Both the position numbers and the translations under genes were made by a program. The notes under the pieces were generated by a model. That model saw only the letters and a list, made by a program, of their open reading frames with translations, searched no databases and was not told the origin of the DNA. A stretch of 53,673 nt of DNA from a virus, in IMG/VR virus record IMGVR_UViG_3300031111_000014, positions 1-53,673 of that record. One strand, given 5' to 3'. Positions within the stretch are counted from its first letter, which is position 1; each line of letters starts with the position of its first letter. Below are positions 1-53,673 of the stretch, piece by piece.

Positions 1-1
1 G

Positions 2-2470
2 GCCTGGAATGACGTAGCTGCCGCCCTGAGGCGCCACGGTCACGAAGTTGATAGTAACATCACAAAAATTCAGGCCTTTGCCGGGCAAATGCAGGCCGCC
101 ACTGGTCGGTCCGATGAGTTCATCGGCAAGGCCGTCCAGAGCTTCATTGACTACGGCCAGTCTGTAGACGAGGCCATGAAGACCACCCAGGTCGCCCTCG
201 ATTTGGCGGCTGGCGGTGGGATGAATCTGGCGAGTGCTACTGACCTGCTGGCTAAGGCCGCGGTCGGGTACACGTCTACGCTGTCGAGATATGGTATCAT
301 CATAGATGAGAACATCCCTAAGTCTGAGAAGTTTGCGGCTGCTATTGCACAGATAAATGAGCGGTTCGGCGGGGCGGCAGCAGCACAGGCCGATAACGTC
401 GCCACGAAGATATCACTGCTGACCGAACGATTTGGGGATCTCCAAGAGGAGATATTCACGCTGATATCCCCGGCGTTATTCTCGGGGCTGGAGAGCGCGA
501 TTGGCTTGGTGAACGGCCTGATCGGCATATTCACCGACGAATCGGTTGACCAGATTCGACAGGCCAACAAGGCATTCGAGGAGACCGCCGGGAACACTCT
601 GCGCATGGCGGACCGCTATGACGAGCTGGCGTCAAAGGAGAAGTTGACCAGCAAGGAGCAGGAGGAACTAAACCGGCTGCTCGAAGAGCTGGCAAAACTA
701 CAGCCGGGTATCGTCGAGAGATGGGACGCGATGGGTAGGGCTATTGATATCTCCACCGATGCACTCAGGGATAACATCCGTGAACAGCGCACGATAAATC
801 AACTGGCAGAACAAGACGCCTTAAAGAAACTTGGCGACGCATACAAGGACAACTTGAGTGCCATCCGGGATAACATCGAGACAATCAAGAAGTATAGGGA
901 GGAATCATCGAGCGCCTTAACAGCTTTAAGTAATAAGAGTTTTGATTACCAAGGGGCCATTGAAAACCTGAGTGCCGAAATACAATCACTCAGGTACTCA
1001 CAAAAGCAATACGTGTCGGAAGCGTCTGGGTATTTCCCGGAGTTGGCGGCCGACACCGACCAGTATGCCTTCGCGGTGAGAATGCTCGGGGAGGATCTCG
1101 CTCGCATCGTGTTACTGCAGCAGACCTTGGGTAAGACCAGTATTGACTTGGATAGCGGTGCTGGTTTTGGCAAATTCCTGTCCGGCTTGACCTCGATGGT
1201 CTCGACTACCAGGGAGACCACTAGTCAAGTGGCTTCGCTCTTTGACCAGCTCGCGGCGCATGTCGAATTCGACGAGATCAACGACGAGTACGAGGACGCC
1301 CTTGTCGGGATGCAGCGTTCAACCGAGGAGCGCAATGAGCGGTTCAATGAGCTGTGGGCCGAACATCAGAATGTGCGGCGCAGCATAGAGGAGGCCGCAT
1401 TTCAGGCGTCCATTGCTGGCATGACGGATTATCATGCGACTGTCGCTACTCTCGAACACGACCGGGCGGCTGAGGAACGGGTTCTCCGCCAAGACCAGTA
1501 TTTGGGCGAGGAAGAACTCCAGGCCGCCCTGTACGATCTCGATGTCATCTATGGTCAGAGGCGCCAAGAACTACTCAACCGGCAGATAGAACAGTTCCAG
1601 GCGCAATGGTATGAGCGTTGGTCTATCCTGACCGAGCAAGTCTCGACCTTCTCCCACAACCTAACTCAGGTACTTATCACGGACAGCAACAACCTCCGGG
1701 ATATGATGCACGACACGTTCGAGCAGATCGGCCAGTCTATCGCTCACAACCTGGTCGACCGCGGGCTCAAGGCCATCTGGAAGTTCATTGCGGGACAGGC
1801 AGCGCAGCGGACTGCCACGATTTTATTGGGGGCAACCCAGAAAGCGCAGATGGTTGCCGAGACGGTGTCGACTACTACCCGACAGGCCCACACGAAAGCA
1901 ACAGCGATGGCCACCGCCATTACGGCATCTTTGACGGCGGCGACGGGGGCACTCACTGCGGCCTCTGGAGTGGCTGTTGCTGCTATGGGGGTTGAGTCTA
2001 TCGCCGTCAGGGCTCTCACGAAACATTACATTGCCCTGGCCTCGGCTAAGGCAGCCGCTACCCTCGGCATCTCTGCTGGGCCCTCCATTGCTGCCGCGGC
2101 TACCGTCAAGGCGTCGCTCACGGCCATGCTCACGGGATTTGACGACCCTATTAACGACTCGATCGCCTACCGGCACGGCCAGGACTACGCGAAGAACTTC
2201 ATCAAGGGTGCGCAATCGAGATTCGGGGCCCCTCAGTTCGGTATGGAAGTACGGTCGGGATTGTCCCGGGTGCCGTCGTCCAGTCAGTCGGCGCCAGCCC
2301 AAGGCAATACCTATATCACTGTTAGGGTCGAGGGCAACGTCGTGGCTGATGATACTTGGGTGCAGGAATCTCTTGTCCCCGCGATTGAGAGAGCATCCGG
2401 CACGGGACACAGTAGGGTCGCCCTGAAAAACGACAACAGGACCGGGCGTTCAGCCCTGAGGTTGAGGTAA
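2..2470 (+). CDS. Tape measure protein, C-terminal part (cut by the contig opening)
   Basis: Tail tape measure protein that sets tail length. The frame is open from base 2, before the first ATG at 89, and continues the gene starting at 53492; joined over the shared GGCCTGGAA it gives about 880 residues. The N-terminal half is helical and charged with coiled-coil-like stretches. About residues 595-690 of the ATG-89 frame are a long Ala/Thr-rich hydrophobic region, as in the membrane-active part of many tape measure proteins. It follows the major tail protein and frameshifted chaperone and precedes the distal tail protein, the canonical siphovirus order. The call rests on size, composition and position, not on a recognised catalytic motif. 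Confidence 0.85.
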   Translation, partial: AWNDVAAALRRHGHEVDSNITKIQAFAGQMQAATGRSDEFIGKAVQSFIDYGQSVDEAMKTTQVALDLAAGGGMNLASATDLLAKAAVGYTSTLSRYGIIIDENIPKSEKFAAAIAQINERFGGAAAAQADNVATKISLLTERFGDLQEEIFTLISPALFSGLESAIGLVNGLIGIFTDESVDQIRQANKAFEETAGNTLRMADRYDELASKEKLTSKEQEELNRLLEELAKLQPGIVERWDAMGRAIDISTDALRDNIREQRTINQLAEQDALKKLGDAYKDNLSAIRDNIETIKKYREESSSALTALSNKSFDYQGAIENLSAEIQSLRYSQKQYVSEASGYFPELAADTDQYAFAVRMLGEDLARIVLLQQTLGKTSIDLDSGAGFGKFLSGLTSMVSTTRETTSQVASLFDQLAAHVEFDEINDEYEDALVGMQRSTEERNERFNELWAEHQNVRRSIEEAAFQASIAGMTDYHATVATLEHDRAAEERVLRQDQYLGEEELQAALYDLDVIYGQRRQELLNRQIEQFQAQWYERWSILTEQVSTFSHNLTQVLITDSNNLRDMMHDTFEQIGQSIAHNLVDRGLKAIWKFIAGQAAQRTATILLGATQKAQMVAETVSTTTRQAHTKATAMATAITASLTAATGALTAASGVAVAAMGVESIAVRALTKHYIALASAKAAATLGISAGPSIAAAATVKASLTAMLTGFDDPINDSIAYRHGQDYAKNFIKGAQSRFGAPQFGMEVRSGLSRVPSSSQSAPAQGNTYITVRVEGNVVADDTWVQESLVPAIERASGTGHSRVALKNDNRTGRSALRLR

Positions 2471-2473
2471 TAT

Positions 2474-3292
2474 ATGGCGAGTACGGCTACACTATACACT
2501 ACGGGGCTGATGGCCAAGGGAAGCGCCAGCGTATCGACGGGCGGATCCAGCAGCGGGCACGGCATTAACAACGCCTTTGACTTTAACCCCGACACCTACT
2601 GGGCGCCATCGAGCACGGACAACCAGATAATAGACGTTGATATGGGAGCGTCGGTCAGCCCCGACAATTTCGCCATCTGGGTCCACGACTACGACACCGA
2701 TTACGAATCAGGCACACAGAGTATCGGCATCTATACTGACGACAACGACAACGGCAGTTATTCCGCCGTAACGGTCTGGGGTGGCTCCGCCGTACTATTT
2801 GACAACACGGTAGGGGACCCCATCTACTATCCGTTGTCCAGTCTGACCCTTGAAGCCGTAACGAAGCGATACTGGCGTATAGCGATCGCCAGCATGACCT
2901 CCATCGCCGAGATCTCGATGTTCCTATGGCTTAAAACTCGGTCGATCTCTATAGCAAATCAATGGCCGGAGGACGACACCGACGACTTCGAAACCGACAC
3001 CGTAACAGCCGGGGGCGGGCGCCAGTACATACAACTGTTCAATAGGAACGCCACCGGCAGGATCACCCGCCGATATTTCTTTAATGGCGATACTGATAAG
3101 GACGCTCTGCGCAACGCTTTTCTGGACTCCAAGAAAAACGCCTATCCCTTGATACTGAAGGAGGGGGCGGTTAGCAAACTGGTGCGCTTCACGAACGATC
3201 CGTTCAATAAGCGACAGGTCCAGTATCAGCAGTACACTCCGACCGTGAGCTTTGATCGCATCCCGTATATCGAGGACGGGGAAACCTACTAA
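2474..3292 (+). CDS. Distal tail/minor tail protein with discoidin-like domain
   Basis: 272 residues, starting 4 bases after the tape measure stop. Residues about 20-150 resemble an F5/8 type C (discoidin) carbohydrate-binding fold: AFDFNPDTYWAPSS, then a buried I-I-D-V-D-M-G strand and a late YWRI strand. The C-terminal part, with RRYFFNGDTDKDALRNAF, resembles phage distal tail proteins. Position directly after the tape measure supports a distal tail role. It probably joins the tail tube to the hub encoded next, with which it overlaps (TAATG). The lectin-like part may bind host surface sugar; that is inference. Confidence 0.6.
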   Translation: MASTATLYTTGLMAKGSASVSTGGSSSGHGINNAFDFNPDTYWAPSSTDNQIIDVDMGASVSPDNFAIWVHDYDTDYESGTQSIGIYTDDNDNGSYSAVTVWGGSAVLFDNTVGDPIYYPLSSLTLEAVTKRYWRIAIASMTSIAEISMFLWLKTRSISIANQWPEDDTDDFETDTVTAGGGRQYIQLFNRNATGRITRRYFFNGDTDKDALRNAFLDSKKNAYPLILKEGAVSKLVRFTNDPFNKRQVQYQQYTPTVSFDRIPYIEDGETY

Positions 3293-5538
3293 TGCACTCA
3301 GCATCCGCAGCCTTTTCCGCTTTCCAGAATCGGACCGGCGATTCGTTGGCGACCATTGTGATGGTTACGGACGGGACCGATACGTGGTACTTCTCGGATC
3401 GGGATATGAACCTGGCGGAGGGACATGTCCACGCGGTTATGCGCGGCCACTCCGGCATCAACGAATCAATCGACATCTATTCGAAAAAGTGGACGGTGTC
3501 GAGCGTGTCGGTCACCCTGCACAACGTCAAGTTCAAGCAGAACAGTTCCGGGACTTGGGTCTCTCCGTCTGATATCCTGTCGGGCATTCGTTTCAATGAT
3601 GCGGCGATTTATCTGCTTAAAGGTGAGATGGTGGGGAGTATCGACGACTGCCTGTTGCGCTTTTCCGGTAATGTGGTCGATGCGCCCGAGTCCTCTGAGC
3701 GCGAATTTAAGTTTACAATCGTCGATAAAGGCCGTCTCTATGCGGGGATCACCCTGCCGCAAAATGTTGTGTCGAGCGTCTACCCGAACGCCCCAGAGCC
3801 GGACGTCTCCAAGAAAATCCCGATAGTCTACGGGAAATTCACGAAGGAATACAAGTCGAACGACACCGGGTTGGCCGTGGCCGTCAAGTACAACAGTAAG
3901 GATCGGCCGTCTTATCTGGTGTCCGACCACGTTCTGCATTTGGCTACGGCGGCGTTCGTACAACACCCCTCCCTGCCGGAACAGACTAAACTCGAAAACC
4001 CGAGCCTCGTTGAGGACGACAGCGGCCGAGGCCGGATTACCTTGAAATACTATGGCGATTACTGGCAGACATACCATCGGGGTTTGACATATCTGTACCC
4101 CGAGAGCACCTTCTCGGGCAACTATGAAGTCGGCGGCTATCAGGACTATATCACGAACTTCTCGGCGGCGAGAGACAGGGGGACGGCAGACTATGCTTCT
4201 GTTTTTGATGCTACCGATGGCGGTACAGCCGGGACCGACTACCAGGAATGCTGGGCATATTTCACGTTTGGCGATTACGATTCCGGCGATTCCCAGGACA
4301 ATAAGATAGGCTGGTTCACTTCCGACGCCACAGTCTCTGTTGTAACCGAGGCTGGGGCCAGTATTCACCAGGACGATTTTAACACACTCGACTTCCGTTT
4401 ATACTTCAATCACTCAGGGACGGTTGATAGTTACGAGTCCCTCGGGTCCCTGCTTATCGGGGGCCGTCGTAGCTTCACCCTCGGTCTAGCGTCATCGCCT
4501 TATTGGGGCACGAATATCGTCTGGCACCCCCTTACCGGCCACGCCAGCGCAACATCCGACGAAGCGCTGCCAGCCATGTTTGCGATATACGGCAAAACGG
4601 AACAGAATAGCGCCCGCATCACGGGTTCCGGTGACGGGACTACAAACAATCAGGAACTTCTCAAGGTCTACGATCTGCGTTTACAGATCCGACACTACGT
4701 CAAGTCCGGTAGTTGGGAAAGCGCATGGTGTGCCTGTGAGGGGTATGAGTACGGCAGTTGGATCAACGGTCGGAGTAGCGGCTATTCTTCCGGTGATGTC
4801 ATCGAGGATCCAGCCGGGATTGTCGAGGGGTTACTGCGCAATGAACTGTCGGTTGCTACTGCCAGCATCGACATGCCGACGTTCATATCAGCAGAAAACG
4901 CCAGTGTAACCGCCAGAATTAACCTGCACTCAGATAATGAAATGTCGGCGGCCGAGGCCATCCAGCAGATAGCCGAGCAATCGACGTTTGCGTTCCATTG
5001 GAGCGCTAGTGGTATGGCCAAACTGGTATCGCTCAATGACACGTCACCAACCACCGACAGGACTATCCCCTGGTGTCACATCAGAGAGCGCTCCATTAAG
5101 ACAAGCCACACCGATAAGATCATCAACCACCTGACGATCAGCAGCCGATGGCAGGAGGAGTATCGAGAGTACCACGATATCGACATAGTCGAGGACGCCT
5201 CATCACAGGCTGCCCCGCCTACGGGCACGGGGGAGGTATTCAAATACGAGGCCGACTGGCCGAACATTGCCGGGACGTCTCGGGCTCATGTGGCTAGCCA
5301 TTTGGTCAACACCACGAACGGCATCTGGTCGAAGGAGCACCTGCTGCTCGACCTGATCACGGTCGGGACGACCAACGCGGACCTAGAGATTGGTGATTGG
5401 ATAGAATTGGATGCCACCTCCGTTGACCCACATTTCAAGGCCGATGGTGAGAGCTGGGCGGGGAAACAACTGTTGGTCTATTCCCTATCGCAGGGTATGG
5501 ACTCCACACGAATCAAAGCAATCGAATTGTACTCATAG
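3292..5538 (+). CDS. Tail hub / minor tail protein
   Basis: 748 residues; its ATG overlaps the upstream stop. The N-terminus (DRDMNLAEGHVHAVMR, followed by strands about surface segments and profiles) fits tail hub proteins of siphoviruses whose early domains form the baseplate ring. No enzymatic motif was seen. Placed between the distal tail protein and the fibre-like gene, it most likely forms the central hub or tail-tip structural protein. The family was not identified with certainty; call by position, size and beta-rich, aromatic-rich composition. Confidence 0.55.
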   Translation: MHSASAAFSAFQNRTGDSLATIVMVTDGTDTWYFSDRDMNLAEGHVHAVMRGHSGINESIDIYSKKWTVSSVSVTLHNVKFKQNSSGTWVSPSDILSGIRFNDAAIYLLKGEMVGSIDDCLLRFSGNVVDAPESSEREFKFTIVDKGRLYAGITLPQNVVSSVYPNAPEPDVSKKIPIVYGKFTKEYKSNDTGLAVAVKYNSKDRPSYLVSDHVLHLATAAFVQHPSLPEQTKLENPSLVEDDSGRGRITLKYYGDYWQTYHRGLTYLYPESTFSGNYEVGGYQDYITNFSAARDRGTADYASVFDATDGGTAGTDYQECWAYFTFGDYDSGDSQDNKIGWFTSDATVSVVTEAGASIHQDDFNTLDFRLYFNHSGTVDSYESLGSLLIGGRRSFTLGLASSPYWGTNIVWHPLTGHASATSDEALPAMFAIYGKTEQNSARITGSGDGTTNNQELLKVYDLRLQIRHYVKSGSWESAWCACEGYEYGSWINGRSSGYSSGDVIEDPAGIVEGLLRNELSVATASIDMPTFISAENASVTARINLHSDNEMSAAEAIQQIAEQSTFAFHWSASGMAKLVSLNDTSPTTDRTIPWCHIRERSIKTSHTDKIINHLTISSRWQEEYREYHDIDIVEDASSQAAPPTGTGEVFKYEADWPNIAGTSRAHVASHLVNTTNGIWSKEHLLLDLITVGTTNADLEIGDWIELDATSVDPHFKADGESWAGKQLLVYSLSQGMDSTRIKAIELYS

Positions 5539-5554
5539 CAAAGCGGGGACACGA

Positions 5555-5767
5555 ATGATCGAGACAACGATAAGGTTGGGCGATATCCTACAGATACTCG
5601 CCCTGATCTTGGCGGCTATCGCCTTCTACTATGGGGTTCTTGGTAGGCTCCAGCGGTTACTGGAAAACCATGCCGTCAGGCTGAAGCACATCGAGGAGCT
5701 TTTAGATAGACACGATCAGGACATTCGTGACCTATACAAAACAAAAACGGACAGGAATAACCCATGA
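5555..5767 (+). CDS. Small membrane-anchored coiled-coil protein (holin-like)
   Basis: 70 residues from ATG 5555; a longer in-frame extension into the hub gene lacks a plausible start. One hydrophobic helix (about residues 9-29, ILQILALILAAIAFYYG) is followed by a heptad-like amphipathic helix with HIEELLDRHDQDIRDLY. This one-helix plus coiled-coil layout resembles XhlA-type phage holin accessory proteins, but the main holin candidate is at 13386. It overlaps the next start by 4 bases (ATGA). Confidence 0.5.
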   Translation: MIETTIRLGDILQILALILAAIAFYYGVLGRLQRLLENHAVRLKHIEELLDRHDQDIRDLYKTKTDRNNP

Positions 5768-6204
5768 CATTGAACATCACCACCAAATTATTGTTGGGCA
5801 TCGCATTCATCTTATGTGTCGTCAGTATCTTTGCGCACGGCTGCAAGGGTGTCAAGGCTGACCCCGCCGATGTGCAGATAACATTCGAATGGACGGCGCC
5901 CGGCGATGACGGCCTGCTCGGTCAGGCCAGCGTAACAACGATAAAATATGCCCTTACGGCTGATTCCCTGGCTGACCAGTGGGACAACTGCACTCAAGTA
6001 GGGGGAATCCCCGAGCCCCTACCGGCCGGCAGCCACGAAAGTCACGCAGTCACATTGTCACTATTCAGCGAGACCCCGTACTTTTTCGCCCTCAAGGTGG
6101 CGGACAATGTCGGCAACTGGTCGGTACTGTCGAACGTGGTCGAGGTTGAGATAGCCGACACCATCCCGCCCGCCGGAGTATCAGACCTGCAAGCGACCTT
6201 CTAA
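5764..6204 (+). CDS. Secreted or tail-associated fibronectin type III-like protein
   Basis: 146 residues. The N-terminus is a signal-like hydrophobic segment (residues 8-25) ending at a Cys in AHGCKG, an imperfect lipobox. Residues about 38-135 read as one fibronectin type III domain (ITFEWTAPGDDG, YFFALKVADNVGNWS, SNVVEVEI). The last residues, DTIPPAGVSDLQATF, are a typical first strand of a further FN3 domain, which is then cut by TAA. The next gene lies in the same reading frame 9 bases later, so this may be a former fusion. Role unknown; possibly a displayed lipoprotein or virion decoration. Confidence 0.5.
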   Translation: MTLNITTKLLLGIAFILCVVSIFAHGCKGVKADPADVQITFEWTAPGDDGLLGQASVTTIKYALTADSLADQWDNCTQVGGIPEPLPAGSHESHAVTLSLFSETPYFFALKVADNVGNWSVLSNVVEVEIADTIPPAGVSDLQATF

Positions 6205-6213
6205 AGGACTTCT

Positions 6214-9200
6214 TTGGCCTCAGTAACCAAGACAGCAACAACTTCATCCGTCACCGCGTTTGAGGGGACTGGCTCCAACGGCTGGAGTAATCCCGACAAC
6301 GCGAGAGTGTCGGACAATACGTATGCTTCTTCGCTTAACGTCGCAAGCGAGAAGTATTTCTGCATCTATACGTTCGGCTTTGACACGGACGATATCCCCG
6401 AAAGCCACAAGGTCGATGGTGTCAAGGTTGAGGTAGAATGCCAGGACACCGGCTTTTCCTTCAACAACGCCAACATCTACCTACGGTTCGGGGCCAGTGA
6501 TTATTCGGCGTCGTCCAAAAGCCTGGTATTCCCGGCTTTCGAGAATTGGGTGGCACTCGGGAGCGCGACCGCCTTATTCGGGGAATCGTCTATTGGCGAC
6601 GACGTGGTCAGATCGAGTAACTTCGGTGTTGCCATCAAGCGATCGGGGCGTCCCTCCGACACGACGTTCCGCATCGACTCGGTGCGGATCACGGTCTATC
6701 ACTCGGAAGATGACCAGACTGTGCGGTTGGCCGGGGCCGTGTCTGGCGATAAAATCGGCCGTGCACGTCTGGCGCATATCCCCGATCCCGATAAGACCGT
6801 ACTGTCGAGGCTCGCGCAGGGGCTGACCGCCGACAAGACCGTTCCCGGTCGGTTATCGAACACCCTTGCGTTCCTGTATTACGAGCCGGAGTGGTGGGAC
6901 GTCTCCTATATGAAGCGACGGCCCATCTCATTCGGGACCGATCACGATGAGTTGCCGGTCGGATACACCGCGTCCGTAGCGTTCTTCACTGGATACGAGG
7001 AGCGGATCGCAACCGATGGCATTCTAAATGAGGCTATACAGCATTCAAGTAAGCCCCTCGTTAACTTTCAGGCTGCTGACGATAATTACTATACCGTTTA
7101 CGCATGGACGGACACCGAGGGTAATATCTACGTCCGCAAGCAGACGAGGACTGGGGCTAGTGCCGGGTGTTGGGGATCTGCCGTAGATACCGGGCTCACG
7201 GGGTCGGGGACCGACACTCACTTCTATCCAAATATCGTATGTGCGGATGACGGTAAGCTGTGGATATTCTGGGGTGGCCACAACAACGATACGAAATACG
7301 CGGTATCATCTGCCGCTTACGATGAGACGGCGTGGGGAAGCGCCCAAACCCTCTCGGGGGTTCTAGCATATCCACGGCCACTGGTGGACAATAACGGTGA
7401 TATTTTAGTCTTCTTGAGGGGGGCGTCCAGTACCGAAAAGATGGGGTTCTTCCGGTATGATGCGTCTGCATCGTCATGGGACCCCTTCAAATACATCGCC
7501 AACTATTCCGTCCATAAATACCTGACCGCACTAAACACTTCAATCTACTGTGGCGGTGTGGCCTATGACTCGTCCGGTGACAGAATACACGTTGTACTGT
7601 GCTGGTGGGATGGTTACGGGAATACCAATTACAATATAGGCAGGGCCGTCTCGCATATATACTCCGACGACTCGGGGTCTACTTGGTATGATCTGCAGCA
7701 GGGGAGCCTCGTCGGGAACGCATCAACGAGCAGTAGTTCCACGGAGGTTGTGACATATCTCGGCAACGCTACCGCCGGGACATCTGCCCCGACGAAGATA
7801 TTCCTGTCGGGCGACGAGGACGACGACGGGACCTCGGAGGGATGGCCAGGTGGAACGGCTACAAGTGCCCCGTACTACTTCACAAACACCGAGGCGTGTG
7901 CTCTCGATTCCCGAGGGTATCCCTATTTCTTGGTTCAAGAGATCCAAGACTACAAAGAGGAGCCGTGCGAATTGTGGCTTGCGCGGTGGTCGGGTTCTGC
8001 TTGGGCTAAGACTAACCTGTCTGCGCTCAGTGGTGGTCAGAAACTGTTCACCCACAGAACGGGGGGGAATCTCTATGTAGACGACGGTGGTATCGTCTGG
8101 GTCTACGGCTTTGTCTATGATGCGTCTGCTGGTGATAGTCAATTCGCGGGCGAACGGTTTAGGTGGCGCGGGTTGGCCTATGGGACGTCATGGTCGGCGG
8201 AGTGGCAGACCAAAAACACGGCGTTCGGGCACGGCGCGATGGCCGTCCTCCCTGAAGTACCTTATGGCGGGGCCCGGGAAATAATCTACTGCCGAGACAA
8301 CGACATCTTCTGGACGGATGACCGCTACTATCCATATGTCAGGCAGGACGGTGGAGACGTCCGCATCGTGCGCCAGCAAATGGACGCCTATGGTGAATAC
8401 ACAAATACCGAGCACGACAGACTCCCCGACCGCTTTCAGGCCGAGGATACTGCGATTTATTTCAAGCTACAAGCGACCGTTGCACAGGACTCCGAGCATC
8501 CCGGGACAGAGGACAGGTACTGGATATACTACAATAAATACAACGCAACGAACGCCCCAAATGACCCCGATAATGTCTACACATTCTTTGAAGACTTCGA
8601 GACGTACGTAGCAACCTCAGACATGGATGGACAGGGGGGGTGGTTTACTTCCGCGACGGCCAATACATATAGGCCCATCAACCACTACGATCTCAGCGAA
8701 TGGGATCAGACTGGCGGCAGCAAAATTGTCGGCGGGGCGCAATGCTTACTGTGTTACTACCCGGATACCACCCCCCCATACTTCTTGGCTAAGGCAGTAT
8801 CATGGTCTGATGTACGAGTGAGTTGGTGGATGGGCGTGCACATTAACCCAGATAACTTCAACTTCGTTGATCTCTATGAATCAGGGGGGGGGTGGGTCCG
8901 ACTTGGTTCTATCGGAAACTACTGTTATTACGAAAGGTCGGGGGATGGTACACCTCAGTACAGTAGTAAGTTTGCGCTTCCTGGGCGATACCACCATTAT
9001 GAGGCCGTGATATCTGGCAGTAGCGTCTCCCTATATGTGGACGGGGCGACGGTATTAGCATCGGACCCCGAGGTATCCTCCGTAGCAAGTATTAGGATAG
9101 GTACTACGGGAACCCTATCCCGAACGGTAGTAGACAAGATTGTCGTCACAAAGTACGTCGCTAACGCCCCCGCCCTCACTCTCGGTGACGAAGAGGGAGA

Positions 9201-11208
9201 GGATAATGTTGAGACGTATCGCGTAGCCCACGGCGTCAGTACCCACCACGCCAGGGAAATCCGACTTGCTCAGGATATGGATATGCAGCGGTCCGCCTCG
9301 GAGAGACTGGCCCACGGTTCTCCGCTATGGAAAGAAACCGTCAGGCGAATAGCCTCGTCCCTATCCCTTGAGCGCGAGGAGGCTACCCGTCTCGCCCACC
9401 TGATCGCCGGTGATAAGTTCGCGGTCAAGCGGCTGGCGCATGGGTTTGCTCTTGAAGCCGAAGAAAAGACGCTCATAGCCAACGCCATCGTTGCCGACAA
9501 GGTCCTGACTGAACGGGTGGCGCAGACCGTCATCCCCGACAAGACCACGCTCGAACGACTGGCCGCCGATCTCGACCTGGACAAAGAGACCGTCACGCGG
9601 TTGGCCCATATCTCCGTCATGGACAAAGAGGACGTGACGAGGCTCGCCCATGATCTCGACCTCCATTGGGAGAAGGTCATCAGGGTTGCCCACGCCCTCG
9701 TCTGTGAAAAGGAAGTAGTTGAGCGTCTGGCGCATACCGTTGACGCTACCCCAACCGGGTCGGTGCGTATCGCCAACCTATTGGCTCTCTGGGCTGAGAC
9801 CACCGAACGACTCGCTCAGACGGTGGCCGGAGATAAGGTCACGACGGCCAGGCTGTCGCAGACCCTCGACGCCGACAAGGAGGCCACGGAGCGTCTGTCG
9901 TCGGCCCTGGTAGTCGACAAGGTCCTTTCTGAGCGCGTAGCTCACATGCTCACGCCGGACAAGGAGTACCTGTCCCGAGTAGCCAACGCCCTGCAGGTAG
10001 ACAAAGAGACCGTCACCAGACTTGCCCATATAGCCGTATCCGACAAGACCGACCTTGAGCGATTGGCCAACGATCTTGACCTGCATTGGGAGACGGTGCT
10101 CAGGCTAGTCCACGGCATGGTCACAGACAAGGAAGTTACGGCGCGATTGGCTCACGACGCGCCGCTGTCGCCGGTCGAAATTACCCGCCTGGCCAATATC
10201 CTTGATCTCTGGAAGCAGACCACGGGCCGGTTGGCCCAAGCTGTGGTTGGCGATAAGGCCGATATTACTAGACTAGCTCAGGCTCTGACTACAGACAAAG
10301 AGCTGTCCGACCGGGTAGCTCATGCCGTCGTGACGGACCGTGTCCTCACGGACCGGGTCGCTAACCTGTTGACCCTTGATCGGATAAAAATAGAACGTCT
10401 AGCTAACGCCCTCGATCTCGACAAGGTAGACATCGCCTACCTGGCGAACCTGATCGTCTGCGATAAGGTCGACATCGAACGTCTGGCCAACACCCTTGAT
10501 CTCAGGTACGAGGAAACGCTCAGGCTCGCCCACTCTCTGGCGGTCGACAAGGAGAAGACTACAAGACTAGCTCATACGGTCGACTTCTCGTCGCAGACGA
10601 TTACCGAACGCCTGGCCAACATACTGGAACTCGACCGAGCTAAGACGAATCGGCTGGCGCAGACGATTACACCGGACAGGGAGATGGTCAGCCGGTTGGC
10701 CCACCTGCTCATATCCGACAAGATCCTGGTCGTCAGGCTCACCAATACGGCCGCTATGAGCGCCACGGCCACCGAACGGCTCGCCTCACACCTATCTACC
10801 GACAAGACAACTCTCGTGAGGCTCTGCCAGACTTTGGTGCCCGATGCTATCGAGGTCGAGAGAATCGCCAACGATCTGTCGATGGCGTACCAGGTGGCCA
10901 TCCGCGTTTCGCATACGATGATACCCGACAGGGAGATTGCCTCACGAATGGCCAACGCTCTGGCTCTCGTGTATGGCTTCTCTAGTATTGTCGGGCTCCA
11001 CTTTACCAACGAAAGCATGGCCAGCATTTCCATGACCGGGGAGGACATGGTAATGATGAGCATGAGCAACGATACCTTTGCCGCAATCTCGATGACCGGC
11101 GAAGATATGAAGTCTATCACCTTTGACGATGAAACCATGACGGGGATCTCGTTTACCAACGAGACCTTCAAGTCGGATGTCGAGCTGTCCGAAGTAGACG
11201 CCTCGTAA
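6214..11208 (+). CDS. Giant fibre / receptor-binding protein with 14-residue repeats
   Basis: 1664 residues from a TTG start preceded by AAAGGA; no closer ATG fits. Order of parts: beta-rich N-terminal domain (1-164); four 14-residue repeats (165-220); a long beta-propeller-like region with an Asp-box SDDSGSTW near 484, as in sialidases; a concanavalin/LamG-like segment (about 785-995, after a YWIYYN strand); 42 tandem 14-residue repeats (997-1585); six decapeptide repeats (1595-1654). Position after the hub and the Asp-box/lectin-like parts suggest a tail fibre or side-fibre that binds or processes host glycan. The catalytic residues of a sialidase were not identified. Confidence 0.6.
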   Translation: MASVTKTATTSSVTAFEGTGSNGWSNPDNARVSDNTYASSLNVASEKYFCIYTFGFDTDDIPESHKVDGVKVEVECQDTGFSFNNANIYLRFGASDYSASSKSLVFPAFENWVALGSATALFGESSIGDDVVRSSNFGVAIKRSGRPSDTTFRIDSVRITVYHSEDDQTVRLAGAVSGDKIGRARLAHIPDPDKTVLSRLAQGLTADKTVPGRLSNTLAFLYYEPEWWDVSYMKRRPISFGTDHDELPVGYTASVAFFTGYEERIATDGILNEAIQHSSKPLVNFQAADDNYYTVYAWTDTEGNIYVRKQTRTGASAGCWGSAVDTGLTGSGTDTHFYPNIVCADDGKLWIFWGGHNNDTKYAVSSAAYDETAWGSAQTLSGVLAYPRPLVDNNGDILVFLRGASSTEKMGFFRYDASASSWDPFKYIANYSVHKYLTALNTSIYCGGVAYDSSGDRIHVVLCWWDGYGNTNYNIGRAVSHIYSDDSGSTWYDLQQGSLVGNASTSSSSTEVVTYLGNATAGTSAPTKIFLSGDEDDDGTSEGWPGGTATSAPYYFTNTEACALDSRGYPYFLVQEIQDYKEEPCELWLARWSGSAWAKTNLSALSGGQKLFTHRTGGNLYVDDGGIVWVYGFVYDASAGDSQFAGERFRWRGLAYGTSWSAEWQTKNTAFGHGAMAVLPEVPYGGAREIIYCRDNDIFWTDDRYYPYVRQDGGDVRIVRQQMDAYGEYTNTEHDRLPDRFQAEDTAIYFKLQATVAQDSEHPGTEDRYWIYYNKYNATNAPNDPDNVYTFFEDFETYVATSDMDGQGGWFTSATANTYRPINHYDLSEWDQTGGSKIVGGAQCLLCYYPDTTPPYFLAKAVSWSDVRVSWWMGVHINPDNFNFVDLYESGGGWVRLGSIGNYCYYERSGDGTPQYSSKFALPGRYHHYEAVISGSSVSLYVDGATVLASDPEVSSVASIRIGTTGTLSRTVVDKIVVTKYVANAPALTLGDEEGEDNVETYRVAHGVSTHHAREIRLAQDMDMQRSASERLAHGSPLWKETVRRIASSLSLEREEATRLAHLIAGDKFAVKRLAHGFALEAEEKTLIANAIVADKVLTERVAQTVIPDKTTLERLAADLDLDKETVTRLAHISVMDKEDVTRLAHDLDLHWEKVIRVAHALVCEKEVVERLAHTVDATPTGSVRIANLLALWAETTERLAQTVAGDKVTTARLSQTLDADKEATERLSSALVVDKVLSERVAHMLTPDKEYLSRVANALQVDKETVTRLAHIAVSDKTDLERLANDLDLHWETVLRLVHGMVTDKEVTARLAHDAPLSPVEITRLANILDLWKQTTGRLAQAVVGDKADITRLAQALTTDKELSDRVAHAVVTDRVLTDRVANLLTLDRIKIERLANALDLDKVDIAYLANLIVCDKVDIERLANTLDLRYEETLRLAHSLAVDKEKTTRLAHTVDFSSQTITERLANILELDRAKTNRLAQTITPDREMVSRLAHLLISDKILVVRLTNTAAMSATATERLASHLSTDKTTLVRLCQTLVPDAIEVERIANDLSMAYQVAIRVSHTMIPDREIASRMANALALVYGFSSIVGLHFTNESMASISMTGEDMVMMSMSNDTFAAISMTGEDMKSITFDDETMTGISFTNETFKSDVELSEVDAS
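6706..6873 (+). repeat. N-terminal island of four 14-residue repeats
   Basis: Residues 165-220 of the fibre-like protein: four 42-base units matching the main array (e.g. DKTVLSRLAQGLTA). They are separated from the main array by about 775 residues of globular sequence. Confidence 0.8.
9202..10968 (+). repeat. 42 tandem 42-base (14-residue) repeats with a 420-base super-period
   Basis: In-frame repeats with consensus D-K-x4-R-(L/V)-A-x2-(L/V)-x2 (e.g. DKETVTRLAHIAVS). Forty-one units are exactly 14 residues; unit 34 (10588) has 15. Units recur every 10 repeats: HWEKVIR (9664), HWETVLR (10084) and RYEETLR (10504) lie exactly 420 bases apart, and flanking units match in the same register. This points to growth by duplication of blocks of ten. 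Confidence 0.92.
10996..11175 (+). repeat. Six tandem decapeptide repeats
   Basis: Six 30-base units at the C-terminus of the fibre-like protein, consensus (I/L)-(S/T)-(M/F)-T-(G/N)-E-(D/T)-(M/F)-x-x, e.g. ISMTGEDMKS and ISFTNETFKS. The alternating pattern suggests a small beta-solenoid or capping element. It is a different repeat class from the 14-residue array before it. Confidence 0.85.
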
Positions 11209-11254
11209 TATCCGCAATCCCACACAGTACAATCCCCGATAGGAGGGTGCTTAT

Positions 11255-11881
11255 ATGTCCATCCCGAATAAAGCGACTGGATACGGGGGCACTTCAGCCC
11301 GGTACGTATTCAGCTTCTATACCGATCAAGCCTTGTCCTCGAAAATCAAATACGAGGCTTACGACAACGACCAAACGTTTCCCGCCACAGATACCGTGAC
11401 GACCTCGGCCAACTACTCCCTGGCCGGTACGACCGCAAACTCCCATTATCCGATGGTCTGCCTGATCGACACCACGTCAGCGGCTCCGGCCAGTGCCGGG
11501 TGGAAACCCGCCACCCCGTCAGCCGGTGAGGCCAATCCCAACCGCCTGCGCGGCCAGACCTACTACGTGGAGCAGGACGGTTCGACGCTCGGCGCTGGTA
11601 CGGCCGCGTATTTCAATATGATCGTGGAGGTGCCGTATGACCTCGAGACGACCGATGCGATGGGCTTTGACCTGACGGTACGGTACACGTATACCGGCAC
11701 CGCCCCGACGCCCTACTTCCGGTTCAACGAGGGCAGCGACGCGACCCCGTCGTGGACCAACATCACGGTCGACACTCACGGCATCAAGCATTGCCGGTCC
11801 GGTTCGACGGCGTCCTATCTCTACGCCAATATCCCCGAATCCGGGACCGAGGACACCGCTGAGGGCTGGGTCACCACTTAA
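11255..11881 (+). CDS. Beta-rich structural protein, unknown
   Basis: 208 residues with a strong ribosome site (GGAGG, 11242-11246). Ser/Thr/Tyr-rich and beta-strand-like throughout, no signal peptide or membrane segment, no motif recognised. Located directly after the fibre gene and followed by another small beta-rich protein; probably a virion or tail-tip component or fibre accessory. Inference from composition and position only. Confidence 0.55.
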   Translation: MSIPNKATGYGGTSARYVFSFYTDQALSSKIKYEAYDNDQTFPATDTVTTSANYSLAGTTANSHYPMVCLIDTTSAAPASAGWKPATPSAGEANPNRLRGQTYYVEQDGSTLGAGTAAYFNMIVEVPYDLETTDAMGFDLTVRYTYTGTAPTPYFRFNEGSDATPSWTNITVDTHGIKHCRSGSTASYLYANIPESGTEDTAEGWVTT

Positions 11882-11899
11882 CCTCTTGGAGGCAATCGC

Positions 11900-12286
11900 A
11901 TGGCAACAACCAAACAGGCCTATGAACAAACCAGCTCATGGTATTCCGCCGTCCTGAAGGATCAGAGCGACACCGCTATTGGCGTGTCCTCTATCTCGAC
12001 TTTGAACGTGACCCTATATGAGCCACATGGCGGCGCCACGATTAACGGCAGGGACGCCCAGGACGTCAAGAACTCCGGGGCCTGGGATAAGGGCGTGACG
12101 GTTACGGCCAACGGGACGGTAACATTTGCCCTTGAGGCCGATGACAATGCGATTGTCAATTCGGATAATGATGGCCGTCCGGAAGTCCACGTAATCGTAT
12201 TCGCCGGGACTACTACTGGAACACCTTCTTACGCATTCAAGCATAGATATGAATACCAGGTAATCAACTTACCCAAAACCAGTTAA
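11900..12286 (+). CDS. Small beta-rich tail-region protein, unknown
   Basis: 128 residues after TTGGAGG. The pattern (WYSAVLKDQSDTAI, STLNVTLYE, later a YEYQVINL strand) resembles an immunoglobulin-like or baseplate upper-protein-like sandwich that describes a value with defaults, common near phage tail fibres. No firm family. It lies in the fibre cluster 18 bases after the preceding stop and 10 bases before the next start. Confidence 0.55.
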   Translation: MATTKQAYEQTSSWYSAVLKDQSDTAIGVSSISTLNVTLYEPHGGATINGRDAQDVKNSGAWDKGVTVTANGTVTFALEADDNAIVNSDNDGRPEVHVIVFAGTTTGTPSYAFKHRYEYQVINLPKTS

Positions 12287-12296
12287 CCGGAGGCTT

Positions 12297-12902
12297 ATGT
12301 TTTACGTGACCTTCCAGGACGGCTCATCTATCGTTGAAAGCGAAAATGAGTGTCCTACGTGGGATGATGTTCCACGAGACAAGCGGATAATGCAGGTGGC
12401 TCTTACCGACGGGGTTTCCCTCGTCGGTTCCCTTTCGGGCTGTGACTTCTACGTTGTAGTCTACGAGGGGGAGATGCGCATGCAAAACCGCTCAAGCATA
12501 CTCGATGGCGAGCAACGACGGGGCCCAAGCCGACAGATCGTGGCGCAACATCTGTACGGGTTGCGGGACCTAACCCAGAGCAAGCGGTTTGTTCGGAACG
12601 CGGCGTGGGCTCTACGGCGTGAACTGGCCGATGACGGGGAAAAGGTACAGGCCCATGTGGGCGAGAATTCGCTCTTGCTCAAGGGGCAGCGCCTGACTAT
12701 TGCGGAACTACAACATCGGGCCGAGTCGATCATCAACAAGATCAACGGCCTCGAGGTGGAGGGGGTGTCCCTCATGCTTTCCCACTCCCATATGCCCCGC
12801 AAGGACTTCAATGAATCGCCAGAGGGGCTACGGGAAGGGGTATCATACCCCCCGACAGACGAATTCAAGGATCAGACAAAAGCCGAACTACTCCGCTGGT
12901 AA
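12297..12902 (+). CDS. Hypothetical protein at end of tail cluster
   Basis: 201 residues, start preceded by CCGGAGG. The N-terminal half is beta-like (YVTFQDGSSIVES, SGCDFYVVVYEG); the C-terminal half is helical and charged (RLTIAELQHRAESIINKING) and ends in a polar tail. Not recognised. It is the last gene before the first copy of the 20-base intergenic element, so it probably closes the tail transcription unit. Confidence 0.5.
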   Translation: MFYVTFQDGSSIVESENECPTWDDVPRDKRIMQVALTDGVSLVGSLSGCDFYVVVYEGEMRMQNRSSILDGEQRRGPSRQIVAQHLYGLRDLTQSKRFVRNAAWALRRELADDGEKVQAHVGENSLLLKGQRLTIAELQHRAESIINKINGLEVEGVSLMLSHSHMPRKDFNESPEGLREGVSYPPTDEFKDQTKAELLRW

Positions 12903-12905
12903 ATT

Positions 12906-12933
12906 CCGAAAAAGACCTTTGTGTGATTTTTTT
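12906..12933 (+). promoter_or_regulatory. Intergenic element copy 1 (GACCT-N4-GTGATTTTTTT)
   Basis: Bases 12906-12933 match 33440-33467 at 27 of 28 positions, and the core recurs at 40141-40160. It sits just after a gene cluster and before the endolysin. No hairpin precedes the T-run, so it is not an ordinary terminator. A phage-specific promoter or binding site is possible; function unknown. Confidence 0.6.
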
Positions 12934-12978
12934 CAACTAGCGGTGTTTCTACTTTGCTACTGACAGCAAGGAGGACGT

Positions 12979-13377
12979 ATGGCCTATACTCTGTCCGAAT
13001 CATCCCTGACCGAGCTGGAGACCTGTGATCCGAGTCTCGTGCGCGTGGTTATGGAGGTCGCCCCGATTTTCAATATCAGGGTTATCCAGGGCCACCGTGG
13101 CCGCGATCTCCAAAACCAGCTATTCGAAAAGGGGCTTTCAAAAGTCAGGTGGCCAAACAGCAAGCATAATGTGAAGCCGTCTCTGGCTGCAGATATCGTG
13201 CCCTATCCCATAGACTGGAATGATCTGAAACGCTTCTACTATCTCGGTGGGCTGATGGCTGCCGTGGGGGTACGCAAGCGAACGCCTATCCGCTGGGGGG
13301 GGGACTGGAACCAGAACGGCATCTTTACCGATCAGACGTTCCATGACCTTTGCCATTTCGAACTATTTGAACCATAG
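12979..13377 (+). CDS. Endolysin, M15/VanY-like peptidase
   Basis: 132 residues. Cell-wall peptidase of the M15 (D-Ala-D-Ala / L-Ala-D-Glu carboxypeptidase) fold. Visible zinc-site pattern: H63 in SKHN, D72 in AADIVP, and H126 in CHFEL, with the conserved RWGGDW segment (105-110) ahead of the last His. The length fits single-domain phage endolysins. It starts after AAGGAGG and is followed by a holin, so the pair forms the lysis cassette. No signal peptide, so export needs the holin. Confidence 0.85.
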   Translation: MAYTLSESSLTELETCDPSLVRVVMEVAPIFNIRVIQGHRGRDLQNQLFEKGLSKVRWPNSKHNVKPSLAADIVPYPIDWNDLKRFYYLGGLMAAVGVRKRTPIRWGGDWNQNGIFTDQTFHDLCHFELFEP

Positions 13378-13385
13378 GAGAAGAC

Positions 13386-13658
13386 ATGGAAACACTTGAA
13401 CTACTGTTGCCGTTCGTAATGGGCGGTGCTATCTGGCCGATCGTGGCGGTGCTCAAGAAGTACGTCCCGGTCCGGCCGGAATTTCTCGCTCTGGTGTTCG
13501 CGTTCTTTGCGACCTGGGGCCTGACAACGTGGCTGGTCCCCGAGCCTACAGCATGGATCGATATCATTAAGATCGCGGTCGGGGCCGTTGGGACCGCTGC
13601 CGTACTGGTCGGCGGGACGAAGATCGCCACAAACAAAAACGATCACTCATCGAGGTAA
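13386..13658 (+). CDS. Holin
   Basis: 90 residues with three hydrophobic segments (about 5-24, 33-50, 58-77) and a short charged C-terminus (KIATNKNDHSSR), 8 bases after the endolysin stop. Size, topology and place fit a class I-type phage holin that opens the inner membrane for the endolysin. No specific holin family was identified. Confidence 0.75.
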   Translation: METLELLLPFVMGGAIWPIVAVLKKYVPVRPEFLALVFAFFATWGLTTWLVPEPTAWIDIIKIAVGAVGTAAVLVGGTKIATNKNDHSSR

Positions 13659-13661
13659 CCC

Positions 13662-14162
13662 ATGAAGAAGCTACTACTCATCGTACTGCTGTTGCTGGTT
13701 TGGTCGGCTGTGCCGACGGCCATCAATGCTCAGTCGGTCCCGGGTGACGCCAAGCTGATCGGCGCCACGTTCGGCGTCACGCTCGACAAGGACAAATCAC
13801 CCCAACTTACATACTCCCTTTCATACCAGGCTCCCGGTTTATACAAGTGGACCGGCGGTCTGTTTGAAAAGGCCGTCCTCGGGGCGGTCTATCAGCAGCA
13901 GGGGGTCTTCGACAAGGCCGAATTATACGCAGCCAGAATCGGCGGACTCCGCGGTCTCTATTGGAAAAAGGTCTACGTCGTCTATGGTGTCGGCGCCTGG
14001 TATATGGCGAACACTACCGGTAGTGACTACGTGAGGGCCGCGACTATGGTGCAGCTCGGGGTCAAGACCGGGGCGTTCGACTTCTATGTCGGGACAGACG
14101 CGGTCGATTATGGGACATCGCTAACATACTACACCTTCGGCGGTTTCCTGCTCGACCTATAA
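13662..14162 (+). CDS. Secreted outer-membrane-barrel-like protein in lysis region
   Basis: 166 residues with a clear signal peptide (MKKLLLIVLLLLVWSAV, cleavage likely after AINA near residue 23). The mature part alternates polar and aromatic strands (LTYSLSYQAPG, KVYVVYGVGAWYMAN, GAFDFYVGTD), like a small outer-membrane beta-barrel. A phage barrel could change the host surface (superinfection exclusion) or help disrupt the outer membrane at lysis; placement after the holin allows either. No spanin features (lipobox, periplasmic coiled coil) are visible. Function is inference. Confidence 0.6.
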   Translation: MKKLLLIVLLLLVWSAVPTAINAQSVPGDAKLIGATFGVTLDKDKSPQLTYSLSYQAPGLYKWTGGLFEKAVLGAVYQQQGVFDKAELYAARIGGLRGLYWKKVYVVYGVGAWYMANTTGSDYVRAATMVQLGVKTGAFDFYVGTDAVDYGTSLTYYTFGGFLLDL

Positions 14163-14683
14163 TGCCAAGACCGTTGCACATCGTACAGGGGTATCTCAGA
14201 CAATGGGATATCCCCTGTAAAATCCACCTCGGGGAATTTCTGCCAGACCCCGAACCGACCGTTTACCATCGCAAGGTCGGTGACTTTTCTCTGTACTGTT
14301 TGTTCCATTGGCGGGACTGGTCGACATGGCCCGCCATAATCAAGCCGCTGGATGAACACCCCTTTGATTTCGAGGGTGCTTTGATCGGTCCGAACTGGTC
14401 AGCCGCTGTGTTTCACCACGAGATCAAGTTCATTAACCAACAGGCGCAGACGATCCACGTCGAGCCAGCGGGGCACGGTATCGACTTCTATTCCCGCCCG
14501 GGTGTGTTTCTCTGGCTGCCGTTCGGTGATTACAAGCTGATCGAGATCACGAATGACATGGTCGACGTCTGGACGCGGGAGTTCCAACCGATATTCAACC
14601 GCAACGGCGTACACATGCCGTGGCAATGGTGCGACGGCCTAATGTGGCACAACCCCGACAAAGTGAGGCTGGAGTGTCACTAA
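14162..14683 (+). CDS. Hypothetical protein, Trp/His-rich
   Basis: 173 residues; ATG overlaps the preceding stop (TAATG) and the end overlaps the methyltransferase start. Unusually rich in Trp, His, Phe and Pro (LFHWRDWSTWP, HMPWQWCDGLMWHN). No signal peptide or membrane helix. Not recognised; tight coupling to neighbours indicates a real gene. Confidence 0.5.
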   Translation: MPRPLHIVQGYLRQWDIPCKIHLGEFLPDPEPTVYHRKVGDFSLYCLFHWRDWSTWPAIIKPLDEHPFDFEGALIGPNWSAAVFHHEIKFINQQAQTIHVEPAGHGIDFYSRPGVFLWLPFGDYKLIEITNDMVDVWTREFQPIFNRNGVHMPWQWCDGLMWHNPDKVRLECH

Positions 14684-15423
14684 AGTGGCCTGACGACTAC
14701 ATCAACAAGGTTATCTGCGGTGACTGCCTCGAAGTAATGAAGGGCATCCCCGACGGTTCTGTTGATCTCGTCGTGACCGACCCGCCGTATGGGGTGACCG
14801 CCTGTGACTGGGACCAACCAATAGACCTTGCTAATATGTGGAGACACGTTAAAAGGATTGGGGCTCCTAATTGCGCTTGTATTATTACGTCTATTCAGCC
14901 CTTTACCACGGATTTAATAAATAGTAACCGCGATTGGTTTGCTTATGAGTGGATATGGGAGAAAACTAAAGGGAGTGGACACATGGACGCCAATCGAAAA
15001 CCAATGCGCATACATGAAAATATATGTGTGTTTACAAAGAAAGGGTATCCACGCTATCAGCCGCAGGGCCTAATCGAGGGAACGTATAAAACGGGTCGGG
15101 ACGTTAATGTCGAGGGGAAAGTATATCATCAATATGGCAATCATGGTACAAGCAAATTCGGTAATTTCCCTAAAAGTATCATCAAAATCCCCAACCCGTC
15201 CGGCATCAATCATCCACATCCTACCCAGAAACCAGTTGCACTTATGGCCTACTTATTGAAAACACACGGCACCATTGGCGACATCATCCTCGACCCCTTT
15301 GCTGGTTCCGGCACGACCTGCGTAGCGGCCAAGCAACTTGGGCGCAAGTATATCGGTATTGAAATCGACCCCGACTATTGCAAGACAGCCGAGGACAGGT
15401 TGAGGCAAGGGGAATTGTTTTGA
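14674..15423 (+). CDS. DNA methyltransferase, beta-type N6A/N4C
   Basis: 249 residues from GTG 14674 (GAGG upstream); an ATG at 14620 lies deep in the preceding gene and adds unrelated sequence. Catalytic motif IV DPPY is at 36-39 and the SAM-binding motif DPFAGSGTT lies near the C-terminus, i.e. order IV-target-recognition-I (beta class, as in CcrM/RsrI relatives). SAM-dependent methylation of adenine or cytosine, probably to evade host restriction. The central part (about 14816-15215) is clearly AT-richer than both ends, suggesting exchange of the target-recognition region. Confidence 0.85.
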   Translation: MSLKWPDDYINKVICGDCLEVMKGIPDGSVDLVVTDPPYGVTACDWDQPIDLANMWRHVKRIGAPNCACIITSIQPFTTDLINSNRDWFAYEWIWEKTKGSGHMDANRKPMRIHENICVFTKKGYPRYQPQGLIEGTYKTGRDVNVEGKVYHQYGNHGTSKFGNFPKSIIKIPNPSGINHPHPTQKPVALMAYLLKTHGTIGDIILDPFAGSGTTCVAAKQLGRKYIGIEIDPDYCKTAEDRLRQGELF

Positions 15424-15424
15424 T

Positions 15425-15652
15425 ATGCAGACGCGCACTCAGAGCCTGATCGAGTCGACGACAAATATAATCATCGGGTATCTCGTCGCGGTCGCAAGTC
15501 AGATCGCAATCTTCCCTCTGTTCGACATCCATGTTGACGTTCACAGCAACCTGCTGATAGGGCTGTGGTTCACGGCTATAAGTCTAGCCCGCAGTTACCT
15601 GCTTCGGCGTTGGTTTACATCTAGAACACTTAGACATGAGGAGGCATCTTGA
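15425..15652 (+). CDS. Small two-helix membrane protein (DUF7220-like)
   Basis: 75 residues: two hydrophobic helices and the signature NIIIGYLVAV...QIAIFPLF...LLIGLWFTAISLARSY-LLRRW, recalled from a widespread short phage membrane family (DUF7220). Function of the family is unknown. The stop overlaps the next gene's TTG start. Confidence 0.7.
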   Translation: MQTRTQSLIESTTNIIIGYLVAVASQIAIFPLFDIHVDVHSNLLIGLWFTAISLARSYLLRRWFTSRTLRHEEAS

Positions 15653-16020
15653 ATCTAGCCGACCTGACCGAAGAAGAGCGTACCCTGATTGAGGGAATGA
15701 GGATACTGGCAAGGCTTGATCCGCGGTTTAAGTTCCTCGCCAGCAGTCGAGCATCTAGAGACCGCATTATGATTGACAGGGGCGCCCTGTATAACGGCAA
15801 TGGATCAAGCGTCATCAAGCAACTCTATTACAAGAAAGATCAATCAGCGTTCCATAAGGCTTTTGACCCGATGAATCGTCTCGAAAATATCTGTTGCACA
15901 AAAGAGGCCGGACAGGGTCTGCCTGACGCCACACTTCTTGAGCTGCCACAGGACGCCGCCAACTATCTGGATATGTGGCTGTGCTGTCGAGAGGACTTCA
16001 AAGCTAACGGCGGGGGATAG
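15649..16020 (+). CDS. Hypothetical protein
   Basis: 123 residues from a TTG start preceded by GAGGAGG at 4-base spacing. Mixed alpha/beta, soluble, no motif recognised (EERTLIEGMRILARLDPRF at the N-terminus). Encoded between the small membrane protein and the phosphoesterase, two bases from the latter's start region. Confidence 0.5.
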   Translation: MNLADLTEEERTLIEGMRILARLDPRFKFLASSRASRDRIMIDRGALYNGNGSSVIKQLYYKKDQSAFHKAFDPMNRLENICCTKEAGQGLPDATLLELPQDAANYLDMWLCCREDFKANGGG

Positions 16021-16021
16021 T

Positions 16022-17302
16022 ATGAACAAGATAACCGATCAGCAGGTACTTGACGCTGTGTCCGACCACAAGGGGAACAAATCTCAGGCTGCTCGGTCCC
16101 TCGGTATGAGCCGGTCTGCCCTGCGTGATCGGTTGACACGGCTTGAGGCCGGACACTCGACTACCGAAAGATTGGCCTACAAGTCCCGACAGGAACGGGA
16201 CACCTGGTACATCGAGATAAACGGTGACGAGCGTATCCGTAATGCCGACGACGCCATAGCGAAGGCCGGAGTCGATCCCGCGATATGGGAGATCGAGCGG
16301 GTACTGGTGAACGGCTGGGACACAACGATGAAAATGAGGATCGGCGACGAGGACAAAGTCACCGTCAACCAGAACCAGCAGATCAAGGTCTGGTTGCGCC
16401 GGAAGGTCCCCCTGATCGCCGAGAAAGCCGCCGAGGCGCTTATCAAGCGCATGAACCTGCACTCACCCAAGTATCCGAAACTCCCCAAGTTCAAAAAGAT
16501 CAAAGACCCGCACTTACTCGAGGTCTCGGTATTCGACCACCATTTCGGGAAGCTGGCGTGGGGTGAGGAAACCGGCACGAATTACGATCTCGATATAGCC
16601 GAACGCATATTTAAGGAGGCCGTCGAGGATCTGCTTGCTAAAGCCAAATCGTTCCCGGTCGAGCGTATCCTGTTCCCCGTGGGGCAGGACTTTTTCCACG
16701 TAGACAACCCAGCGAACACCACAATCAACGGGACAGTCCAGGACGTCGACGGCCGCTATCAGAAGATGTTCCAAACAGGCGCGCTGGCCTGCATCAAAAT
16801 GATTGATCGGATGAGCCAGATCGCCCCGGTCGACATCCTGAGCGTCCCCGGGAACCATGACCGAACGATGGCGTGGTATTTGGCCGCGTACCTGAAAGCA
16901 TGGTATCGCCTTTGCGATCGGGTGTCTGTTGACCTGTCTCCGAAGCTCCGTAAATACTACCCCTATGGGGCGACCCTGATCGGGCTGACCCACGGCGACG
17001 AGGAAAAGCATCGGGATCTCCCTATTATCATGGCCGGGGAAGTCCCGCAGTTGTGGGCCGAGAGTCTGTACCGTGAGATTCATACCGGGCACTGGCACAA
17101 GAAGAAGGAGACCTGGTATAATTCCTGTGATACGCACGGAGGGGTGCCCGTGAGGGTCTTGCCCAGCCTGTCCGGGACCGACTTCTACCATTACCGAAAA
17201 GGCTACGTAAATAACCGGCAGGCGGCAGAGGCCTATCTCTATTCGTTCAGGGACGGCTATGCCGGTCACCTCTCATCGAGGGCTCCGGTCTATGGCGAAT
17301 AA
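16022..17302 (+). CDS. Metallophosphoesterase with N-terminal helix-turn-helix
   Basis: 426 residues; start at ATG 16022 chosen for the GGGGGA site, as upstream in-frame bases overlap another gene. Residues 7-40 form a Fis-type helix-turn-helix (NKSQAARSLGMSRSALRDRL). A two-metal calcineurin-like phosphoesterase follows: D172/H174 (FDHHFGK), GQDFFH (221-226), GNHD (277-280), THGDE (323-327), GHWH (356-359). Likely a nuclease or phosphatase acting on nucleic acid, given the DNA-binding head. This fusion occurs in other phages. Substrate unknown. Confidence 0.75.
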   Translation: MNKITDQQVLDAVSDHKGNKSQAARSLGMSRSALRDRLTRLEAGHSTTERLAYKSRQERDTWYIEINGDERIRNADDAIAKAGVDPAIWEIERVLVNGWDTTMKMRIGDEDKVTVNQNQQIKVWLRRKVPLIAEKAAEALIKRMNLHSPKYPKLPKFKKIKDPHLLEVSVFDHHFGKLAWGEETGTNYDLDIAERIFKEAVEDLLAKAKSFPVERILFPVGQDFFHVDNPANTTINGTVQDVDGRYQKMFQTGALACIKMIDRMSQIAPVDILSVPGNHDRTMAWYLAAYLKAWYRLCDRVSVDLSPKLRKYYPYGATLIGLTHGDEEKHRDLPIIMAGEVPQLWAESLYREIHTGHWHKKKETWYNSCDTHGGVPVRVLPSLSGTDFYHYRKGYVNNRQAAEAYLYSFRDGYAGHLSSRAPVYGE

Positions 17303-17453
17303 AGAAAAGCCCAAGAAGCCGCGGCGCCGTCTTCAGACGCTGGCCGAGGGTTTCGGCAAATTCACCCTGAAACGTCTAGCCCTCGGCGACGGCAAGTCAA
17401 AGCTGCTCATCGAGTTCGAAATCGAGGACGCTAAGGGCAAGACGAACAACTAA
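17292..17453 (+). CDS. Small basic hypothetical protein
   Basis: 53 residues from ATG 17292, overlapping the end of the phosphoesterase gene. The N-terminus is strongly basic (ANKEKPKKPRRRLQ), then a beta-like stretch. Its stop codon overlaps the stop of the convergent minus-strand gene by two bases, so there is no room for a terminator between the two operons. Confidence 0.5.
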   Translation: MANKEKPKKPRRRLQTLAEGFGKFTLKRLALGDGKSKLLIEFEIEDAKGKTNN

Positions 17454-17797
17454 ACGCCAGCCACCAGGTAAACTATCAGGCTGACCGCCGTAGCCACGCC
17501 CACCACTATCAGGGTCGTATTGGTGCTCTCGCGGGTGGCCTCCGCAATCTCCTCGCCCCAATTATTCACCGGCGTTATCACCATTGTCGAATCCACGACC
17601 GTAGTGGAATCGTTCACGACGGTCTTATGGACCGTCCAGATGGTATCCTGCGTCCGCTGCTGAGTATCTCCGCCCGACATCTCCAACGCCAGGTTCACCG
17701 GCGCCACAAACCGAGAGGGCTGCAAATCTACCGGCCCCCCGGCAACACTCCCCACCATTAATAGTATCAGAACTGCGATACAAGCCGACCGTTTCAT
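17450..17797 (-). CDS. Secreted/membrane protein encoded behind the integrase
   Basis: 115 residues: N-terminal signal peptide (MKRSACIAVLILLMVGSVAG), a Thr/Val-rich periplasmic middle (HKTVVNDSTTVVDSTMVI) and a C-terminal membrane helix (about 93-114). It lies 34 bases downstream of the integrase on the same strand, so it is probably co-transcribed and may be expressed in the lysogen. Candidate for lysogenic conversion or superinfection exclusion; no family recognised. Confidence 0.55.
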   Translation of the reverse strand: MKRSACIAVLILLMVGSVAGGPVDLQPSRFVAPVNLALEMSGGDTQQRTQDTIWTVHKTVVNDSTTVVDSTMVITPVNNWGEEIAEATRESTNTTLIVVGVATAVSLIVYLVAGV

Positions 17798-17831
17798 ACT
17801 GTCCCCGCTTGTTTAAGGTTTCGGCGGACTG

Positions 17832-18875
17832 CTACGCCCGCCCCATATCTACATACTTCATTATCGAAAACCTGTCGTGGCTTTCCTTTACCGCCTTAAC
17901 GTCGTGGCAGATATACCGTTGCGTAGTCCGAATATCCTGATGACCGAGTACCCGCCTAAGCATCTCTATGTCCATGCCGTTTTCGTGTAGGGCGGTCGCA
18001 CCGGATCGCCTGAGCATATGAGGATAGACCTTGAGCCCGACCTTCTTACCGGCCGCGACGACGATCTTCCTGATCCGGTCCTCGCTCATGGGATCTCCGT
18101 TCTTGTAGCAGATAAGCCGATCCCCGGCCCGTTTGTCCCTGTATTTCAGCCGCCAATGGTGTATCGCCTCGGCCGTCCGGGGTGAAATCGGGACCAGCCG
18201 CTCCCTCCTGGACTTGCCCCTGACGACGAGCAGGCGGTCCAATATCCGGCAATCGTCCACGGTCAAATTGATTATCTCGCCAACCCGCAAACAGGCGTCC
18301 AACATTAATAGGGACGCCAAGTGGTCCCGGTATCCAGTGAACCGACGCCGGTTGAACTGTTGTAGGAACGTGCCTATCTGGATGGGCTTCAACACCGGCA
18401 TGATCCGCTGCTCTACCGACATCAGGTGGACTCTCTCCATCGGGTTGTGATCTATCAGGTCTTCCGAGGCGAGGTAGTTGTAGAAGACTCGGAACACGCG
18501 GATTCTACCGTTGACGGTTTCCGGCGATACGTGACCAATGATGGACACCAAATAGCTTTGAATGTGAGATTGTTGGATTACCCCGAGATGGATTCCCGAG
18601 AGCAGACAGAACCGCATCAGGTAACGTAGCCTATCGGCGTAACACTTCAAGGTCCGCCGTCTTAACCCCTTGAGTTGACAGTGCAGATAAAACGATTCCA
18701 GCAATTCCCGATCTGAATATCCCGTTGTATAATTCCCCCGAGGCTTCTCCACGATGCTTCTGGTGCTCTCAGTATAGGAAGAGCTCCCGGTCTGCGCAAG
18801 GGAAAAGAGGACCCGCCAAGAGGTATTTACGGTGTTCTTTGTCCGGTTAAGGTCGCCGACGTACTGGGGGTCCAT
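17832..18875 (-). CDS. int: Tyrosine-type integrase
   Basis: 347 residues. Site-specific recombinase for phage integration and excision. N-terminal SAM-like core-binding domain about 52-150, catalytic domain 160-340 with the full set of active residues: R197 (ACLRVGE), K221 (GKSRRERLVP), H286 and R289 (HMLRR), H312 (LGHQD) and the nucleophile Y321 (TTQRYICHD). XerC/D-like. GGAGG lies 6 bases before the start. A perfect-consensus promoter faces it. The likely attP (tRNA fragment) is about 550 bases away across the regulator. Confidence 0.95.
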   Translation of the reverse strand: MDPQYVGDLNRTKNTVNTSWRVLFSLAQTGSSSYTESTRSIVEKPRGNYTTGYSDRELLESFYLHCQLKGLRRRTLKCYADRLRYLMRFCLLSGIHLGVIQQSHIQSYLVSIIGHVSPETVNGRIRVFRVFYNYLASEDLIDHNPMERVHLMSVEQRIMPVLKPIQIGTFLQQFNRRRFTGYRDHLASLLMLDACLRVGEIINLTVDDCRILDRLLVVRGKSRRERLVPISPRTAEAIHHWRLKYRDKRAGDRLICYKNGDPMSEDRIRKIVVAAGKKVGLKVYPHMLRRSGATALHENGMDIEMLRRVLGHQDIRTTQRYICHDVKAVKESHDRFSIMKYVDMGRA

Positions 18876-18922
18876 GATGGGCCTCCACGTTAATTCAGCC
18901 GTCCTTGGCGGGGGATACTGTA

Positions 18923-18950
18923 ATTATATACGAAAAAAACTTTCTGTCAA
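18923..18950 (-). promoter_or_regulatory. Consensus sigma70-type promoter for the integrase
   Basis: Read on the minus strand: TTGACA (18950-18945), 16-base spacer, TATAAT (18928-18923). Both hexamers are perfect. Transcription would start near 18915, about 40 bases before the integrase start codon. Confidence 0.8.
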
Positions 18951-18953
18951 TAG

Positions 18954-19042
18954 TTCTTTTGTTACATTGACTTACGGAAATTTTGGTTCTTGGGCCGGAA
19001 AAAACTCAACTTTTTGCTTGACAGGGATTAAACTTTTGGTTA
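18954..19042 (+). promoter_or_regulatory. Four operator-like repeats in the lysogeny control region
   Basis: Similar 12-base segments at 18954 (TTCTTTTGTTAC), 18979 (AATTTTGGTTCT), 19008 (AACTTTTTGCTT) and 19031 (AACTTTTGGTTA), spaced 23-29 bases. They lie between the divergent promoters, where repressor operators would be expected. The region is AT-rich, so chance similarity is possible. Confidence 0.35.
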
Positions 19043-19046
19043 CTTT
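19018..19046 (+). promoter_or_regulatory. Promoter for the HTH regulator
   Basis: TTGACA (19018-19023), 17-base spacer, TACTTT (19041-19046). It faces the regulator gene and is divergent from the integrase promoter. Confidence 0.55.
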
Positions 19047-19101
19047 GTCCGATAAGATGGATAATGAAGCAAAAAACCCACAACAGCAAGGCGGTGACCG
19101 T

Positions 19102-19350
19102 ATGGCCTCATCCCTGGAGTTCTCAGGGAAGAAGCTGGACGACCTCATTAAACAGAGAGGTTGGACAGTGCCCCGGTTCGCCCAACTCCTTGCAATGGCT
19201 TCGCCTCAGTACAAGGCCACAACGGTGTCTATATACCGTTGGATTCGTGGTGACAGGACGCCGGAAATGAACTACCTCCCGGCCCTGAAACTGGTACTTG
19301 GGTTGAAAGACCCCGTGGCGGAGCTTTTCGAGGAGCGGCAGGTGAACTGA
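19102..19350 (+). CDS. Small HTH transcriptional regulator (Cro/CI-like)
   Basis: 82 residues from ATG 19102. An earlier in-frame ATG at 19057 lies too close to the promoter and has no ribosome site, and the frame further upstream runs through the promoters. Residues about 7-60 form an XRE-type helix-turn-helix (LDDLIKQRGWTVPRFAQLL, then SIYRWIRGDRTPE). No dimerisation or cleavage domain is present, so it is Cro-like or a minimal repressor. Divergent from the integrase, it is the probable lysogeny switch protein. Its stop overlaps the HNH ORF start (TGATG). Confidence 0.7.
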   Translation: MASSLEFSGKKLDDLIKQRGWTVPRFAQLLAMASPQYKATTVSIYRWIRGDRTPEMNYLPALKLVLGLKDPVAELFEERQVN

Positions 19351-20033
19351 TGTCAGCCGCCCTTGACAACACCCCGTCGACTCCGCGTATTTGCGGAAGT
19401 CCTTGCACGTCAAGGGTTGGACGGGCCACCGTAGCTCAGTTGGTAGAGCAGCTGATTCGTAATCAGAGTCCCTGCTCCCCCCGCTCCTCGACGACACCAC
19501 AACCACTTAGTCTGACGCCCCACGTCCTCACCGAGGGCAATCACAAGGCCCATCAGTTATCCCTAGAACTCACAAATCCAAACCAATCGGTCACATTTCG
19601 TCGGTGTCGAAAGTGCGGTAATGTCAAGCCGTTAGCAGCATTCTATCGAGACAAAAACAGTATTGGGGGGCACCGCTGGAACTGCAAAGAGTGTCATCGC
19701 CGACAGATGGTGGGCTATTATCGCGAGTACGCGGAGCGGCATCGAGCCGCCGTCTCTTCGTGGGCCGAAAGAAATCCAGAGCGGAAACAGGCGGTCAACG
19801 ATGCATATCGGCGAAGGCATCCAGATAGACAAGCGGCCCGGCGGCAGCTGCAGCGGGCCATCCGCGCTGGCCGCATATCCCGTGGTCCCTGTGCTGTCTG
19901 TGGCACGACGGTCGACATCCACGGGCACCACGAAGACTATAGTAAGCCCCTAGACGTGATATGGCTCTGCGGTAGACATCATCGGGAGTATCACGCGGGA
20001 CAAATCCAGATAGAACACAGGGAGGCGTCGTGA
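19350..20033 (+). CDS. HNH endonuclease; reading frame crosses the tRNA fragment
   Basis: 227 residues from ATG 19350, coupled to the regulator stop. Confident part starts near residue 80: zinc ribbon CRKCGNVKPLAAFY...CKEC, three 15-residue basic repeats beginning YYREYAERHR, then an HNH core CAVCG...DIHGHHEDYSKPLDVIWLCGRHHREYH. DNA endonuclease, possibly homing. Residues about 27-39 (VAQLVEQLIRNQ) are simply the translation of the tRNA-Thr fragment. There is no in-frame ATG or GTG between that fragment and the zinc ribbon, so either this fused frame is used or the gene lost its own start. Confidence 0.65.
   Translation: MSAALDNTPSTPRICGSPCTSRVGRATVAQLVEQLIRNQSPCSPRSSTTPQPLSLTPHVLTEGNHKAHQLSLELTNPNQSVTFRRCRKCGNVKPLAAFYRDKNSIGGHRWNCKECHRRQMVGYYREYAERHRAAVSSWAERNPERKQAVNDAYRRRHPDRQAARRQLQRAIRAGRISRGPCAVCGTTVDIHGHHEDYSKPLDVIWLCGRHHREYHAGQIQIEHREAS
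19363..19393 (+). promoter_or_regulatory. Possible tRNA promoter carried by the phage
   Basis: TTGACA (19363-19368), 19-base spacer, TATTTG (19388-19393); start would fall near 19400, about 25 bases before the tRNA 5' end. The spacing is long. If real, it could drive the tRNA rebuilt by integration. Confidence 0.35.
19425..19467 (+). other. 5' half of tRNA-Thr(CGT): probable attP core
   Basis: Acceptor 5' strand GCCACCG, T8-A9, full D-arm GCTCAGTTGGTAGAGC, anticodon arm with loop TTCGTAA (anticodon CGT at 19458-19460), through position 43. After 19467 no variable loop, T-arm or matching acceptor strand (CGGTGGC) follows, so it is not a complete tRNA. Adjacent to a tyrosine integrase, it most likely is the identity segment where the phage recombines with a host tRNA-Thr gene, replacing the 5' half. 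thrW-type genes are known integration targets. Confidence 0.7.
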
Positions 20034-20052
20034 CCTCCCTAACATTAAATAA

Positions 20053-20559
20053 GGGCGAGTGGCGGAATATAGACGCAAGTTCTGGGATCAGACTGTTGAT
20101 GGCGCGGGAGCGATACCAGCTAAGTAATGTCTTATGCCTTCGGGTACTGGGTCGTAATAACAGGAATTGCATCGTGGATGCAGCCATGCCGTGCCGTGCC
20201 AGGGTGGAAGTCCCTGGCCTCGCCCTGCAAAATATCTACTACGTTACTTCCTTCACTCCATTGTTTGCGGTACTCGTACCTCGGCGCGGTAGTTTCCACC
20301 CGCGTCGGGGTCAAGATTACGGGGCGGCACATCGACAACCCCAACATGAAAGGCGGGTGGTCGCTGAGTCATGTCACGCCGCCCCATTAAAATCAAGGGG
20401 CTTGGTCATTAGTCGGCATCTTTTACGACCGATGCGCGGCGACGGGGTGATCCCGGTCGAATATCACCCCACCAAGCCCCATAGGCTTTCATTCCAAAAC
20501 CCCGCGTCCCGGTCATCTATTACCTGTGTTACCCTACCCAACCCCCACGGCCGGGACGC
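20053..20559 (+). ncRNA. Candidate large structured RNA with pseudoknot
   Basis: The 565-base space between the HNH gene and the next gene has no convincing protein but many perfect helices: GGGCGAG 20053/CTCGCCC 20219 (7 bp) closing a domain with hairpins 20168-20182 and 20198-20218 (7 bp); 20279-20288/20301-20310 (10 bp, two G-U); 20321-20328/20378-20385 (8 bp) enclosing an H-type pseudoknot (20333-20341/20355-20363 with 20344-20349/20369-20374); 20397-20406/20471-20480 (10 bp) enclosing 20412-20443 and 20444-20451/20463-20470 (8 bp); 20504-20512/20551-20559 (9 bp). The weak ORF 20030-20602 is Arg/His/Ser-rich and unlike a protein. Class unknown; strand assumed from neighbours. Confidence 0.6.
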
Positions 20560-20598
20560 ATTGAAATTTAGCGACTATTCGATATGGGGAGATTTGCG

Positions 20599-21162
20599 GT
20601 GAAGTATTACAAGGTGCTCAACGAATACGGTGGAGCGTGTCACGGCGGGTCGGGCAAGTGGTTACTACCGGACGGTGACACGCCCGGCGGGTGGATGCCG
20701 CGTATCAAACAAGTTATCCCCTGTAAACGCGGTTATCACCTGTGTCGCAGGGGCGATCTTGTGGTGTGGTTGGGGCCAACGATTTATCTGGCTGAAGGCC
20801 GAGGCGAGAAGGTAGTAGGTGACGATAAGGTGGTTTTTGCGGAAGCGCGGCTCATTCGCAAATTCAACACATGGGACGATAGAACGAAACGACTATTTGC
20901 TGCCGATTGTGCTTTTCATGTTCTCCATTTCTATGAAGAGCGCCACCCCAAAGATGACCGCCCCCGCAAAGCCATTGAGGCGGTCCGGCAATTCGCCAAT
21001 GGACTAATTAGCCGCCAACAACTGTCCGCCGCTAGGGCCGCCGCTAGGGTCGCCGCTTGGGACGCTGAGGGCGCCGCTAGGGCCGCCGAGCGTGAATGGC
21101 AAACGCGGAGGTTATTTGAATACCTGAACGGTAAAACGAAATTTAGCGATGCCTTGATATAA
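20599..21162 (+). CDS. Phage protein of unknown function (DUF7666-like)
   Basis: 187 residues from GTG 20599, preceded by GGGGAG at good spacing; the in-frame ATG 20584 overlaps that site. N-terminal region KYYKVLNEYGGACHGGSGKW...CKRGYHLCRRGDLVVWLGPTIYLAEGRG resembles a family of phage proteins often followed by an Ala-rich helical tail; here the tail has imperfect repeats of AARAA/RVAAWDAEGAARAA. Function unknown. Confidence 0.6.
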   Translation: MKYYKVLNEYGGACHGGSGKWLLPDGDTPGGWMPRIKQVIPCKRGYHLCRRGDLVVWLGPTIYLAEGRGEKVVGDDKVVFAEARLIRKFNTWDDRTKRLFAADCAFHVLHFYEERHPKDDRPRKAIEAVRQFANGLISRQQLSAARAAARVAAWDAEGAARAAEREWQTRRLFEYLNGKTKFSDALI

Positions 21163-21174
21163 GGAGGAGAGATC

Positions 21175-21426
21175 ATGAAGAACCGCAAGGTCTACGGTGG
21201 ACGTGATGGAACCCTTTGGGTTGAAGTGATTCAACGAGACAGCTTTATCCCCGTAAACACCTCGGACCCGAAAGACTTCACGCCACAATCAATCTGCGGC
21301 CTACTTAAACAATGCCGCAGACATGTTACCACCAACACAAGGGGGGAGCGAGTCACCCGTGGCAAATTACGCTGCGCCGGCCGCCTCCTCCGAATACAAC
21401 GAGCCGATCTCGTTTGTGTTTTATAG
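21175..21426 (+). CDS. Small hypothetical protein
   Basis: 83 residues, strong AAGGAGG ribosome site. N-terminus NRKVYGGRDGTLWVEVIQRD; C-terminal third Arg-rich. Not recognised. The leader GGAGGAGAGATCATG is repeated before the gene at 21449, suggesting local duplication of the initiation region. Confidence 0.45.
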   Translation: MKNRKVYGGRDGTLWVEVIQRDSFIPVNTSDPKDFTPQSICGLLKQCRRHVTTNTRGERVTRGKLRCAGRLLRIQRADLVCVL

Positions 21427-21448
21427 GGAAAACCAGGGAGGAGAGATC

Positions 21449-21880
21449 ATGGGAGAATCAAAACACATGGCAGATGAGGGGCTGGGAGTTCTTGTTTGGG
21501 ACAATGTTGGCGGTAACTTTATGGGACTTCACTATGAAAGTGGTGGCTATTACGCTAAACAACCGGGGTACGCAATTGTCGGGGAGGGGTTAGCCCTCCG
21601 CGCCCCCGCACTTCTTGCCGAGCGCGACCGCCTCAAGGAGTACGTCGAAGAACAGCGCCAAACGCTGATCGCTGTTGTCGGGGCGAAGGAACAACTCCAC
21701 GAAGAGAACGACCGCCTCAAGGAGTTGGTGGGGGAGATGGTGGAGGAACTTGGACATGCGCGGAACTACGTCCAAGAGGTCTCTAACGCCAGCCTTCATT
21801 CCGAGTACGATTATGCGGACTATGACCTACTCGATCAGATCGAGACAGTTATCGCCAAAGCGAAGGAGGCGATATCATGA
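21449..21880 (+). CDS. Coiled-coil hypothetical protein
   Basis: 143 residues from ATG 21449 (GGGAGGAG upstream); longer in-frame extension overlaps the preceding gene. After a glycine/tyrosine-rich N-terminus, residues about 50-110 are a long coiled coil (LLAERDRLKEYVEEQRQTL, LHEENDRLKELVGEMVEEL). Ends ATGA-overlapping the next gene. Unknown function. Confidence 0.6.
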   Translation: MGESKHMADEGLGVLVWDNVGGNFMGLHYESGGYYAKQPGYAIVGEGLALRAPALLAERDRLKEYVEEQRQTLIAVVGAKEQLHEENDRLKELVGEMVEELGHARNYVQEVSNASLHSEYDYADYDLLDQIETVIAKAKEAIS

Positions 21881-22182
21881 ACTCAGTCGAATCAATGCTG
21901 TGGGGTGTCGTCCTGGGGTGCCTCCTCGGCGGTTTCCTCGGATGCTACATCACTCGCCGCCTGATCGACTCCAGATGGCGACGCCTCACGGCGAAAATCT
22001 CATCACGTCACCAGCTCGACATCAATTCTCTCCTGGCCCGGGAGTCCGAATGTTCCCGGGCCTGTCGGGGCATGAAGCACCCCGTAGAGACCGTCAAGGG
22101 TCTCAAGGCTACGGCACTGGTGGTCCACAAACTGTACGGCGTAGGCGCTGAGGAAATTCAGGACATGGAGGTAAGGGTATGA
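21877..22182 (+). CDS. Small membrane-anchored protein
   Basis: 101 residues, one N-terminal membrane helix (about 8-26, LWGVVLGCLLGGFLGCYI) followed by a basic cytoplasmic part with three more Cys/Arg-rich stretches. ATGA overlap on both sides. Not recognised. Confidence 0.55.
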   Translation: MNSVESMLWGVVLGCLLGGFLGCYITRRLIDSRWRRLTAKISSRHQLDINSLLARESECSRACRGMKHPVETVKGLKATALVVHKLYGVGAEEIQDMEVRV

Positions 22183-22568
22183 GCTTCGAGAAGTATCACG
22201 CATTAAGGTCGGGTCGCAACGCAACCTCGTCAGGTTACTATGTCGGGATCTGGAAATCTGGGTTGATTGTCATTGGGGCGGCCGCCGCCCAAAAGGTGGG
22301 GCTTACTGAGGGTAGTTCTTGCCAATTATGGTACGATGCCGACGCTGACACCATCGCAATACAGCCCTGCAAATCGCATCAACGTGGCATGATGAGGGCT
22401 TGTAAGCACAAGACCCTGAAGGACACATCTGCGGTCGTGATATCCGGGGTCGGTATAATAAACCGATTCCGACTCCACCACTTCAAGCGTACACAGTTTC
22501 CCTTTTCTCTAAATTCTGACGGGTGGATGATACTTGACCCTAAAGCGGAGGGAGTGATCAAGCGATGA
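22179..22568 (+). CDS. Hypothetical protein
   Basis: 129 residues in a chain of ATGA-coupled small genes. First half beta-rich with an AbrB-like feel (GIWKSGLIVIGAAAAQKVGL, then SSCQLWYDADADTIAIQP), which would mean DNA binding, but similarity is weak. Second half has conserved-looking basic and aromatic residues. Function unknown. Confidence 0.5.
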   Translation: MSFEKYHALRSGRNATSSGYYVGIWKSGLIVIGAAAAQKVGLTEGSSCQLWYDADADTIAIQPCKSHQRGMMRACKHKTLKDTSAVVISGVGIINRFRLHHFKRTQFPFSLNSDGWMILDPKAEGVIKR

Positions 22569-22771
22569 GCAAGAACGTCCATGAAATAATCTATCGGGGT
22601 CTAGCTGGTACGGTGCGACGCGAAATAGACTGGTACGACCCCGAGAACGCCCTCCGTCTGGCCCGCATCAAGCGGCAGCAGGAAGAAGCGATGGCTGAGG
22701 ATGCGCTGTTCGATGAGCAACGCGACTTCGAAGCGGAGAGCGAAATCATGCACAGAGCGAATGAGAGGTGA
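22565..22771 (+). CDS. Small charged hypothetical protein
   Basis: 68 residues, highly charged and helical in the second half (LARIKRQQEEAMAEDALF). ATGA overlap with the previous gene and 4 bases from the Sak4-like gene start, so part of the recombination operon. Not recognised. Confidence 0.5.
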   Translation: MSKNVHEIIYRGLAGTVRREIDWYDPENALRLARIKRQQEEAMAEDALFDEQRDFEAESEIMHRANER

Positions 22772-22775
22772 TGTT

Positions 22776-23714
22776 ATGGCCTTCAAAAAAGCAGAGAAAA
22801 AAGGGATTCGGGGGCGGATAGCCATCTGCGGCCCGAGCGGATCAGGAAAGACTATGTGGTCCCTTATACTGGCGTCGATATTCGCTGGCCAGTACAAGAC
22901 GAAGATAGCGTTCGTCGATACAGAACAAGGCTCGGCCGTAAAGTACGCCGACCTGTTCGAGTTCGACGTCCAGGAGCTGTTCGACGACTTCGGCCCCCAG
23001 CGGTACGTGGCCGCCATGAAAGAGGCCGCGGACGCAGGCTACGGTGTTATCACCCTGGATTCCATCACTCACGCGTGGGCTGGCACGGGAGGGCTTCTCG
23101 ATCAGAACTACGAGACGGCCAAGAAGATGCGCAACGCCAATTCCTACGCCGCGTGGCGTGAGACGACGCCAAAGCACAATGAGTTCATCGAGGCGATGCT
23201 AGCCTACCCTGGCCATCTGATCGCCACGATGCGGACGAAGACCGAGTATGTGCAGTCCGAGGACGATCGCGGGAAGAAGCAGATCCAGAAGGTCGGGATG
23301 GCGCCGATACAGCGCGACGGTATGGAGTACGAGTTTGATATGGTCTTTGACGTCAACATGGAGCACGAACTGATCGTCGGTAAAACCCGCTGCAAGACGA
23401 TCGCCGACAAGGTTTACAAGCCCACTGACGCCGATGCTAAAAAACTCGCCAAGGCTATTATCACTTGGTTGGGCGACCAGGCCACGGTGGTTGACCGTGG
23501 GATGCCACAGCCCGAACGCGAGACCATCCTCCAGCGCATTGACACCGGCCTGCAGAAGTTGTTCGCCGACCCCGCCGAGGCCGCGGTCTACTGCGAGAAC
23601 AAGATCGGCAAGCTCGACCCCAATAAGATGACAGACGACGAGCTGGCCGCGTTGTTCGAGTGCATCAAGGCCGACTACAAGGCCAAGCAGAAGGAGGCCT
23701 CCGATGCTGCATAG
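22776..23714 (+). CDS. Sak4-like AAA ATPase (recombination)
   Basis: 312 residues from ATG 22776 (GAGAGGTGA upstream); longer frame overlaps the previous gene. Walker A GPSGSGKT at 19-26, RecA-like core with FVDTEQGSA and Walker B-like GVITLDS. This is the single-domain RecA/RadB-related phage ATPase group (Sak4 / AAA_24) that works with single-strand DNA binding and annealing in recombination-dependent replication. The Gam-like gene overlapping its end supports this. C-terminal 60 residues are a helical extension. Confidence 0.75.
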   Translation: MAFKKAEKKGIRGRIAICGPSGSGKTMWSLILASIFAGQYKTKIAFVDTEQGSAVKYADLFEFDVQELFDDFGPQRYVAAMKEAADAGYGVITLDSITHAWAGTGGLLDQNYETAKKMRNANSYAAWRETTPKHNEFIEAMLAYPGHLIATMRTKTEYVQSEDDRGKKQIQKVGMAPIQRDGMEYEFDMVFDVNMEHELIVGKTRCKTIADKVYKPTDADAKKLAKAIITWLGDQATVVDRGMPQPERETILQRIDTGLQKLFADPAEAAVYCENKIGKLDPNKMTDDELAALFECIKADYKAKQKEASDAA

Positions 23715-24285
23715 TGAAGAATATCGAGATCTGGAAGAAGAGGTTTTGATTTCCGAGGACGGACTACCGATTGACCCCGAGACCGGGGAGATCATCGCCG
23801 ATCCCCTGCAGGTACAGGTGCAGGACCTGCCGGACGTAGCTCGCCGGATCAGGGCGCTCCAACGTCGAGTTGATATAATCCGAGAATTCGAACGCCAGGA
23901 AATCGAACGTATCGCCGGGGCCTGTTCGAAGAAGGTGTTGGCGATGGAGGCCCAGGTCGACTGGTTTATCTCTCGGGCCGAGCAGTTACTGGCCGAGACC
24001 GGCAAGGATGAAATCGACTATCCAGGGTTGGGTAAGTTCCGGTTTGGCATGACCAGGGAATCTGTAGTGACCGAGGTTTGGGACAATATGTCAGATGAAG
24101 ATAAGCGTCGGGTCCATGTCAACAACACGATGATCTTTCACGACCCGGCACGTAAGGACGTGCTTGAGCGCATCAGCCCCGACAAGCGGGAGATAGCGCG
24201 GCGACTGAAGAACGGTACGCTCCATCCGGACGTGTTCAGGTTATCCGAGAAGGAGCGCGTGTTTCAATTCAAGCCGGAGAAATGA
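23704..24285 (+). CDS. Gam-like host-nuclease inhibitor / DNA-end protein
   Basis: 193 residues, overlapping the ATPase gene by 11 bases. An N-terminal acidic stretch is followed by a coiled coil (VARRIRALQRRVDIIREFER) and a helix-strand unit EAQVDWFISRAEQLL...YPGLGKFRFGM, the hallmark order of Mu Gam-type proteins that bind DNA ends and shield them from host nucleases. The pairing with a Sak4-like ATPase is common in phages. Confidence 0.65.
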   Translation: MLHSEEYRDLEEEVLISEDGLPIDPETGEIIADPLQVQVQDLPDVARRIRALQRRVDIIREFERQEIERIAGACSKKVLAMEAQVDWFISRAEQLLAETGKDEIDYPGLGKFRFGMTRESVVTEVWDNMSDEDKRRVHVNNTMIFHDPARKDVLERISPDKREIARRLKNGTLHPDVFRLSEKERVFQFKPEK

Positions 24286-24319
24286 GGGGGGATGCGCCAG
24301 CTGGCGTTGTCCTCGCAAC

Positions 24320-24345
24320 CCTCCCGGTCGTAACGGGCCGGGAGG
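24320..24345 (+). other. Intergenic hairpin
   Basis: CCTCCCGG / CCGGGAGG, 8 perfect pairs with a 10-base loop, between the Gam-like gene and the next. No T-run follows, so an mRNA-processing or stability element is as likely as termination. Confidence 0.45.
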
Positions 24346-24375
24346 ACACTAACACTCTAGCGGGAGGAGATGGTG

Positions 24376-24894
24376 ATGAGCAGTGATTCAAAGTACGGGG
24401 GTGACGCTATGACCAAGCTAGACGAAGCGGTGGAGCGACTAGTGGAACAATCGGTGAAGGACTTTCTTGATGATATCTGGGGCGATCCAGCGTGTGGTGA
24501 TACGTTCTGGAAAAGCCCGGAGGACCGCAATAGTGGCAAAGATTTGGTGGCTCTAAGACAAATAGGTATATACGTCACGGCCACTCTCCGCGACTTCGCC
24601 TCCGAGGTGGTCGCGGCCACGAAGCCGCAGGGGGGAGAGGTGGAGGTGTTGAAAAAGAATCTTCAAGGTTCAGCGGCAACGATTCGAGACCAAATGGATG
24701 AAGTCACCGCCCTGACCGCCCGCTGCAAGAGGCTGGAAGACGCGCTGAGGCAGATGGGGGATTGCGACCTCGACTCATTGGAAGTCTTCATGGAAGAAGA
24801 CGAGCAGGTGAATAGACTGTGGGATGCTGTCGTGAATGCTCGTGAAGTTCTACGCGCCCAGGCCGCGCTGGAAGACAAGGAGGTGGGGGGATGA
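24376..24894 (+). CDS. Acidic coiled-coil hypothetical protein
   Basis: 172 residues from ATG 24376, set by GGGAGGAG; an ATG six bases earlier sits within that site. Helical and acidic, with coiled-coil-like VEVLKKNLQGSAATIRDQMDEV. Similar in layout to the protein at 21449 (short globular head then coil). Overlaps the next gene (ATGA). Function unknown. Confidence 0.55.
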   Translation: MSSDSKYGGDAMTKLDEAVERLVEQSVKDFLDDIWGDPACGDTFWKSPEDRNSGKDLVALRQIGIYVTATLRDFASEVVAATKPQGGEVEVLKKNLQGSAATIRDQMDEVTALTARCKRLEDALRQMGDCDLDSLEVFMEEDEQVNRLWDAVVNAREVLRAQAALEDKEVGG

Positions 24895-25430
24895 GTCGTG
24901 CGGTATTTAATCTTGAGGTGGCCGACCAAATCAACGAAAGGATTATTGCTGAAATGGCACGAAAGCGCCTGACGATTCAACCCGTCACATTCAAAGAAGC
25001 GTGTGCCTTTATCGAGGAACACCATCGACACCATATCCCAAGTGTCGGCCATCGGTTTTCTATCGCCGTAAACGACGGCAACCCGGATGGTGCTAAAGTT
25101 GTCGGCGTAGCGGTCGTTGGTCGGCCCGTCGCTCGGCATCTTGACGATAGTTGGACCCTTGAAGTTACCCGTTGCTGCACTGACGGAACCCCCCATGCTT
25201 GTTCAAAATTGTATGCGGCGGCCTGGAGGGCGGCAAGAGCAATGGGGTACAAACGCCTTATCACATACACGCTCAAAGAAGAACCGGGGACATCTCTTAG
25301 GGCAGCTGGATGGAAAATGCTATACGAGACTAAGGGCGGTAGTTGGTCCTGCCAAAGCAGGCCCCGCATCGACAAGCACCCAACGGGACAAAAATGTTTA
25401 TGGGAAGCGGGAGACAAGGAGGTGGAGTGA
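24891..25430 (+). CDS. XF1762-family (GNAT-like) protein
   Basis: 179 residues. Signature segments of the phage/plasmid XF1762 family: FIEEHHRHHIPSVGHRFSIA, VVGRPVARHLDD, LEVTRCCTDGTPHACSKLY, AAWRAARAMGYKRLITYTL, GTSLRAAGW and SRPRIDKHP. The fold resembles GNAT acetyltransferases, but the biochemical role of the family is not established. Often encoded near phage replication genes, as here. Confidence 0.8.
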   Translation: MSRAVFNLEVADQINERIIAEMARKRLTIQPVTFKEACAFIEEHHRHHIPSVGHRFSIAVNDGNPDGAKVVGVAVVGRPVARHLDDSWTLEVTRCCTDGTPHACSKLYAAAWRAARAMGYKRLITYTLKEEPGTSLRAAGWKMLYETKGGSWSCQSRPRIDKHPTGQKCLWEAGDKEVE

Positions 25431-25618
25431 TGAGAGTAAGATTGATATGGAGAAATGGGACACCAGACGCTGAGGGGCAGTTTGTGGGATGGGAATACCG
25501 CACCGATATTGTTGAACTCCCCGACGATTCTGAGCCCGCTAAGTATGCCGCCAAGCATTACGGGCAACTCCCCGAAATTATCGGATGTGAGCAGATCAAG
25601 GAGGCCCCGGATGCCTGA
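25430..25618 (+). CDS. Small hypothetical protein
   Basis: 62 residues from ATG 25430, overlapping the previous stop by one base (TGATG). Beta then helix (RLIWRNGTPDAEGQFVGWEY, AKYAAKHYGQLPEIIG). Not recognised; next gene starts within its last codons. Confidence 0.45.
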   Translation: MRVRLIWRNGTPDAEGQFVGWEYRTDIVELPDDSEPAKYAAKHYGQLPEIIGCEQIKEAPDA

Positions 25619-25844
25619 GACGCGAAAAGTCGGTGAGTACATGGTGGCGGTGAAGGAGTATGGGCATGAGAACTCTTGGCACATTTATGATGGGGATAAT
25701 ATGTGTCTCGGTTTCGTGCAGTTTATGGCGGGCTATGAATTTCATAGTTATGGATGCCTAACGGCCCAACAGCTCCGTACCATCGCCGCCTTCCTAGACG
25801 AACTCAATGCCAAGCACAAGGACGCGGAGAAGGAGGAGGGATGA
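25611..25844 (+). CDS. Small hypothetical protein
   Basis: 77 residues from ATG 25611, preceded by AAGGAGG. Tyr/His-rich beta-like sheet (YMVAVKEYGHENSWHIYDGD) and a C-terminal helix (LRTIAAFLDELNAKHKDAEK). ATGA overlap with the following gene. Not recognised. Confidence 0.5.
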   Translation: MPETRKVGEYMVAVKEYGHENSWHIYDGDNMCLGFVQFMAGYEFHSYGCLTAQQLRTIAAFLDELNAKHKDAEKEEG

Positions 25845-26734
25845 GACAAGTTATTGTTTTAAAAAAAAGTAACGTATGGTATGCAAAATCTCCGGAATAT
25901 AATGGTTGGGACGACAGATATCAGATTAACGGTGCCCCGGTTGAAAAATGTATAGATGGGCGTTGGTGTCAGCTTTCACAACAACCCCAAAAGATAGAAG
26001 TCCTAGTAACGCCGCCAAGTAGAATTGTCGCCTATAAGCTAAGAGACGACTGCCGTGAAGTCGCCCCTAACGCTGCCGCTGAAGTAGCCCCGGAATTTTT
26101 TGCGCTACACGACGATTACGAGACACGTGACAACGAGCATTTGTACCGCCTTTACGAAGAAGTACGCGAAACGCCAGAGTCATATCTTGATCTGTGCGAA
26201 TGGGACATAGTGCTCGCCGACCTTGACTGCGAACCGGTGACGATGACTCTGCCAGTCAAGGTGGATGTGCCGAAAGTATTCACCGAATATCTGGAGACTC
26301 ACCACAAATACCCATGCACACTAAGTTCTGATGCTTTGTTTGATTTGCTATGGGACAGGGTGCACGCCAAAATCGGTGCTTCTGACAATTTCCAAATGGA
26401 CGCTTACAAGAATATCCGCGCTTTAACAGTCAAGCGTTTAATTAAATTTGCCACCCCACAGAAGGCAAGCCGTAATGTGGCTCGTTTTGGTGCCAGAAAG
26501 CCGAAGTGGCAGAAGTATTTGAAACACTACGACGCCAAGACGCTATTCACCATTCACGGAGCGTCTTACAAATCATCGGGGCCCTATACCCCGACACTCA
26601 GGGCCAACAACTATGCGGAGATGGAAAAGCAGGTGGACGAATACTGTCAGGGTTTCTTGGATCAGCTTGAGGACGTAGCTATAAGCGAATGCCCACATTG
26701 TCAGGGATACGGTTTTGTGGAGGCCGCCAAGTGA
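25841..26734 (+). CDS. Hypothetical protein with C-terminal zinc knuckle
   Basis: 297 residues from ATG 25841 (AAGGAGGAGG). AT-richer than its neighbours, consistent with separate acquisition. Mostly alpha/beta with no motif until the end, where CPHCQGYG resembles a DnaJ-type zinc knuckle half. Stop overlaps the GTG of the methyltransferase. Function unknown. Confidence 0.55.
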   Translation: MRQVIVLKKSNVWYAKSPEYNGWDDRYQINGAPVEKCIDGRWCQLSQQPQKIEVLVTPPSRIVAYKLRDDCREVAPNAAAEVAPEFFALHDDYETRDNEHLYRLYEEVRETPESYLDLCEWDIVLADLDCEPVTMTLPVKVDVPKVFTEYLETHHKYPCTLSSDALFDLLWDRVHAKIGASDNFQMDAYKNIRALTVKRLIKFATPQKASRNVARFGARKPKWQKYLKHYDAKTLFTIHGASYKSSGPYTPTLRANNYAEMEKQVDEYCQGFLDQLEDVAISECPHCQGYGFVEAAK

Positions 26735-27909
26735 CCCCGACACAGAAACGCATGGACGCCGGGATGACTTGGCCTGAGCACATCAACGAAATCTGCATTG
26801 GTGACTGCAGGGCCGTTCTGCGCGAGATTCCCGACGGCGTTGTCCAGACCTGCATCACCAGCCCGCCGTATTGGGGCTTGAGAGACTATGGGACGGCAAC
26901 TTGGCAGGGCGGCGATCCAAACTGTAACCATAGGGTGGGTCGATTTGAAACTGAGACGCCCGTGAGTAATAAGCAGAAATCTAATAGTGGAAGCGCGGGG
27001 CACCAAGCAAAAGATATTTGTCCCAAATGCGGGGCGGTCAGACAAGACCTCCAGCTCGGACTTGAGCAAACACCCGACGAATACGTTGCGAACATGGTCG
27101 AGGTGTTCAGCGAGGTCAAGCGGGTGCTGAGAGACGACGGGACGTTGTGGCTGAATCTGGGAGACAGTTATGCCGGGTCATGGGGTGATTCTGGGAATAG
27201 GCCAGAGAGGACGGGCAAGCCCGGGCATCAGAGAACGAAACAGACGGAGTATCTTCAGCGCTCAGGGCATCCCCAAGTTGACAAGCCGGTAACGGTATCG
27301 CCGCCCGGGTGTAAGCCTAAAGACCTCGTTGGCATCCCCTGGATGGTGGCTTTTGCCCTACGTGCTGACGGCTGGTATTTGCGCTCCGACATCATCTGGT
27401 CGAAACCCAATCCGATGCCTGAATCAGTCACCGACCGGCCAACAAAGGCGCATGAGTACATTTTCCTGATGAGTAAGAACGCGAAGTATTACTACGATGC
27501 GGATGCTATTACGGAGGCGATATTAGAAACCACCGTAAACCGCTATGCACAATCAACCCCAATGACAATTTCAGGTCAATTTAAGGGGTCCCCAAAAGAC
27601 AAAAGGCATAAAGACGATGACGGTAAAAAGATATATGGGCGCGATCTACCACTTAAGCGCAACAAACGCTCGGTCTGGACCGTCGCCACTCAGCCGTTCC
27701 CCGGCGCTCACTTCGCCACCTTCCCGGAGAGGCTGATCGAGCCGTGCATCTTGGCCGGATCGAAAGAGGGTGACATCGTGCTGGACCCGTTTGGCGGTAA
27801 GGGCACGGTCGCAAAGAGATCGAAGGAACTTGGTCGGAAGTTTGTCCATATAGACCTCGGCTATGAGGAATTATCGAGAGCGGAGACGGCCCAGGAACAA
27901 CTTCTATGA
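26731..27909 (+). CDS. DNA methyltransferase, SPPY type with zinc-binding insert
   Basis: 392 residues from GTG 26731, overlapping the previous stop, GGAGG upstream. Motif IV SPPYWG near residue 49-54, and SAM-binding DPFGGKGT near the C-terminus: order IV-I, beta class. SPPY suggests N4-cytosine, though N6-adenine enzymes also use it. A Cys/His cluster (CNH...CPKCG) lies between, a zinc-binding insert in the recognition region. Patches near 26960-27010 and 27510-27640 are AT-rich. Second of three methyltransferases here. Confidence 0.8.
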   Translation: MTPTQKRMDAGMTWPEHINEICIGDCRAVLREIPDGVVQTCITSPPYWGLRDYGTATWQGGDPNCNHRVGRFETETPVSNKQKSNSGSAGHQAKDICPKCGAVRQDLQLGLEQTPDEYVANMVEVFSEVKRVLRDDGTLWLNLGDSYAGSWGDSGNRPERTGKPGHQRTKQTEYLQRSGHPQVDKPVTVSPPGCKPKDLVGIPWMVAFALRADGWYLRSDIIWSKPNPMPESVTDRPTKAHEYIFLMSKNAKYYYDADAITEAILETTVNRYAQSTPMTISGQFKGSPKDKRHKDDDGKKIYGRDLPLKRNKRSVWTVATQPFPGAHFATFPERLIEPCILAGSKEGDIVLDPFGGKGTVAKRSKELGRKFVHIDLGYEELSRAETAQEQLL

Positions 27910-27954
27910 TGACCTACCAACCAGACGACTACGCGATAGCGGGAGGCATTATTA

Positions 27955-28128
27955 ATGACATACGATACTGAGATCGCCGAGATCGAGAAGATAATTAAGG
28001 TCAAGCAGGGTTACTTGGATCGCAATCAGGGTATGCTCGCACCATCGGACGAGAAGGAGACCAAGAAAGATATCGCCACGCTAAGGCGCCGACTGAGAGA
28101 TATCAAGCAGATAATCGCGCTCCCATGA
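27955..28128 (+). CDS. Small coiled-coil protein
   Basis: 57 residues, ATG after GGGAGG. Two charged helices (YDTEIAEIEKIIKVKQGYL; KKDIATLRRRLRDIKQII) separated by a Pro turn, likely an antiparallel coiled coil. Unknown function. Confidence 0.5.
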   Translation: MTYDTEIAEIEKIIKVKQGYLDRNQGMLAPSDEKETKKDIATLRRRLRDIKQIIALP

Positions 28129-28138
28129 GCGCCTCCCA

Positions 28139-28179
28139 GGGCGGGCGGGATCTCCTAACCCCCCAACTCCCGTCCGCCC
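28139..28179 (+). other. Strong intergenic hairpin
   Basis: GGGCGGGCGGGA pairs with TCCCGTCCGCCC over 12 bp (one G-U), loop of 17. No T-run. It supports placing the next start at 28224 rather than at ATG 28125. Confidence 0.5.
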
Positions 28180-28223
28180 ACTCAGATTTGTACGGAAACG
28201 ACAACGTTCAAGGAGACCAGAGA

Positions 28224-28490
28224 ATGAAAGTAACAAAATCCCCAATCACGCAAATCAGCCCGGACACGGGCACCATCATCGATGAGATGATGAGGACGAA
28301 GATCACCGCCGAGTATGAGACGGTAAAGGTGGGTGTAACGATCACCAGCACGACCGACGCCGAGTCTGACGGGATCTATAAGGACGTTCTGAAGGTTTTA
28401 CGCGCTTTCGAGGACGGCAATCAACTGTCGATGTTCGCCCCGGACGAGGACACTATCGACACCCCTGAGACCGAAGAAGCGGCTCGGTAA
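28224..28490 (+). CDS. Small hypothetical protein
   Basis: 88 residues from ATG 28224, chosen for AAGGAG and because upstream in-frame sequence forms a hairpin. Amphipathic beta/alpha with a conserved-looking TAEYETVKVGVTITS strand pair and acidic tail. Precedes the replication protein by two bases. Not recognised. Confidence 0.5.
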   Translation: MKVTKSPITQISPDTGTIIDEMMRTKITAEYETVKVGVTITSTTDAESDGIYKDVLKVLRAFEDGNQLSMFAPDEDTIDTPETEEAAR

Positions 28491-28492
28491 CT

Positions 28493-29527
28493 ATGCCCGA
28501 CAACTTAGACTTTCGCTTAGACGTTAAGTACCAGGAACACCCAAAGCTCAAGCGCCTGAAGCGCAAATATGGGGCGGAGGGGGTACTGGCACACCTGCGC
28601 CTTTTATCGTTCACGGCGATGTACAGGTCTAAGGGTTTGTTGACCGGCATGGACCACGTTGCGATAGCTGACGCGGCTAGTTGGGATGAAGACGCCGACG
28701 AGTTTGTGGCCACACTAAAGGGCGTGGGGTTACTCGATTTAGCGACCGACGGGACCTACCAGATTCACGATTGGGACGAGCATAACGGCTACGCATTTTT
28801 CGCCAGGGAGCGACGCCAAAAGGCCAAAAGGGGTGCCGCAAAAAGGTGGTCTAAGGGGGACAACGACTTAACTATATGCTCAAACAGTAAACGAGCATTG
28901 CTCGAATCCACTCCAAGCAATGCTCCTTCTCCTACTCCTGCTCCTTCTCCTACTCCTTCTCCAAAAGAAAGAAAGAAAGACCGGCGGCCTGTTGACAAAA
29001 ATGTGGATAACTCGGAATCTCAAGCCGGGGCATATGTGCCAAAACCGGGGGAATCTGATGCTGTTATCCAGTTCAAGTCGTATTGTCACGATCCCGAGAA
29101 CTGGCAGAAGGTGTGGGTGTTGATAAACAACCCGATGGCCTACGGGGATCTCGTTAGTGATATCAGGTATACCGGTTCTCTACTCCAGAAACATTTCATC
29201 GAGGGCGAGTGTATATCAGTTCTCCAATCTGATTCTGACCGTCAACTGGCCTCGCTCAAGCAGTACAACAGGGGCGATTGGCTTGTGTGGTTGAAGAACA
29301 GGTTGAAGTTCGCAGTCACGGATTATCGGGCTAGTAACCGACGTCCCTCGGCGCTACGGGACCCGATGACTGCAGCCGAAGAATCGGCGCACTATGACCG
29401 GCACCGACAACGTCAGGGAGGTGGTGAGGCTAGTAGCATCGGGGAGGTGATTCAAAGCACTATCAAAAACGCGAAACCAACGGAGGGTAACAGTGGGACG
29501 GAAAGCATTGACGGCGGCAGAACGTGA
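28493..29527 (+). CDS. Replication initiator-like protein (replisome organizer type)
   Basis: 344 residues. N-terminal domain (about 1-105: FRLDVKYQEHPKLKRLKRKYGAEGVLAHLRLL...IHDWDEHNGY) matches the winged-helix head of phage replisome organizer/DnaD-related proteins. A repetitive linker (SPTPAPSPTPSP) follows, then a C-terminal domain with NWQKVWVLINNP. The gene itself holds an inverted repeat and tandem repeats in the linker-coding part, as with lambda O where the origin lies in the gene. Likely recruits the host helicase/loader. Confidence 0.65.
   Translation: MPDNLDFRLDVKYQEHPKLKRLKRKYGAEGVLAHLRLLSFTAMYRSKGLLTGMDHVAIADAASWDEDADEFVATLKGVGLLDLATDGTYQIHDWDEHNGYAFFARERRQKAKRGAAKRWSKGDNDLTICSNSKRALLESTPSNAPSPTPAPSPTPSPKERKKDRRPVDKNVDNSESQAGAYVPKPGESDAVIQFKSYCHDPENWQKVWVLINNPMAYGDLVSDIRYTGSLLQKHFIEGECISVLQSDSDRQLASLKQYNRGDWLVWLKNRLKFAVTDYRASNRRPSALRDPMTAAEESAHYDRHRQRQGGGEASSIGEVIQSTIKNAKPTEGNSGTESIDGGRT
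28893..28981 (+). repeat. Inverted repeat plus tandem pyrimidine and purine tracts: possible origin
   Basis: Perfect 10-base inverted repeat GAGCATTGCT (28893-28902) / AGCAATGCTC (28916-28925), partly merged with a pyrimidine tract of 18-base repeats GCTCCTTCTCCTACTCCT (28922-28962) and followed by AAAAGAAAGAAAGAAAGA. It encodes the linker of the initiator-like protein. A lambda-like intragenic origin is an inference. Confidence 0.45.
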
Positions 29528-29822
29528 AGAACGACGCCGTAAGCGTAAGGAATACCTGCATCAGTATTACCAGGCCCACAAGGAGAAGGCCCTGGAATAC
29601 CAGAGGAATTGGGCGAAGAACAACCGCCCCAAAAGACGTCAGCATTACAAGACTTGGGAGGAGAAGCAGCGGGCGATACTGGCCGAGGAATTACCCTCCG
29701 ACATGGTTATCGCTCGCAAACCCGGGAACTATTTCACATCGCAGGATATCCAGAGTATGTCACCCGAGAAGGCGGCCGTGGCAATTACCCGCATTTTAAA
29801 CGGTGAGGCATACCATGCGTAA
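29493..29822 (+). CDS. Basic helical-repeat protein, probably DNA-binding
   Basis: 109 residues from GTG 29493 (GGAGGG), overlapping the initiator's end. Residues about 12-65 are very basic with 15-residue units starting on aromatic residues (YYQAHKEKALEYQRN, WAKNNRPKRRQHYKT), the same repeat as in the HNH protein (19350) and the zinc-ribbon protein (32012). C-terminus SPEKAAVAITRILNGEAY is helical. Likely nucleic-acid binding. Confidence 0.5.
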   Translation: MGRKALTAAEREERRRKRKEYLHQYYQAHKEKALEYQRNWAKNNRPKRRQHYKTWEEKQRAILAEELPSDMVIARKPGNYFTSQDIQSMSPEKAAVAITRILNGEAYHA

Positions 29823-29943
29823 GCCGGGGATGTCCAGATCTGTGGGGCGGTGTCTATCTTTCTTCGGGTATATAGTTGGCTGGGTTGCCGTGCTTGGGCT
29901 GTTCGCCTGGATATGCGCGTCGATCCACAGGATCGGAGGTTGA
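29815..29943 (+). CDS. Single-helix membrane miniprotein
   Basis: 42 residues; ATG overlaps the previous gene's end and stop touches the RusA region. One membrane helix (FFGYIVGWVAVLGLFAWICA) between basic ends. Small size makes it uncertain. Confidence 0.4.
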   Translation: MRKPGMSRSVGRCLSFFGYIVGWVAVLGLFAWICASIHRIGG

Positions 29944-29946
29944 TGG

Positions 29947-30408
29947 ATGCAGGATGCACTAGTGGCCACGGAAGGCCGTAAGATCATGTTCGAGGTCCCG
30001 GGTAAGCCAGGTTTCAAAGGGAGGCCTCGTCCGTATCATCAACAGGGACACACGGGACTCAAAAACACAGACCAGACTGTCAGGACTGAAAACCTGATCC
30101 GAGCTATATTCCAGTTGAAGTTTAGGGACTTTACCCCGATCGCTGGCCCCGTGAAACTCAGTTTCAGAGCGTTCTTCCCTATCCCCCAGAAGACACCCAA
30201 GAAGAAAAGAGCGGCGATGTTGGCCGGGGATGTCCCACATACGAAGGCGCCGGACGCAAGTAACATCCTTAAGGCGATTGAGGACGCTCTAAATACTGTC
30301 GCCTATCTGGACGACCGGCAGATATCTGACTATGGGGAGAGTTGCAAAAGGTACTCCGACCGGCCGCGGCTGGAGATTGAAATCGAGGAATTGGAGGTGG
30401 TGGAATGA
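29947..30408 (+). CDS. RusA-like Holliday junction resolvase
   Basis: 153 residues. RusA family endonuclease: N-terminal GKPGFKGRPR and the acidic core DASNILKAIEDALN...YLDDRQISD carrying the catalytic Asp residues. Resolves branched DNA before packaging; fits with the Sak4/Gam recombination genes. Overlaps the next gene by four bases (ATGA). Confidence 0.85.
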   Translation: MQDALVATEGRKIMFEVPGKPGFKGRPRPYHQQGHTGLKNTDQTVRTENLIRAIFQLKFRDFTPIAGPVKLSFRAFFPIPQKTPKKKRAAMLAGDVPHTKAPDASNILKAIEDALNTVAYLDDRQISDYGESCKRYSDRPRLEIEIEELEVVE

Positions 30409-31388
30409 AGCCGAATCAAAAACGAATTGACCGCGGCCTATGGTGGGACGCTGGCCCGATGGTCGTCAAGGGCTGTACTGTCGTCTCGCCGGGCTGTGCG
30501 AACTGCTGGGCGGCTGGCATGGAGCATCGGTTCAAGACCGGCAACACTACTCGCGGCGGCAAGTGGAGCGGGCGGGTACAAACCGATATCGGTGCGCTAG
30601 AGAAAGCCGTCAGGGGCAAGCCGAAGGTGATTACGATCTGGAACGACCTGTTTCACGAGCAGGTCCCGTTTGAGTTTATCGACCTCGTCTTCGCTTGGAT
30701 GGCATTGGCTTGCGATCATCAGTTCTTGATCCTTTCCAAACGTCAAGGGCGGGCTCTGGAGTGGTCTCGACTTTCAATTTCTAAGGGGTATACGCGCTTT
30801 CGCGTCCATTCTGCGGCACAAAACCTTTGTGCGCTTAGCAAGGATCATGTGAGGCTACACTTGCTGCCACCGCCGGAGGAATCGGAGTTTTTGGTTTCGA
30901 AAAAGTACTGGGAGAGCATACCCGTGGGGGCATCGGGTATGCCTTGGCCGCTCCCTAACGTCTGGCTCGGAACATCTGTCGAGACCCAGGATCAGATTGA
31001 ACGAGTTTCCTACCTGCTGGACGCTGTTGCCGCAAAGCGTTTCCTCTCGATCGAGCCGATGCTTGGCCCGGTGTCGCTTGATCGCGTTGATTGCTCCGCG
31101 TGGGAGACAAAATGTATTGTCAATCCGCTGAGCGGCAAGATACTGGAGGACTCCGATTCGGAAATGGTCGGGGCGGATGCCGAGCGGGTCGACTGGGTCA
31201 TCGTTGGCGCTGAGTCCGGTCCTAAGCGCCGTCCCTGCAACATCGAGTGGGTCCGTAAGGTCGTCCAGGATTGCAGGGACGCAGGTGTCCCGGTATGGGT
31301 GAAGCAGATACACGACAAGAACGGCAAGGTGGTTCACAAACTGGGAGAATTTCCAGAAGATTTGAGACTGAGGGAGTGGCCGGAATGA
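30405..31388 (+). CDS. Gp37/Gp68-family phage protein (DUF5131)
   Basis: 327 residues. N-terminal signature WWDAGPMVVKGCTVVSPGCANCWA with clustered Cys, then KVITIWNDLFHEQVP, FLILSKR, NVWLGTSVETQ, FLSIEPMLGPV and WVIVGAESGPKRRP, all typical of Gp37/Gp68 proteins. The Cys cluster may bind metal or Fe-S; activity is not established. The middle (about 120-165) is an extra segment relative to what I recall for the family. Confidence 0.8.
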   Translation: MKPNQKRIDRGLWWDAGPMVVKGCTVVSPGCANCWAAGMEHRFKTGNTTRGGKWSGRVQTDIGALEKAVRGKPKVITIWNDLFHEQVPFEFIDLVFAWMALACDHQFLILSKRQGRALEWSRLSISKGYTRFRVHSAAQNLCALSKDHVRLHLLPPPEESEFLVSKKYWESIPVGASGMPWPLPNVWLGTSVETQDQIERVSYLLDAVAAKRFLSIEPMLGPVSLDRVDCSAWETKCIVNPLSGKILEDSDSEMVGADAERVDWVIVGAESGPKRRPCNIEWVRKVVQDCRDAGVPVWVKQIHDKNGKVVHKLGEFPEDLRLREWPE

Positions 31389-31621
31389 TTAACAGGCCCA
31401 AATTAAAAGAGATGCCGATCAAGGACGCCCGGCGCATGGCAGAATACTACGGCGCCGAGGGCGTGATAGTGATCATGTTCGAGAAGGTGCCGGACAGCTC
31501 GGCCGACAGTGATGTTGAAATGGCTTACACGCACACCAGTTACGGCAAGACGCGGGGGAAGTGCGAGACTGTGAAGCGGCTGAAGCTGGCGATGCTCAGG
31601 AGCGCAGGGATAGAGGATTAA
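31385..31621 (+). CDS. Small hypothetical protein
   Basis: 78 residues from ATG 31385, ATGA-coupled to the Gp37/68 gene. Alpha/beta (MPIKDARRMAEYYGAEGVIVIMF). Recurs in phages as a short unknown next to such genes, to my recollection. Function unknown. Confidence 0.5.
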   Translation: MINRPKLKEMPIKDARRMAEYYGAEGVIVIMFEKVPDSSADSDVEMAYTHTSYGKTRGKCETVKRLKLAMLRSAGIED

Positions 31622-31637
31622 CAGATAGGAGCCAACG

Positions 31638-32015
31638 ATGGAAGTGAGAAGTCTGATCATAGACGGTGCGCAGAAGCGGTCAGGTAGCCACAACCGCTAT
31701 CGAATCTATGTCAACAATCAGCCGCTGTTCCTGCAGGGTTCTACGTTTAGGTATCTAGTCCGTCTGGCGCTAGATCGGGGCGCGAGTGATCTAGGTGGTA
31801 CGCCACTCGAGGAATTCAACGATAACCACCTGCTTGTCCGGCGGTACGTCTGGCTGCTTCGTCAACAGGTCCCGTTCAGTATATCGCGCCCCCTAGCTGG
31901 CGTCTACGCAATAGACGTCGACCCGGCCGTGATCAGGTTTAACTGGAAGCGGCTGGCCATGTTCGACGACTGCAGGATAAGCGGCCCTTTCCGGCAGGAA
32001 GGGGTTAGAGTGTGA
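31638..32015 (+). CDS. Winged-helix-like hypothetical protein
   Basis: 125 residues, AGGAG upstream. Order beta-alpha-beta (YRIYVNNQPLFLQGSTFRYLVRLAL, then VRRYVWLLRQQV, then GVYAIDVDPAVIRFNW) looks like a response-regulator-type winged helix, so possibly a DNA-binding regulator. Similarity is by eye only. Overlaps the GTG of the next gene. Confidence 0.4.
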   Translation: MEVRSLIIDGAQKRSGSHNRYRIYVNNQPLFLQGSTFRYLVRLALDRGASDLGGTPLEEFNDNHLLVRRYVWLLRQQVPFSISRPLAGVYAIDVDPAVIRFNWKRLAMFDDCRISGPFRQEGVRV

Positions 32016-32782
32016 GTACGCAAGACACACCCAAAGAGAAGCGATGCACCAAATGCGGCGAGGTGAAGCCGCTGGAGGAGTTCTATCAAAAGAAAAGAGC
32101 TGGTTCAATGGGGCATTTTTCCTGTTGTAAATACTGTACGAGGCAGCAGCAGCGCCAATATGAACTACTCAACAAGCCAAGCATCCGAGATAGAAAGAGG
32201 CGGTATCGCGAGCGTAATGCAAAGAGATTACAATTGGCGGCGAGACGATATTATCGGGAACATCGGACACAGATTCGAGAGAGGAGGAAGCAATATGAGG
32301 CTCTGACTAAGGACCGGCGATCCGAGAGGAATCATGCTTGGTATATAGAGAATCGGGAACGCATATGCGCCCAGCAGAAGGAATACTATAGAAGAAACCG
32401 CGAGGCGGTATGTGCCCGGCATAGATGTTATAGCGCCGAGAATGCCGAGACAGTAAGGGCCCGCAATAAAGAATACCGCCGGGCGACGATTGATATTTGG
32501 CGTGTCGACGGAAGAATAAGGGCGGCGATGGGACAAATTATTGGAGGGCGCTCTTTTGGCTTCTCCCTCCTGGAGGTCCCAATCGAAACAGTCTGCACCC
32601 TATTTTACAGCCGACTAGACAAACTATTTGCCGAGGGCCAGATCACGAAAGCGGGCGTTCGCCGTCGCGCCGCTAGGTTCATGGATTCGCCCGCCGAGGA
32701 ATTAGTTAAGTTATTCAAGATAAAACTAAAAGGGAGATATAAACCCGATGACCTTTTCACCCATTTATTCACGGAGGTTTAA
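32012..32782 (+). CDS. Zinc-ribbon protein with seven 15-residue basic repeats
   Basis: 256 residues from GTG 32012. N-terminal zinc ribbon CTKCGEVKPLEEFY...CCKYC (12-42), then seven 15-residue units (50-154) each starting Y/W, e.g. YYRRNREAVCARHRC, then a distinct C-terminal domain (160-256) without an HNH motif. Its head and repeats match the HNH protein at 19350, so it is probably a relative that lost or exchanged the nuclease domain. AT-richer than surrounding genes. Likely DNA-binding. Confidence 0.55.
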   Translation: MSTQDTPKEKRCTKCGEVKPLEEFYQKKRAGSMGHFSCCKYCTRQQQRQYELLNKPSIRDRKRRYRERNAKRLQLAARRYYREHRTQIRERRKQYEALTKDRRSERNHAWYIENRERICAQQKEYYRRNREAVCARHRCYSAENAETVRARNKEYRRATIDIWRVDGRIRAAMGQIIGGRSFGFSLLEVPIETVCTLFYSRLDKLFAEGQITKAGVRRRAARFMDSPAEELVKLFKIKLKGRYKPDDLFTHLFTEV

Positions 32783-32783
32783 G

Positions 32784-33038
32784 ATGGCAAGAAAAACAGT
32801 TGAGAGACTTGAGAGAGAGATTGATCTCCATACCGCCGAAGGCGTGGTGCTTTCGCTCAAGGACATCAACAAGCGTATTGGCGTGGGCGACAATGATCTC
32901 CGGGCCAAAACCACCGGACAGATGCTGCATTTTGCGTCTCGGCGCGGCCTGCAAAAAGTCGCAAGCGAGCGCAACGATATTGCGCGTCGGCGCCTGGAGT
33001 TGCTCACCGCGACCAAGAAGAGCGTCGGGAAGAAGTAG
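32784..33038 (+). CDS. Small basic hypothetical protein
   Basis: 84 residues from ATG 32784 (GGAGG). Helical and basic, KDINKRIGVGDNDLRAKT could be a helix-turn-helix-like unit. Three bases from the next gene. Not recognised. Confidence 0.45.
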   Translation: MARKTVERLEREIDLHTAEGVVLSLKDINKRIGVGDNDLRAKTTGQMLHFASRRGLQKVASERNDIARRRLELLTATKKSVGKK

Positions 33039-33041
33039 CCC

Positions 33042-33290
33042 ATGCCCGACGACAAGAAGAAACGGGACAAGCCGCTGACCCCGGCCGAAATCTTGTCTGA
33101 CCCCGACTGGTCGAATTTCGTTGACCTGCTGGCCGACCGAATAGTTGACCGGATCGTCGGCGGACTAACGTCCAGTATCGAGACAATTCAGTTATTTCCA
33201 CGGCGCGGCTCGGGGGCGGGACCGGATTCGGACCCATCGTCCGATCAAGAAGACTACCCGCCCGAGTCGGCGCCAAAACCTAAACCCTAA
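33042..33290 (+). CDS. Small hypothetical protein with acidic Pro-rich tail
   Basis: 82 residues. A helical middle (NFVDLLADRIVDRIVGGL) and a disordered tail rich in Pro/Ser/Asp. Last gene before the hairpin/terminator region. Not recognised. Confidence 0.45.
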   Translation: MPDDKKKRDKPLTPAEILSDPDWSNFVDLLADRIVDRIVGGLTSSIETIQLFPRRGSGAGPDSDPSSDQEDYPPESAPKPKP

Positions 33291-33314
33291 AGCAATGAAA
33301 GGAGTCTCTGTATC

Positions 33315-33434
33315 GCGGTTGCGGTAACCGCTGTTTCACTTCAGGTGGCGCGGAAGCGCCCAAACTCTAGTCCGGAAACCTTTCTGGACGCCGTTATGGT
33401 AGCCCCGTCGGCACGGTGTCGGCGGGGCTTTCTT
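33315..33434 (+). ncRNA. Four-hairpin structured RNA ending in a terminator
   Basis: Within the 287-base gap 33291-33577: hairpin GCGGTT/AACCGC (33315-33331); GGCGC-GGAA-GCGCC with a GNRA loop (33347-33360); GTCCGG/CTGGAC (33370-33389, one G-U); then the terminator stem (33401-33429). Could be a small phage RNA, a leader/attenuator or simply a processed 3' end. Confidence 0.45.
33401..33434 (+). terminator. Rho-independent terminator
   Basis: AGCCCCG (33401) pairs with CGGGGCT (33423-33429), followed by TTCTT. Ends the early/replication gene cluster before the metabolic cassette. Confidence 0.7.
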
Positions 33435-33439
33435 GGGAC

Positions 33440-33467
33440 CCGAAAAAGACCTTCGTGTGATTTTTTT
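33440..33467 (+). promoter_or_regulatory. Intergenic element copy 2
   Basis: Nearly identical to 12906-12933 (one difference). It is followed by TTGACA at 33472-33477, without a well-spaced -10. It lies between the terminator and the E1 cassette, where a promoter would be expected. Confidence 0.6.
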
Positions 33468-33577
33468 GCACTTGACAACCTGATATCTTGCGGGGGTTGA
33501 GACCCTTGTCCTCTGTGTAGAGAGCCCCGGGTTCGGTGTCCTCCCATCCCGGCCCGGGGCAATGCTAAAGGTGGAAG

Positions 33578-34396
33578 ATGGTAGAGATCGAAAAAGACGT
33601 ACCGCTCCTCCGCACGACGTTAACCATCCGGGCGGTCGAGAATAAAATCCAGCAGTTATTCGATTCGAAGGTGATCGGCGGGACCGTGCACCTGTCTATC
33701 GGGCAGGAGGTGATCGACGCCTCGATTATTGGGGCATACGACAACCCCCTGGTCTTCGGCAACCACAGGTCGCACGGCCAGTATATTGCGGCCACCGGCG
33801 ACGTTCGCGGCCTGTTCGAGCAGGTCTTCTCCGGCATGTCTCAGCATCTGTACTACCCCGATAAGTTCCTGTCTCACGGGATTCAGGGCTCTCTAGTCCC
33901 TGTCGCATTCGGCGCGGCAATGGCGTTCAAGCAGAGGGGGCTTGATCGCCGTGTTATTTGTTTCATCGGTGACGGGACGCTCGGGCAGGGCGTGGTCTAC
34001 GAGACGCTCAACCTGATGGGGCGGTATAACCCGCGTATGACATTGATTGTGATCGATAACAGGTACTCTATGGCGGAGACACGGCAAGGGTTGGAGGGTT
34101 GGGGCTCGCCCGTATTCCCTGAGGTCTTTGAGGTTACCCAGTATTTCGGCGACGTGAGGGGCTTCCCTGAATATACTGACTCCGATATTGCTGTCTTTGC
34201 CGCATCGCGTCTCTGCGGCCATTCCTGCAACGATACGCAAATGTACCGGCCCAAAGAGGAGCGAACGCCGGGGTGGGTAGCCCAAAACGACCCCCTGCAG
34301 GTATTTCTCGAGGACCCGATGCTTGAGGGGTTACGCCGACAGATCGAAACCGAAGTTGAGGAAATAGCCAATGACGTACAGAAACGCCATCAATAA
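33578..34396 (+). CDS. Thiamine-diphosphate dehydrogenase E1, alpha subunit
   Basis: 272 residues. E1-alpha of the 2-oxo acid dehydrogenase type. Visible: HRSHGQYIA (63-71, matching the conserved H in HRTHGH), GIQGSLVPVAFGAA (101-114), thiamine-diphosphate motif GDG (131-133) ... N161 at the usual spacing, and CGHSCNDTQMYR (213-224), the active-site loop. Shorter than typical cellular E1-alpha (over 320) but all cofactor residues present. Decarboxylates a 2-oxo acid or makes a related transfer with the beta subunit encoded next (26-base overlap). Substrate unknown; very unusual in a phage. Confidence 0.85.
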   Translation: MVEIEKDVPLLRTTLTIRAVENKIQQLFDSKVIGGTVHLSIGQEVIDASIIGAYDNPLVFGNHRSHGQYIAATGDVRGLFEQVFSGMSQHLYYPDKFLSHGIQGSLVPVAFGAAMAFKQRGLDRRVICFIGDGTLGQGVVYETLNLMGRYNPRMTLIVIDNRYSMAETRQGLEGWGSPVFPEVFEVTQYFGDVRGFPEYTDSDIAVFAASRLCGHSCNDTQMYRPKEERTPGWVAQNDPLQVFLEDPMLEGLRRQIETEVEEIANDVQKRHQ

Positions 34397-34892
34397 GGCG
34401 TTGCGGGATCTCATGGCCGAGGACGGCCGTGTAATCCTGATCGGGCAGTCGATCCGGGACCCCTACGGTGGTGCCTGCAAGGTCACCCGGGGCCTAACCA
34501 AGCATTTCGACGGCCGGATATTCGACAGCCCAATATGCGAGGACGCCATGATCGGCTGGGCTATTGGCCTGTCACTGCAAGGCTACGTCCCGATTGTCGA
34601 GATCATGTTTGCCGATTTCCTGCCGCTTTGTATGAACCAGATATTCAACGTCGGCAAAGTTATACACCAGTACCACCAGCCCGTCAAGGTCGTGATCAGG
34701 ACTATGATCAACGGCGACAAGATGTACGGCCCGACCCATAGCCAGAGCATGGAGTATCTGCTGGGGACACCACAGGACGTGGTGCGCGGGCCGGACGTCG
34801 CCGGGATATACCGGCGGGCGGTCGAGGACAAAGATCACCCGGTGAACATCATCGTCGAGAATAAACAGATGTACGACAAGGAGGTGGAGTAG
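34371..34892 (+). CDS. Thiamine-diphosphate dehydrogenase E1, beta subunit (pyrimidine domain only)
   Basis: 173 residues. Matches the N-terminal half of E1-beta: FDSPICEDAMIGWAIGLSL with E57 as the Glu that activates the cofactor, VEIMFADFLPLCMNQIFN, and YGPTHSQSMEYLL. The C-terminal transketolase-C domain (another 150 or so residues in cellular E1-beta) is absent, and the gene ends cleanly, so this is a minimal version or a truncated one. The missing domain normally helps bind E2, so the pair may work without a dihydrolipoyl transferase. Confidence 0.85.
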   Translation: MTYRNAINKALRDLMAEDGRVILIGQSIRDPYGGACKVTRGLTKHFDGRIFDSPICEDAMIGWAIGLSLQGYVPIVEIMFADFLPLCMNQIFNVGKVIHQYHQPVKVVIRTMINGDKMYGPTHSQSMEYLLGTPQDVVRGPDVAGIYRRAVEDKDHPVNIIVENKQMYDKEVE

Positions 34893-35243
34893 ATGCCCGA
34901 CAGCAAAAGAACAATATGGCGGTGGGTGTGGCTTGTCCTTACGGTCGCGGTGGTCGCTATAATCATAGGGGTTGCCGTAAAAGGCATCTACGATCAGGAG
35001 GTCCTCAATTTCAGGGCGAGGGCGATAGACAAGGCTGTCGTTGTCAAAAAGATATTTATCGGAAGCCACCCAAAGATATTCGGATCTCGTCCAGCGACGT
35101 TTCGGTTAGTTCTGATTGGGGCCGATGGCGAGGGTAAGATCAGAATGACGGAGGATGTTCCCCGAGAGTTATTCTACGCGGCGGGGGTTGGCGATTCCAT
35201 AGATTTGGCTGATTATTCTATTTTCTGGAAGGCTGACAAATGA
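34893..35243 (+). CDS. Membrane-anchored hypothetical protein
   Basis: 116 residues starting directly after the E1-beta stop. One N-terminal membrane helix (about 11-31, WVWLVLTVAVVAIIIGVAV), then a soluble beta domain (AVVVKKIFIGSHPKIF...YSIFWK). Overlaps the acyltransferase gene start (ATGA). Not recognised. Confidence 0.5.
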   Translation: MPDSKRTIWRWVWLVLTVAVVAIIIGVAVKGIYDQEVLNFRARAIDKAVVVKKIFIGSHPKIFGSRPATFRLVLIGADGEGKIRMTEDVPRELFYAAGVGDSIDLADYSIFWKADK

Positions 35244-35992
35244 AGCAGCTCATCATCATCGGTGCTGGCAAGGGCGCGGAGCTGGTACTCAAGTGGGTGG
35301 AGCGGTTTAACGAGTACGAATATAGAGTGTGGTCGGAGATATGGGGGCCATTCCCTCGAGGTGCAGGCTTTACTCCCGATCTAATCACGCCCGTTGGTAT
35401 CTTGGATGACTGCGAGGACCGGCACGGGCAAGAGATTATGGAGGTCCCCATAATCGGGGCAACCAACTATCTCAAAAGGCAGGAGTGTCTTTGTGGTCAG
35501 GCTGATTGCCTTGCGAATACTCGCCTGCCTAAATATCACCTGATCTGCTCGTCCTCCAATGTCCCCTTCCGCAAGAAGATCGCGGCCATGTACTCGGGTA
35601 AGTACCCCTTTCTCAATTCGATACGCTCCGAGCTGGCCGACGACATCAAGATCGGTGAGGGCAATATCATATTCCCTGGCGTCTCGACCGACTGGTTTAC
35701 CGAGATCGGCAGTCATAACGTCATGTCGACCGGCTGTGCAATCGCCCACCACAACAAGATCGGTGACTGCAACCTGTTCGGCCCGGGCTGCATGTTCTCG
35801 GGCTCGGTCACTATCGGCTCGGGTTGTCGGTTCGGCAGCCTGATCGTGGTAGAGCCCTGTGTGACAATCGGCGACGACTGCAACATAGCCTCGGGCAGCG
35901 TAATAGTCGGCGATGTCCCGTCCGGGACAAGCATCAAGGCTATACGCAACACCGGCCAGCCGATCTACCAGGGCGAAAGGAGGGTGCGGTGA
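35240..35992 (+). CDS. NeuD/PglD-like acyltransferase, left-handed beta-helix
   Basis: 250 residues. N-terminal Rossmann-like GAGKGAELV, then hexapeptide repeats forming a left-handed beta-helix (IGEGNIIFPGV, EIGSHNVMSTGCAI, KIGDCNLFGPGCMFSGSVTIG, TIGDDCNIASGSVIVGDV) with the probable catalytic His pair in AIAHHNKIG. This family O- or N-acetylates sugar nucleotides (e.g. NeuD, PglD) with acetyl-CoA. It sits behind the E1 genes, so the cassette may use or make an acyl donor; the middle (40-110) contains an extra Cys-rich insert. Confidence 0.75.
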   Translation: MKQLIIIGAGKGAELVLKWVERFNEYEYRVWSEIWGPFPRGAGFTPDLITPVGILDDCEDRHGQEIMEVPIIGATNYLKRQECLCGQADCLANTRLPKYHLICSSSNVPFRKKIAAMYSGKYPFLNSIRSELADDIKIGEGNIIFPGVSTDWFTEIGSHNVMSTGCAIAHHNKIGDCNLFGPGCMFSGSVTIGSGCRFGSLIVVEPCVTIGDDCNIASGSVIVGDVPSGTSIKAIRNTGQPIYQGERRVR

Positions 35993-36162
35993 AAAAGGTC
36001 TATGTCATTGGCGGCCTGCTCGGCCTCTGGGTCTTCGCATGGGGAGCGGCTTTCTTCGAATGGAGTGATGCCTTAGTCGGCGGGGTCCTCGTTGCGGCGT
36101 TCTTCGTGGGGCTATTCGTTGTGGCCGCCAAACTAACCGAAAGCGAGGAACCGCCGTGGTGA
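35989..36162 (+). CDS. Two-helix membrane miniprotein
   Basis: 57 residues from GTG 35989, overlapping the acyltransferase stop (GTGA). Two membrane helices (VIGGLLGLWVFAWGAAFF; ALVGGVLVAAFFVGLFVV). Resembles the small membrane protein at 41243 in layout. Unknown. Confidence 0.5.
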   Translation: MKKVYVIGGLLGLWVFAWGAAFFEWSDALVGGVLVAAFFVGLFVVAAKLTESEEPPW

Positions 36163-36260
36163 ACGGGGATCATTTATTGGCGCAGATTGATAGCGGCTCG
36201 ACTGGTGTGAATGTCCATAGGGATGCGTATGGCGTGCTGACGATCAACAACCGGGAATAA
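36159..36260 (+). CDS. Very short ORF
   Basis: 33 residues from GTG 36159, overlapping the previous stop and ending just before the next ATG. Reads as a plausible beta-like peptide, but has no recognised motif. Weak support, based on tight packing only. Confidence 0.3.
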   Translation: MNGDHLLAQIDSGSTGVNVHRDAYGVLTINNRE

Positions 36261-36455
36261 ATGGAAGACCGGCAGCAGTTTAAGGCGTTCATAGTTAAGA
36301 TGCATCCGGACCTGTCGGACCTTGATATCGAGGTTATGTTCTTGCGGCAGTATGGACTTACGCAAAGAGAAATCGCCGCACAGGTAGGGATCTCCCAGCG
36401 TGGGGTAGGCAAGAAGTTGCAGAAATTGCGAAAAAAGTTTAATGGGCGGTTCTAA
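36261..36455 (+). CDS. Sigma-region-4/LuxR-like HTH protein
   Basis: 64 residues. Almost entirely a helix-turn-helix: LSDLDIEVMFLRQYG, LTQREIAAQVGISQRGVGKK, LQKLRKKF, as in sigma70 region 4 and phage late regulators (ArpU-like). Located ahead of the terminase and structural genes, it is a good candidate for the late transcription regulator. No sigma region 2 present. Confidence 0.55.
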   Translation: MEDRQQFKAFIVKMHPDLSDLDIEVMFLRQYGLTQREIAAQVGISQRGVGKKLQKLRKKFNGRF

Positions 36456-36489
36456 AGCAGGCCCAAACTGTGCATATCAGTGAGGGGCA

Positions 36490-36780
36490 GTGGGTAAAGG
36501 TTCCCGTAAATACAGGCGACGCCGCAAACACCGGCGCCAACAACAGGTCTCGGGCAAGCGGCACACTATCCACGTCACCTCGGAGGCTGAATTGCAATGG
36601 GCGAACGACATCGATGGCACACTTATCCGGCTGCCCGGCACCGAGCCTCTTGGACAACGCAAGGCGGTCAACGCATGGACGGAAGCGGACTGGCAGAGAA
36701 ACGAGCTTTTCGCGCTTAACCTAACATGGCGAGACGACAGCGCGATTACGCAGCGGACCAAACGTGGGTCAGCGTTCTGA
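36490..36780 (+). CDS. Small basic hypothetical protein
   Basis: 96 residues from GTG 36490 (GAGGGG upstream). Very basic N-terminus (GKGSRKYRRRRKHRRQQQ), then a polar domain with several Trp. Likely nucleic-acid binding; not recognised. Other frames here also remain open, so moderate confidence. Confidence 0.4.
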   Translation: MGKGSRKYRRRRKHRRQQQVSGKRHTIHVTSEAELQWANDIDGTLIRLPGTEPLGQRKAVNAWTEADWQRNELFALNLTWRDDSAITQRTKRGSAF

Positions 36781-36839
36781 CCACGCACACGGGCCGATAG
36801 TCCGGGGCGTACGACCGGGCAGGCCCAACAAACCAGAAG

Positions 36840-38060
36840 ATGCCATTCGCACAACCTAAGTTTATATCAGATTGCGACATAGAGAAACTCAAGCCCTATG
36901 AGCGCAACCCCCGCAAGAACGACCCAGCCATTGAGGCCGTGGTCTCTTCCATCGAATCCTTCGGCTTTATCAACCCCATAGTCGTCGACGAGGATTTCCG
37001 CATTTGTGCGGGTCATACCCGATTCAAGGCCGCTACTCAAATCGGGCTGAAAACAGTCCCGGTTATTGTCGCCCCTCAGCTGGTCGGGGATAAGTTCGCC
37101 GGTTACAATATCGCCGACAATCAGACCGCCAGCATAGCCGAATGGGACGAGAGGGAGCTTGCCGGGATCATCAAGGAACTCCAGGAGAACGACTTCGAAA
37201 TTGATGCCCTCGGTTTCAACGCCGAGGAATTCAATGCGATTATGTCGACCTTGGACGAGCCGCCGGAGTACCTGAAGGATCCAGACTGGTCGCCTGAGCC
37301 TGAACCGGACAACCCGGTGACGAAGACCGGCGACCTGTGGTTGCTGGGCGACCATCGACTGCTGTGCGGTGACGCTACGAAGAAAGAGGATGTGGACGGG
37401 CTGATGGGGGGTAATATCCCAACCCTTATGGTAACTGACCCGCCTTATGGGGTCAACTACAATCCCGCTTGGAGAGATGAGGCTGCTGCCGCTGGTCACC
37501 TTACCCCGGCGCGACGTCGCATAGGCAAGGTGACCAGCGATGACGTCTCCGACTGGTCTGGTGCGTGGGGACTATTCTCTGGTGATGTTGTCTATTGCTG
37601 GCATGCTGGTCAGCATGCCAGCGTGGTCGAGGCGTCACTGTTGAATACAGGGTTCCCGATCCGTTGCCAAATAGTGTGGGCGAAGCCCGGTTTTGTTATC
37701 AGTCGAGGGCATTATAACGGACAGCACGAACCTTGCTGGTACGCTGTCCGCAAAGGCTCAACCGCACACTGGATAGGAGACCACTCACAATCCACTCTGT
37801 GGGAGATATCTAACCGCCTCTCTGAGGCTGAGGGGAAGACGAACCACGGTACACAGAAGCCGATAGAGTGTATGGCCCGTCCAGCCAGAAACCACTCCGG
37901 TGACGTCTACGACCCCTTCCTCGGCTCCGGCACCACGATGATCGCCTGTGAGCAGCTTGGCCGGAAGTGTTACGGCATGGAGATCGATCCTGTCTACTGC
38001 GACGTAGCCGTTCGCCGATGGGAAGGCATTACCGGCAAAAAGGCGGAGTTGGCGACGTGA
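36840..38060 (+). CDS. ParB-domain DNA methyltransferase
   Basis: 406 residues. N-terminal ParB/Srx nuclease-like domain (about 10-110: LKPYERNPRKNDPAIEAVV, FGFINPIVVDED, CAGHTRFKAA) fused to an adenine/cytosine methyltransferase with DPPYGVN (about 200-206) and DPFLGSGTT near 360. Such fusions are common just before phage terminases. May methylate or mark phage DNA near packaging. Overlaps the terminase small subunit start. Third methyltransferase in the genome. Confidence 0.8.
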   Translation: MPFAQPKFISDCDIEKLKPYERNPRKNDPAIEAVVSSIESFGFINPIVVDEDFRICAGHTRFKAATQIGLKTVPVIVAPQLVGDKFAGYNIADNQTASIAEWDERELAGIIKELQENDFEIDALGFNAEEFNAIMSTLDEPPEYLKDPDWSPEPEPDNPVTKTGDLWLLGDHRLLCGDATKKEDVDGLMGGNIPTLMVTDPPYGVNYNPAWRDEAAAAGHLTPARRRIGKVTSDDVSDWSGAWGLFSGDVVYCWHAGQHASVVEASLLNTGFPIRCQIVWAKPGFVISRGHYNGQHEPCWYAVRKGSTAHWIGDHSQSTLWEISNRLSEAEGKTNHGTQKPIECMARPARNHSGDVYDPFLGSGTTMIACEQLGRKCYGMEIDPVYCDVAVRRWEGITGKKAELAT

Positions 38061-38548
38061 CGAAGCGACGGCAAGTCAGTACCAAGTACAACGAGTCCGA
38101 CGCCGAGGCCTGGTTTAAGTGGTGGTATGAGAACGACCGGAACTACAAGGCGACGGCCAAGAACTTCAAGGTTTCACCGACGACGGTCCGTCGTCACGCT
38201 AGACGCCGGGACTGGGTACTCCGAGCTGAGAAGATAAGGGCCGACGTAGCCAACGCCCACGACCGCAAGATAGTCAAACAGGAAGTCTCAAACGTCCAGA
38301 TGGCCAAAGCCTGTCTCAAGAAGGAGATCAGGCAATATCTCGACAAAGAACACAAGGCGGTTGGCGACATCAACGCCATAGTTAAGTTGATGAGGTATAT
38401 CGATGAGGTTGAAGGCAATATGCCAAACGGTGGTGATTATCGCGGTGGTTCTATCCTTGATGAGTTTTCTCCCGATGAACGAGAATCCCTCCGCAAAGAC
38501 ATCACAGCCATCAGAGCCTATCGACAACAGTTGGCTGAGTCCAGATAA
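38057..38548 (+). CDS. terS: Terminase small subunit
   Basis: 163 residues from GTG 38057, overlapping the previous stop. N-terminal helix-turn-helix (YKATAKNFKVSPTTVRRHARRR) of the type found in phage small terminases, then a helical oligomerisation region (ACLKKEIRQYLDKEHKAVGD). Recognises the packaging site and loads the large subunit. Position directly before TerL supports the call. Confidence 0.7.
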   Translation: MTKRRQVSTKYNESDAEAWFKWWYENDRNYKATAKNFKVSPTTVRRHARRRDWVLRAEKIRADVANAHDRKIVKQEVSNVQMAKACLKKEIRQYLDKEHKAVGDINAIVKLMRYIDEVEGNMPNGGDYRGGSILDEFSPDERESLRKDITAIRAYRQQLAESR

Positions 38549-40136
38549 TTTCCTCGACGACTCACCGCGTTTCAATATGGCATACCGCATCCGGACCACC
38601 CGGGGCGGTAAGTTGGAATTCCACAATCGCCCGTGGATGATCCCGCTATATGACGATTATGCCGACCGCATCGTGATCCAGAAGTGCTCCCAGGTAGGGA
38701 TCTCCGACTGGATGATATGCGAGATGCTGTCACAGGCCCGAAACGGCAAGGCCGTCATGTACGTCCTGCCGACCGACAAGATCGTCTACGGGTTTACACC
38801 CCGGCGCCTGGACAAGCTCATACTCTCGAGGCCCTATCTCCGGCAGAACTGCCAGCGCAAGGACAAAGACTCCGACACTAAGACCCAAAAGACCCTGTTC
38901 GGCGTTGATTGCCACGTTGTCGGGTCAAACGCCGTCAACAACTTCTACGAAAAGCCGTGTGATGTGCTCCTGATCGACGAGCTCGACCGCTGCACTCAGG
39001 CCAATCTGCCATACGCCTACGACCGGCTGGGATCGGCCGAACGTGAAATCTGGCGCAAGTGCGGTAACCCGAGCGTTACCAATTTCGGGATAAACAAGGC
39101 ATACGCCGAATCAGACGCCAAAGTCTGGATGGTCAAGTGCCCCCACTGCAACGAGTGGCAGGAACTCACCTGGTTTGACAATTTCGTCCGAGACGAAGGC
39201 GGTTCACAGTTCTCGCTCCGTGACGTTTCCTCTTCCTTCGTCACTTCCTCCACCGCAACCGGCACAGGGGATGCTACCCCCCTGTGCCGGAAATGTGAGC
39301 GGCCGATCGATCGGCTCGCCCCGGGCCAGTGGGTCAAGCAGAAGCAGGACGCCGTTGTCTCCGGTTACAAAATAAGCAAGCCGTGGGCAGATCCCCGCCC
39401 CGGGCCTATCGTTCTCAATCTATTCGACGAGTTTATCACCGCCCAGGCCAACCAGTTCGCCCTGCAGCGGTTTTACAACAACGTCCTCGGCGAGCCGTTT
39501 AAGGCCGAGGGCGCCCAACTCACCCTGGCCATGCTGGCCGAATGTGCGGGTGAGTACAAGATGCCCGTCACAGCCAATAACACCGTGGCTGGCGTTGATG
39601 TGGGTGCGGTTCTGCATGTCAACATATCCGAGATTCATAATGGCATAAGGCGTAAGGTCTTTATCGGTAGGGCGAACGACTACAACGACCTGCAAATCCT
39701 CTGCCATCGGTACGGCGTGATAAAGGGCGTGATCGATGCCGGGCCTGACGTTCAGGGCACGAGAGAGTGGTGCCGGCGGCATCCGCAGTGGTATCGGTGT
39801 TTCTACAACTTGTCGGACACTTCACCGGATACCCGGGTTGTCGACCACAAGCAGCGGACGATCAGGGTTAACCGGACAGCCTCACTTGATGAATCCTATG
39901 CACATTGGGCTACGGGGCAGGTTGAGATCCCGGTCGATTGGCGGACGGCTGACAATGGCGATTTCGCTGCCCATATGCAGGCACCAACCAGGATACAGGT
40001 AGAGCGGGCAGACGGTAGTCTGGCCTACGTATGGGACGAGGGGTCGAATCCCGACCACCATTTCCACGCGGACAACTATGAACGACTGGCCTCGACGCTG
40101 TACGGCGGGAGCGGCAGTCTTGTAACGGTGGTCTGA
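38475..40136 (+). CDS. terL: Terminase large subunit (lambda GpA type)
   Basis: 553 residues from ATG 38475; further upstream in-frame codons overlap the small subunit more deeply. ATPase domain with a GpA-style deviant Walker A (K70-CSQVGIS, compare K76-SARVGYS in lambda gpA), Walker B LLIDELD (165-171) and two CxxC pairs (CPHC, CRKC). Nuclease domain holds GVDVG and later acidic residues. Packages DNA into the prohead. GpA-type motors usually cut specific (cos) ends. Confidence 0.9.
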   Translation: MNENPSAKTSQPSEPIDNSWLSPDNFLDDSPRFNMAYRIRTTRGGKLEFHNRPWMIPLYDDYADRIVIQKCSQVGISDWMICEMLSQARNGKAVMYVLPTDKIVYGFTPRRLDKLILSRPYLRQNCQRKDKDSDTKTQKTLFGVDCHVVGSNAVNNFYEKPCDVLLIDELDRCTQANLPYAYDRLGSAEREIWRKCGNPSVTNFGINKAYAESDAKVWMVKCPHCNEWQELTWFDNFVRDEGGSQFSLRDVSSSFVTSSTATGTGDATPLCRKCERPIDRLAPGQWVKQKQDAVVSGYKISKPWADPRPGPIVLNLFDEFITAQANQFALQRFYNNVLGEPFKAEGAQLTLAMLAECAGEYKMPVTANNTVAGVDVGAVLHVNISEIHNGIRRKVFIGRANDYNDLQILCHRYGVIKGVIDAGPDVQGTREWCRRHPQWYRCFYNLSDTSPDTRVVDHKQRTIRVNRTASLDESYAHWATGQVEIPVDWRTADNGDFAAHMQAPTRIQVERADGSLAYVWDEGSNPDHHFHADNYERLASTLYGGSGSLVTVV

Positions 40137-40160
40137 AATAGACCTAAAAGTGATTTTTTT
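40136..40160 (+). promoter_or_regulatory. Intergenic element copy 3
   Basis: GACCT-N4-GTGATTTTTTT at 40141-40160, directly after the terminase stop and 67 bases before the next gene. Less similar upstream than copies 1 and 2. Confidence 0.5.
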
Positions 40161-40227
40161 AAACAAGGTAGGGCGGTAGGTTTAGGGTGAAGGATTAGCA
40201 AGAGGAATCACGGCGAGGAGGTCAAGC

Positions 40228-40461
40228 GTGAAGGTGACGGTGAAAGCAACTAGACACGATGACGAGGTTGACGTTCTGCGGGGCGTTAATTTCAAGTCCT
40301 GCTGTGAGGTGGGGCAGGGAAGCGCCTTAGAGTTCCGGTTTACTGACAATCAGAAAACTGTTAGCTCCCGTACACTGGTTGAGTACGTCGTGATGTTTCC
40401 AGGTTGGCTTGCGGATAGCCGTAGGGCCCTCAAGTCTTTGACCATCGAGGCGGAGGAGTGA
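40228..40461 (+). CDS. Small hypothetical protein
   Basis: 77 residues from GTG 40228 (GAGGAGG). Beta-rich with two adjacent Cys (FKSCCEVG). First of a run of small accessory genes between terminase and portal. Not recognised. Confidence 0.5.
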   Translation: MKVTVKATRHDDEVDVLRGVNFKSCCEVGQGSALEFRFTDNQKTVSSRTLVEYVVMFPGWLADSRRALKSLTIEAEE

Positions 40462-40691
40462 TGATGGGTAACAGTATATTCTATGAAGTATTTCTTTTGT
40501 CCGGGGAGGGAGTCGAGTCTTGTATTTACAAGGTTCTTTTCTATACCAGCGAAGTCCAATGGTGGAGAGAGCCGAAGCAACAAGCCAACCTCAGGGAACG
40601 ATTCATCAAGTCATCACATTATGGCGAAGAATGTAGAATCGTCGATATCCAGCCCGTTAATCTTGACTATTTCGATTCGGTGGTGGGTTAG
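40461..40691 (+). CDS. Small hypothetical protein
   Basis: 76 residues from ATG 40461 (GAGGAG), sharing one base with the previous stop. Aromatic-rich (FYEVFLLSGEGV...VQWWREPK). Not recognised. Confidence 0.45.
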   Translation: MMGNSIFYEVFLLSGEGVESCIYKVLFYTSEVQWWREPKQQANLRERFIKSSHYGEECRIVDIQPVNLDYFDSVVG

Positions 40692-40693
40692 TC

Positions 40694-40855
40694 ATGCCGC
40701 GTTACGTCAAGAAGCCGGTGGAGGGGCCGACCACGGAGTTCATTGCTGCGATGTGGTGTATTCACGATGCAGCCATAAGGTGTCCGCTTGGCGAAGTCGA
40801 AACAATAACCGACATCTTCACCGCCACGTACGACAAGGTGGAGGCCAAGCGATGA
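40694..40855 (+). CDS. Small hypothetical protein
   Basis: 53 residues from ATG 40694, ATGA overlap with the next gene. Contains TEFIAAMWCIHDAAIRCPLG. Coding supported by packing and the overlap only. Confidence 0.45.
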   Translation: MPRYVKKPVEGPTTEFIAAMWCIHDAAIRCPLGEVETITDIFTATYDKVEAKR

Positions 40856-41040
40856 CTGACGCGGAGAAGATCGAGAGGTTGGGAAGGGAGTTGGATGAGC
40901 TGGACGACTTCACTGACAGGCTCGTGCAAAAAGTAATATCCCTCGACACCCGCCTGTCCGCGCTGGAGAAGCGGGATGGCTTTGACGCTAACAAGACCAC
41001 ATACCCAAGTGACTACAAAGACCAGGAGCCGCCGCGATGA
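40852..41040 (+). CDS. Small coiled-coil protein
   Basis: 62 residues. One long coiled coil (EKIERLGRELDELDDFTDRL) and a polar tail. ATGA overlaps at both ends. Unknown. Confidence 0.5.
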   Translation: MTDAEKIERLGRELDELDDFTDRLVQKVISLDTRLSALEKRDGFDANKTTYPSDYKDQEPPR

Positions 41041-41255
41041 CCTTCTCTGAGGCGCTGGAGTTGTTGAAGCAGGGGAGGAAGGTGCGTAGGCATAGTTGGC
41101 ACCCCGAAGTGTATCACTTTATGAACAATAGTAAGGGCGAGTGGCTGAGTGGGCACTTGATGATTCATTTACCGCAAGGTGATTCGGGTGCTAGTTATTT
41201 CAGCGAGGATATATTCTCTGACGACTGGGAGGCGGTGTGGCCATGTGGCGAGTGA
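41037..41255 (+). CDS. DUF2829/Tad2-like protein, candidate anti-Thoeris
   Basis: 72 residues: TFSEALELLKQGRKVRRHSW...FSEDIFSDDWEAVW fits the DUF2829 outline (FxEALexLk-G-kvrR-xW at the start, D-l-f-a-DDWevv at the end). Tad2 proteins of this family bind the Thoeris signal molecule and block that defence. Whether this member does is not shown; many DUF2829 proteins are untested. In an accessory block where such genes gather. Confidence 0.55.
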   Translation: MTFSEALELLKQGRKVRRHSWHPEVYHFMNNSKGEWLSGHLMIHLPQGDSGASYFSEDIFSDDWEAVWPCGE

Positions 41256-41437
41256 AGGCGATAGGGACAGCACTGATCTGTACGGCCCTGTGGTACGGTT
41301 TATATAAGGCCGTGCTCATGGTGGGGCAGCGGCTGGGTTGGGGCAACCTTGTAGTCGGCGCAGTTCTTGTGGGGATGTTCACTTATTATACTGTCGGTTG
41401 CTACGACCGCTTCCGCCCCGACAAGGAGGAGAAATGA
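41243..41437 (+). CDS. Small two-helix membrane protein
   Basis: 64 residues from ATG 41243, overlapping the Tad2-like gene. Two membrane helices (IGTALICTALWYGLYKAVL; NLVVGAVLVGMFTYYTVG). ATGA overlap with the next. Unknown. Confidence 0.5.
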   Translation: MWRVKAIGTALICTALWYGLYKAVLMVGQRLGWGNLVVGAVLVGMFTYYTVGCYDRFRPDKEEK

Positions 41438-41805
41438 TCGGCTGGCTGTTCTTCATCCTCTGGCTGGCATACCTCGGACACGCCTGGTATCGGTGGGTAA
41501 GGCGTGACGACCCGTTGAGACAGAGGCTCCCCGATGGTTCAACGAGGCTCGATCGCGCAAAAAGGAATAACAGCTTGATGTATCGAGAATACTACGACAT
41601 GACCCAGCCAGCGCAGGAGTTGGAAGCGTTCAGGGCCGACCTCGAAGCTGAACTCCAGAAACATTGCCCGGACATTAAAGTCGAGATAGCGCAGATAGGT
41701 GACGCTGGGACGTTGGACATCTCTAACCTTGCCGCCCAACCCAACATCCCAACTTTCCGATCTCGCCTCTCCGACCGATTCCGCGAAATGGGATGGGACC
41801 AATGA
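41434..41805 (+). CDS. Membrane-anchored hypothetical protein
   Basis: 123 residues from ATG 41434 (AAGGAGGAG). N-terminal membrane helix (IGWLFFILWLAYLGHAWY), then a soluble part with AQELEAFRADLEAELQKH. Stop overlaps the glycosyltransferase start. Unknown. Confidence 0.5.
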   Translation: MIGWLFFILWLAYLGHAWYRWVRRDDPLRQRLPDGSTRLDRAKRNNSLMYREYYDMTQPAQELEAFRADLEAELQKHCPDIKVEIAQIGDAGTLDISNLAAQPNIPTFRSRLSDRFREMGWDQ

Positions 41806-42791
41806 GTAAGCCCCTCGTCGTCTTCATCTCGATCCACGATTGGGCTAACTCCACCTACGAAGCGGTGCAGGCTATCAACCATGTCGGAGAGATTGATGCC
41901 CGGCATATCGTGCTCTGGGAGCACCCGTGGCAATATCCCCACGACCTGTGCATCCCCGTTGCCGGGTCGTCAATGCCAGCACGTAAGCACCCCAGGTTCT
42001 TCGAGGCGATGGACCTGCTTAACCGGGCCGACCTGGTACATCTGTGGAATTGTGAGTGGCGGGACTTTTCGAACGGTGCCCTGCATGGCAACATCCTGGC
42101 AGAGCCGTTCCCCGTCCCGGTCGAGAAAGTAAAATCCTGCTCATATACCGGGAGCCAGTACCGTAAGTTTCACTCACAAATAAACCCCCGCCTGAGAGGG
42201 CAGGGGTTAAAGCTGGCAGTGCAAGATCCCTGTTTCCATTGGCCCGATGAAATAGACGAGACTTTCATCCCGCATGCCGTGAACACCGATGAGCTGACAC
42301 CTTTGCCGATCGGCTTGCGGGATCCAGAAACTATTGGCTGCTACAACCCCGGCCGACCCAACTACGACGCCGAAATAAGGCTGCTGCGCAACGCCCTCGA
42401 TAAGGAGTACATTCAGTGGAAGCTGGTTATGGACCGGCTGCCGATATCACACCGGGACCACCTGAAGCAGGTAGCCAGGTGTCGATTCTTCTTCCAGTCG
42501 GTCTGGCGGGAGACCGGGACTTTCGGCAGATCGGCCCTTGAGGCCTGCTCGATGGGTGTCCCGACGTTCTCGATGATCTCCGACGAGGCCAGACAGCGGG
42601 GCGAGGTAGGTGGCTTTGACGACCCGGCGATTATCCACGTTACCGAACAGACGCTCGAGGACGTGATAGCCGAAACGATCAAGGCCAACTACGACGAGTT
42701 AAGTCACAGATCCAGGCAGTGGGTAATTGACCACTACAGCTATCCGGTAGTGGGGCGGATGTACACCGAGTTCTTTAGGGGGGTGGAGTGA
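41802..42791 (+). CDS. Glycosyltransferase, GT-B fold (GT4-like)
   Basis: 329 residues from ATG 41802 (ATGA with the previous stop). C-terminal nucleotide-sugar-binding half recognisable: IPHAVNTDEL, then CRFFFQSVWRETGTFGRSALEACSMGVPTFS, the E-x7-E type GT4 signature region, and a final helix RSRQWVIDHYSYPVVG. Transfers sugar from a nucleotide donor. Target may be host surface glycan, phage protein or DNA; a second such gene lies among the head genes. Confidence 0.7.
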   Translation: MSKPLVVFISIHDWANSTYEAVQAINHVGEIDARHIVLWEHPWQYPHDLCIPVAGSSMPARKHPRFFEAMDLLNRADLVHLWNCEWRDFSNGALHGNILAEPFPVPVEKVKSCSYTGSQYRKFHSQINPRLRGQGLKLAVQDPCFHWPDEIDETFIPHAVNTDELTPLPIGLRDPETIGCYNPGRPNYDAEIRLLRNALDKEYIQWKLVMDRLPISHRDHLKQVARCRFFFQSVWRETGTFGRSALEACSMGVPTFSMISDEARQRGEVGGFDDPAIIHVTEQTLEDVIAETIKANYDELSHRSRQWVIDHYSYPVVGRMYTEFFRGVE

Positions 42792-43318
42792 TGGAATGGT
42801 TGCTTGGCTTATTTATCGCCGCATTTTGTGTCGTTGGCTATTACGTGGTCGATGTTCTTGACGACATCGCCACTATCCTGCGCGACAAGATGGAGGTCAC
42901 GAAAGTCTGTGACTGCGGGGGAGTAAAATGCCCCGAATGTGGCAGTTTCGATGTGACCCCCCATGTCAACACATTCACTTGTCAATGTGGGCATGATTTT
43001 GCGGTCGTTGTGTCCAAGGACTGTCAATGCGACCACACTTTTCACGCCAAGTCGGTTGACGACTGCGATGAGCATGGCAACGAATTGTGTTCCTGTGACG
43101 AACCCGATGAGCAGTTTTCAAGAGAGGTAGACTGCCACCCCGACGGCTCTGAGCGATGGGGGCATTATTATTGCGGTAAGTGTGGCAAGACAGTCCCGCC
43201 GGTAGATGACGGCGACTGCGACGAGCATGGGGTGCAGGGTGACGTTGTACTCAAAAAGAGTACAAGCGTACTCAAAAAGAGTACAACCCCCGATTACGTC
43301 CCCCCGGAGACGGAGTAG
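42788..43318 (+). CDS. Cys/His-rich membrane-anchored protein
   Basis: 176 residues. One N-terminal membrane helix (4-24), then about 20 Cys and many His in pairs (CDCGGVKCPEC, CQCGH, CQCDHTFH, CSCDEPDEQ, CGKCGKT), suggesting several zinc ribbons, ending in a repeated VLKKST. No enzyme motif. Possibly a membrane-tethered metal-binding or redox protein. Unknown. Confidence 0.5.
   Translation: MMEWLLGLFIAAFCVVGYYVVDVLDDIATILRDKMEVTKVCDCGGVKCPECGSFDVTPHVNTFTCQCGHDFAVVVSKDCQCDHTFHAKSVDDCDEHGNELCSCDEPDEQFSREVDCHPDGSERWGHYYCGKCGKTVPPVDDGDCDEHGVQGDVVLKKSTSVLKKSTTPDYVPPETE
43247..43284 (+). repeat. Tandem pair of GTACTC-AAAAA-GAGTAC hairpins
   Basis: Two identical 17-base inverted repeats (43247-43263 and 43268-43284), 21 bases apart, at the 3' end of the Cys-rich gene. 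In-frame duplication (VLKKST twice). Confidence 0.8.
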
Positions 43319-43321
43319 ACG

Positions 43322-43543
43322 ATGACCCGCGTCACCCCATACATAGCGATCTGCTTGGTCGTCTTCGTCTGCGCTCTGTTCATACAGGACAACGCCCTCG
43401 GTCGGCTCGGCACTTGGGATGGTCTCTGGTGGGCGGCCGTGAAGGCGCTCATTGTCGTGGCGGTGTTCATATCCCTGACAATCGGTGAAAAGATTATCTC
43501 CGGCGTATCCCGGCTACTGCGGCAGTGGATATGGGGAGAGTAA
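43322..43543 (+). CDS. Small two-helix membrane protein
   Basis: 73 residues. Two membrane helices (YIAICLVVFVCALFIQ; AAVKALIVVAVFISLTIG). Last accessory gene before the portal. Unknown; holin-like topology but far from the lysis genes. Confidence 0.5.
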   Translation: MTRVTPYIAICLVVFVCALFIQDNALGRLGTWDGLWWAAVKALIVVAVFISLTIGEKIISGVSRLLRQWIWGE

Positions 43544-43571
43544 CCATTTGATGGCGGAAACGACATTATGA

Positions 43572-45677
43572 TTGGCTGACATAGAAAAGATTAAGGCAGC
43601 GCTACGGCCGTTCTTTCCCCTGGCCCCTGGCGCCGCGGTGAAGTCGAACCCTATCGGCCCACTCACAGTGGGGTTGCCTTTCGGGGGGTTGACGCAGCCG
43701 CACCCGTTCGATTTCCATTCCCACTTAAAGGTATATCTGGTTAACGTCCACGCCTTTGCCGCTCAAAGGGCAATCGCCCGCGACGTGGCCGCCGTTCCCC
43801 TGCTTGTTCAAGAACGCAAAACCGTTGATGGCAAATTGACGTGGGAGACCATCGAGGACGGCTCGACGACCAGGGAGCGGGATCTGTGGGACATCGTCAA
43901 TCACCCCAACAATACCGAGACGTCCGGCCAGCTCATCGAGCGCATGGTTCTATCCCTGCTCGGGACGGGCAACGGGTACTGGATATTTGACGACGATGAC
44001 AAAGAGTTCCACCACGTCAACCCGTGTTGGGTGCACGTCAAGTGCGACGCCAACGGAAACCTCGAAGAGTACAAGATAGAGAATAAGGGTAAGAAGTTCA
44101 ACGCCGACATCGATTCGCTTATCCACTGGAAACTGGCGAATGCGGACGGCGAGTTCTACGGTGTCCCCCCTTCGACGGTCATTAAAAAGACGATAATGAC
44201 CAAGCTCGCCCTCAATCAATATCTCCAGAACTTCTTCTATAAGAACGCCCTGCCGGGGATGTCGTTTACTACCGATCAGGACATTACCCCGGAGCAAAGG
44301 GATGAGACCCGCAAGGAAATCAATAGACTTTACTCCGGCCCCGAGAATTCACACGGCGCCATAGTCCTCTCGAACGGTCAGAAGCTCGATCGTCTGTCTC
44401 ACAACATGAAGGACTTGATCCCCGGCGAGATAGAGACGCTGGTCAAGCGGGAAGTCCTGGCGGCCTATGGTGTGCCACCGGCCAAGTTGGGCGACCTTGA
44501 TGGTGCTAGTTACGCCAACGCCAACATCCAGGAGAAATTCTACTACGAGGGGACCATCTGTCCGATAGGCCGCATGTTCGCCGACGTATTCAACATGCAG
44601 TTCGTCATCCCGCAGTACGGTAAGCAATTACGGGTGAAGTGGGCCGAGGATACCATTCAGGCGTTGCAGCCCGACGAGAACGAAAAGGGTAAGCGCTTGG
44701 TTGGGTACGTTAACGGGGGGATCATGACGCCCAACGAAGCTCGGGGAAAGATTGGATTGGGGGCTATCGATGGTGGCGATGAGCTTAGGCGGACATCATC
44801 GATCGAGAGCCTCCTCGGACAGAGCGGAGATGATAAGGGCGCGGAAACGCCATCGCCTCGCCGTATTATCCGGGTCGTCCAAGGCAAGTCTGAGGACGAC
44901 CCCCGCTCACAAATTAGAGAACTTCATAAGGTCAAGATCACGACACTTGAGCGCAAGTTCGTGGTCATCCTGAATGCTTTCTTTGATGGTCAACTCGACC
45001 GCGTACTGACGGCCCTCGACAAGATGGCGGTACACGGCAGGATCAACCCAGCCCTGCTGTATGCAGTCTCTACGAAGGACGATGCGGAAGATGATGCGGG
45101 TAAGTTGATTAACATTGAGGCCGAGAACGCCGCCTTGACGGCCTCAACCGGCACCTTTGTCCGCGAGGCAGTCCACAAGGCGGGAGAAGATGCGATAGCC
45201 GAGATAGGGGCGGATCTGGCGTTTAACGTCGACAACCCCGAGGTCGCTGCCATGATCGAGACCTTCCACAACCGAATGCACAACGTAAACGATTCGGTCT
45301 ACGGGGATATCAAGAAGATCCTACGGCGGGGCTACGATGAGGGGCAGGGGATATCTGAAATAGAGAAAGCTATCAGGGACAAGTACCAAGAGTTCCCCAA
45401 GTTCCGATCGACGCGGATCGCCACGACCGAAATGAACGGCATGGTTAACGGTGGCGCCGATGAGGCCTATCGGATGGGGGGTGTGACGAAAAAGATGTGG
45501 ATATCGGCCTTCCTGGACACTTCAAGGCCAGAGCATACGGCCGCCGACGGCCAGATAGTGCCGATCACCAGCCGATTCCAAGTCGGGGGCGAACTGCTCA
45601 AGTACCCGGGCGACCCCGGGGGGTCGGCCTACAACGTAGTCAACTGCTACTGCAAAGAGATTCCGGTAGTCGACTGA
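43572..45677 (+). CDS. Portal protein fused to Mu gpF-like head morphogenesis domain
   Basis: 701 residues from TTG 43572; an in-frame stop at 43569 excludes any earlier start. Residues about 45-410 match HK97-type portals (HAFAAQRAIARDVAAVPL, LSLLGTGNGYWIF, AYGVPPAKLGD). The C-terminal 120 residues (FRSTRIATTEMNGMVNGGADEAY, DTSRPEHTAADGQIV, VNCYC) are the phage head-morphogenesis (Mu gpF) domain. Usually two genes, here one. Forms the packaging vertex; the added domain probably enters the prohead. Confidence 0.9.
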   Translation: MADIEKIKAALRPFFPLAPGAAVKSNPIGPLTVGLPFGGLTQPHPFDFHSHLKVYLVNVHAFAAQRAIARDVAAVPLLVQERKTVDGKLTWETIEDGSTTRERDLWDIVNHPNNTETSGQLIERMVLSLLGTGNGYWIFDDDDKEFHHVNPCWVHVKCDANGNLEEYKIENKGKKFNADIDSLIHWKLANADGEFYGVPPSTVIKKTIMTKLALNQYLQNFFYKNALPGMSFTTDQDITPEQRDETRKEINRLYSGPENSHGAIVLSNGQKLDRLSHNMKDLIPGEIETLVKREVLAAYGVPPAKLGDLDGASYANANIQEKFYYEGTICPIGRMFADVFNMQFVIPQYGKQLRVKWAEDTIQALQPDENEKGKRLVGYVNGGIMTPNEARGKIGLGAIDGGDELRRTSSIESLLGQSGDDKGAETPSPRRIIRVVQGKSEDDPRSQIRELHKVKITTLERKFVVILNAFFDGQLDRVLTALDKMAVHGRINPALLYAVSTKDDAEDDAGKLINIEAENAALTASTGTFVREAVHKAGEDAIAEIGADLAFNVDNPEVAAMIETFHNRMHNVNDSVYGDIKKILRRGYDEGQGISEIEKAIRDKYQEFPKFRSTRIATTEMNGMVNGGADEAYRMGGVTKKMWISAFLDTSRPEHTAADGQIVPITSRFQVGGELLKYPGDPGGSAYNVVNCYCKEIPVVD

Positions 45678-45740
45678 TACTGAGATCAACAACTGAGTCA
45701 ATAAACACACAACCTTTGATGGCGAGGTAGGTTATGGAAT

Positions 45741-47942
45741 TTGGATAGACGAGATAAACCGAAGGACCTGAAATGGCGTCCCGGTTTGGAGTTTAAGTCC
45801 TCCGAGCCGAAATCAAAGAATGCCATTATGGTCATCTCGGGGTACGCATCGACCAACGACGTGGATGCCTATAACGAGATTGTCGAACCTACCGCCTTCG
45901 CTGAGACGATGGCGGATTTTATGAAATTCCCGATGCTTCTATTCGGGCACGATTGGTATTCGAAACCAATCGGCAAAATCACCAAATGGGAACTTGACGA
46001 GCGCGGCCTGTGGATCGAGGCGGAGATCGCCGACACCGCAGAAGGCAACGACGTCAAGAAGCTGATCGAGTTTGGCATACTGAAGGCCTTCTCAATCGGT
46101 TTCTCTACCCTCGAACGTTCTGAACCGGACGACGACGGTGGGGCCGCGGTGATCCGCAAGCTCAGACTGTATGAGATTTCGGTCGTGAACATCCCGGCCA
46201 ACGAGACCGCCTTGCTCGATAGCATCGAGCACTCCGGCCTCGCCCTGAAGTCTCTCAGCCTTGACGAGCTTACCAATCCTGTAGAACACAAGCCCTCGGA
46301 TGGCGGGGATAATCATTCAACAAGAAGGGAGTCCAATCATATGGGCGCTATCGACCAAGACGCTCTTGAGAAGATCAAGAACGCAGAGAAGATGGTCGGC
46401 GAGCATAAGACTGCCCTGGAGACCGTGTCCGGGGAACTTGCCAAACAAAAGGAACTTGCCGAGGAAAACGCTCGCCTCGTCAAGACCCTCCAGTCAAAGC
46501 TGGACGAGTATAAAACCAACATCTGGACACCGGCAGAGCAGAAGACCTTCGCCGAGAAGATCGGCGTTGATCTGGCCGAAGTCCAGAAGTCCCTGCAGAA
46601 AGTGCAGGCCGGTCGGAACATCCAGAAGGCGCAAATGCCCTTTACCGAGTTCCTGGTGAAGCAGCACGGCCGGATGGTGCCGAAGCATGACGACGGCCGT
46701 TCGTTTGAGCCGCTCGAAGCCAAGGCCTACCTGCTCCTGCAGGCGCCGGTGAAGTACGACGATTCCGAGCAGGCCCGCAACCTGAAGCTGTTGCGTGACC
46801 TGGCCGACACCGTCGTCATTGTGAACGCCTACATGAGGGGCCTGCAGCGCCAGGGTACGCTCACGTCGCCCTACCGCGGGCCGCAGTCTCTGAAGTCATA
46901 CAAGATGTTCCGCGACATGCTGGACATCGTTGACCCCGAGTTCGCCAAGGCGATGTATTCCACGGCCACCGGGTACGGCGACGAGTGGGTGCCTACTCTC
47001 ATGGGCGCCAACCTGTACGACTACTACAGGCTGAACACCGTCGTGGAAAACTACATCGAGCACTTCAATATGCCGTCGAACCCGTACGACTGGCCGATCA
47101 AGAGTGGCGTCCTGTCGTCCTACCTGGCCAGCGAGGCCGCCGTGGATAACCCGGACGAACTGACCAAAACCCGGCTGGCCACCAGCAAGGTCACGTTCAC
47201 GACCGGCACCCATGCGGTTGCTGTCCCCGTGTCCCCTGAGCTGATTGAGGATTCGGTCATCAACATTGCCCAGGAGATCGGCATCGAGATGATGAAGGCT
47301 ATGGCGACAGGCTTCGAGTCGGCCATCCTGAACGGTGACGACACGTCGACCCACCGTGACACTGGCGCCAGCTATACCAACAACGTCAGCGTGGAGACCC
47401 ACGAGGATGGTTTGCGGTATCTAGCCGTCGATCGTTCGGCCACCTTCAACATTCAGTCCACCACGGCGACCTATGGTGACGCCTCCTCGACGTTCACTGC
47501 CAAGGACGTACGGTATCTGCGACTAAAGAAAATGGGGGCTTACGGTGTCAACCCGCGTGAACTCGTTTACGTCACATCGCAGGACCCCTATATGCAGATG
47601 CTGTCCTGGGACGAGAACACTATGGGCGGGCGCTACATGGCTAATTCGACCTATCGTGAGGGCGAAATGACCATGTTTGACGGGTCGCCGGTCCTCGTGA
47701 GTGCTCAGTTCGCCGAGACCCTGAACTCCTCCGGTGTCAACAATGGCTCCAGTTCGACGAAGGGTTTAGTTTGCTTCAATAAGACCGCGTTTAAGATCGG
47801 CGAACGGCGCGGCTACACCGTTGGATACGAGTTCAATCAGCGCACACAGCAGATGACCTTCGTGGCCACCGCCCGGAAGTCCTTCAAGTGCATGGCCCCG
47901 TCGACCCAGGACCCCGTAGCCTACGGCATCAACATCGCGTAA
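45741..47942 (+). CDS. Prohead protease fused to major capsid protein
   Basis: 733 residues from TTG 45741. Residues 1-165 are an HK97-type prohead protease with H70 (FGHDW), S118 (KAFSIGF) and E145 (LYEISVVNIPANE). A coiled-coil scaffold-like segment (about 205-260) and an HK97-fold capsid protein (about 330-733: TGYGDEWVPT, YDWPIKSG, GDDTSTH) follow without a stop. An internal in-frame ATG at 46341 (residue 201) has AAGGGAG upstream, so the capsid protein can also be made separately. Assembles and matures the head. Confidence 0.9.
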   Translation: MDRRDKPKDLKWRPGLEFKSSEPKSKNAIMVISGYASTNDVDAYNEIVEPTAFAETMADFMKFPMLLFGHDWYSKPIGKITKWELDERGLWIEAEIADTAEGNDVKKLIEFGILKAFSIGFSTLERSEPDDDGGAAVIRKLRLYEISVVNIPANETALLDSIEHSGLALKSLSLDELTNPVEHKPSDGGDNHSTRRESNHMGAIDQDALEKIKNAEKMVGEHKTALETVSGELAKQKELAEENARLVKTLQSKLDEYKTNIWTPAEQKTFAEKIGVDLAEVQKSLQKVQAGRNIQKAQMPFTEFLVKQHGRMVPKHDDGRSFEPLEAKAYLLLQAPVKYDDSEQARNLKLLRDLADTVVIVNAYMRGLQRQGTLTSPYRGPQSLKSYKMFRDMLDIVDPEFAKAMYSTATGYGDEWVPTLMGANLYDYYRLNTVVENYIEHFNMPSNPYDWPIKSGVLSSYLASEAAVDNPDELTKTRLATSKVTFTTGTHAVAVPVSPELIEDSVINIAQEIGIEMMKAMATGFESAILNGDDTSTHRDTGASYTNNVSVETHEDGLRYLAVDRSATFNIQSTTATYGDASSTFTAKDVRYLRLKKMGAYGVNPRELVYVTSQDPYMQMLSWDENTMGGRYMANSTYREGEMTMFDGSPVLVSAQFAETLNSSGVNNGSSSTKGLVCFNKTAFKIGERRGYTVGYEFNQRTQQMTFVATARKSFKCMAPSTQDPVAYGINIA
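46325..46343 (+). promoter_or_regulatory. Internal ribosome site and start for the capsid part
   Basis: AAGGGAG (46325-46331), 9-base gap, ATG at 46341 in the same frame as the protease. It would yield a 533-residue scaffold-capsid product in addition to the fusion. Confidence 0.6.
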
Positions 47943-47960
47943 GAAAGGAGACTATTATAT

Positions 47961-48221
47961 ATGGCTGGAATGACCAAAGCCAAAGACGCCCTGTGCCTGA
48001 AGACGGCTAAGGCAACTGGGACTACCACCTCCGGGAACATCACCATTTCTGGTATTGCCACGGAGGATCAACTGGTGCAGGTGCTGTGGATCTCCGATGG
48101 GACCGCGGCCTCTGACGACAAGACCGACGTTACGTCGATCAGCGCCGCAGACACTATCGTCTGCACGGAGACCACGACTGCGGGGGCCGTTATCGTCATG
48201 TACGCCGACGCCTCGCAGTAA
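47961..48221 (+). CDS. Small head decoration-like protein
   Basis: 86 residues, GAAAGGAG upstream. Beta-rich, Thr/Ala/Asp-rich (TTTSGNITISGIATEDQLVQVLW). Position directly after the capsid gene and composition fit a head decoration or fibre protein. Followed by a strong hairpin. Confidence 0.55.
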   Translation: MAGMTKAKDALCLKTAKATGTTTSGNITISGIATEDQLVQVLWISDGTAASDDKTDVTSISAADTIVCTETTTAGAVIVMYADASQ

Positions 48222-48247
48222 CCGCTTCGATATCTCCATTAACCCAA

Positions 48248-48270
48248 GGCGGGGGTTTCGTGCCCCCGCC
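48248..48270 (+). terminator. GC-rich hairpin after the capsid genes
   Basis: GGCGGGGG / CCCCCGCC, 8 perfect pairs, 7-base loop; followed by TATTTG, a weak T-run. Partial terminator or mRNA-stabilising end that would favour capsid message. Confidence 0.6.
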
Positions 48271-48297
48271 TATTTGAAAGCAAAGGATGGCACACGG

Positions 48298-49326
48298 ATG
48301 GCCGCAAATAATTACAAGTTTCTACACATTGACGTTGACAGACAGGATCATGTACTCAGGGAGATGAAGCAAACCCCGGACGGACCGATGCTCGGACCGG
48401 ACAAACCCCTGATCTGCGGTGGATACTACAACTGGCACAGGGTTTTCGATGGGGACTTCAAGCTGTATGACGAAGTCAAGGGAAAGATAGCGGACTATGA
48501 TATCGTATTTGCCGGGCTGACCACCTGGGACCTCAAGGCTGGACTGGCCACGAAAATCCGCCAGGAGATCGAGGGTACAAAGACCTCCCTTATCGTTCAC
48601 ACGGATTATGCCGTGGAATCGTGGGCTGGTGCCTATACCCCGCAACTATTGCGGTCGGAACTGCTTCAGGCTGACTACATCTTTGCGGCTGACGAGTCGT
48701 CTGTCTCATACCTCAGAGCACTTGTGGACGATCAGGTGCCGATCAACTTCCTGCAACACCCTACGGATGTCGAAAAGTACAAGAAGTTCACCATCGCACC
48801 GGCGGCCCGAGACAACGACATCGTGGCGCTGCTGCACATGTATGACCGCAACTGGTTGCCCGTCCACCTGATCGGGGAGCACCTGCCGTGGCCTATTTAT
48901 CTGGTAGCCCCCAACAATGTACTCAGGGATCTCGCATCACAGATACGGCCGTATTTCCCGAGGCTGATGCCGGGCGGGGATGACTTCAACCGATACATCT
49001 CTTTCGTGGCTAGGCGCAAGGTGGCCCTCGATACGTACCACCACGTCCATTCATACGGTCGGTTCGCAGTCGACAACGCCTGTATTAAACTGCCGACCGT
49101 GGGGACGGACATCGTCTGGTCTCAGAAGTTCTTGTGGCCCGACCTGACAACGCAGACCGGGGACGTCTTCGCACAACGAGAACTGATCAAACGGCTGTTC
49201 GCCGATCAAGAATTCTACGATCACTGTACGGCTTACGCACTCGACAAGGTGCAGACGCTGTCGTACGAAAACCGCAAAACCGCACTACTGGAGCTTATCA
49301 ATGCCGAAAATAAAGTTCACGCATAG
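48298..49326 (+). CDS. Glycosyltransferase-like protein within the head genes
   Basis: 342 residues from ATG 48298; the longer frame reads into the decoration gene in another frame. GT-B-like layout: a central NDIVALLHMYDRNWLPVHLI strand-helix, then HSYGRFAVDNACIKLPTVGTD, the region where GT4 enzymes bind the nucleotide sugar, and a C-terminal helix. No DxD motif was sought with success. Position inside the head-connector operon suggests virion glycosylation, which is inference. Confidence 0.55.
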   Translation: MAANNYKFLHIDVDRQDHVLREMKQTPDGPMLGPDKPLICGGYYNWHRVFDGDFKLYDEVKGKIADYDIVFAGLTTWDLKAGLATKIRQEIEGTKTSLIVHTDYAVESWAGAYTPQLLRSELLQADYIFAADESSVSYLRALVDDQVPINFLQHPTDVEKYKKFTIAPAARDNDIVALLHMYDRNWLPVHLIGEHLPWPIYLVAPNNVLRDLASQIRPYFPRLMPGGDDFNRYISFVARRKVALDTYHHVHSYGRFAVDNACIKLPTVGTDIVWSQKFLWPDLTTQTGDVFAQRELIKRLFADQEFYDHCTAYALDKVQTLSYENRKTALLELINAENKVHA

Positions 49327-49543
49327 TCAGGACACCCCGGACAACAAGACCATTAAGGGCTGGAAAAGCGGCGAAGTCCGCGAGGTCAGCGACAATACTG
49401 CCGCCAATCTGACGAGCTGGTGGCCTACCAGCTTCTCGATTGTCGAGGACAAGAGAGAAGAAAAGGCCGTCAAGGCACCGGTTGAAGACAAGTCCGTCAA
49501 ACAGCCCGAAGCAAACAAGGGTTTTCTCGGGAGAAAGAAGTAA
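49301..49543 (+). CDS. Small hypothetical head-region protein
   Basis: 80 residues, overlapping the glycosyltransferase end by 26 bases. Short beta domain (TIKGWKSGEVREVSDNTAANL) and a charged Lys/Glu tail. Similar in outline to the protein at 51478. Unknown. Confidence 0.5.
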   Translation: MPKIKFTHSQDTPDNKTIKGWKSGEVREVSDNTAANLTSWWPTSFSIVEDKREEKAVKAPVEDKSVKQPEANKGFLGRKK

Positions 49544-49546
49544 GGC

Positions 49547-50149
49547 ATGGCCTCACTGGCTAACAACGCCCTGATCACCGTCAAGGAATATCTCGAATTC
49601 CTGGGACACGACACCGACGACGAATCGGCCTCAACAAGCGATACGAGGCATATTCACATCATCAACGGGGTGTCCAACTTCCTCGAGAAGTACCTCGGGC
49701 GGAAGATATGCCCAGCAACGGCTGATAACGAGGAAGTCAAGCACGGCGATGGTGAGAAGTATCTATATGTAAACTACCGACCGCTTACGACCTTGTCGGC
49801 TATCTACAACTGGAGCGGCACCGAGTGGACGGAATGGACTACTGCGGACTATTCGTACACGTCCGACGCCACAACCGGGCGTGTGTGGTTCACCGATGGG
49901 ACGGTCTTTACCTCCGGTTCGGACAACTTCAAAATCAAATACACCTATGGATGGAACAGGGCCGACGTCCCCGATGAACTCAAGCTGGCCTGCTGCCTGC
50001 TCGTAAAGCAGCAACTAGACAGGCTCGATGCGGCTGGAGACGTGGCATCTCAGAATTTCGGGGATGTTACGGTATCCTACCGTCCGCACATGATGAGCGA
50101 CCTGATAAAGCAACTCCTGCTGCCCTATAAGCGAGTGGCCTTTGTCTAA
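49547..50149 (+). CDS. Head-tail connector (HK97 gp6-like adaptor)
   Basis: 200 residues. N-terminal helices ITVKEYLEFLGHD...HIIINGVSNFLEKYLGR-like region and the typical connector segment KYLYVNYRPLTTLSAIYNWSG and DELKLACCLLVKQQLDR. Adaptor ring below the portal. Order portal-capsid-connector supports it. Overlaps the next TTG start. Confidence 0.7.
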   Translation: MASLANNALITVKEYLEFLGHDTDDESASTSDTRHIHIINGVSNFLEKYLGRKICPATADNEEVKHGDGEKYLYVNYRPLTTLSAIYNWSGTEWTEWTTADYSYTSDATTGRVWFTDGTVFTSGSDNFKIKYTYGWNRADVPDELKLACCLLVKQQLDRLDAAGDVASQNFGDVTVSYRPHMMSDLIKQLLLPYKRVAFV

Positions 50150-50546
50150 GATCACGCTGACGTTTAACGGCGCCCAGGCGGTGTCCCGAAAGCTCGGCAA
50201 CATAGACCGCGCCCTGCCTGACGATATCGCCCGTGGCTTGAACAGTATGGGGGCAACGTTACTCAAGTCGATGACCCGCAAGGTGAGTGGCCCGGGTTTC
50301 ACGAGAAACCCTCAGCGGTCAAGCCCATACCCTGGCGTCTACAAGGGAAACCTGTTTCGGTCTCTCTTTTCAAAGGTAAACAAACCGCGCCTCCAACTGA
50401 GGGTGGGACCGAATGTGGAGTATGCCTATCACTTGGAGTTCAAAAAGGGTAAGGGGCGGTATCCGTTCGTTGGCCCGACGCTGGACGACACCGGCGATAA
50501 GGCGATGGACGACTTCATGGACCAGATCAGAAAGGCTCTGAGATAA
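50142..50546 (+). CDS. Head closure / neck protein (HK97 gp10-like)
   Basis: 134 residues from TTG 50142, overlapping the adaptor stop. HK97 gp10-type pattern: basic helix, SSPYPGVYKGNLFRSLFSKV, then VEYAYHLEFKKGKGRYPFVGP and a final helix. Neck or tail-completion protein. Confidence 0.7.
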   Translation: MSKITLTFNGAQAVSRKLGNIDRALPDDIARGLNSMGATLLKSMTRKVSGPGFTRNPQRSSPYPGVYKGNLFRSLFSKVNKPRLQLRVGPNVEYAYHLEFKKGKGRYPFVGPTLDDTGDKAMDDFMDQIRKALR

Positions 50547-50547
50547 C

Positions 50548-51000
50548 ATGTCAGTCCGCAACGACATCCTGAAGGAACTTATATCGGGGTTCAACGTCAT
50601 TCGCACGTCATCCAGTTACGCCGTCACCCTCAATGACGACGTGGTAGGCTACGACGAGAACGTCCTGACGAAGGGCAAATATAAGACCCCCTGCATTATG
50701 ATCCGGGATACCGGAAACGAGCAGCGCCTGATTGACGACGGCACGAACACCCGGTTCGCCTTTGATGTCGACATTATCGGCTTTGTGCGAACCCAGTCGT
50801 GGGCAAAGGTGCAGGAGAATACCAACGCCATAGTGGCCGCGGTGAAACAGTACATCAACAGTGGCCCAGACCTCGGCGATTACGTGTTGGCACTACAATA
50901 CGTTGAGGGGTTGGGCGTCGACTACGACCAGCAAGGCGGCTTGGGCTCGGTAGGTATCCGAGCGCGGGTGATCTACTGGTGCACGAACGGAACTTATTAA
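50548..51000 (+). CDS. Tail terminator/completion protein
   Basis: 150 residues. Alpha/beta fold of tail terminators: IRDTGNEQRL, TRFAFDVDIIGFV, NTNAIVAAVKQYINSG. Caps the tail tube and joins it to the head. Call by position and outline. Confidence 0.6.
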   Translation: MSVRNDILKELISGFNVIRTSSSYAVTLNDDVVGYDENVLTKGKYKTPCIMIRDTGNEQRLIDDGTNTRFAFDVDIIGFVRTQSWAKVQENTNAIVAAVKQYINSGPDLGDYVLALQYVEGLGVDYDQQGGLGSVGIRARVIYWCTNGTY

Positions 51001-51468
51001 ATGGCTGAAATCTACGGTACGACATGGCTGGAAACTGCGCGGGACAAGATCAAGGCCCTGCTCGACATGCTTAAGACCGCGATGGCGTCCGGTTATAGCC
51101 CAACGTTCTCCTACGTCTACGAAAGGCATAACACCGCCAAACTACAACTGAACGCCGTCAGCGTGGGTTTACAGGATGCGGTCGAAGGTGAAAAGGCAGC
51201 GTCCAATAACGTGCTCGAAAAGTTTATAGTGCCGTTCACGTTGCGCGTCCACACCGCATACTCCGGCGGCGTTCAGGACGATCAGAAAAACGCCCGGCTA
51301 CTCAATTCAATCGTCAACAAGCTACTGGCCAACTATAACCTCGGCGACGGGTATCGCATTGAGGACGTAACAGATATTTCGGCATCTGAAGAATTCGCCG
51401 ACTCCCATACTCTCGGCGGTCAAATGACCGTCTATGTCCGCAAAGAAGTTAACTATACTCAGGAGTGA
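51001..51468 (+). CDS. Tail-completion-like protein
   Basis: 155 residues, starting at the base after the previous stop. Similar alpha/beta outline to the preceding gene (EKFIVPFTLRVHTAYSGG, NARLLNSIVNKLLANYNLG), perhaps a second neck or tail-terminator-type protein. Exact role uncertain. Confidence 0.5.
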   Translation: MAEIYGTTWLETARDKIKALLDMLKTAMASGYSPTFSYVYERHNTAKLQLNAVSVGLQDAVEGEKAASNNVLEKFIVPFTLRVHTAYSGGVQDDQKNARLLNSIVNKLLANYNLGDGYRIEDVTDISASEEFADSHTLGGQMTVYVRKEVNYTQE

Positions 51469-51477
51469 TAAAGGCAT

Positions 51478-51729
51478 ATGGCTATAATAAAGGGGACTGG
51501 CAACATCCACTGTTACCGGTCTAACATATTGGCGGCTATTCTCAAGATCGACATCGGGCAAGCCAGAAAACTGAAGGCTGGTGGCGAGGTGTCGGTCGAT
51601 GACGATGCCGCCCGCAGACTGGCCAACGATGACCTAGCTATCATCGTACCGGACAAACCCAGGAAAGTAACGGGCAGGGATGGCAAGCCCGAGAAGTCTA
51701 TAAACGAAAGCGAGGATTCGCATGAGTAA
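51478..51729 (+). CDS. Small hypothetical neck/tail protein
   Basis: 83 residues. Short domain (YRSNILAAILKIDIGQARKL, KAGGEVSVDDDAARRL) and charged tail. Overlaps the major tail protein gene by 8 bases. Unknown. Confidence 0.5.
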   Translation: MAIIKGTGNIHCYRSNILAAILKIDIGQARKLKAGGEVSVDDDAARRLANDDLAIIVPDKPRKVTGRDGKPEKSINESEDSHE

Positions 51730-52735
51730 CACCGCCGTCCCGCAGTCACCCAAGCAGAAACGATATGGCTTCGCCGTCCAGGGCGGATTCACCACGGCCG
51801 CTGCCGACGCCTCTGCCTGTTATGAAGTGGCTTGCGAAGACACTGAAATCATCTCGGACGTTCTCCAAGTCGAGATCGCGGGGTCGCACGGCAGCCGCAT
51901 CCCCAAAGAGGGGAACTTCGAATACCACTCGAGGGGCAGTATGCCCACTCTGAATATATCCGGCCCGGCCAAGCAGGACGAACTCGATCACTTCCTTTAT
52001 GCCGCCGTCCAGGGGGTCTCTGAAGGCGGGACAACCCCGTATGCCAAGACTTTCACCTGGCCGTCCACCCAGCCCGACTTCCAGTCAAACGCCGGGTACT
52101 GGCTGACCTGGTTCGAACGTGATCCTGCCGCATCCAAGACAACGAAAATCCACTCGGCAATCTCGCAATCGATGACTCTGTCTATCGAGCGGGGTAAGCC
52201 GCTGTGGGTCAATCAGGACTGGATAGCTAAGGCTCTGCCGAGCTATGTAGCTAACCCGAGCGGCACCTGGACAATCTCGGACTATGACGTCTGGGAGTTC
52301 GAGGATATCGACCGATGCACCCTGAACTTTGGCTCCGGCGCCGTGTCCTTCCACGTCGAGTCGTTCCAGTTTACTTTGTCGTATGACGTCACGCCGATTG
52401 GTCCCGATGGGTCAGGTGGCTATACCGTCTACGGCTTGAAATACAATCCCCCGGAATGGAAGCTGACCGTCGTCAAAGATGCTGACTTTCACACCGCCTT
52501 AACGAACTGGTCGACCAACGTCCCGGTTGACGGCCGTATCGGTTGGGGTAATGCTACCGCCGGTTCGGTCGATGCTGACCTCGACATTGTCTGGCACGGC
52601 AAGATCAACGACACCGTCAAAGCCCACGACGACATTATGAAGGGCGAGTTCTCTGGTTACTGCCTGGAAGCCCCGGGCGGGACCACGGCGCCGTTCACGA
52701 TCGTGATGGCTAACGATACCGACAGAACCTGGTAA
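51722..52735 (+). CDS. Major tail protein
   Basis: 337 residues, beta-rich tube-protein pattern, with GFAVQGGFTTAAADASACYE start, RGSMPTLNISGPAKQDELDHF and repeated domain-like halves. Located just before the frameshifted tail chaperone and tape measure, the invariable place of the tube protein in siphoviruses. The larger than usual size suggests an extra surface domain. Confidence 0.75.
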   Translation: MSNTAVPQSPKQKRYGFAVQGGFTTAAADASACYEVACEDTEIISDVLQVEIAGSHGSRIPKEGNFEYHSRGSMPTLNISGPAKQDELDHFLYAAVQGVSEGGTTPYAKTFTWPSTQPDFQSNAGYWLTWFERDPAASKTTKIHSAISQSMTLSIERGKPLWVNQDWIAKALPSYVANPSGTWTISDYDVWEFEDIDRCTLNFGSGAVSFHVESFQFTLSYDVTPIGPDGSGGYTVYGLKYNPPEWKLTVVKDADFHTALTNWSTNVPVDGRIGWGNATAGSVDADLDIVWHGKINDTVKAHDDIMKGEFSGYCLEAPGGTTAPFTIVMANDTDRTW

Positions 52736-52759
52736 CCCCCAAACAAAGGATGGCCGTAG

Positions 52760-53185
52760 ATGGCTCTCAGACTTATCGAACCGGGGGCGGTAACGCCCCT
52801 GGTTATTGATGGTACTACTTTCACCATCAGACAGTTGACGAATGGGCAGAAGGTCGCCCTCAGTAAGAAGATGCAGGGACTACAGGATAGCGAGCAGGGC
52901 TATGACGACCTGCTTAGACTGATCGCCCCGCATATCGCGTCCATAGACCTGGGCGGCCCCGACCGCGTAGTCGGTGACGATGCGATAGCGGATATCCTTA
53001 TCCGCATGGCGTCGGCAAAGGGACAGGGCGAAGTGATTGCCGCCGTCATGGGCGAGTCGTCACTCACCGAGGACGAAGAAAAAAACTCCGAGTCCTCGTC
53101 GGATACGCCGAAAGCCGGTCCGGCGAGGGAGTCGGAGACTGCCGCCAGTGCAAGCGGGGAAAGTGCTTCAACCTCGGGCCAGTAA
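52760..53185 (+). CDS. Tail assembly chaperone, short form (G)
   Basis: 141 residues. N-terminal beta-alpha domain (TFTIRQLTNGQKVALSKKM, then DDLLRLIAPHIASIDL) as in lambda gpG-type chaperones, ending in a Ser/Glu-rich tail. Binds the tape measure before tube assembly. The Ser-rich end is read only when no frameshift occurs at 53080-53086. Confidence 0.75.
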   Translation: MALRLIEPGAVTPLVIDGTTFTIRQLTNGQKVALSKKMQGLQDSEQGYDDLLRLIAPHIASIDLGGPDRVVGDDAIADILIRMASAKGQGEVIAAVMGESSLTEDEEKNSESSSDTPKAGPARESETAASASGESASTSGQ

Positions 53186-53505
53186 CCTGCAAATGGCCCG
53201 AGCGTCCGCGCCTTACCCTCGAACGAGACCAATGGGCGACCATCATCGATACCGAACGCGAGATCCTGAATGTCCCCGACTATCCCGAATTCCTCTGCTT
53301 CGAACGGCATGGGATATGTCCGATAGGCGTAATCACCCCGCTATCGATGGAACTGTGGAGGCTGTACTGCGCTTGCGACGGCACCAGGCGGGTGACGAAA
53401 CCGAGCGAGTATTACGATCTCCCGGCGTTGTATGTCGAGGCTGCATCTGTCATAGACTCCGAGATGGCGAGAATCAAAGGAAAGACCACTAATGGCAACT
53501 CGTAA
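52760..53505 (+). CDS. Tail assembly chaperone, long form (GT) by -1 frameshift
   Basis: About 248 residues: 109 codons to AAC at 53084-53086, then frame -1 from 53086 to TAA 53503-53505. The -1 frame encodes a clearly protein-like T domain (CRQCKRGKCFNLG, RPRLTLERDQWATIIDTERE, LSMELWRLYCACD, PSEYYDLPALYVEAA) with four early Cys that could bind metal. It has no start of its own. The end overlaps the tape measure start by 14 bases. This matches the lambda G/GT system. Confidence 0.85.
53080..53086 (+). promoter_or_regulatory. -1 ribosomal frameshift site A-AAA-AAC
   Basis: Canonical slippery heptamer in the correct zero-frame phase (GAA AAA AAC: A-AAA-AAC). It sits at codon 107-109 of the chaperone gene. 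Confidence 0.85.
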
Positions 53506-53673
53506 CGAGCGGGTCCAGATCGTTGTCGATGCCAAGAACCAGGCAAAGGGCGTCCTTTCGAGCGTCAAAAACCAGGTCCTGGCCATCGGTGCGGCCTATC
53601 TCGGGTGGAAGGCGGTAACGGGTATCATCGGCAGTATTGTTGAGAAGGGCATGGAGTCCGAACAGGCCTGGAA
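53492..53673 (+). CDS. Tape measure protein, N-terminal part (cut by contig end)
   Basis: First 60 codons of the tape measure gene, from ATG 53492 (AAAGGAAAG upstream), beginning MATRNERVQIVVDAKNQAK, a common tape measure opening. Continues at base 2 of the window. A hydrophobic stretch (VLAIGAAYLGWKAVTGIIG) follows near residue 29. Confidence 0.85.
   Translation, partial: MATRNERVQIVVDAKNQAKGVLSSVKNQVLAIGAAYLGWKAVTGIIGSIVEKGMESEQAW

What the first reader, a model, noticed from the sequence alone, without database searches (positions are those of the whole stretch)
19363..19520. attP carries promoter plus 5' half of tRNA-Thr inside a coding frame
Most tRNA-targeting phages carry the 3' end of the tRNA. 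Here the 5' half through the anticodon arm is present, with a possible promoter upstream, so integration would rebuild the tRNA from phage 5' and host 3' halves. The segment lies within the open frame 19350-20033, so integration would cut the HNH frame from its ATG and leave it behind the host tRNA promoter: gene expression could differ between free and integrated states.
Basis: partly seen in the sequence, partly recalled or inferred. Interest (0 to 1): 0.72.

Follow-up and report, generated by a model that had tools for sequence, protein, structure and literature searches.

The report
Phage attP carrying tRNA 5' half
[quoted passage not shown] this is the reverse of the usual arrangement, is little described in bacteria, and turns up repeatedly in related phages.

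Summary
Window 19425-19466 is identical to bases 1-42 of tRNA-Thr(CGT). That 42-mer was found only in Candidatus Zixiibacteriota (11 loci; all diverge after base 42, nine already at base -1). The window is a complete circular phage genome, so this is an attP; the integrase lies 550 bp away. The phage's own prophage was not found. Relatives of its integrase do integrate this way: a 63.7-kb prophage in tRNA-Leu(TAG) has host 5' flank + tRNA 5' half at one end and phage DNA + intact tRNA at the other; an 87-kb element in a Zixibacterium does the same in tRNA-Gly(TCC). In another Zixibacterium a related integrase adjoins bases 1-41 of the same tRNA-Thr(CGT). On the integrase tree, 5'- and 3'-half use interchange at least three times, so which half is carried looks like an attP trait. 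The coding part is weaker: the frame is open and ATG 19350 has a ribosome-binding site, but 19350-19589 is not coding-like, and a stop-free frame is expected in 17% of shuffles. The upstream promoter is only suggestive. Precedent: archaeal pTN3-like integrases. A new variant of a known kind.

The parts
19425..19466 (+). attP core: bases 1-42 of tRNA-Thr(CGT)
   Evidence: exact match to 11 Zixibacteria loci; identity ends at base 42 in all
19456..19462 (+). anticodon loop TTCGTAA, predicted 7-bp crossover (overlap) region; flanking 10-bp arms match as inverted repeats 8/10 in host attB, 6/10 in attP
   Evidence: sequence symmetry; crossover position inferred from where identity ends and from tyrosine-recombinase precedent
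17832..18875 (-). tyrosine integrase, 347 aa, catalytic R197 K221 H286 R289 H312 Y321 present
   Evidence: Pfam PF00589 3.8e-32 and PF13495 6e-10, PHROG integrase, alignment A1
18923..18950 (-). consensus promoter TTGACA-16-TATAAT reading into the integrase
   Evidence: 12/12
19018..19046 (+). promoter-like TTGACA-17-TACTTT reading into the HTH gene and on to the tRNA half
   Evidence: 9/12; function inferred
19102..19350 (+). small HTH regulator (82 aa), ending TGATG over the next ATG
   Evidence: weak PHROG repressor matches 0.00095 and 0.005; codon score coding-like, 0.139
19363..19391 (+). weak promoter-like TTGACA-17-CGTATT 33 nt before tRNA base 1
   Evidence: 3% of random segments score as well
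19350..20033 (+). open frame whose 3' part (from about 19590) is an HNH / endonuclease VII-like zinc domain; attP lies in its 5' part
   Evidence: PHROG 2340 4.3e-29 on residues 84-218; 5' part not coding-like; no ATG/GTG/TTG between the core and 19707
19467..19590 (+). C-rich, G-poor segment (C 42%, G 15%) just 3' of the core; possible Rho-loading site or linker
   Evidence: top 0.03% of window positions for C minus G; function not tested

Best explanation
It is the attachment site (attP) of a temperate siphophage-like virus of Zixibacteria. The tyrosine integrase crosses over in the anticodon loop of the host tRNA-Thr(CGT). The phage carries the tRNA's 5' half instead of the usual 3' half. 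After integration, one end of the prophage (attL) would be host 5' flank + tRNA 5' half running into the HNH frame, and the other end (attR) would be integrase, HTH gene, phage 5' half and host 3' half: an intact tRNA now behind phage DNA. The tRNA must then be transcribed from a phage promoter, most likely the HTH promoter or a weak one at 19363. Shown: sequence identity and its limits, circular phage genome, intact integrase, the same arrangement in prophages with related integrases. Inferred: that this phage does it, the crossover position, the promoter, and any effect on HNH expression.
For: Exact 42/42 identity that starts at tRNA base 1 (base -1 with two hosts) and stops at base 42 with all 11 host loci, as expected if the 5' half is kept so that the tRNA is restored. 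The 42-mer is found only in Zixibacteria. The record closes to a circle: ends share 9 nt and the tape-measure ORF reads through as 880 aa, so the site is an attP inside a free phage genome. In-silico attR gives tRNA-Thr(cgt), in-silico attL gives none. Related integrases sit at real 5'-half sites: G134 (host tRNA array + tRNA-Leu(TAG) half + int; 63.7 kb away phage DNA + intact tRNA-Leu), G133 (half at both ends, 66.1 kb), Zixibacteria G091 (87 kb, tRNA-Gly), G070, G127 and G118 (the same tRNA-Thr(CGT)). The best-matching Zixibacterial integrases (up to 42% identity) lie next to tRNA genes.
Against: No prophage of this phage or a near relative was found; closest integrases are only about 40% identical and the nearest on the tree are 3'-half users. 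In the other 5'-half elements int follows the half on the 3' side; here int lies on the 5' side, facing away; only two unproven loci (L072, L185) share that layout. The promoter evidence is weak. In G118 the half and the intact tRNA are in an order that needs a later rearrangement.
Confidence: 0.87

Rival explanations
1. The half-tRNA is a relic: a scar of a past integration or imprecise excision, or a decayed phage tRNA gene, no longer used as attP.
For: No near relative or prophage with this site was found; phages often carry decaying tRNA genes (general knowledge).
Against: 42/42 identity with no decay; identity begins at tRNA base 1 with nine of 11 hosts and ends in the anticodon arm with all, as in the integrated 5'-half elements; an intact integrase lies 550 bp away.
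Confidence: 0.07
2. Integration at the anticodon loop breaks the host tRNA and the cell survives on another Thr tRNA (or the phage has its own), as in tRNA-dependent lysogeny; the 5' identity is incidental.
For: ACG might be read by tRNA-Thr(TGT) (general knowledge); tRNA-dependent lysogeny exists in mycobacteriophages (PMC10865867).
Against: The window carries no tRNA gene; tRNA-dependent phages share only about 10 bp with attB (PMC10865867), whereas this one shares all 42 bases needed to restore the tRNA.
Confidence: 0.03
3. The open frame 19350-20033 is a real HNH protein whose gene is switched by integration: full length in the free phage, start codon lost in the prophage. (This is an addition to the best explanation, not an alternative to the attP reading.)
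For: ATG 19350 has AGGTG 5 nt upstream and overlaps the HTH stop (TGATG); only one of three phases is open through the core; no in-frame ATG/GTG/TTG before 19707 other than a TTG in the D loop; in the 11 hosts no in-frame ATG or GTG replaces it.
Against: Codon score of 19350-19424 is -0.36 and of 19467-19589 -0.25, at or below the 2.5th percentile of phage coding; a stop-free frame arises in 17% of shuffles; the conserved domain begins only at about residue 80.
Confidence: 0.3

Closest known systems
Archaeal pTN3 / TKV4-type integrases (Thermococcales; PMC5495485, PMC8371274)
   Same: attB is the 5' half of a tRNA gene (41 bp shared by attP and attB in pTN3), crossover region includes the anticodon loop, the full-length tRNA is rebuilt but separated from its original promoter, and attP lies inside an open frame.
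   Different: There the interrupted frame is the integrase itself; here the integrase stays whole and the frame is an HNH-like ORF. Bacterial tailed phage, not an archaeal element.
Classical tRNA-targeting tyrosine integrases of bacteria, including 3'-half relatives found here (L064, L070, L075, L077)
   Same: Same integrase family, anticodon-arm crossover, restored tRNA.
   Different: They carry the 3' half, so the tRNA keeps its own promoter (PMC8371274 citing Williams 2002).
Moorella phage MTATph1 (OR602862.1; 176-kb active region flanked by tRNA genes in PMC11328732)
   Same: A 5' portion (about bases 1-54) of tRNA-Phe(GAA), annotated as a whole tRNA, directly before a related integrase.
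   Different: Int follows the half on its 3' side; different tRNA and host; recombination there not checked by us.
Integration-dependent immunity of mycobacteriophages (BPs; PMC4557955)
   Same: attP lies within an open frame next to int and a regulator, so integration changes a gene product.
   Different: There it truncates the repressor's C-terminus; here it would remove the 5' end of an HNH frame just downstream of the regulator.
tRNA-dependent lysogeny (PMC10865867)
   Same: Integration into a tRNA gene makes tRNA supply depend on the phage.
   Different: There the tRNA is not rebuilt and a complete phage tRNA replaces it.

Membership tests
Tyrosine-recombinase (Phage_integrase) family | catalytic domain with R-K-H-R-H-Y residues | tested here: met
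   PF00589 3.8e-32; residues in alignment A1
tRNA attachment site of the 5'-half type | attP shares the tRNA from base 1 to the anticodon arm and lacks the 3' half | tested here: met
tRNA attachment site of the 5'-half type | prophage junctions show host 5' half at one end and restored tRNA at the other | not testable with these tools
   no prophage of this phage found; met for relatives G134 and G091
tRNA attachment site of the 5'-half type | restored tRNA transcribed from an element promoter | tested here: inconclusive
   weak promoter-like sites only
pTN3-like suicidal integrase system | attP lies inside the integrase gene, which is split by integration | tested here: not met
   integrase 17832-18875 is 550 bp from the core and whole
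Integration-dependent immunity | attP within the repressor gene; prophage form is the active one | tested here: not met
   core lies 75 bp after the HTH stop codon, not within it
tRNA-dependent lysogeny | short core that breaks the tRNA plus a complete phage tRNA of the same isotype | tested here: not met
   42-bp core restores the tRNA; no tRNA gene in the window

The most novel reading that the evidence does not exclude
Integration acts as a switch. In the free phage one transcript runs from the HTH promoter through the tRNA half into HNH and the following early genes; integration cuts it at the core, so that the regulator is transcribed together with the rebuilt host tRNA, and the early genes are placed behind a host tRNA promoter with no proper start codon and a C-rich, Rho-prone leader. 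The host would then depend on prophage transcription for a tRNA.
Probability: 0.2. Interest if true: 0.78.

Novelty: new variant of a known kind. Interest (0 to 1): 0.58.

Why it matters
Almost all described tRNA-targeting phages carry the 3' half, which leaves the host promoter in charge of the tRNA. Here and in eleven related integrase loci the reverse holds, in several phage and bacterial lineages and for tRNAs Thr, Gly, Leu and Ala. Within one integrase family the side carried has changed at least three times, so sidedness looks like a property of attP and can switch. Such prophages would make the host tRNA depend on phage transcription, and automatic annotation misses or mislabels the site. 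The exact 5' half also points to an uncultured host phylum.

Tried and rejected
Single-sequence peptide scan of IMG/VR for the integrase: nothing; the alignment scan worked. Exact 42-mer in IMG/VR: none; a shorter pattern gave 8 contigs, all with complete tRNA-Thr genes. Terminase and portal scans for sister phages: only distant hits, no shared attP. HNH search of Zixibacteria: two partial domain hits. A first regular-expression scan for half tRNAs missed cases because its grouping was greedy and was replaced. Second copies of the tRNA in L185 and G108, which have the window's layout, were not found; both records are incomplete. Direct repeats as integrase arm sites: only chance-like pairs. 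G118 synteny to recover the original order: too rearranged. Williams 2002 is not held, so its list of bacterial 5'-half cases was not checked directly.

Full report
What is there. The window (an IMG/VR virus record) contains at 19425-19466 the sequence GCCACCGTAGCTCAGTTGGTAGAGCAGCTGATTCGTAATCAG. ARAGORN and Rfam see no tRNA in the window. A scan of 84,980 species genomes for the exact 42-mer gave 11 loci, all Candidatus Zixiibacteriota / GN15 assemblies (one is titled only 'bacterium isolate MAG50'); at ten of them ARAGORN calls tRNA-Thr(cgt), the copy in L003 being cut by the end of the locus. Side by side, identity is exactly bases 1-42 with nine of them and one base longer upstream with two; it never extends past base 42. 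All 11 hosts continue CAGGTC, the phage AGTCCC. The anticodon loop TTCGTAA (19456-19462) is flanked by 10-bp arms that match as inverted repeats in 8 of 10 positions in host attB and 6 of 10 in the phage, the usual shape of a tyrosine-recombinase core. The 42-mer is absent from other IMG/VR contigs; a shorter version finds only complete tRNA genes.

It is an attP in a free phage genome. The first and last 9 bases of the window are identical (GGCCTGGAA), and when they are overlapped the tape-measure ORF, split between the two ends, reads through as 880 aa: the record is a circularly permuted complete genome of 53,664 bp. The core lies inside it, with a tyrosine integrase on one side (17832-18875, minus strand; PF00589 3.8e-32, SAM-like N-terminal domain, catalytic residues present) and HNH, ATPase and methylase-like genes on the other. 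Between integrase and core are divergent promoters (a 12/12 consensus at 18950-18923 for int, TTGACA-17-TACTTT at 19018-19046 for the other strand) and an 82-aa HTH protein (19102-19350; weak repressor matches).

Relatives show how it works. No prophage of this phage was found, and scans with its terminase and portal found only distant relatives. But 22 of 132 Zixibacteria genomes have integrases related to it at E <= 1e-30 (up to 42% identity). With 80 IMG/VR integrase loci, 108 integrase loci were scanned for whole and half tRNAs (control: ten chance 5' halves at score 12-13 and one 3' half in three shuffles of about 0.8 Mb). Where both ends are visible, most Zixibacteria elements are of the ordinary kind, with a 3' half at the far end (L064 and L070 tRNA-Arg bases 27/28 to the end; L075 tRNA-Phe; L077 tRNA-Arg). 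Eleven loci instead have int next to a 5' half with no 3' half: L066 and L063 (tRNA-Gly TCC), L073 (Leu TAG), L074 (Thr CGT) in Zixibacteria; L144, L152, L158, L159, L160 (Leu), L164 (Ala; score only 12) and L222 (Thr CGT) in viral contigs.

Complete 5'-half prophages. In G134 (IMG/VR 3300033752_000161) a host array of tRNA genes ends in the 5' half of tRNA-Leu(TAG) followed by phage DNA with int; 63.7 kb further on, phage DNA leads into an intact tRNA-Leu(TAG). In G133 the 5' half of tRNA-Leu(CAG) stands at both ends of a 66.1-kb record. In the Zixibacterium G091 the tRNA-Gly(TCC) half plus int and the intact tRNA-Gly lie 87 kb apart on one strand in the expected order. In G070 contigs end and begin at the tRNA-Gly half, as expected for a repeat. 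In G118 bases 1-41 of the very same tRNA-Thr(CGT) stand between a 5' flank conserved with G117 (82% over 1.9 kb) and an integrase 34 bp away, while the intact tRNA-Thr is 25.6 kb off with an unrelated 5' flank. The order there needs a later rearrangement; pTN3 integrase is known to invert DNA between tRNA genes (PMC5495485), but this was not shown for G118. An isolated phage, Moorella MTATph1, also has a 5' portion of tRNA-Phe before its integrase, annotated as a whole tRNA; a paper on Moorella strains reports an active 176-kb region flanked by tRNA genes in DSM 103132, the host named in that record (PMC11328732).

Tree. In a maximum-likelihood tree of 37 integrases the 5'-half label needs five changes, at least three forced by well-supported branches. 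The window's integrase groups with 3'-half users, on a long branch whose place is unsure. The half carried therefore appears to be a property of attP that can switch within one integrase family. Most 3' labels rest on an intact tRNA directly before int, not on both ends seen.

How it most likely works (inferred for this phage). Crossover in the anticodon loop gives attL = host 5' flank + tRNA 5' half + HNH side, and attR = int, HTH, phage 5' half + host 3' half. Joined in silico, the second gives tRNA-Thr(cgt) with ten of 11 hosts (the eleventh locus is truncated) and the first gives none. The rebuilt tRNA would depend on phage transcription. Candidate promoters are the HTH promoter and TTGACA-17-CGTATT at 19363-19391; the latter is matched by 3% of random window segments, although native host upstream regions score much the same in the scan (7 to 9.5, against 9). 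What differs from the other 5'-half relatives is that int lies on the 5' side of the core, pointing away; L072 and L185 share that layout but are incomplete.

The coding frame. ORF 19350-20033 is open through the core, and only one of three phases is. ATG 19350 has AGGTG 5 nt upstream and overlaps the HTH stop. Against this, codon scores of 19350-19424 (-0.36) and 19467-19589 (-0.25) lie at or below the 2.5th percentile of phage coding stretches, a stop-free frame is expected by chance in 17% of shuffles, and the HNH / endonuclease VII-like domain begins near residue 80. After integration no in-frame ATG or GTG would precede the domain in any of the 11 hosts; only TTG 19440 in the D loop and a few host TTGs remain. 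The segment just 3' of the core is among the most C-rich, G-poor of the genome, which might load Rho; untested.

Known or new. A review states that with few exceptions restored bacterial tRNA genes keep their promoter, that pTN3-like archaeal integrases use the 5' half, and that this was seldom seen in bacteria (PMC8371274 citing Williams 2002). pTN3 shares 41 bp and separates the tRNA from its original promoter (PMC5495485). The kind is thus known but rare; its repeated occurrence in bacterial phages of one integrase family, with switching of side, I did not find described in the open-access library searched, which lacks most subscription papers. Hence a new variant of a known kind, interest 0.58.

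Noticed in passing
L252 1787-1872 (OR602862.1 95097-95182): Moorella phage MTATph1: the annotated 86-nt tRNA-Phe is not a complete tRNA; it is about bases 1-54 of tRNA-Phe(GAA) before the integrase, a likely 5'-half attP in a phage with a cultured host.
   Followed up: partly
L114 9917-9990 and L115 15636-15676 (G118:C1 430116 and 455736): tRNA-Thr(CGT) half with int and the intact tRNA are 25.6 kb apart in an order that simple integration does not give; possible integrase-made rearrangement.
   Followed up: partly
window 1-9 and 53665-53673: 9-nt terminal overlap and a tape-measure ORF that joins across it: the record is a complete circular permutation of 53,664 bp.
   Followed up: yes
L117 3-75 and 912-986 (G044:C255): Two intact tRNA-Thr(CGT) genes 0.9 kb apart, one with altered first bases; perhaps a tiny element or a duplication.
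   Followed up: no
window 19467-19590: Among the most C-rich, G-poor stretches of the + strand, directly 3' of the att core; Rho-loading candidate.
   Followed up: partly
window 20584-21162: ORF matching Pfam Imm5_like (2.5e-11) downstream of the HNH frame; possible immunity-like protein in the early region.
   Followed up: no
window 33578-35992: ORFs at 33578, 34371 and 35240 read like dehydrogenase E1 alpha and beta subunits and a sugar acetyltransferase: possible metabolic cargo in the phage (by eye from the translations, not searched).
   Followed up: no

Follow-up and report, generated by a model that had tools for sequence, protein, structure and literature searches.

A conserved pseudoknotted RNA domain in a tRNA-like frame of a tailed phage, and related phage frames with exchanged interiors

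Introduction

What kind of product is encoded by a helix-rich gap between two phage genes is the question raised by this locus. The window, i.e., the whole stretch of 53,673 nt analysed here (IMG/VR record IMGVR_UViG_3300031111_000014), comes from a tailed phage with terminase, portal and tail tape-measure genes; it carries an integrase gene on the minus strand (17832-18875) and is probably temperate. The gap lies between an HNH gene, which ends at 20033, and a gene starting at 20584. The original prediction read its 507 nt from 20053 to 20559 as one large, consistently nested structured RNA without a named class, possibly related to GOLLD and ROOL, or an intron-like element or ribozyme associated with the HNH gene, and pointed to a tRNA nearby. 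Two features of the surroundings were observed alongside. The 5' part of a tRNA-Thr(CGT) gene (19425-19470) overlaps the upstream end of the HNH ORF near the integrase gene, next to which this fragment is probably the phage attachment site. The protein encoded downstream of the gap (20584-21162) matches Pfam Imm5_like (E = 2.5e-11) and contains an Ala/Arg-rich repeat.

Results and discussion

A structured, non-coding gap

All proposed helices are present where they had been placed, including GGGCGAG/CTCGCCC (20053-20059/20219-20225) and GCCAGGG-TGGAAGT-CCCTGGC (20198-20218), both checked in the sequence and in the fold. Compared with shuffled sequences, the gap (20034-20598) folded with z = -2.13, 2 of 100 shuffles being equally good, which is a moderate signal. 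Searching Rfam 15 at gathering score and at a lenient E ≤ 5 returned only the tRNA-Thr fragment in the window and nothing in the gap.

Could the gap instead encode a protein? An ORF of 190 aa (20030-20602) remains open across it, with a GTG start overlapping the HNH stop and a good ribosome-binding site (SD-like GGGAGG). Homologues of the conserved part nevertheless carry 2-5 stops in this frame, the product has no Pfam match, and the helices change in a compensatory manner. The coding reading is thus contradicted for the conserved part, and we regard it as extremely unlikely. The suggested kinship with GOLLD or ROOL fares no better, nor does an intron or ribozyme tied to the HNH gene. GOLLD occurs near tRNAs, and GOLLD, ROOL and OLE are structured RNAs tied to phages or mobile elements. 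The HNH gene is indeed adjacent, but none of the other loci with the conserved domain described below (type A) has an HNH homologue, which makes such a link unlikely, and no group I or II intron, HEARO, GOLLD or ROOL model from Rfam matched the window at gathering score or E ≤ 5. Both versions are contradicted by these results and retain hardly any credibility.

A tRNA-like frame around a pseudoknotted domain

As judged by sequence comparison, the plus-strand element at 20053-20225 (173 nt) is a tRNA-like frame holding a pseudoknotted type-A domain of ~120 nt in place of the anticodon and variable region. The acceptor-like stem pairs GGGCGAG (20053-20059) with CTCGCCC (20219-20225). After a 2-nt spacer follows a D-arm-like hairpin with a 3-bp stem, GCG-GAATATAGA-CGC (20062-20076), whose context TGGCGGAA..TAGACGC resembles tRNA-Leu, as do GTGGCGGAATTGGTAGACGC in jumbo phages and its counterpart in Flavobacterium phage FL-1. 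On the 3' side, the T-arm-like hairpin (20198-20218) stacks directly on the 7-bp acceptor stem. Order and spacing are therefore those of a tRNA, and the outside of the element is a slightly eroded tRNA-Leu (GTGGCGGAATATAGACGC ... GCCAGGGTGGAAGTCCCTGGC). The D-loop lacks GG and the T-loop (TGGAAGT) lacks TTC, so that the elbow contact is not conserved. The sequence after the element is TGCA, without CCA. ARAGORN called no tRNA at 20053-20225, and no promoter-like site was found near the element by consensus. That the frame is tRNA-like we consider very likely. The predicted link to a tRNA thus turned out to be real in a different sense from that supposed, since the RNA itself is tRNA-like and the tRNA-Thr fragment is separate.

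From 5' to 3', the inner domain consists of hairpin PA, the 5' strands of PB and PC, helix PD with inner hairpin PE, the PB 3' strand, a variable hairpin PF and the PC 3' strand. PA is TCTG-GGAT-CAGA in the window (20081-20092) and TTTG-AAAG-CAAA in others; it is weak in other members, one of three pairs failing in most rows of the alignment. PB pairs CTGTT (20093-20097) with AACAG (20159-20163), and PC pairs GGCGCGG (20101-20107) with CCGTGCC (20189-20195). PB and PC cross, which makes the domain a pseudoknot; the predicted helices are real, and their consistent nesting is not quite right. A near-invariant core, GAGCGATACCAGCTAAGTAATGTCTTATGCCTTCGGGTACTGGGTCGTAATAACAGGAATT (20108-20168), follows the PC 5' strand; it contains PD (20116-20119/20147-20150) and PE (20135-20138/20143-20146) and forms invariant columns in alignments A1 and A2. 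PF reads GCATC-GTG-GATGC in the window (20169-20181) and GAGG/CCTC, GCGG/CCGC or AACCG/CGGTT in relatives.

Homologues and covariation

A blastn search of phage records yielded one clear relative, Proteus phage vB_PmiP_Brookers, with 90% identity over 62 nt of 20108-20169 (E = 4e-15). Successive pattern scans of IMG/VR recovered 5, 15 and 44 contigs with type A, among them jumbo phages of about 343-373 kb. The domain was also found in prophages of Pseudomonas and Pantoea genomes by pattern scan and in FL-1 by a separate search; a Jeotgalibacillus match (L056) was rejected as a chance pattern match. All relatives share one larger plan, in which the core domain is preceded by a D-arm-like hairpin and followed by a T-arm-like one, the latter stacked directly on the stem that closes the element. 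The outer part in the jumbo phages and FL-1 is clearly that of tRNA-Leu (GTGGCGGAATTGGTAGACGC ... GCAGGTTCGAGTCCTGC), with canonical T-loops (TTCGAGT and TTCGAAC). Type A thus sits on tRNA-Leu-like scaffolds in the window, the jumbo phages and FL-1, and on another tRNA-like frame in phages of the Proteobacteria Proteus, Providencia, Pantoea and Pseudomonas.

The crossing helices are supported by compensatory changes. PB occurs as CAGTT/AACTG, CGGTT/AACCG and CTGTT/AACAG, the last being the window's version. PC, where covariation is strongest, occurs as GCAAGC/GCTTGC, GCGAAC/GTTCGC, GAGAGT/ACTCTC, GGATTA/TAATCC (jumbo phages) and GTTACA/TGTAAC (FL-1), besides the window's own pairing. In an alignment of 13 distinct rows, from which the window, jumbo phages and FL-1 were left out, 96.6% of cells pair, and compensatory double changes occur in 8 of 29 pairs (31 cells), compared with 0-1 in register-shifted controls. 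The covariation score of these rows was 0.239, against 0.102 for shuffled and at most 0.047 for slid alignments. A covariance model built without these same three groups recovered all of them, with E-values that are rough (jumbo phages, 1.5e-17; window, 1.5e-13 at 20079-20202; FL-1, 1.4e-7); the window's match includes the covarying PB, PC, PD and PF.

The fold energy of 20053-20225 (z = -2.33) would be moderate evidence by itself; it is homology together with covariation that establishes this RNA, and we conclude that it is almost certainly a conserved non-coding RNA. For this part of the gap, the expectation of a structured RNA without a named class is borne out by the covariation, the held-out model match and the lack of any match in Rfam 15. 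Type A is a pseudoknotted RNA family new to Rfam 15, with near-invariant loops across distant hosts.

Could the inner domain be a self-cleaving ribozyme? The order of PB, PC, PD and PF is topologically HDV-like, PB and PC cross with a hairpin in each loop, and several unpaired bases are near-invariant. PB, however, has 5 bp rather than 7. In the joiner between PF and PC, the candidate catalytic C varies: FL-1 has U there, and in the window it is displaced. In addition, no Rfam ribozyme model matched, and cleavage would break the frame. We consider this reading very improbable.

Adjacent stem-closed domains

Downstream of the tRNA-like RNA, four plus-strand domains (20279-20559) each have a closing stem of 8-11 bp. 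Folded alone, the hairpins at 20279-20310 (z = -3.96) and 20504-20559 (z = -3.79) and the domain at 20397-20480 (z = -4.23) fold strikingly well. The last had been described as a stem around further hairpins, and it is real, forming a three-way junction. At 20321-20385, the 8-bp-closed domain finds weak support (z = -1.99), whereas the H-type pseudoknot proposed inside it does not. No relatives were found for any of the four, and no homologous RNA was found upstream of the downstream gene's relative (L308). A better description of the 507 nt than a single large RNA is one proven RNA (20053-20225) followed by three or four separate stem-closed domains.

A commoner frame with exchanged interiors

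Most type-A copies are borne by a second, commoner frame, consisting of a stem, an AAT-like 3-nt spacer, a D-stem with loop AGGCTGAT, an interior, a T-stem with loop AGATCAGCA, and the stem's 3' strand. The AGGCTGAT D-loop is complementary to the AGATCAGCA T-loop (GCTGAT/ATCAGC). The window element does not belong to this frame, as its D-loop is GAATATAGA and its T-loop TGGAAGT; only the inner domain is shared. Frame elements were gathered by their loop sequences, leaving stem positions unconstrained by the search. Among at least 260 unique elements, acceptor positions 4-9 pair in 89-98%, compared with 44-78% when shuffled. The loops also covary among the matches listed, A facing T in 11 of 13 elements and G facing C in 244 of 247, the latter count being biased because two scans required C there. 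Using the frame as a BLAST query, we obtained hits in 418 of 50,697 phage records at E ≤ 10 and in 1,003 of 5,426 E. coli genomes at E ≤ 1e-3, many of these through the 5' half only. An element in phage P1 also fits the frame.

From phage to phage, the whole interior is exchanged. Among the matches listed, 288 frame elements contain 136 unrelated interior clusters. In the same set, interiors are unrelated in 60 of the 251 pairs whose flanks are close, and 294 pairs combine near-identical interiors with unrelated flanks. For instance, Klebsiella phages 6991 and ZCKP8 share an identical upstream stretch of 700-800 nt and a frame that is 98% the same, and their interiors are no closer than shuffles. 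Conversely, a 39-nt interior is common to ZCKP8, swi2 and the lambdoid phage HK620 despite different flanks, and another is common to IME207, mEp460 and a P1-like plasmid. In the N leaders of Proteus, Providencia and Enterobacter phages, slots with one basal stem hold at least four different contents. We have very little doubt that the interior of the AGGCTGAT frame is exchanged modularly. The presence of type A both in this frame and on tRNA-Leu-like scaffolds, seen only in the window, the jumbo group and FL-1, would represent the same phenomenon at one more level.

Under nested folding, the interior modules have a mean z of -0.46 against shuffles. On average they are thus no stabler than shuffles, so that compact folding of all interiors is not supported and many may lack it. 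T-loop-like motifs occur in 9 of the 136 interiors, compared with 1.1 in shuffles (e.g., L090, 3694-3841), as though tRNA fragments had been recruited as cargo. Furthermore, a second stem-closed domain with variable contents, GGTAAGAGCAT..GTGCTCTTTCC, lies directly 5' of the AGGCTGAT frame in several loci (L302, L304, L309-L315, L345); the CACAAC flanking it is a potential competitor for the GTTGTG in the stem that follows.

Genomic placement and possible function

Frame elements occupy varied positions. In Brookers and related lambdoid phages of Proteus, Providencia and Enterobacter, a boxA/boxB-like nut site precedes the RNA and an arginine-rich N-like gene follows it; in many Pseudomonas loci a small ORF begins 23-35 nt after the RNA. 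These positions would also suit a cis-acting leader that controls a downstream phage gene by antitermination (put- or nut-like), attenuation or translation control. The put RNA of HK022, a structured antitermination RNA in an early phage leader, consists of two short stem-loops acting in cis. Against such a leader, the genes downstream of type-A copies are mutually unrelated and differ from phage to phage, and relatives of the frame stand alone beside tRNAs, on the opposite strand to neighbouring genes or before a terminator. In Shuimuvirus-like phages they neighbour tRNA genes and run antisense to structural genes. In HK620 the element separates Q from the holin gene and precedes the annotated terminator tQ, and in P1 it lies downstream of trnT, with plp and upl annotated on the other strand. 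The motif TGCTCTTT, which precedes the frame in 34 of 250 elements among the matches listed (0.6% in controls), was considered as a boxA and withdrawn, since it pairs with GGTAAGAGCA upstream and is the 3' strand of the neighbouring stem. Genuine nut sites are still recognised in the N leaders of lambdoid phages. The cis-leader reading is, in our opinion, unlikely; the varied placements and unrelated downstream genes favour a trans-acting RNA, without proving it.

In P1 (NC_005856, L347), several stem-closed tRNA-like elements stand in tandem with trnA and trnT at about 69503-70210, and plp and upl, opposite to such elements, may be spurious annotations. Short frames resembling tmRNA tags, with (A)TAAAT before them and a stop after them, were also observed upstream of frame RNAs, at distances of up to about 0.9 kb and mostly of about 200-230 nt, namely at 68944 in P1 (ANDDLMMVAA), 2301 in HK620 (L302), 1809 in HC6 (L304), 1772 in Magnus (L305), 2300 in L307 and 991 in L309/L310. 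Other tags read ANDDVVLMAA, ANEEMYLAVA, ANDEQFLAVA and ANDDLMLMAA. ARAGORN and Rfam thresholds leave these sites uncalled, and they are possibly undescribed phage tmRNAs.

A further alternative is that the RNA is a piece of a tmRNA-like apparatus acting on the ribosome. The combination of frame and pseudoknot matches the tmRNA plan, and in HK620, Magnus, HC6 and P1 tag-like reading frames precede the frame elements. Yet a tag frame is absent from the window RNA and from the vicinity of type-A copies, there is no CCA end, and neither ARAGORN nor Rfam calls a tmRNA here, which renders this alternative quite unlikely.

We lean slightly towards the reading that 20053-20225 encodes a stable trans-acting phage RNA made of a frame and an exchangeable module. 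The frame would provide tRNA-like folding, processing and stability, as well as short homologous ends for recombination, and the module would decide which host RNA or protein is engaged. Modules would be exchanged because the target, in host regulation or anti-phage defence, keeps moving under diversifying selection. Whether the function is both trans-acting and host-directed is about evenly balanced, and a specific counter-defence role is somewhat improbable. Type A itself resembles rather a fold with a single binding partner; its target is probably conserved, given loops that are nearly invariant across distant hosts, and for the same reason a single partner can be sought.

Phage RNAs with a constant tRNA-like frame and a swapped inside apparently form a wider undescribed group, which hundreds of sequenced phages including P1 seem to carry, unannotated or under doubtful hypothetical ORFs. 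There is a little less than an even chance that tailed phages share an RNA cassette system in which unrelated RNA effectors are swapped by recombination between constant tRNA-like frames, type A, which occurs on several frames and in hosts of different phyla, being the most widely conserved. If true, such a system would parallel, at the RNA level, the swapping of anti-defence or host-takeover genes. A constant frame whose contents can be exchanged would amount to a naturally occurring version of the engineered 'tRNA scaffold', and would allow phage RNA effectors to be catalogued directly and their binding partners to be tested.

Comparison with known systems

Neither the type-A family nor the frame-and-module plan was found in Rfam 15 or in the literature searched, which lay mostly outside the subscription journals, where a prior description is possible. 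Among larger structured RNAs, GOLLD, ROOL and OLE differ from the window RNA in architecture, the window RNA being much shorter and without a match to their covariance models. tmRNA likewise has a tRNA-like outside and pseudoknots inside; in contrast, the window RNA is about half as long, lacks a tag frame and has no sequence match, no tag frame with a resume codon being found in the window and no Rfam tmRNA matching at E ≤ 5. With tRNA-Leu, the element shares the acceptor, the TGGCGGAA..TAGACGC D-arm and an arm with a 7-nt T-loop, and it differs by having neither an anticodon arm nor CCA, with the pseudoknotted domain at the anticodon position.

The nearest described relatives are STnc100 (Rfam RF02076) and PasD, prophage sRNAs of Enterobacterales. 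In its Rfam structure, STnc100 is closed by a GGUG/CACC stem; an AAU spacer and a D-arm-like hairpin lead to the inner part, after which a T-arm-like hairpin is stacked on the 3' acceptor strand. By visual comparison with this consensus structure, the window shows the same frame architecture with a 2-nt spacer, and in P1 an STnc100-type element adjoins the AGGCTGAT-frame element. The two differ in loop sequences, the window having a tRNA-Leu-like scaffold with a pseudoknot, and the RF02076 covariance model matched neither the window at E ≤ 5 nor the type-A loci scanned. STnc100 is transcribed in EHEC, as verified by Northern blot (PMC5331693), and PasD is a base-pairing sRNA with the structure of STnc100 and a different seed region (PMC13192938); neither these papers nor Rfam appear to describe a tRNA-like frame with swapped modules. 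The overall plan is shared with STnc100 and PasD, which supports a role as regulator or anti-regulator for some modules.

Follow-up and report, generated by a model that had tools for sequence, protein, structure and literature searches.

The thiamine-diphosphate (ThDP)-dependent E1 subunits of the 2-oxo acid dehydrogenases have described relatives that take part in sugar modification. The AviB1/AviB2 and Pau11/Pau12 pairs are pyruvate dehydrogenase (PDH)-like E1 alpha and beta proteins found without a complete PDH complex, and they have been proposed to form a carbon-carbon sugar branch (PMC4425429, PMC4753412). NapB/NapD and RenH, from tetrahydroisoquinoline antibiotic clusters, are E1 proteins of the same wider subfamily as the locus described here, and a ketose phosphate has been reported as the source of the hydroxyethyl unit that NapB/D uses (PMC7570522). 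In viruses, the cyanophages S-SM2 and P-TIM68 have annotated relatives (phrog_34187) in which the ThDP-binding PP domain and the Pyr domain are fused and the C-terminal domain is missing, and viral proteins of this type occur in nucleotide-sugar clusters. On the acyltransferase side, NeuD, PglD and VioB combine a PglD-like N-terminal domain with a left-handed beta-helix (LbH) domain carrying a catalytic His. E1-like enzymes are therefore already known in phages; the reduced cassette presented below and its apparent bacterial parent, a lipoyl-LbH E1 architecture, were not found described in the literature that we searched.

The window analyzed is the whole of IMG/VR virus record IMGVR_UViG_3300031111_000014, 53,673 bases long, and it contains phage genes for a terminase, portal, head protease, tape measure and integrase. 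On its plus strand, a gene for a shortened, 272-aa E1 alpha-like subunit with the ThDP-binding PP domain (33578 to 34396) overlaps by 26 nt a gene for a 173-aa E1 beta-like subunit consisting of the Pyr domain only (34371 to 34892). The beta stop codon is abutted by an ORF for a 116-aa protein that we predict by eye to span the membrane once (34893 to 35243). This ORF overlaps by 4 nt the gene for a 250-aa NeuD/PglD-like sugar acyltransferase with a Rossmann-like N-terminal domain and an LbH domain (35240 to 35992), which in turn overlaps by 4 nt a small hydrophobic ORF of 57 aa with a GTG start (35989 to 36162). The alpha, beta and LbH genes are one packed operon. The earlier note had recognized the E1 pair correctly but had ended the unit there, overlooking the acyltransferase gene that extends it to 35992. 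A scan for promoters and terminators gave counts not clearly over the shuffled expectation.

Two further members of this gene run are less firmly tied to it. The 116-aa protein had no family match in Pfam, NCBIfam and PHROG profile searches, and in two viral contigs with related cassettes its position is taken by another ORF of 59 aa (L191) or by nothing (L192); because it is unconserved in this way, it is probably outside the cassette core. The 57-aa ORF is a portion of a 112-aa ORF, with its start inferred from the sequence, and is a possible last gene of the operon whose membership is uncertain.

The identity of the E1 pair rests on several lines. Pfam places alpha in E1_dh (1.1e-20) and beta in Transket_pyr (2.7e-24), and in the PDB the matching sequences are E1 subunits, alpha and beta, from human PDH and from 2-oxo acid dehydrogenases of bacteria (3e-15 and 7e-18). 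In family alignments the ThDP motif GDG...N of alpha lies at G131-D132-G133 and N161, and these residues are invariant among relatives together with H38, H63, R64, H66 and H215, so that the active-site His motifs HxxxGQE, xHRxHG and HS are all retained; in beta, the catalytic E57 and, in the GPTHSQ motif, H123 are conserved. An AlphaFold model of alpha built from 32 aligned sequences reached a pLDDT of 86 and a pTM of 0.88, and its top PDB structure matches were human PDH E1 alpha (TM 0.80 to 0.83). Two segments are missing from the chain: 9 residues ahead of the SQH loop, also absent from L191 and L192, and about 19 ahead of the last core strand. Judged by their sequences, the two proteins are E1-type ThDP subunits that retain the ThDP-binding and catalytic residues. 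The earlier note, which had placed both overlapping genes and their cofactor motifs correctly, had regarded loss of those residues in homologues as an argument against an E1; the residues are kept, and the E1 reading stands.

What distinguishes the pair from the E1 of a 2-oxo acid dehydrogenase is the absence of the beta Transketolase_C domain and of a cognate lipoyl-CAT E2. Transketolase_C (PF02780) was found neither in beta nor in a search of the whole record, in agreement with the earlier note's description of the subunit. Its statement that an E2 was missing also held for the canonical form, in that neither Pfam nor a custom lipoyl profile detected a lipoyl or E2-CAT domain in the window. 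The Pfam lipoyl result is by itself a weak negative, because Pfam also missed the lipoyl domain of the viral contig L195, which the custom profile scored at 62.8 bits; the custom profile was negative both in the window and in the searched regions of the other cassettes.

The acyltransferase (35240 to 35992) matches Hexapep (PF00132) at 6.6e-11 and the NeuD-type family TIGR03570 at 5e-29 (101.3 bits, under the 160.8-bit cut-off). Its N-terminal part reads directly from the sequence as a PglD-like Rossmann domain (GAGKGA, ILDD), its catalytic His, H170, is invariant, and none of its 250 residues matched a lipoyl domain by Pfam or the custom profile. In the LbH tree the window protein groups with the LbH domains of 12 bacterial lipoyl-LbH E2-like proteins (99/97), while a grouping with canonical NeuD, represented by five rows only, was rejected (AU p 0.0067). 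Most members of the window's LbH class have His-His at the position where the NeuD rows have His-Asp, and NeuD is a stand-alone protein, whereas the window class is linked to E1. A structural model of moderate confidence (pLDDT 73, pTM 0.52) bore a weak likeness in fold searches to the nucleotide-sugar N-acetyltransferases PglB, VioB and PerB (best E 2e-3).

A C-terminal tail of this protein (encoded at about 35920 to 35992) is common to the window, L191 and L192, with the sequences PIYQGERRVR, RVYGGERKVR and GPIYQGGRIIR; no such PIYQGxRxxR-like tail is present in the lipoyl-fused bacterial proteins. It could be a docking element standing in for the lipoyl and binding domains.

At least five other viruses (L191, L192, L193, L194 and L199) have the alpha-beta-LbH order too, again with no lipoyl domain detected. 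Four of these encode an alpha subunit, a short beta (163 to 176 aa) and a stand-alone LbH protein; the other, L194, has the same arrangement but a complete beta. L195 encodes a fused alpha-beta chain and a full lipoyl-LbH protein. Cassettes in viral contigs were recovered only by alpha alignments: scans of these contigs with a single alpha or beta protein, or with a beta pattern that included bacterial rows, gave no match. The shortened subunits of L191 and L192, about 50% identical to those of the window, keep every catalytic residue, and so do those of the more distant L193. L191 belongs to a relative of the window phage (terminase 45%, portal 36%, head protease 42%), yet its cassette lies between terminase and portal, whereas that of the window lies upstream of the methyltransferase and terminase genes; the cassette has therefore moved between related phages. 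As for neighboring genes, L193 has NeuB directly upstream of its cassette, L194 has NeuC (above cut-off) along with PseB-, PseC/LegC-, PseF- and WbuX-like genes, and L199 has glycosyltransferase-like ORFs, recognized by eye, downstream. With these cassettes, the cyanophage relatives in S-SM2 and P-TIM68 and the 233 IMG/VR stretches encoding relatives, the earlier note's impression that phages have no common module of this kind does not hold.

Among the viral relatives is a large family of fused E1-like PP-Pyr proteins, about 400 aa long and lacking the C-terminal domain, found in viral contigs and cyanophages (L002, L003, L012 to L091). Its upstream gene encodes a zinc alcohol dehydrogenase at 57 of 68 fused loci, a PfkB sugar kinase is present at 64 of 82, and the family probably serves sugar synthesis. 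The phrog_34187 proteins share with the window the two domains, the missing Transketolase_C and the viral setting but differ in being usually one chain, with the dehydrogenase before it, PfkB near and no LbH; the window has separate alpha and beta genes and other neighbors. Four more viral contigs (L219, L220, L222 and L224) encode a short alpha and a short beta (168 to 214 aa) with no LbH of the window class nearby, and in L219, L222 and L224 we noticed by eye nucleotidyltransferase-, isomerase- or epimerase-like ORFs. Others (L196/L204 and L197/L205) have a full-length alpha and a separate beta near DegT-like and amidotransferase-like ORFs; L196 is probably a separate acquisition, since the tree places it with canonical E1.

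Bacterial genomes offer the likely parent. A scan with the beta alignment yielded 80 loci whose beta proteins are 37 to 50% identical to that of the window. At 42 of them the E1 pair is adjoined by a protein matching both lipoyl and LbH profiles, and at 18 by a lipoyl-CAT E2 in its stead; Pfam finds Biotin_lipoyl, PglD_N and Hexapep within single bacterial proteins directly downstream of E1. Several of the loci nearest to the window in beta are also grouped with it by LbH (L102, L107, L114, L146, L117, L137, L106 and L120). The bacterial lipoyl-LbH operons (these and L140, L150 and others) agree with the phage cassette in the E1 subfamily motifs DPYGGA and GPTHSQ, in the order E1 alpha, E1 beta, LbH, and in an LbH of the xHH class, and they differ in that their beta has Transketolase_C and their LbH protein includes a fused lipoyl domain, both of which the phage lacks. 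To judge from this domain arrangement, the parent looks like an E2 whose catalytic domain was swapped for a sugar acyltransferase, giving a lipoyl-PglD-LbH fusion. Several of these loci lie among sugar genes: DegT aminotransferases accompany 13 of the 42 lipoyl-LbH loci, polyprenyl-sugar transferases occur at 13 of the 42 compared with 0 of 22 lipoyl-CAT loci, and relatives of glucose-1-phosphate cytidylyltransferase and CDP-glucose 4,6-dehydratase occur at 5 lipoyl-LbH loci, both exceeding NCBIfam cut-offs in the Chromatiales locus L107. The antibiotic-cluster type is different in this regard: RenH is 40% identical to the window beta, but at L095 and L096 the neighbors of the related E1 pairs are acyl carrier and E2-type genes.

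Phylogenies of the E1 pair changed with sampling. In a beta-only tree the window falls between the viral clade and bacteria, and an AU test did not reject its grouping with the viral clade (p 0.37); a first concatenated alpha/beta tree placed it with the bacterial subfamily, at a support of only 81/76. In an enlarged tree, where the phrog_34187-type proteins group with the window, the window clusters with L191 and L192 (100/98), and this cluster together with L193 joins the cyanophage-type clade (97/92). Uniting five lipoyl-less cassettes (window and L191 to L194) is not the best tree and was not rejected (p 0.36). These results suggest a single viral E1 lineage without the C-terminal domain, some members of which would have kept LbH and others a zinc dehydrogenase and PfkB kinase. 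This is only a suggestion because the earlier trees left the position open and branches are long.

Of the roles proposed in the earlier note, namely a new auxiliary metabolic function or the making of a modified sugar or base, the modified sugar is favored because of the LbH partner, the bacterial parent loci and the viral recurrence beside sialic-acid-type sugar genes (two viruses). We found no sign of a modified base, nor of a role in central metabolism. We consider it moderately probable that the cassette is a reduced phage version of the bacterial operon, in which E1 would make an acyl group and LbH would put it on a nucleotide sugar. Alpha and beta would assemble into an E1 heterotetramer with ThDP at the interface and act on a small 2-oxo acid or, like the NapB-type relatives, on a ketose phosphate. 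Since the lipoyl domain is missing, the acyl hand-over that we presume for the bacterial operon is impossible inside the cassette, and the unit may instead pass to a host lipoyl domain or to CoA. An LbH trimer could then move it onto a nucleotide-activated amino (or hydroxy) sugar, for example a precursor of a nonulosonic acid or a 4-amino-6-deoxy sugar. We identified no gene for sugar-nucleotide synthesis in the window, so the host would have to supply the acceptor. The product might alter a host surface glycan or a virion-associated glycan; lysogenic conversion of the host glycan is plausible because the phage has an integrase.

Other readings of the same genes have to be weighed. Alpha and beta could form a carbon-carbon bond that gives a 4-keto sugar a two-carbon acyl branch, with LbH then using ordinary acetyl-CoA to acylate the same sugar. 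Such chemistry has no use for a lipoyl arm, which would explain why the domain is missing; CDP-4-keto-sugar genes adjoin some of the bacterial relatives, and AviB1/AviB2 and Pau11/Pau12 offer a proposed precedent, Pau11 and Pau12 being full-length proteins of 325 and 345 aa. However, the window LbH descends from the lipoyl-fused class, an origin implying that E1 formerly supplied LbH, and we identified no ketoreductase among the window genes. On balance we regard sugar branching as unlikely. Acyl transfer could also proceed without any carrier, if the E1 pair docked on the LbH trimer, perhaps via the C-terminal tail, and passed the ThDP-bound acyl straight to the nucleotide sugar with neither lipoyl nor CoA; to this variant we would assign a rather small chance.

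The beta C-terminal domain is the docking side in solved E1 structures that include the peripheral subunit-binding domain of E2. Its absence here, the identical placement of an LbH gene after the pair in five other viruses and the location of relatives in sugar clusters all speak against an auxiliary metabolic E1 that plugs into host E2 and E3 to supply acyl-CoA during infection, with LbH unrelated. We consider this improbable despite the intact catalytic residues and the general presence of E2 and E3 in hosts. A similarly poor case can be made for a degenerating passenger with inactive, truncated subunits. The loss of the beta C-terminal domain and of two alpha segments would fit such decay, but the same short forms recur with all catalytic residues in L191, L192 (both about 50% identical) and L193, and the alpha model is confident, making decay improbable.

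If the acyl-sugar reading is right, ThDP chemistry would directly feed surface-glycan acylation, and the phage form would have dispensed with the swinging arm and with one E1 domain. This would be relevant to the ways in which phages modify glycans of the host or virion, and to the minimal size of a working E1. What began as an odd "phage PDH" annotation becomes a three-gene unit open to test, and virome surveys should keep genes of this kind out of their tallies of central-carbon auxiliary metabolic genes.

Some minor observations concern the rest of the window and the public records. Between the cassette and the terminase genes, positions 36840 to 38060 encode a ParB N-terminal domain fused to an N6/N4 DNA methyltransferase (phrog_498). 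Positions 41793 to 42791 encode a 332-aa protein without a Pfam or PHROG match; a look-alike lies directly 3' of the terminase in L177, the matching site in L191 holds a protein with a weak glycosyltransferase match, and the 332-aa protein may act together with the cassette. Matches in Acinetobacter phage MD-2021a, Enterococcus phage Efs 1-1-1 and Pseudomonas phage Y12 look like bacterial sequence under a phage name, with complete acetoin- or 2-oxo acid dehydrogenase-type operons, and we did not treat them as phage precedents. CAKLQH020000018, OR846616, OQ572413 and similar phage-labeled records hold complete bacterial dehydrogenase operons, apparently through contamination, and such records inflate counts of "phage PDH."
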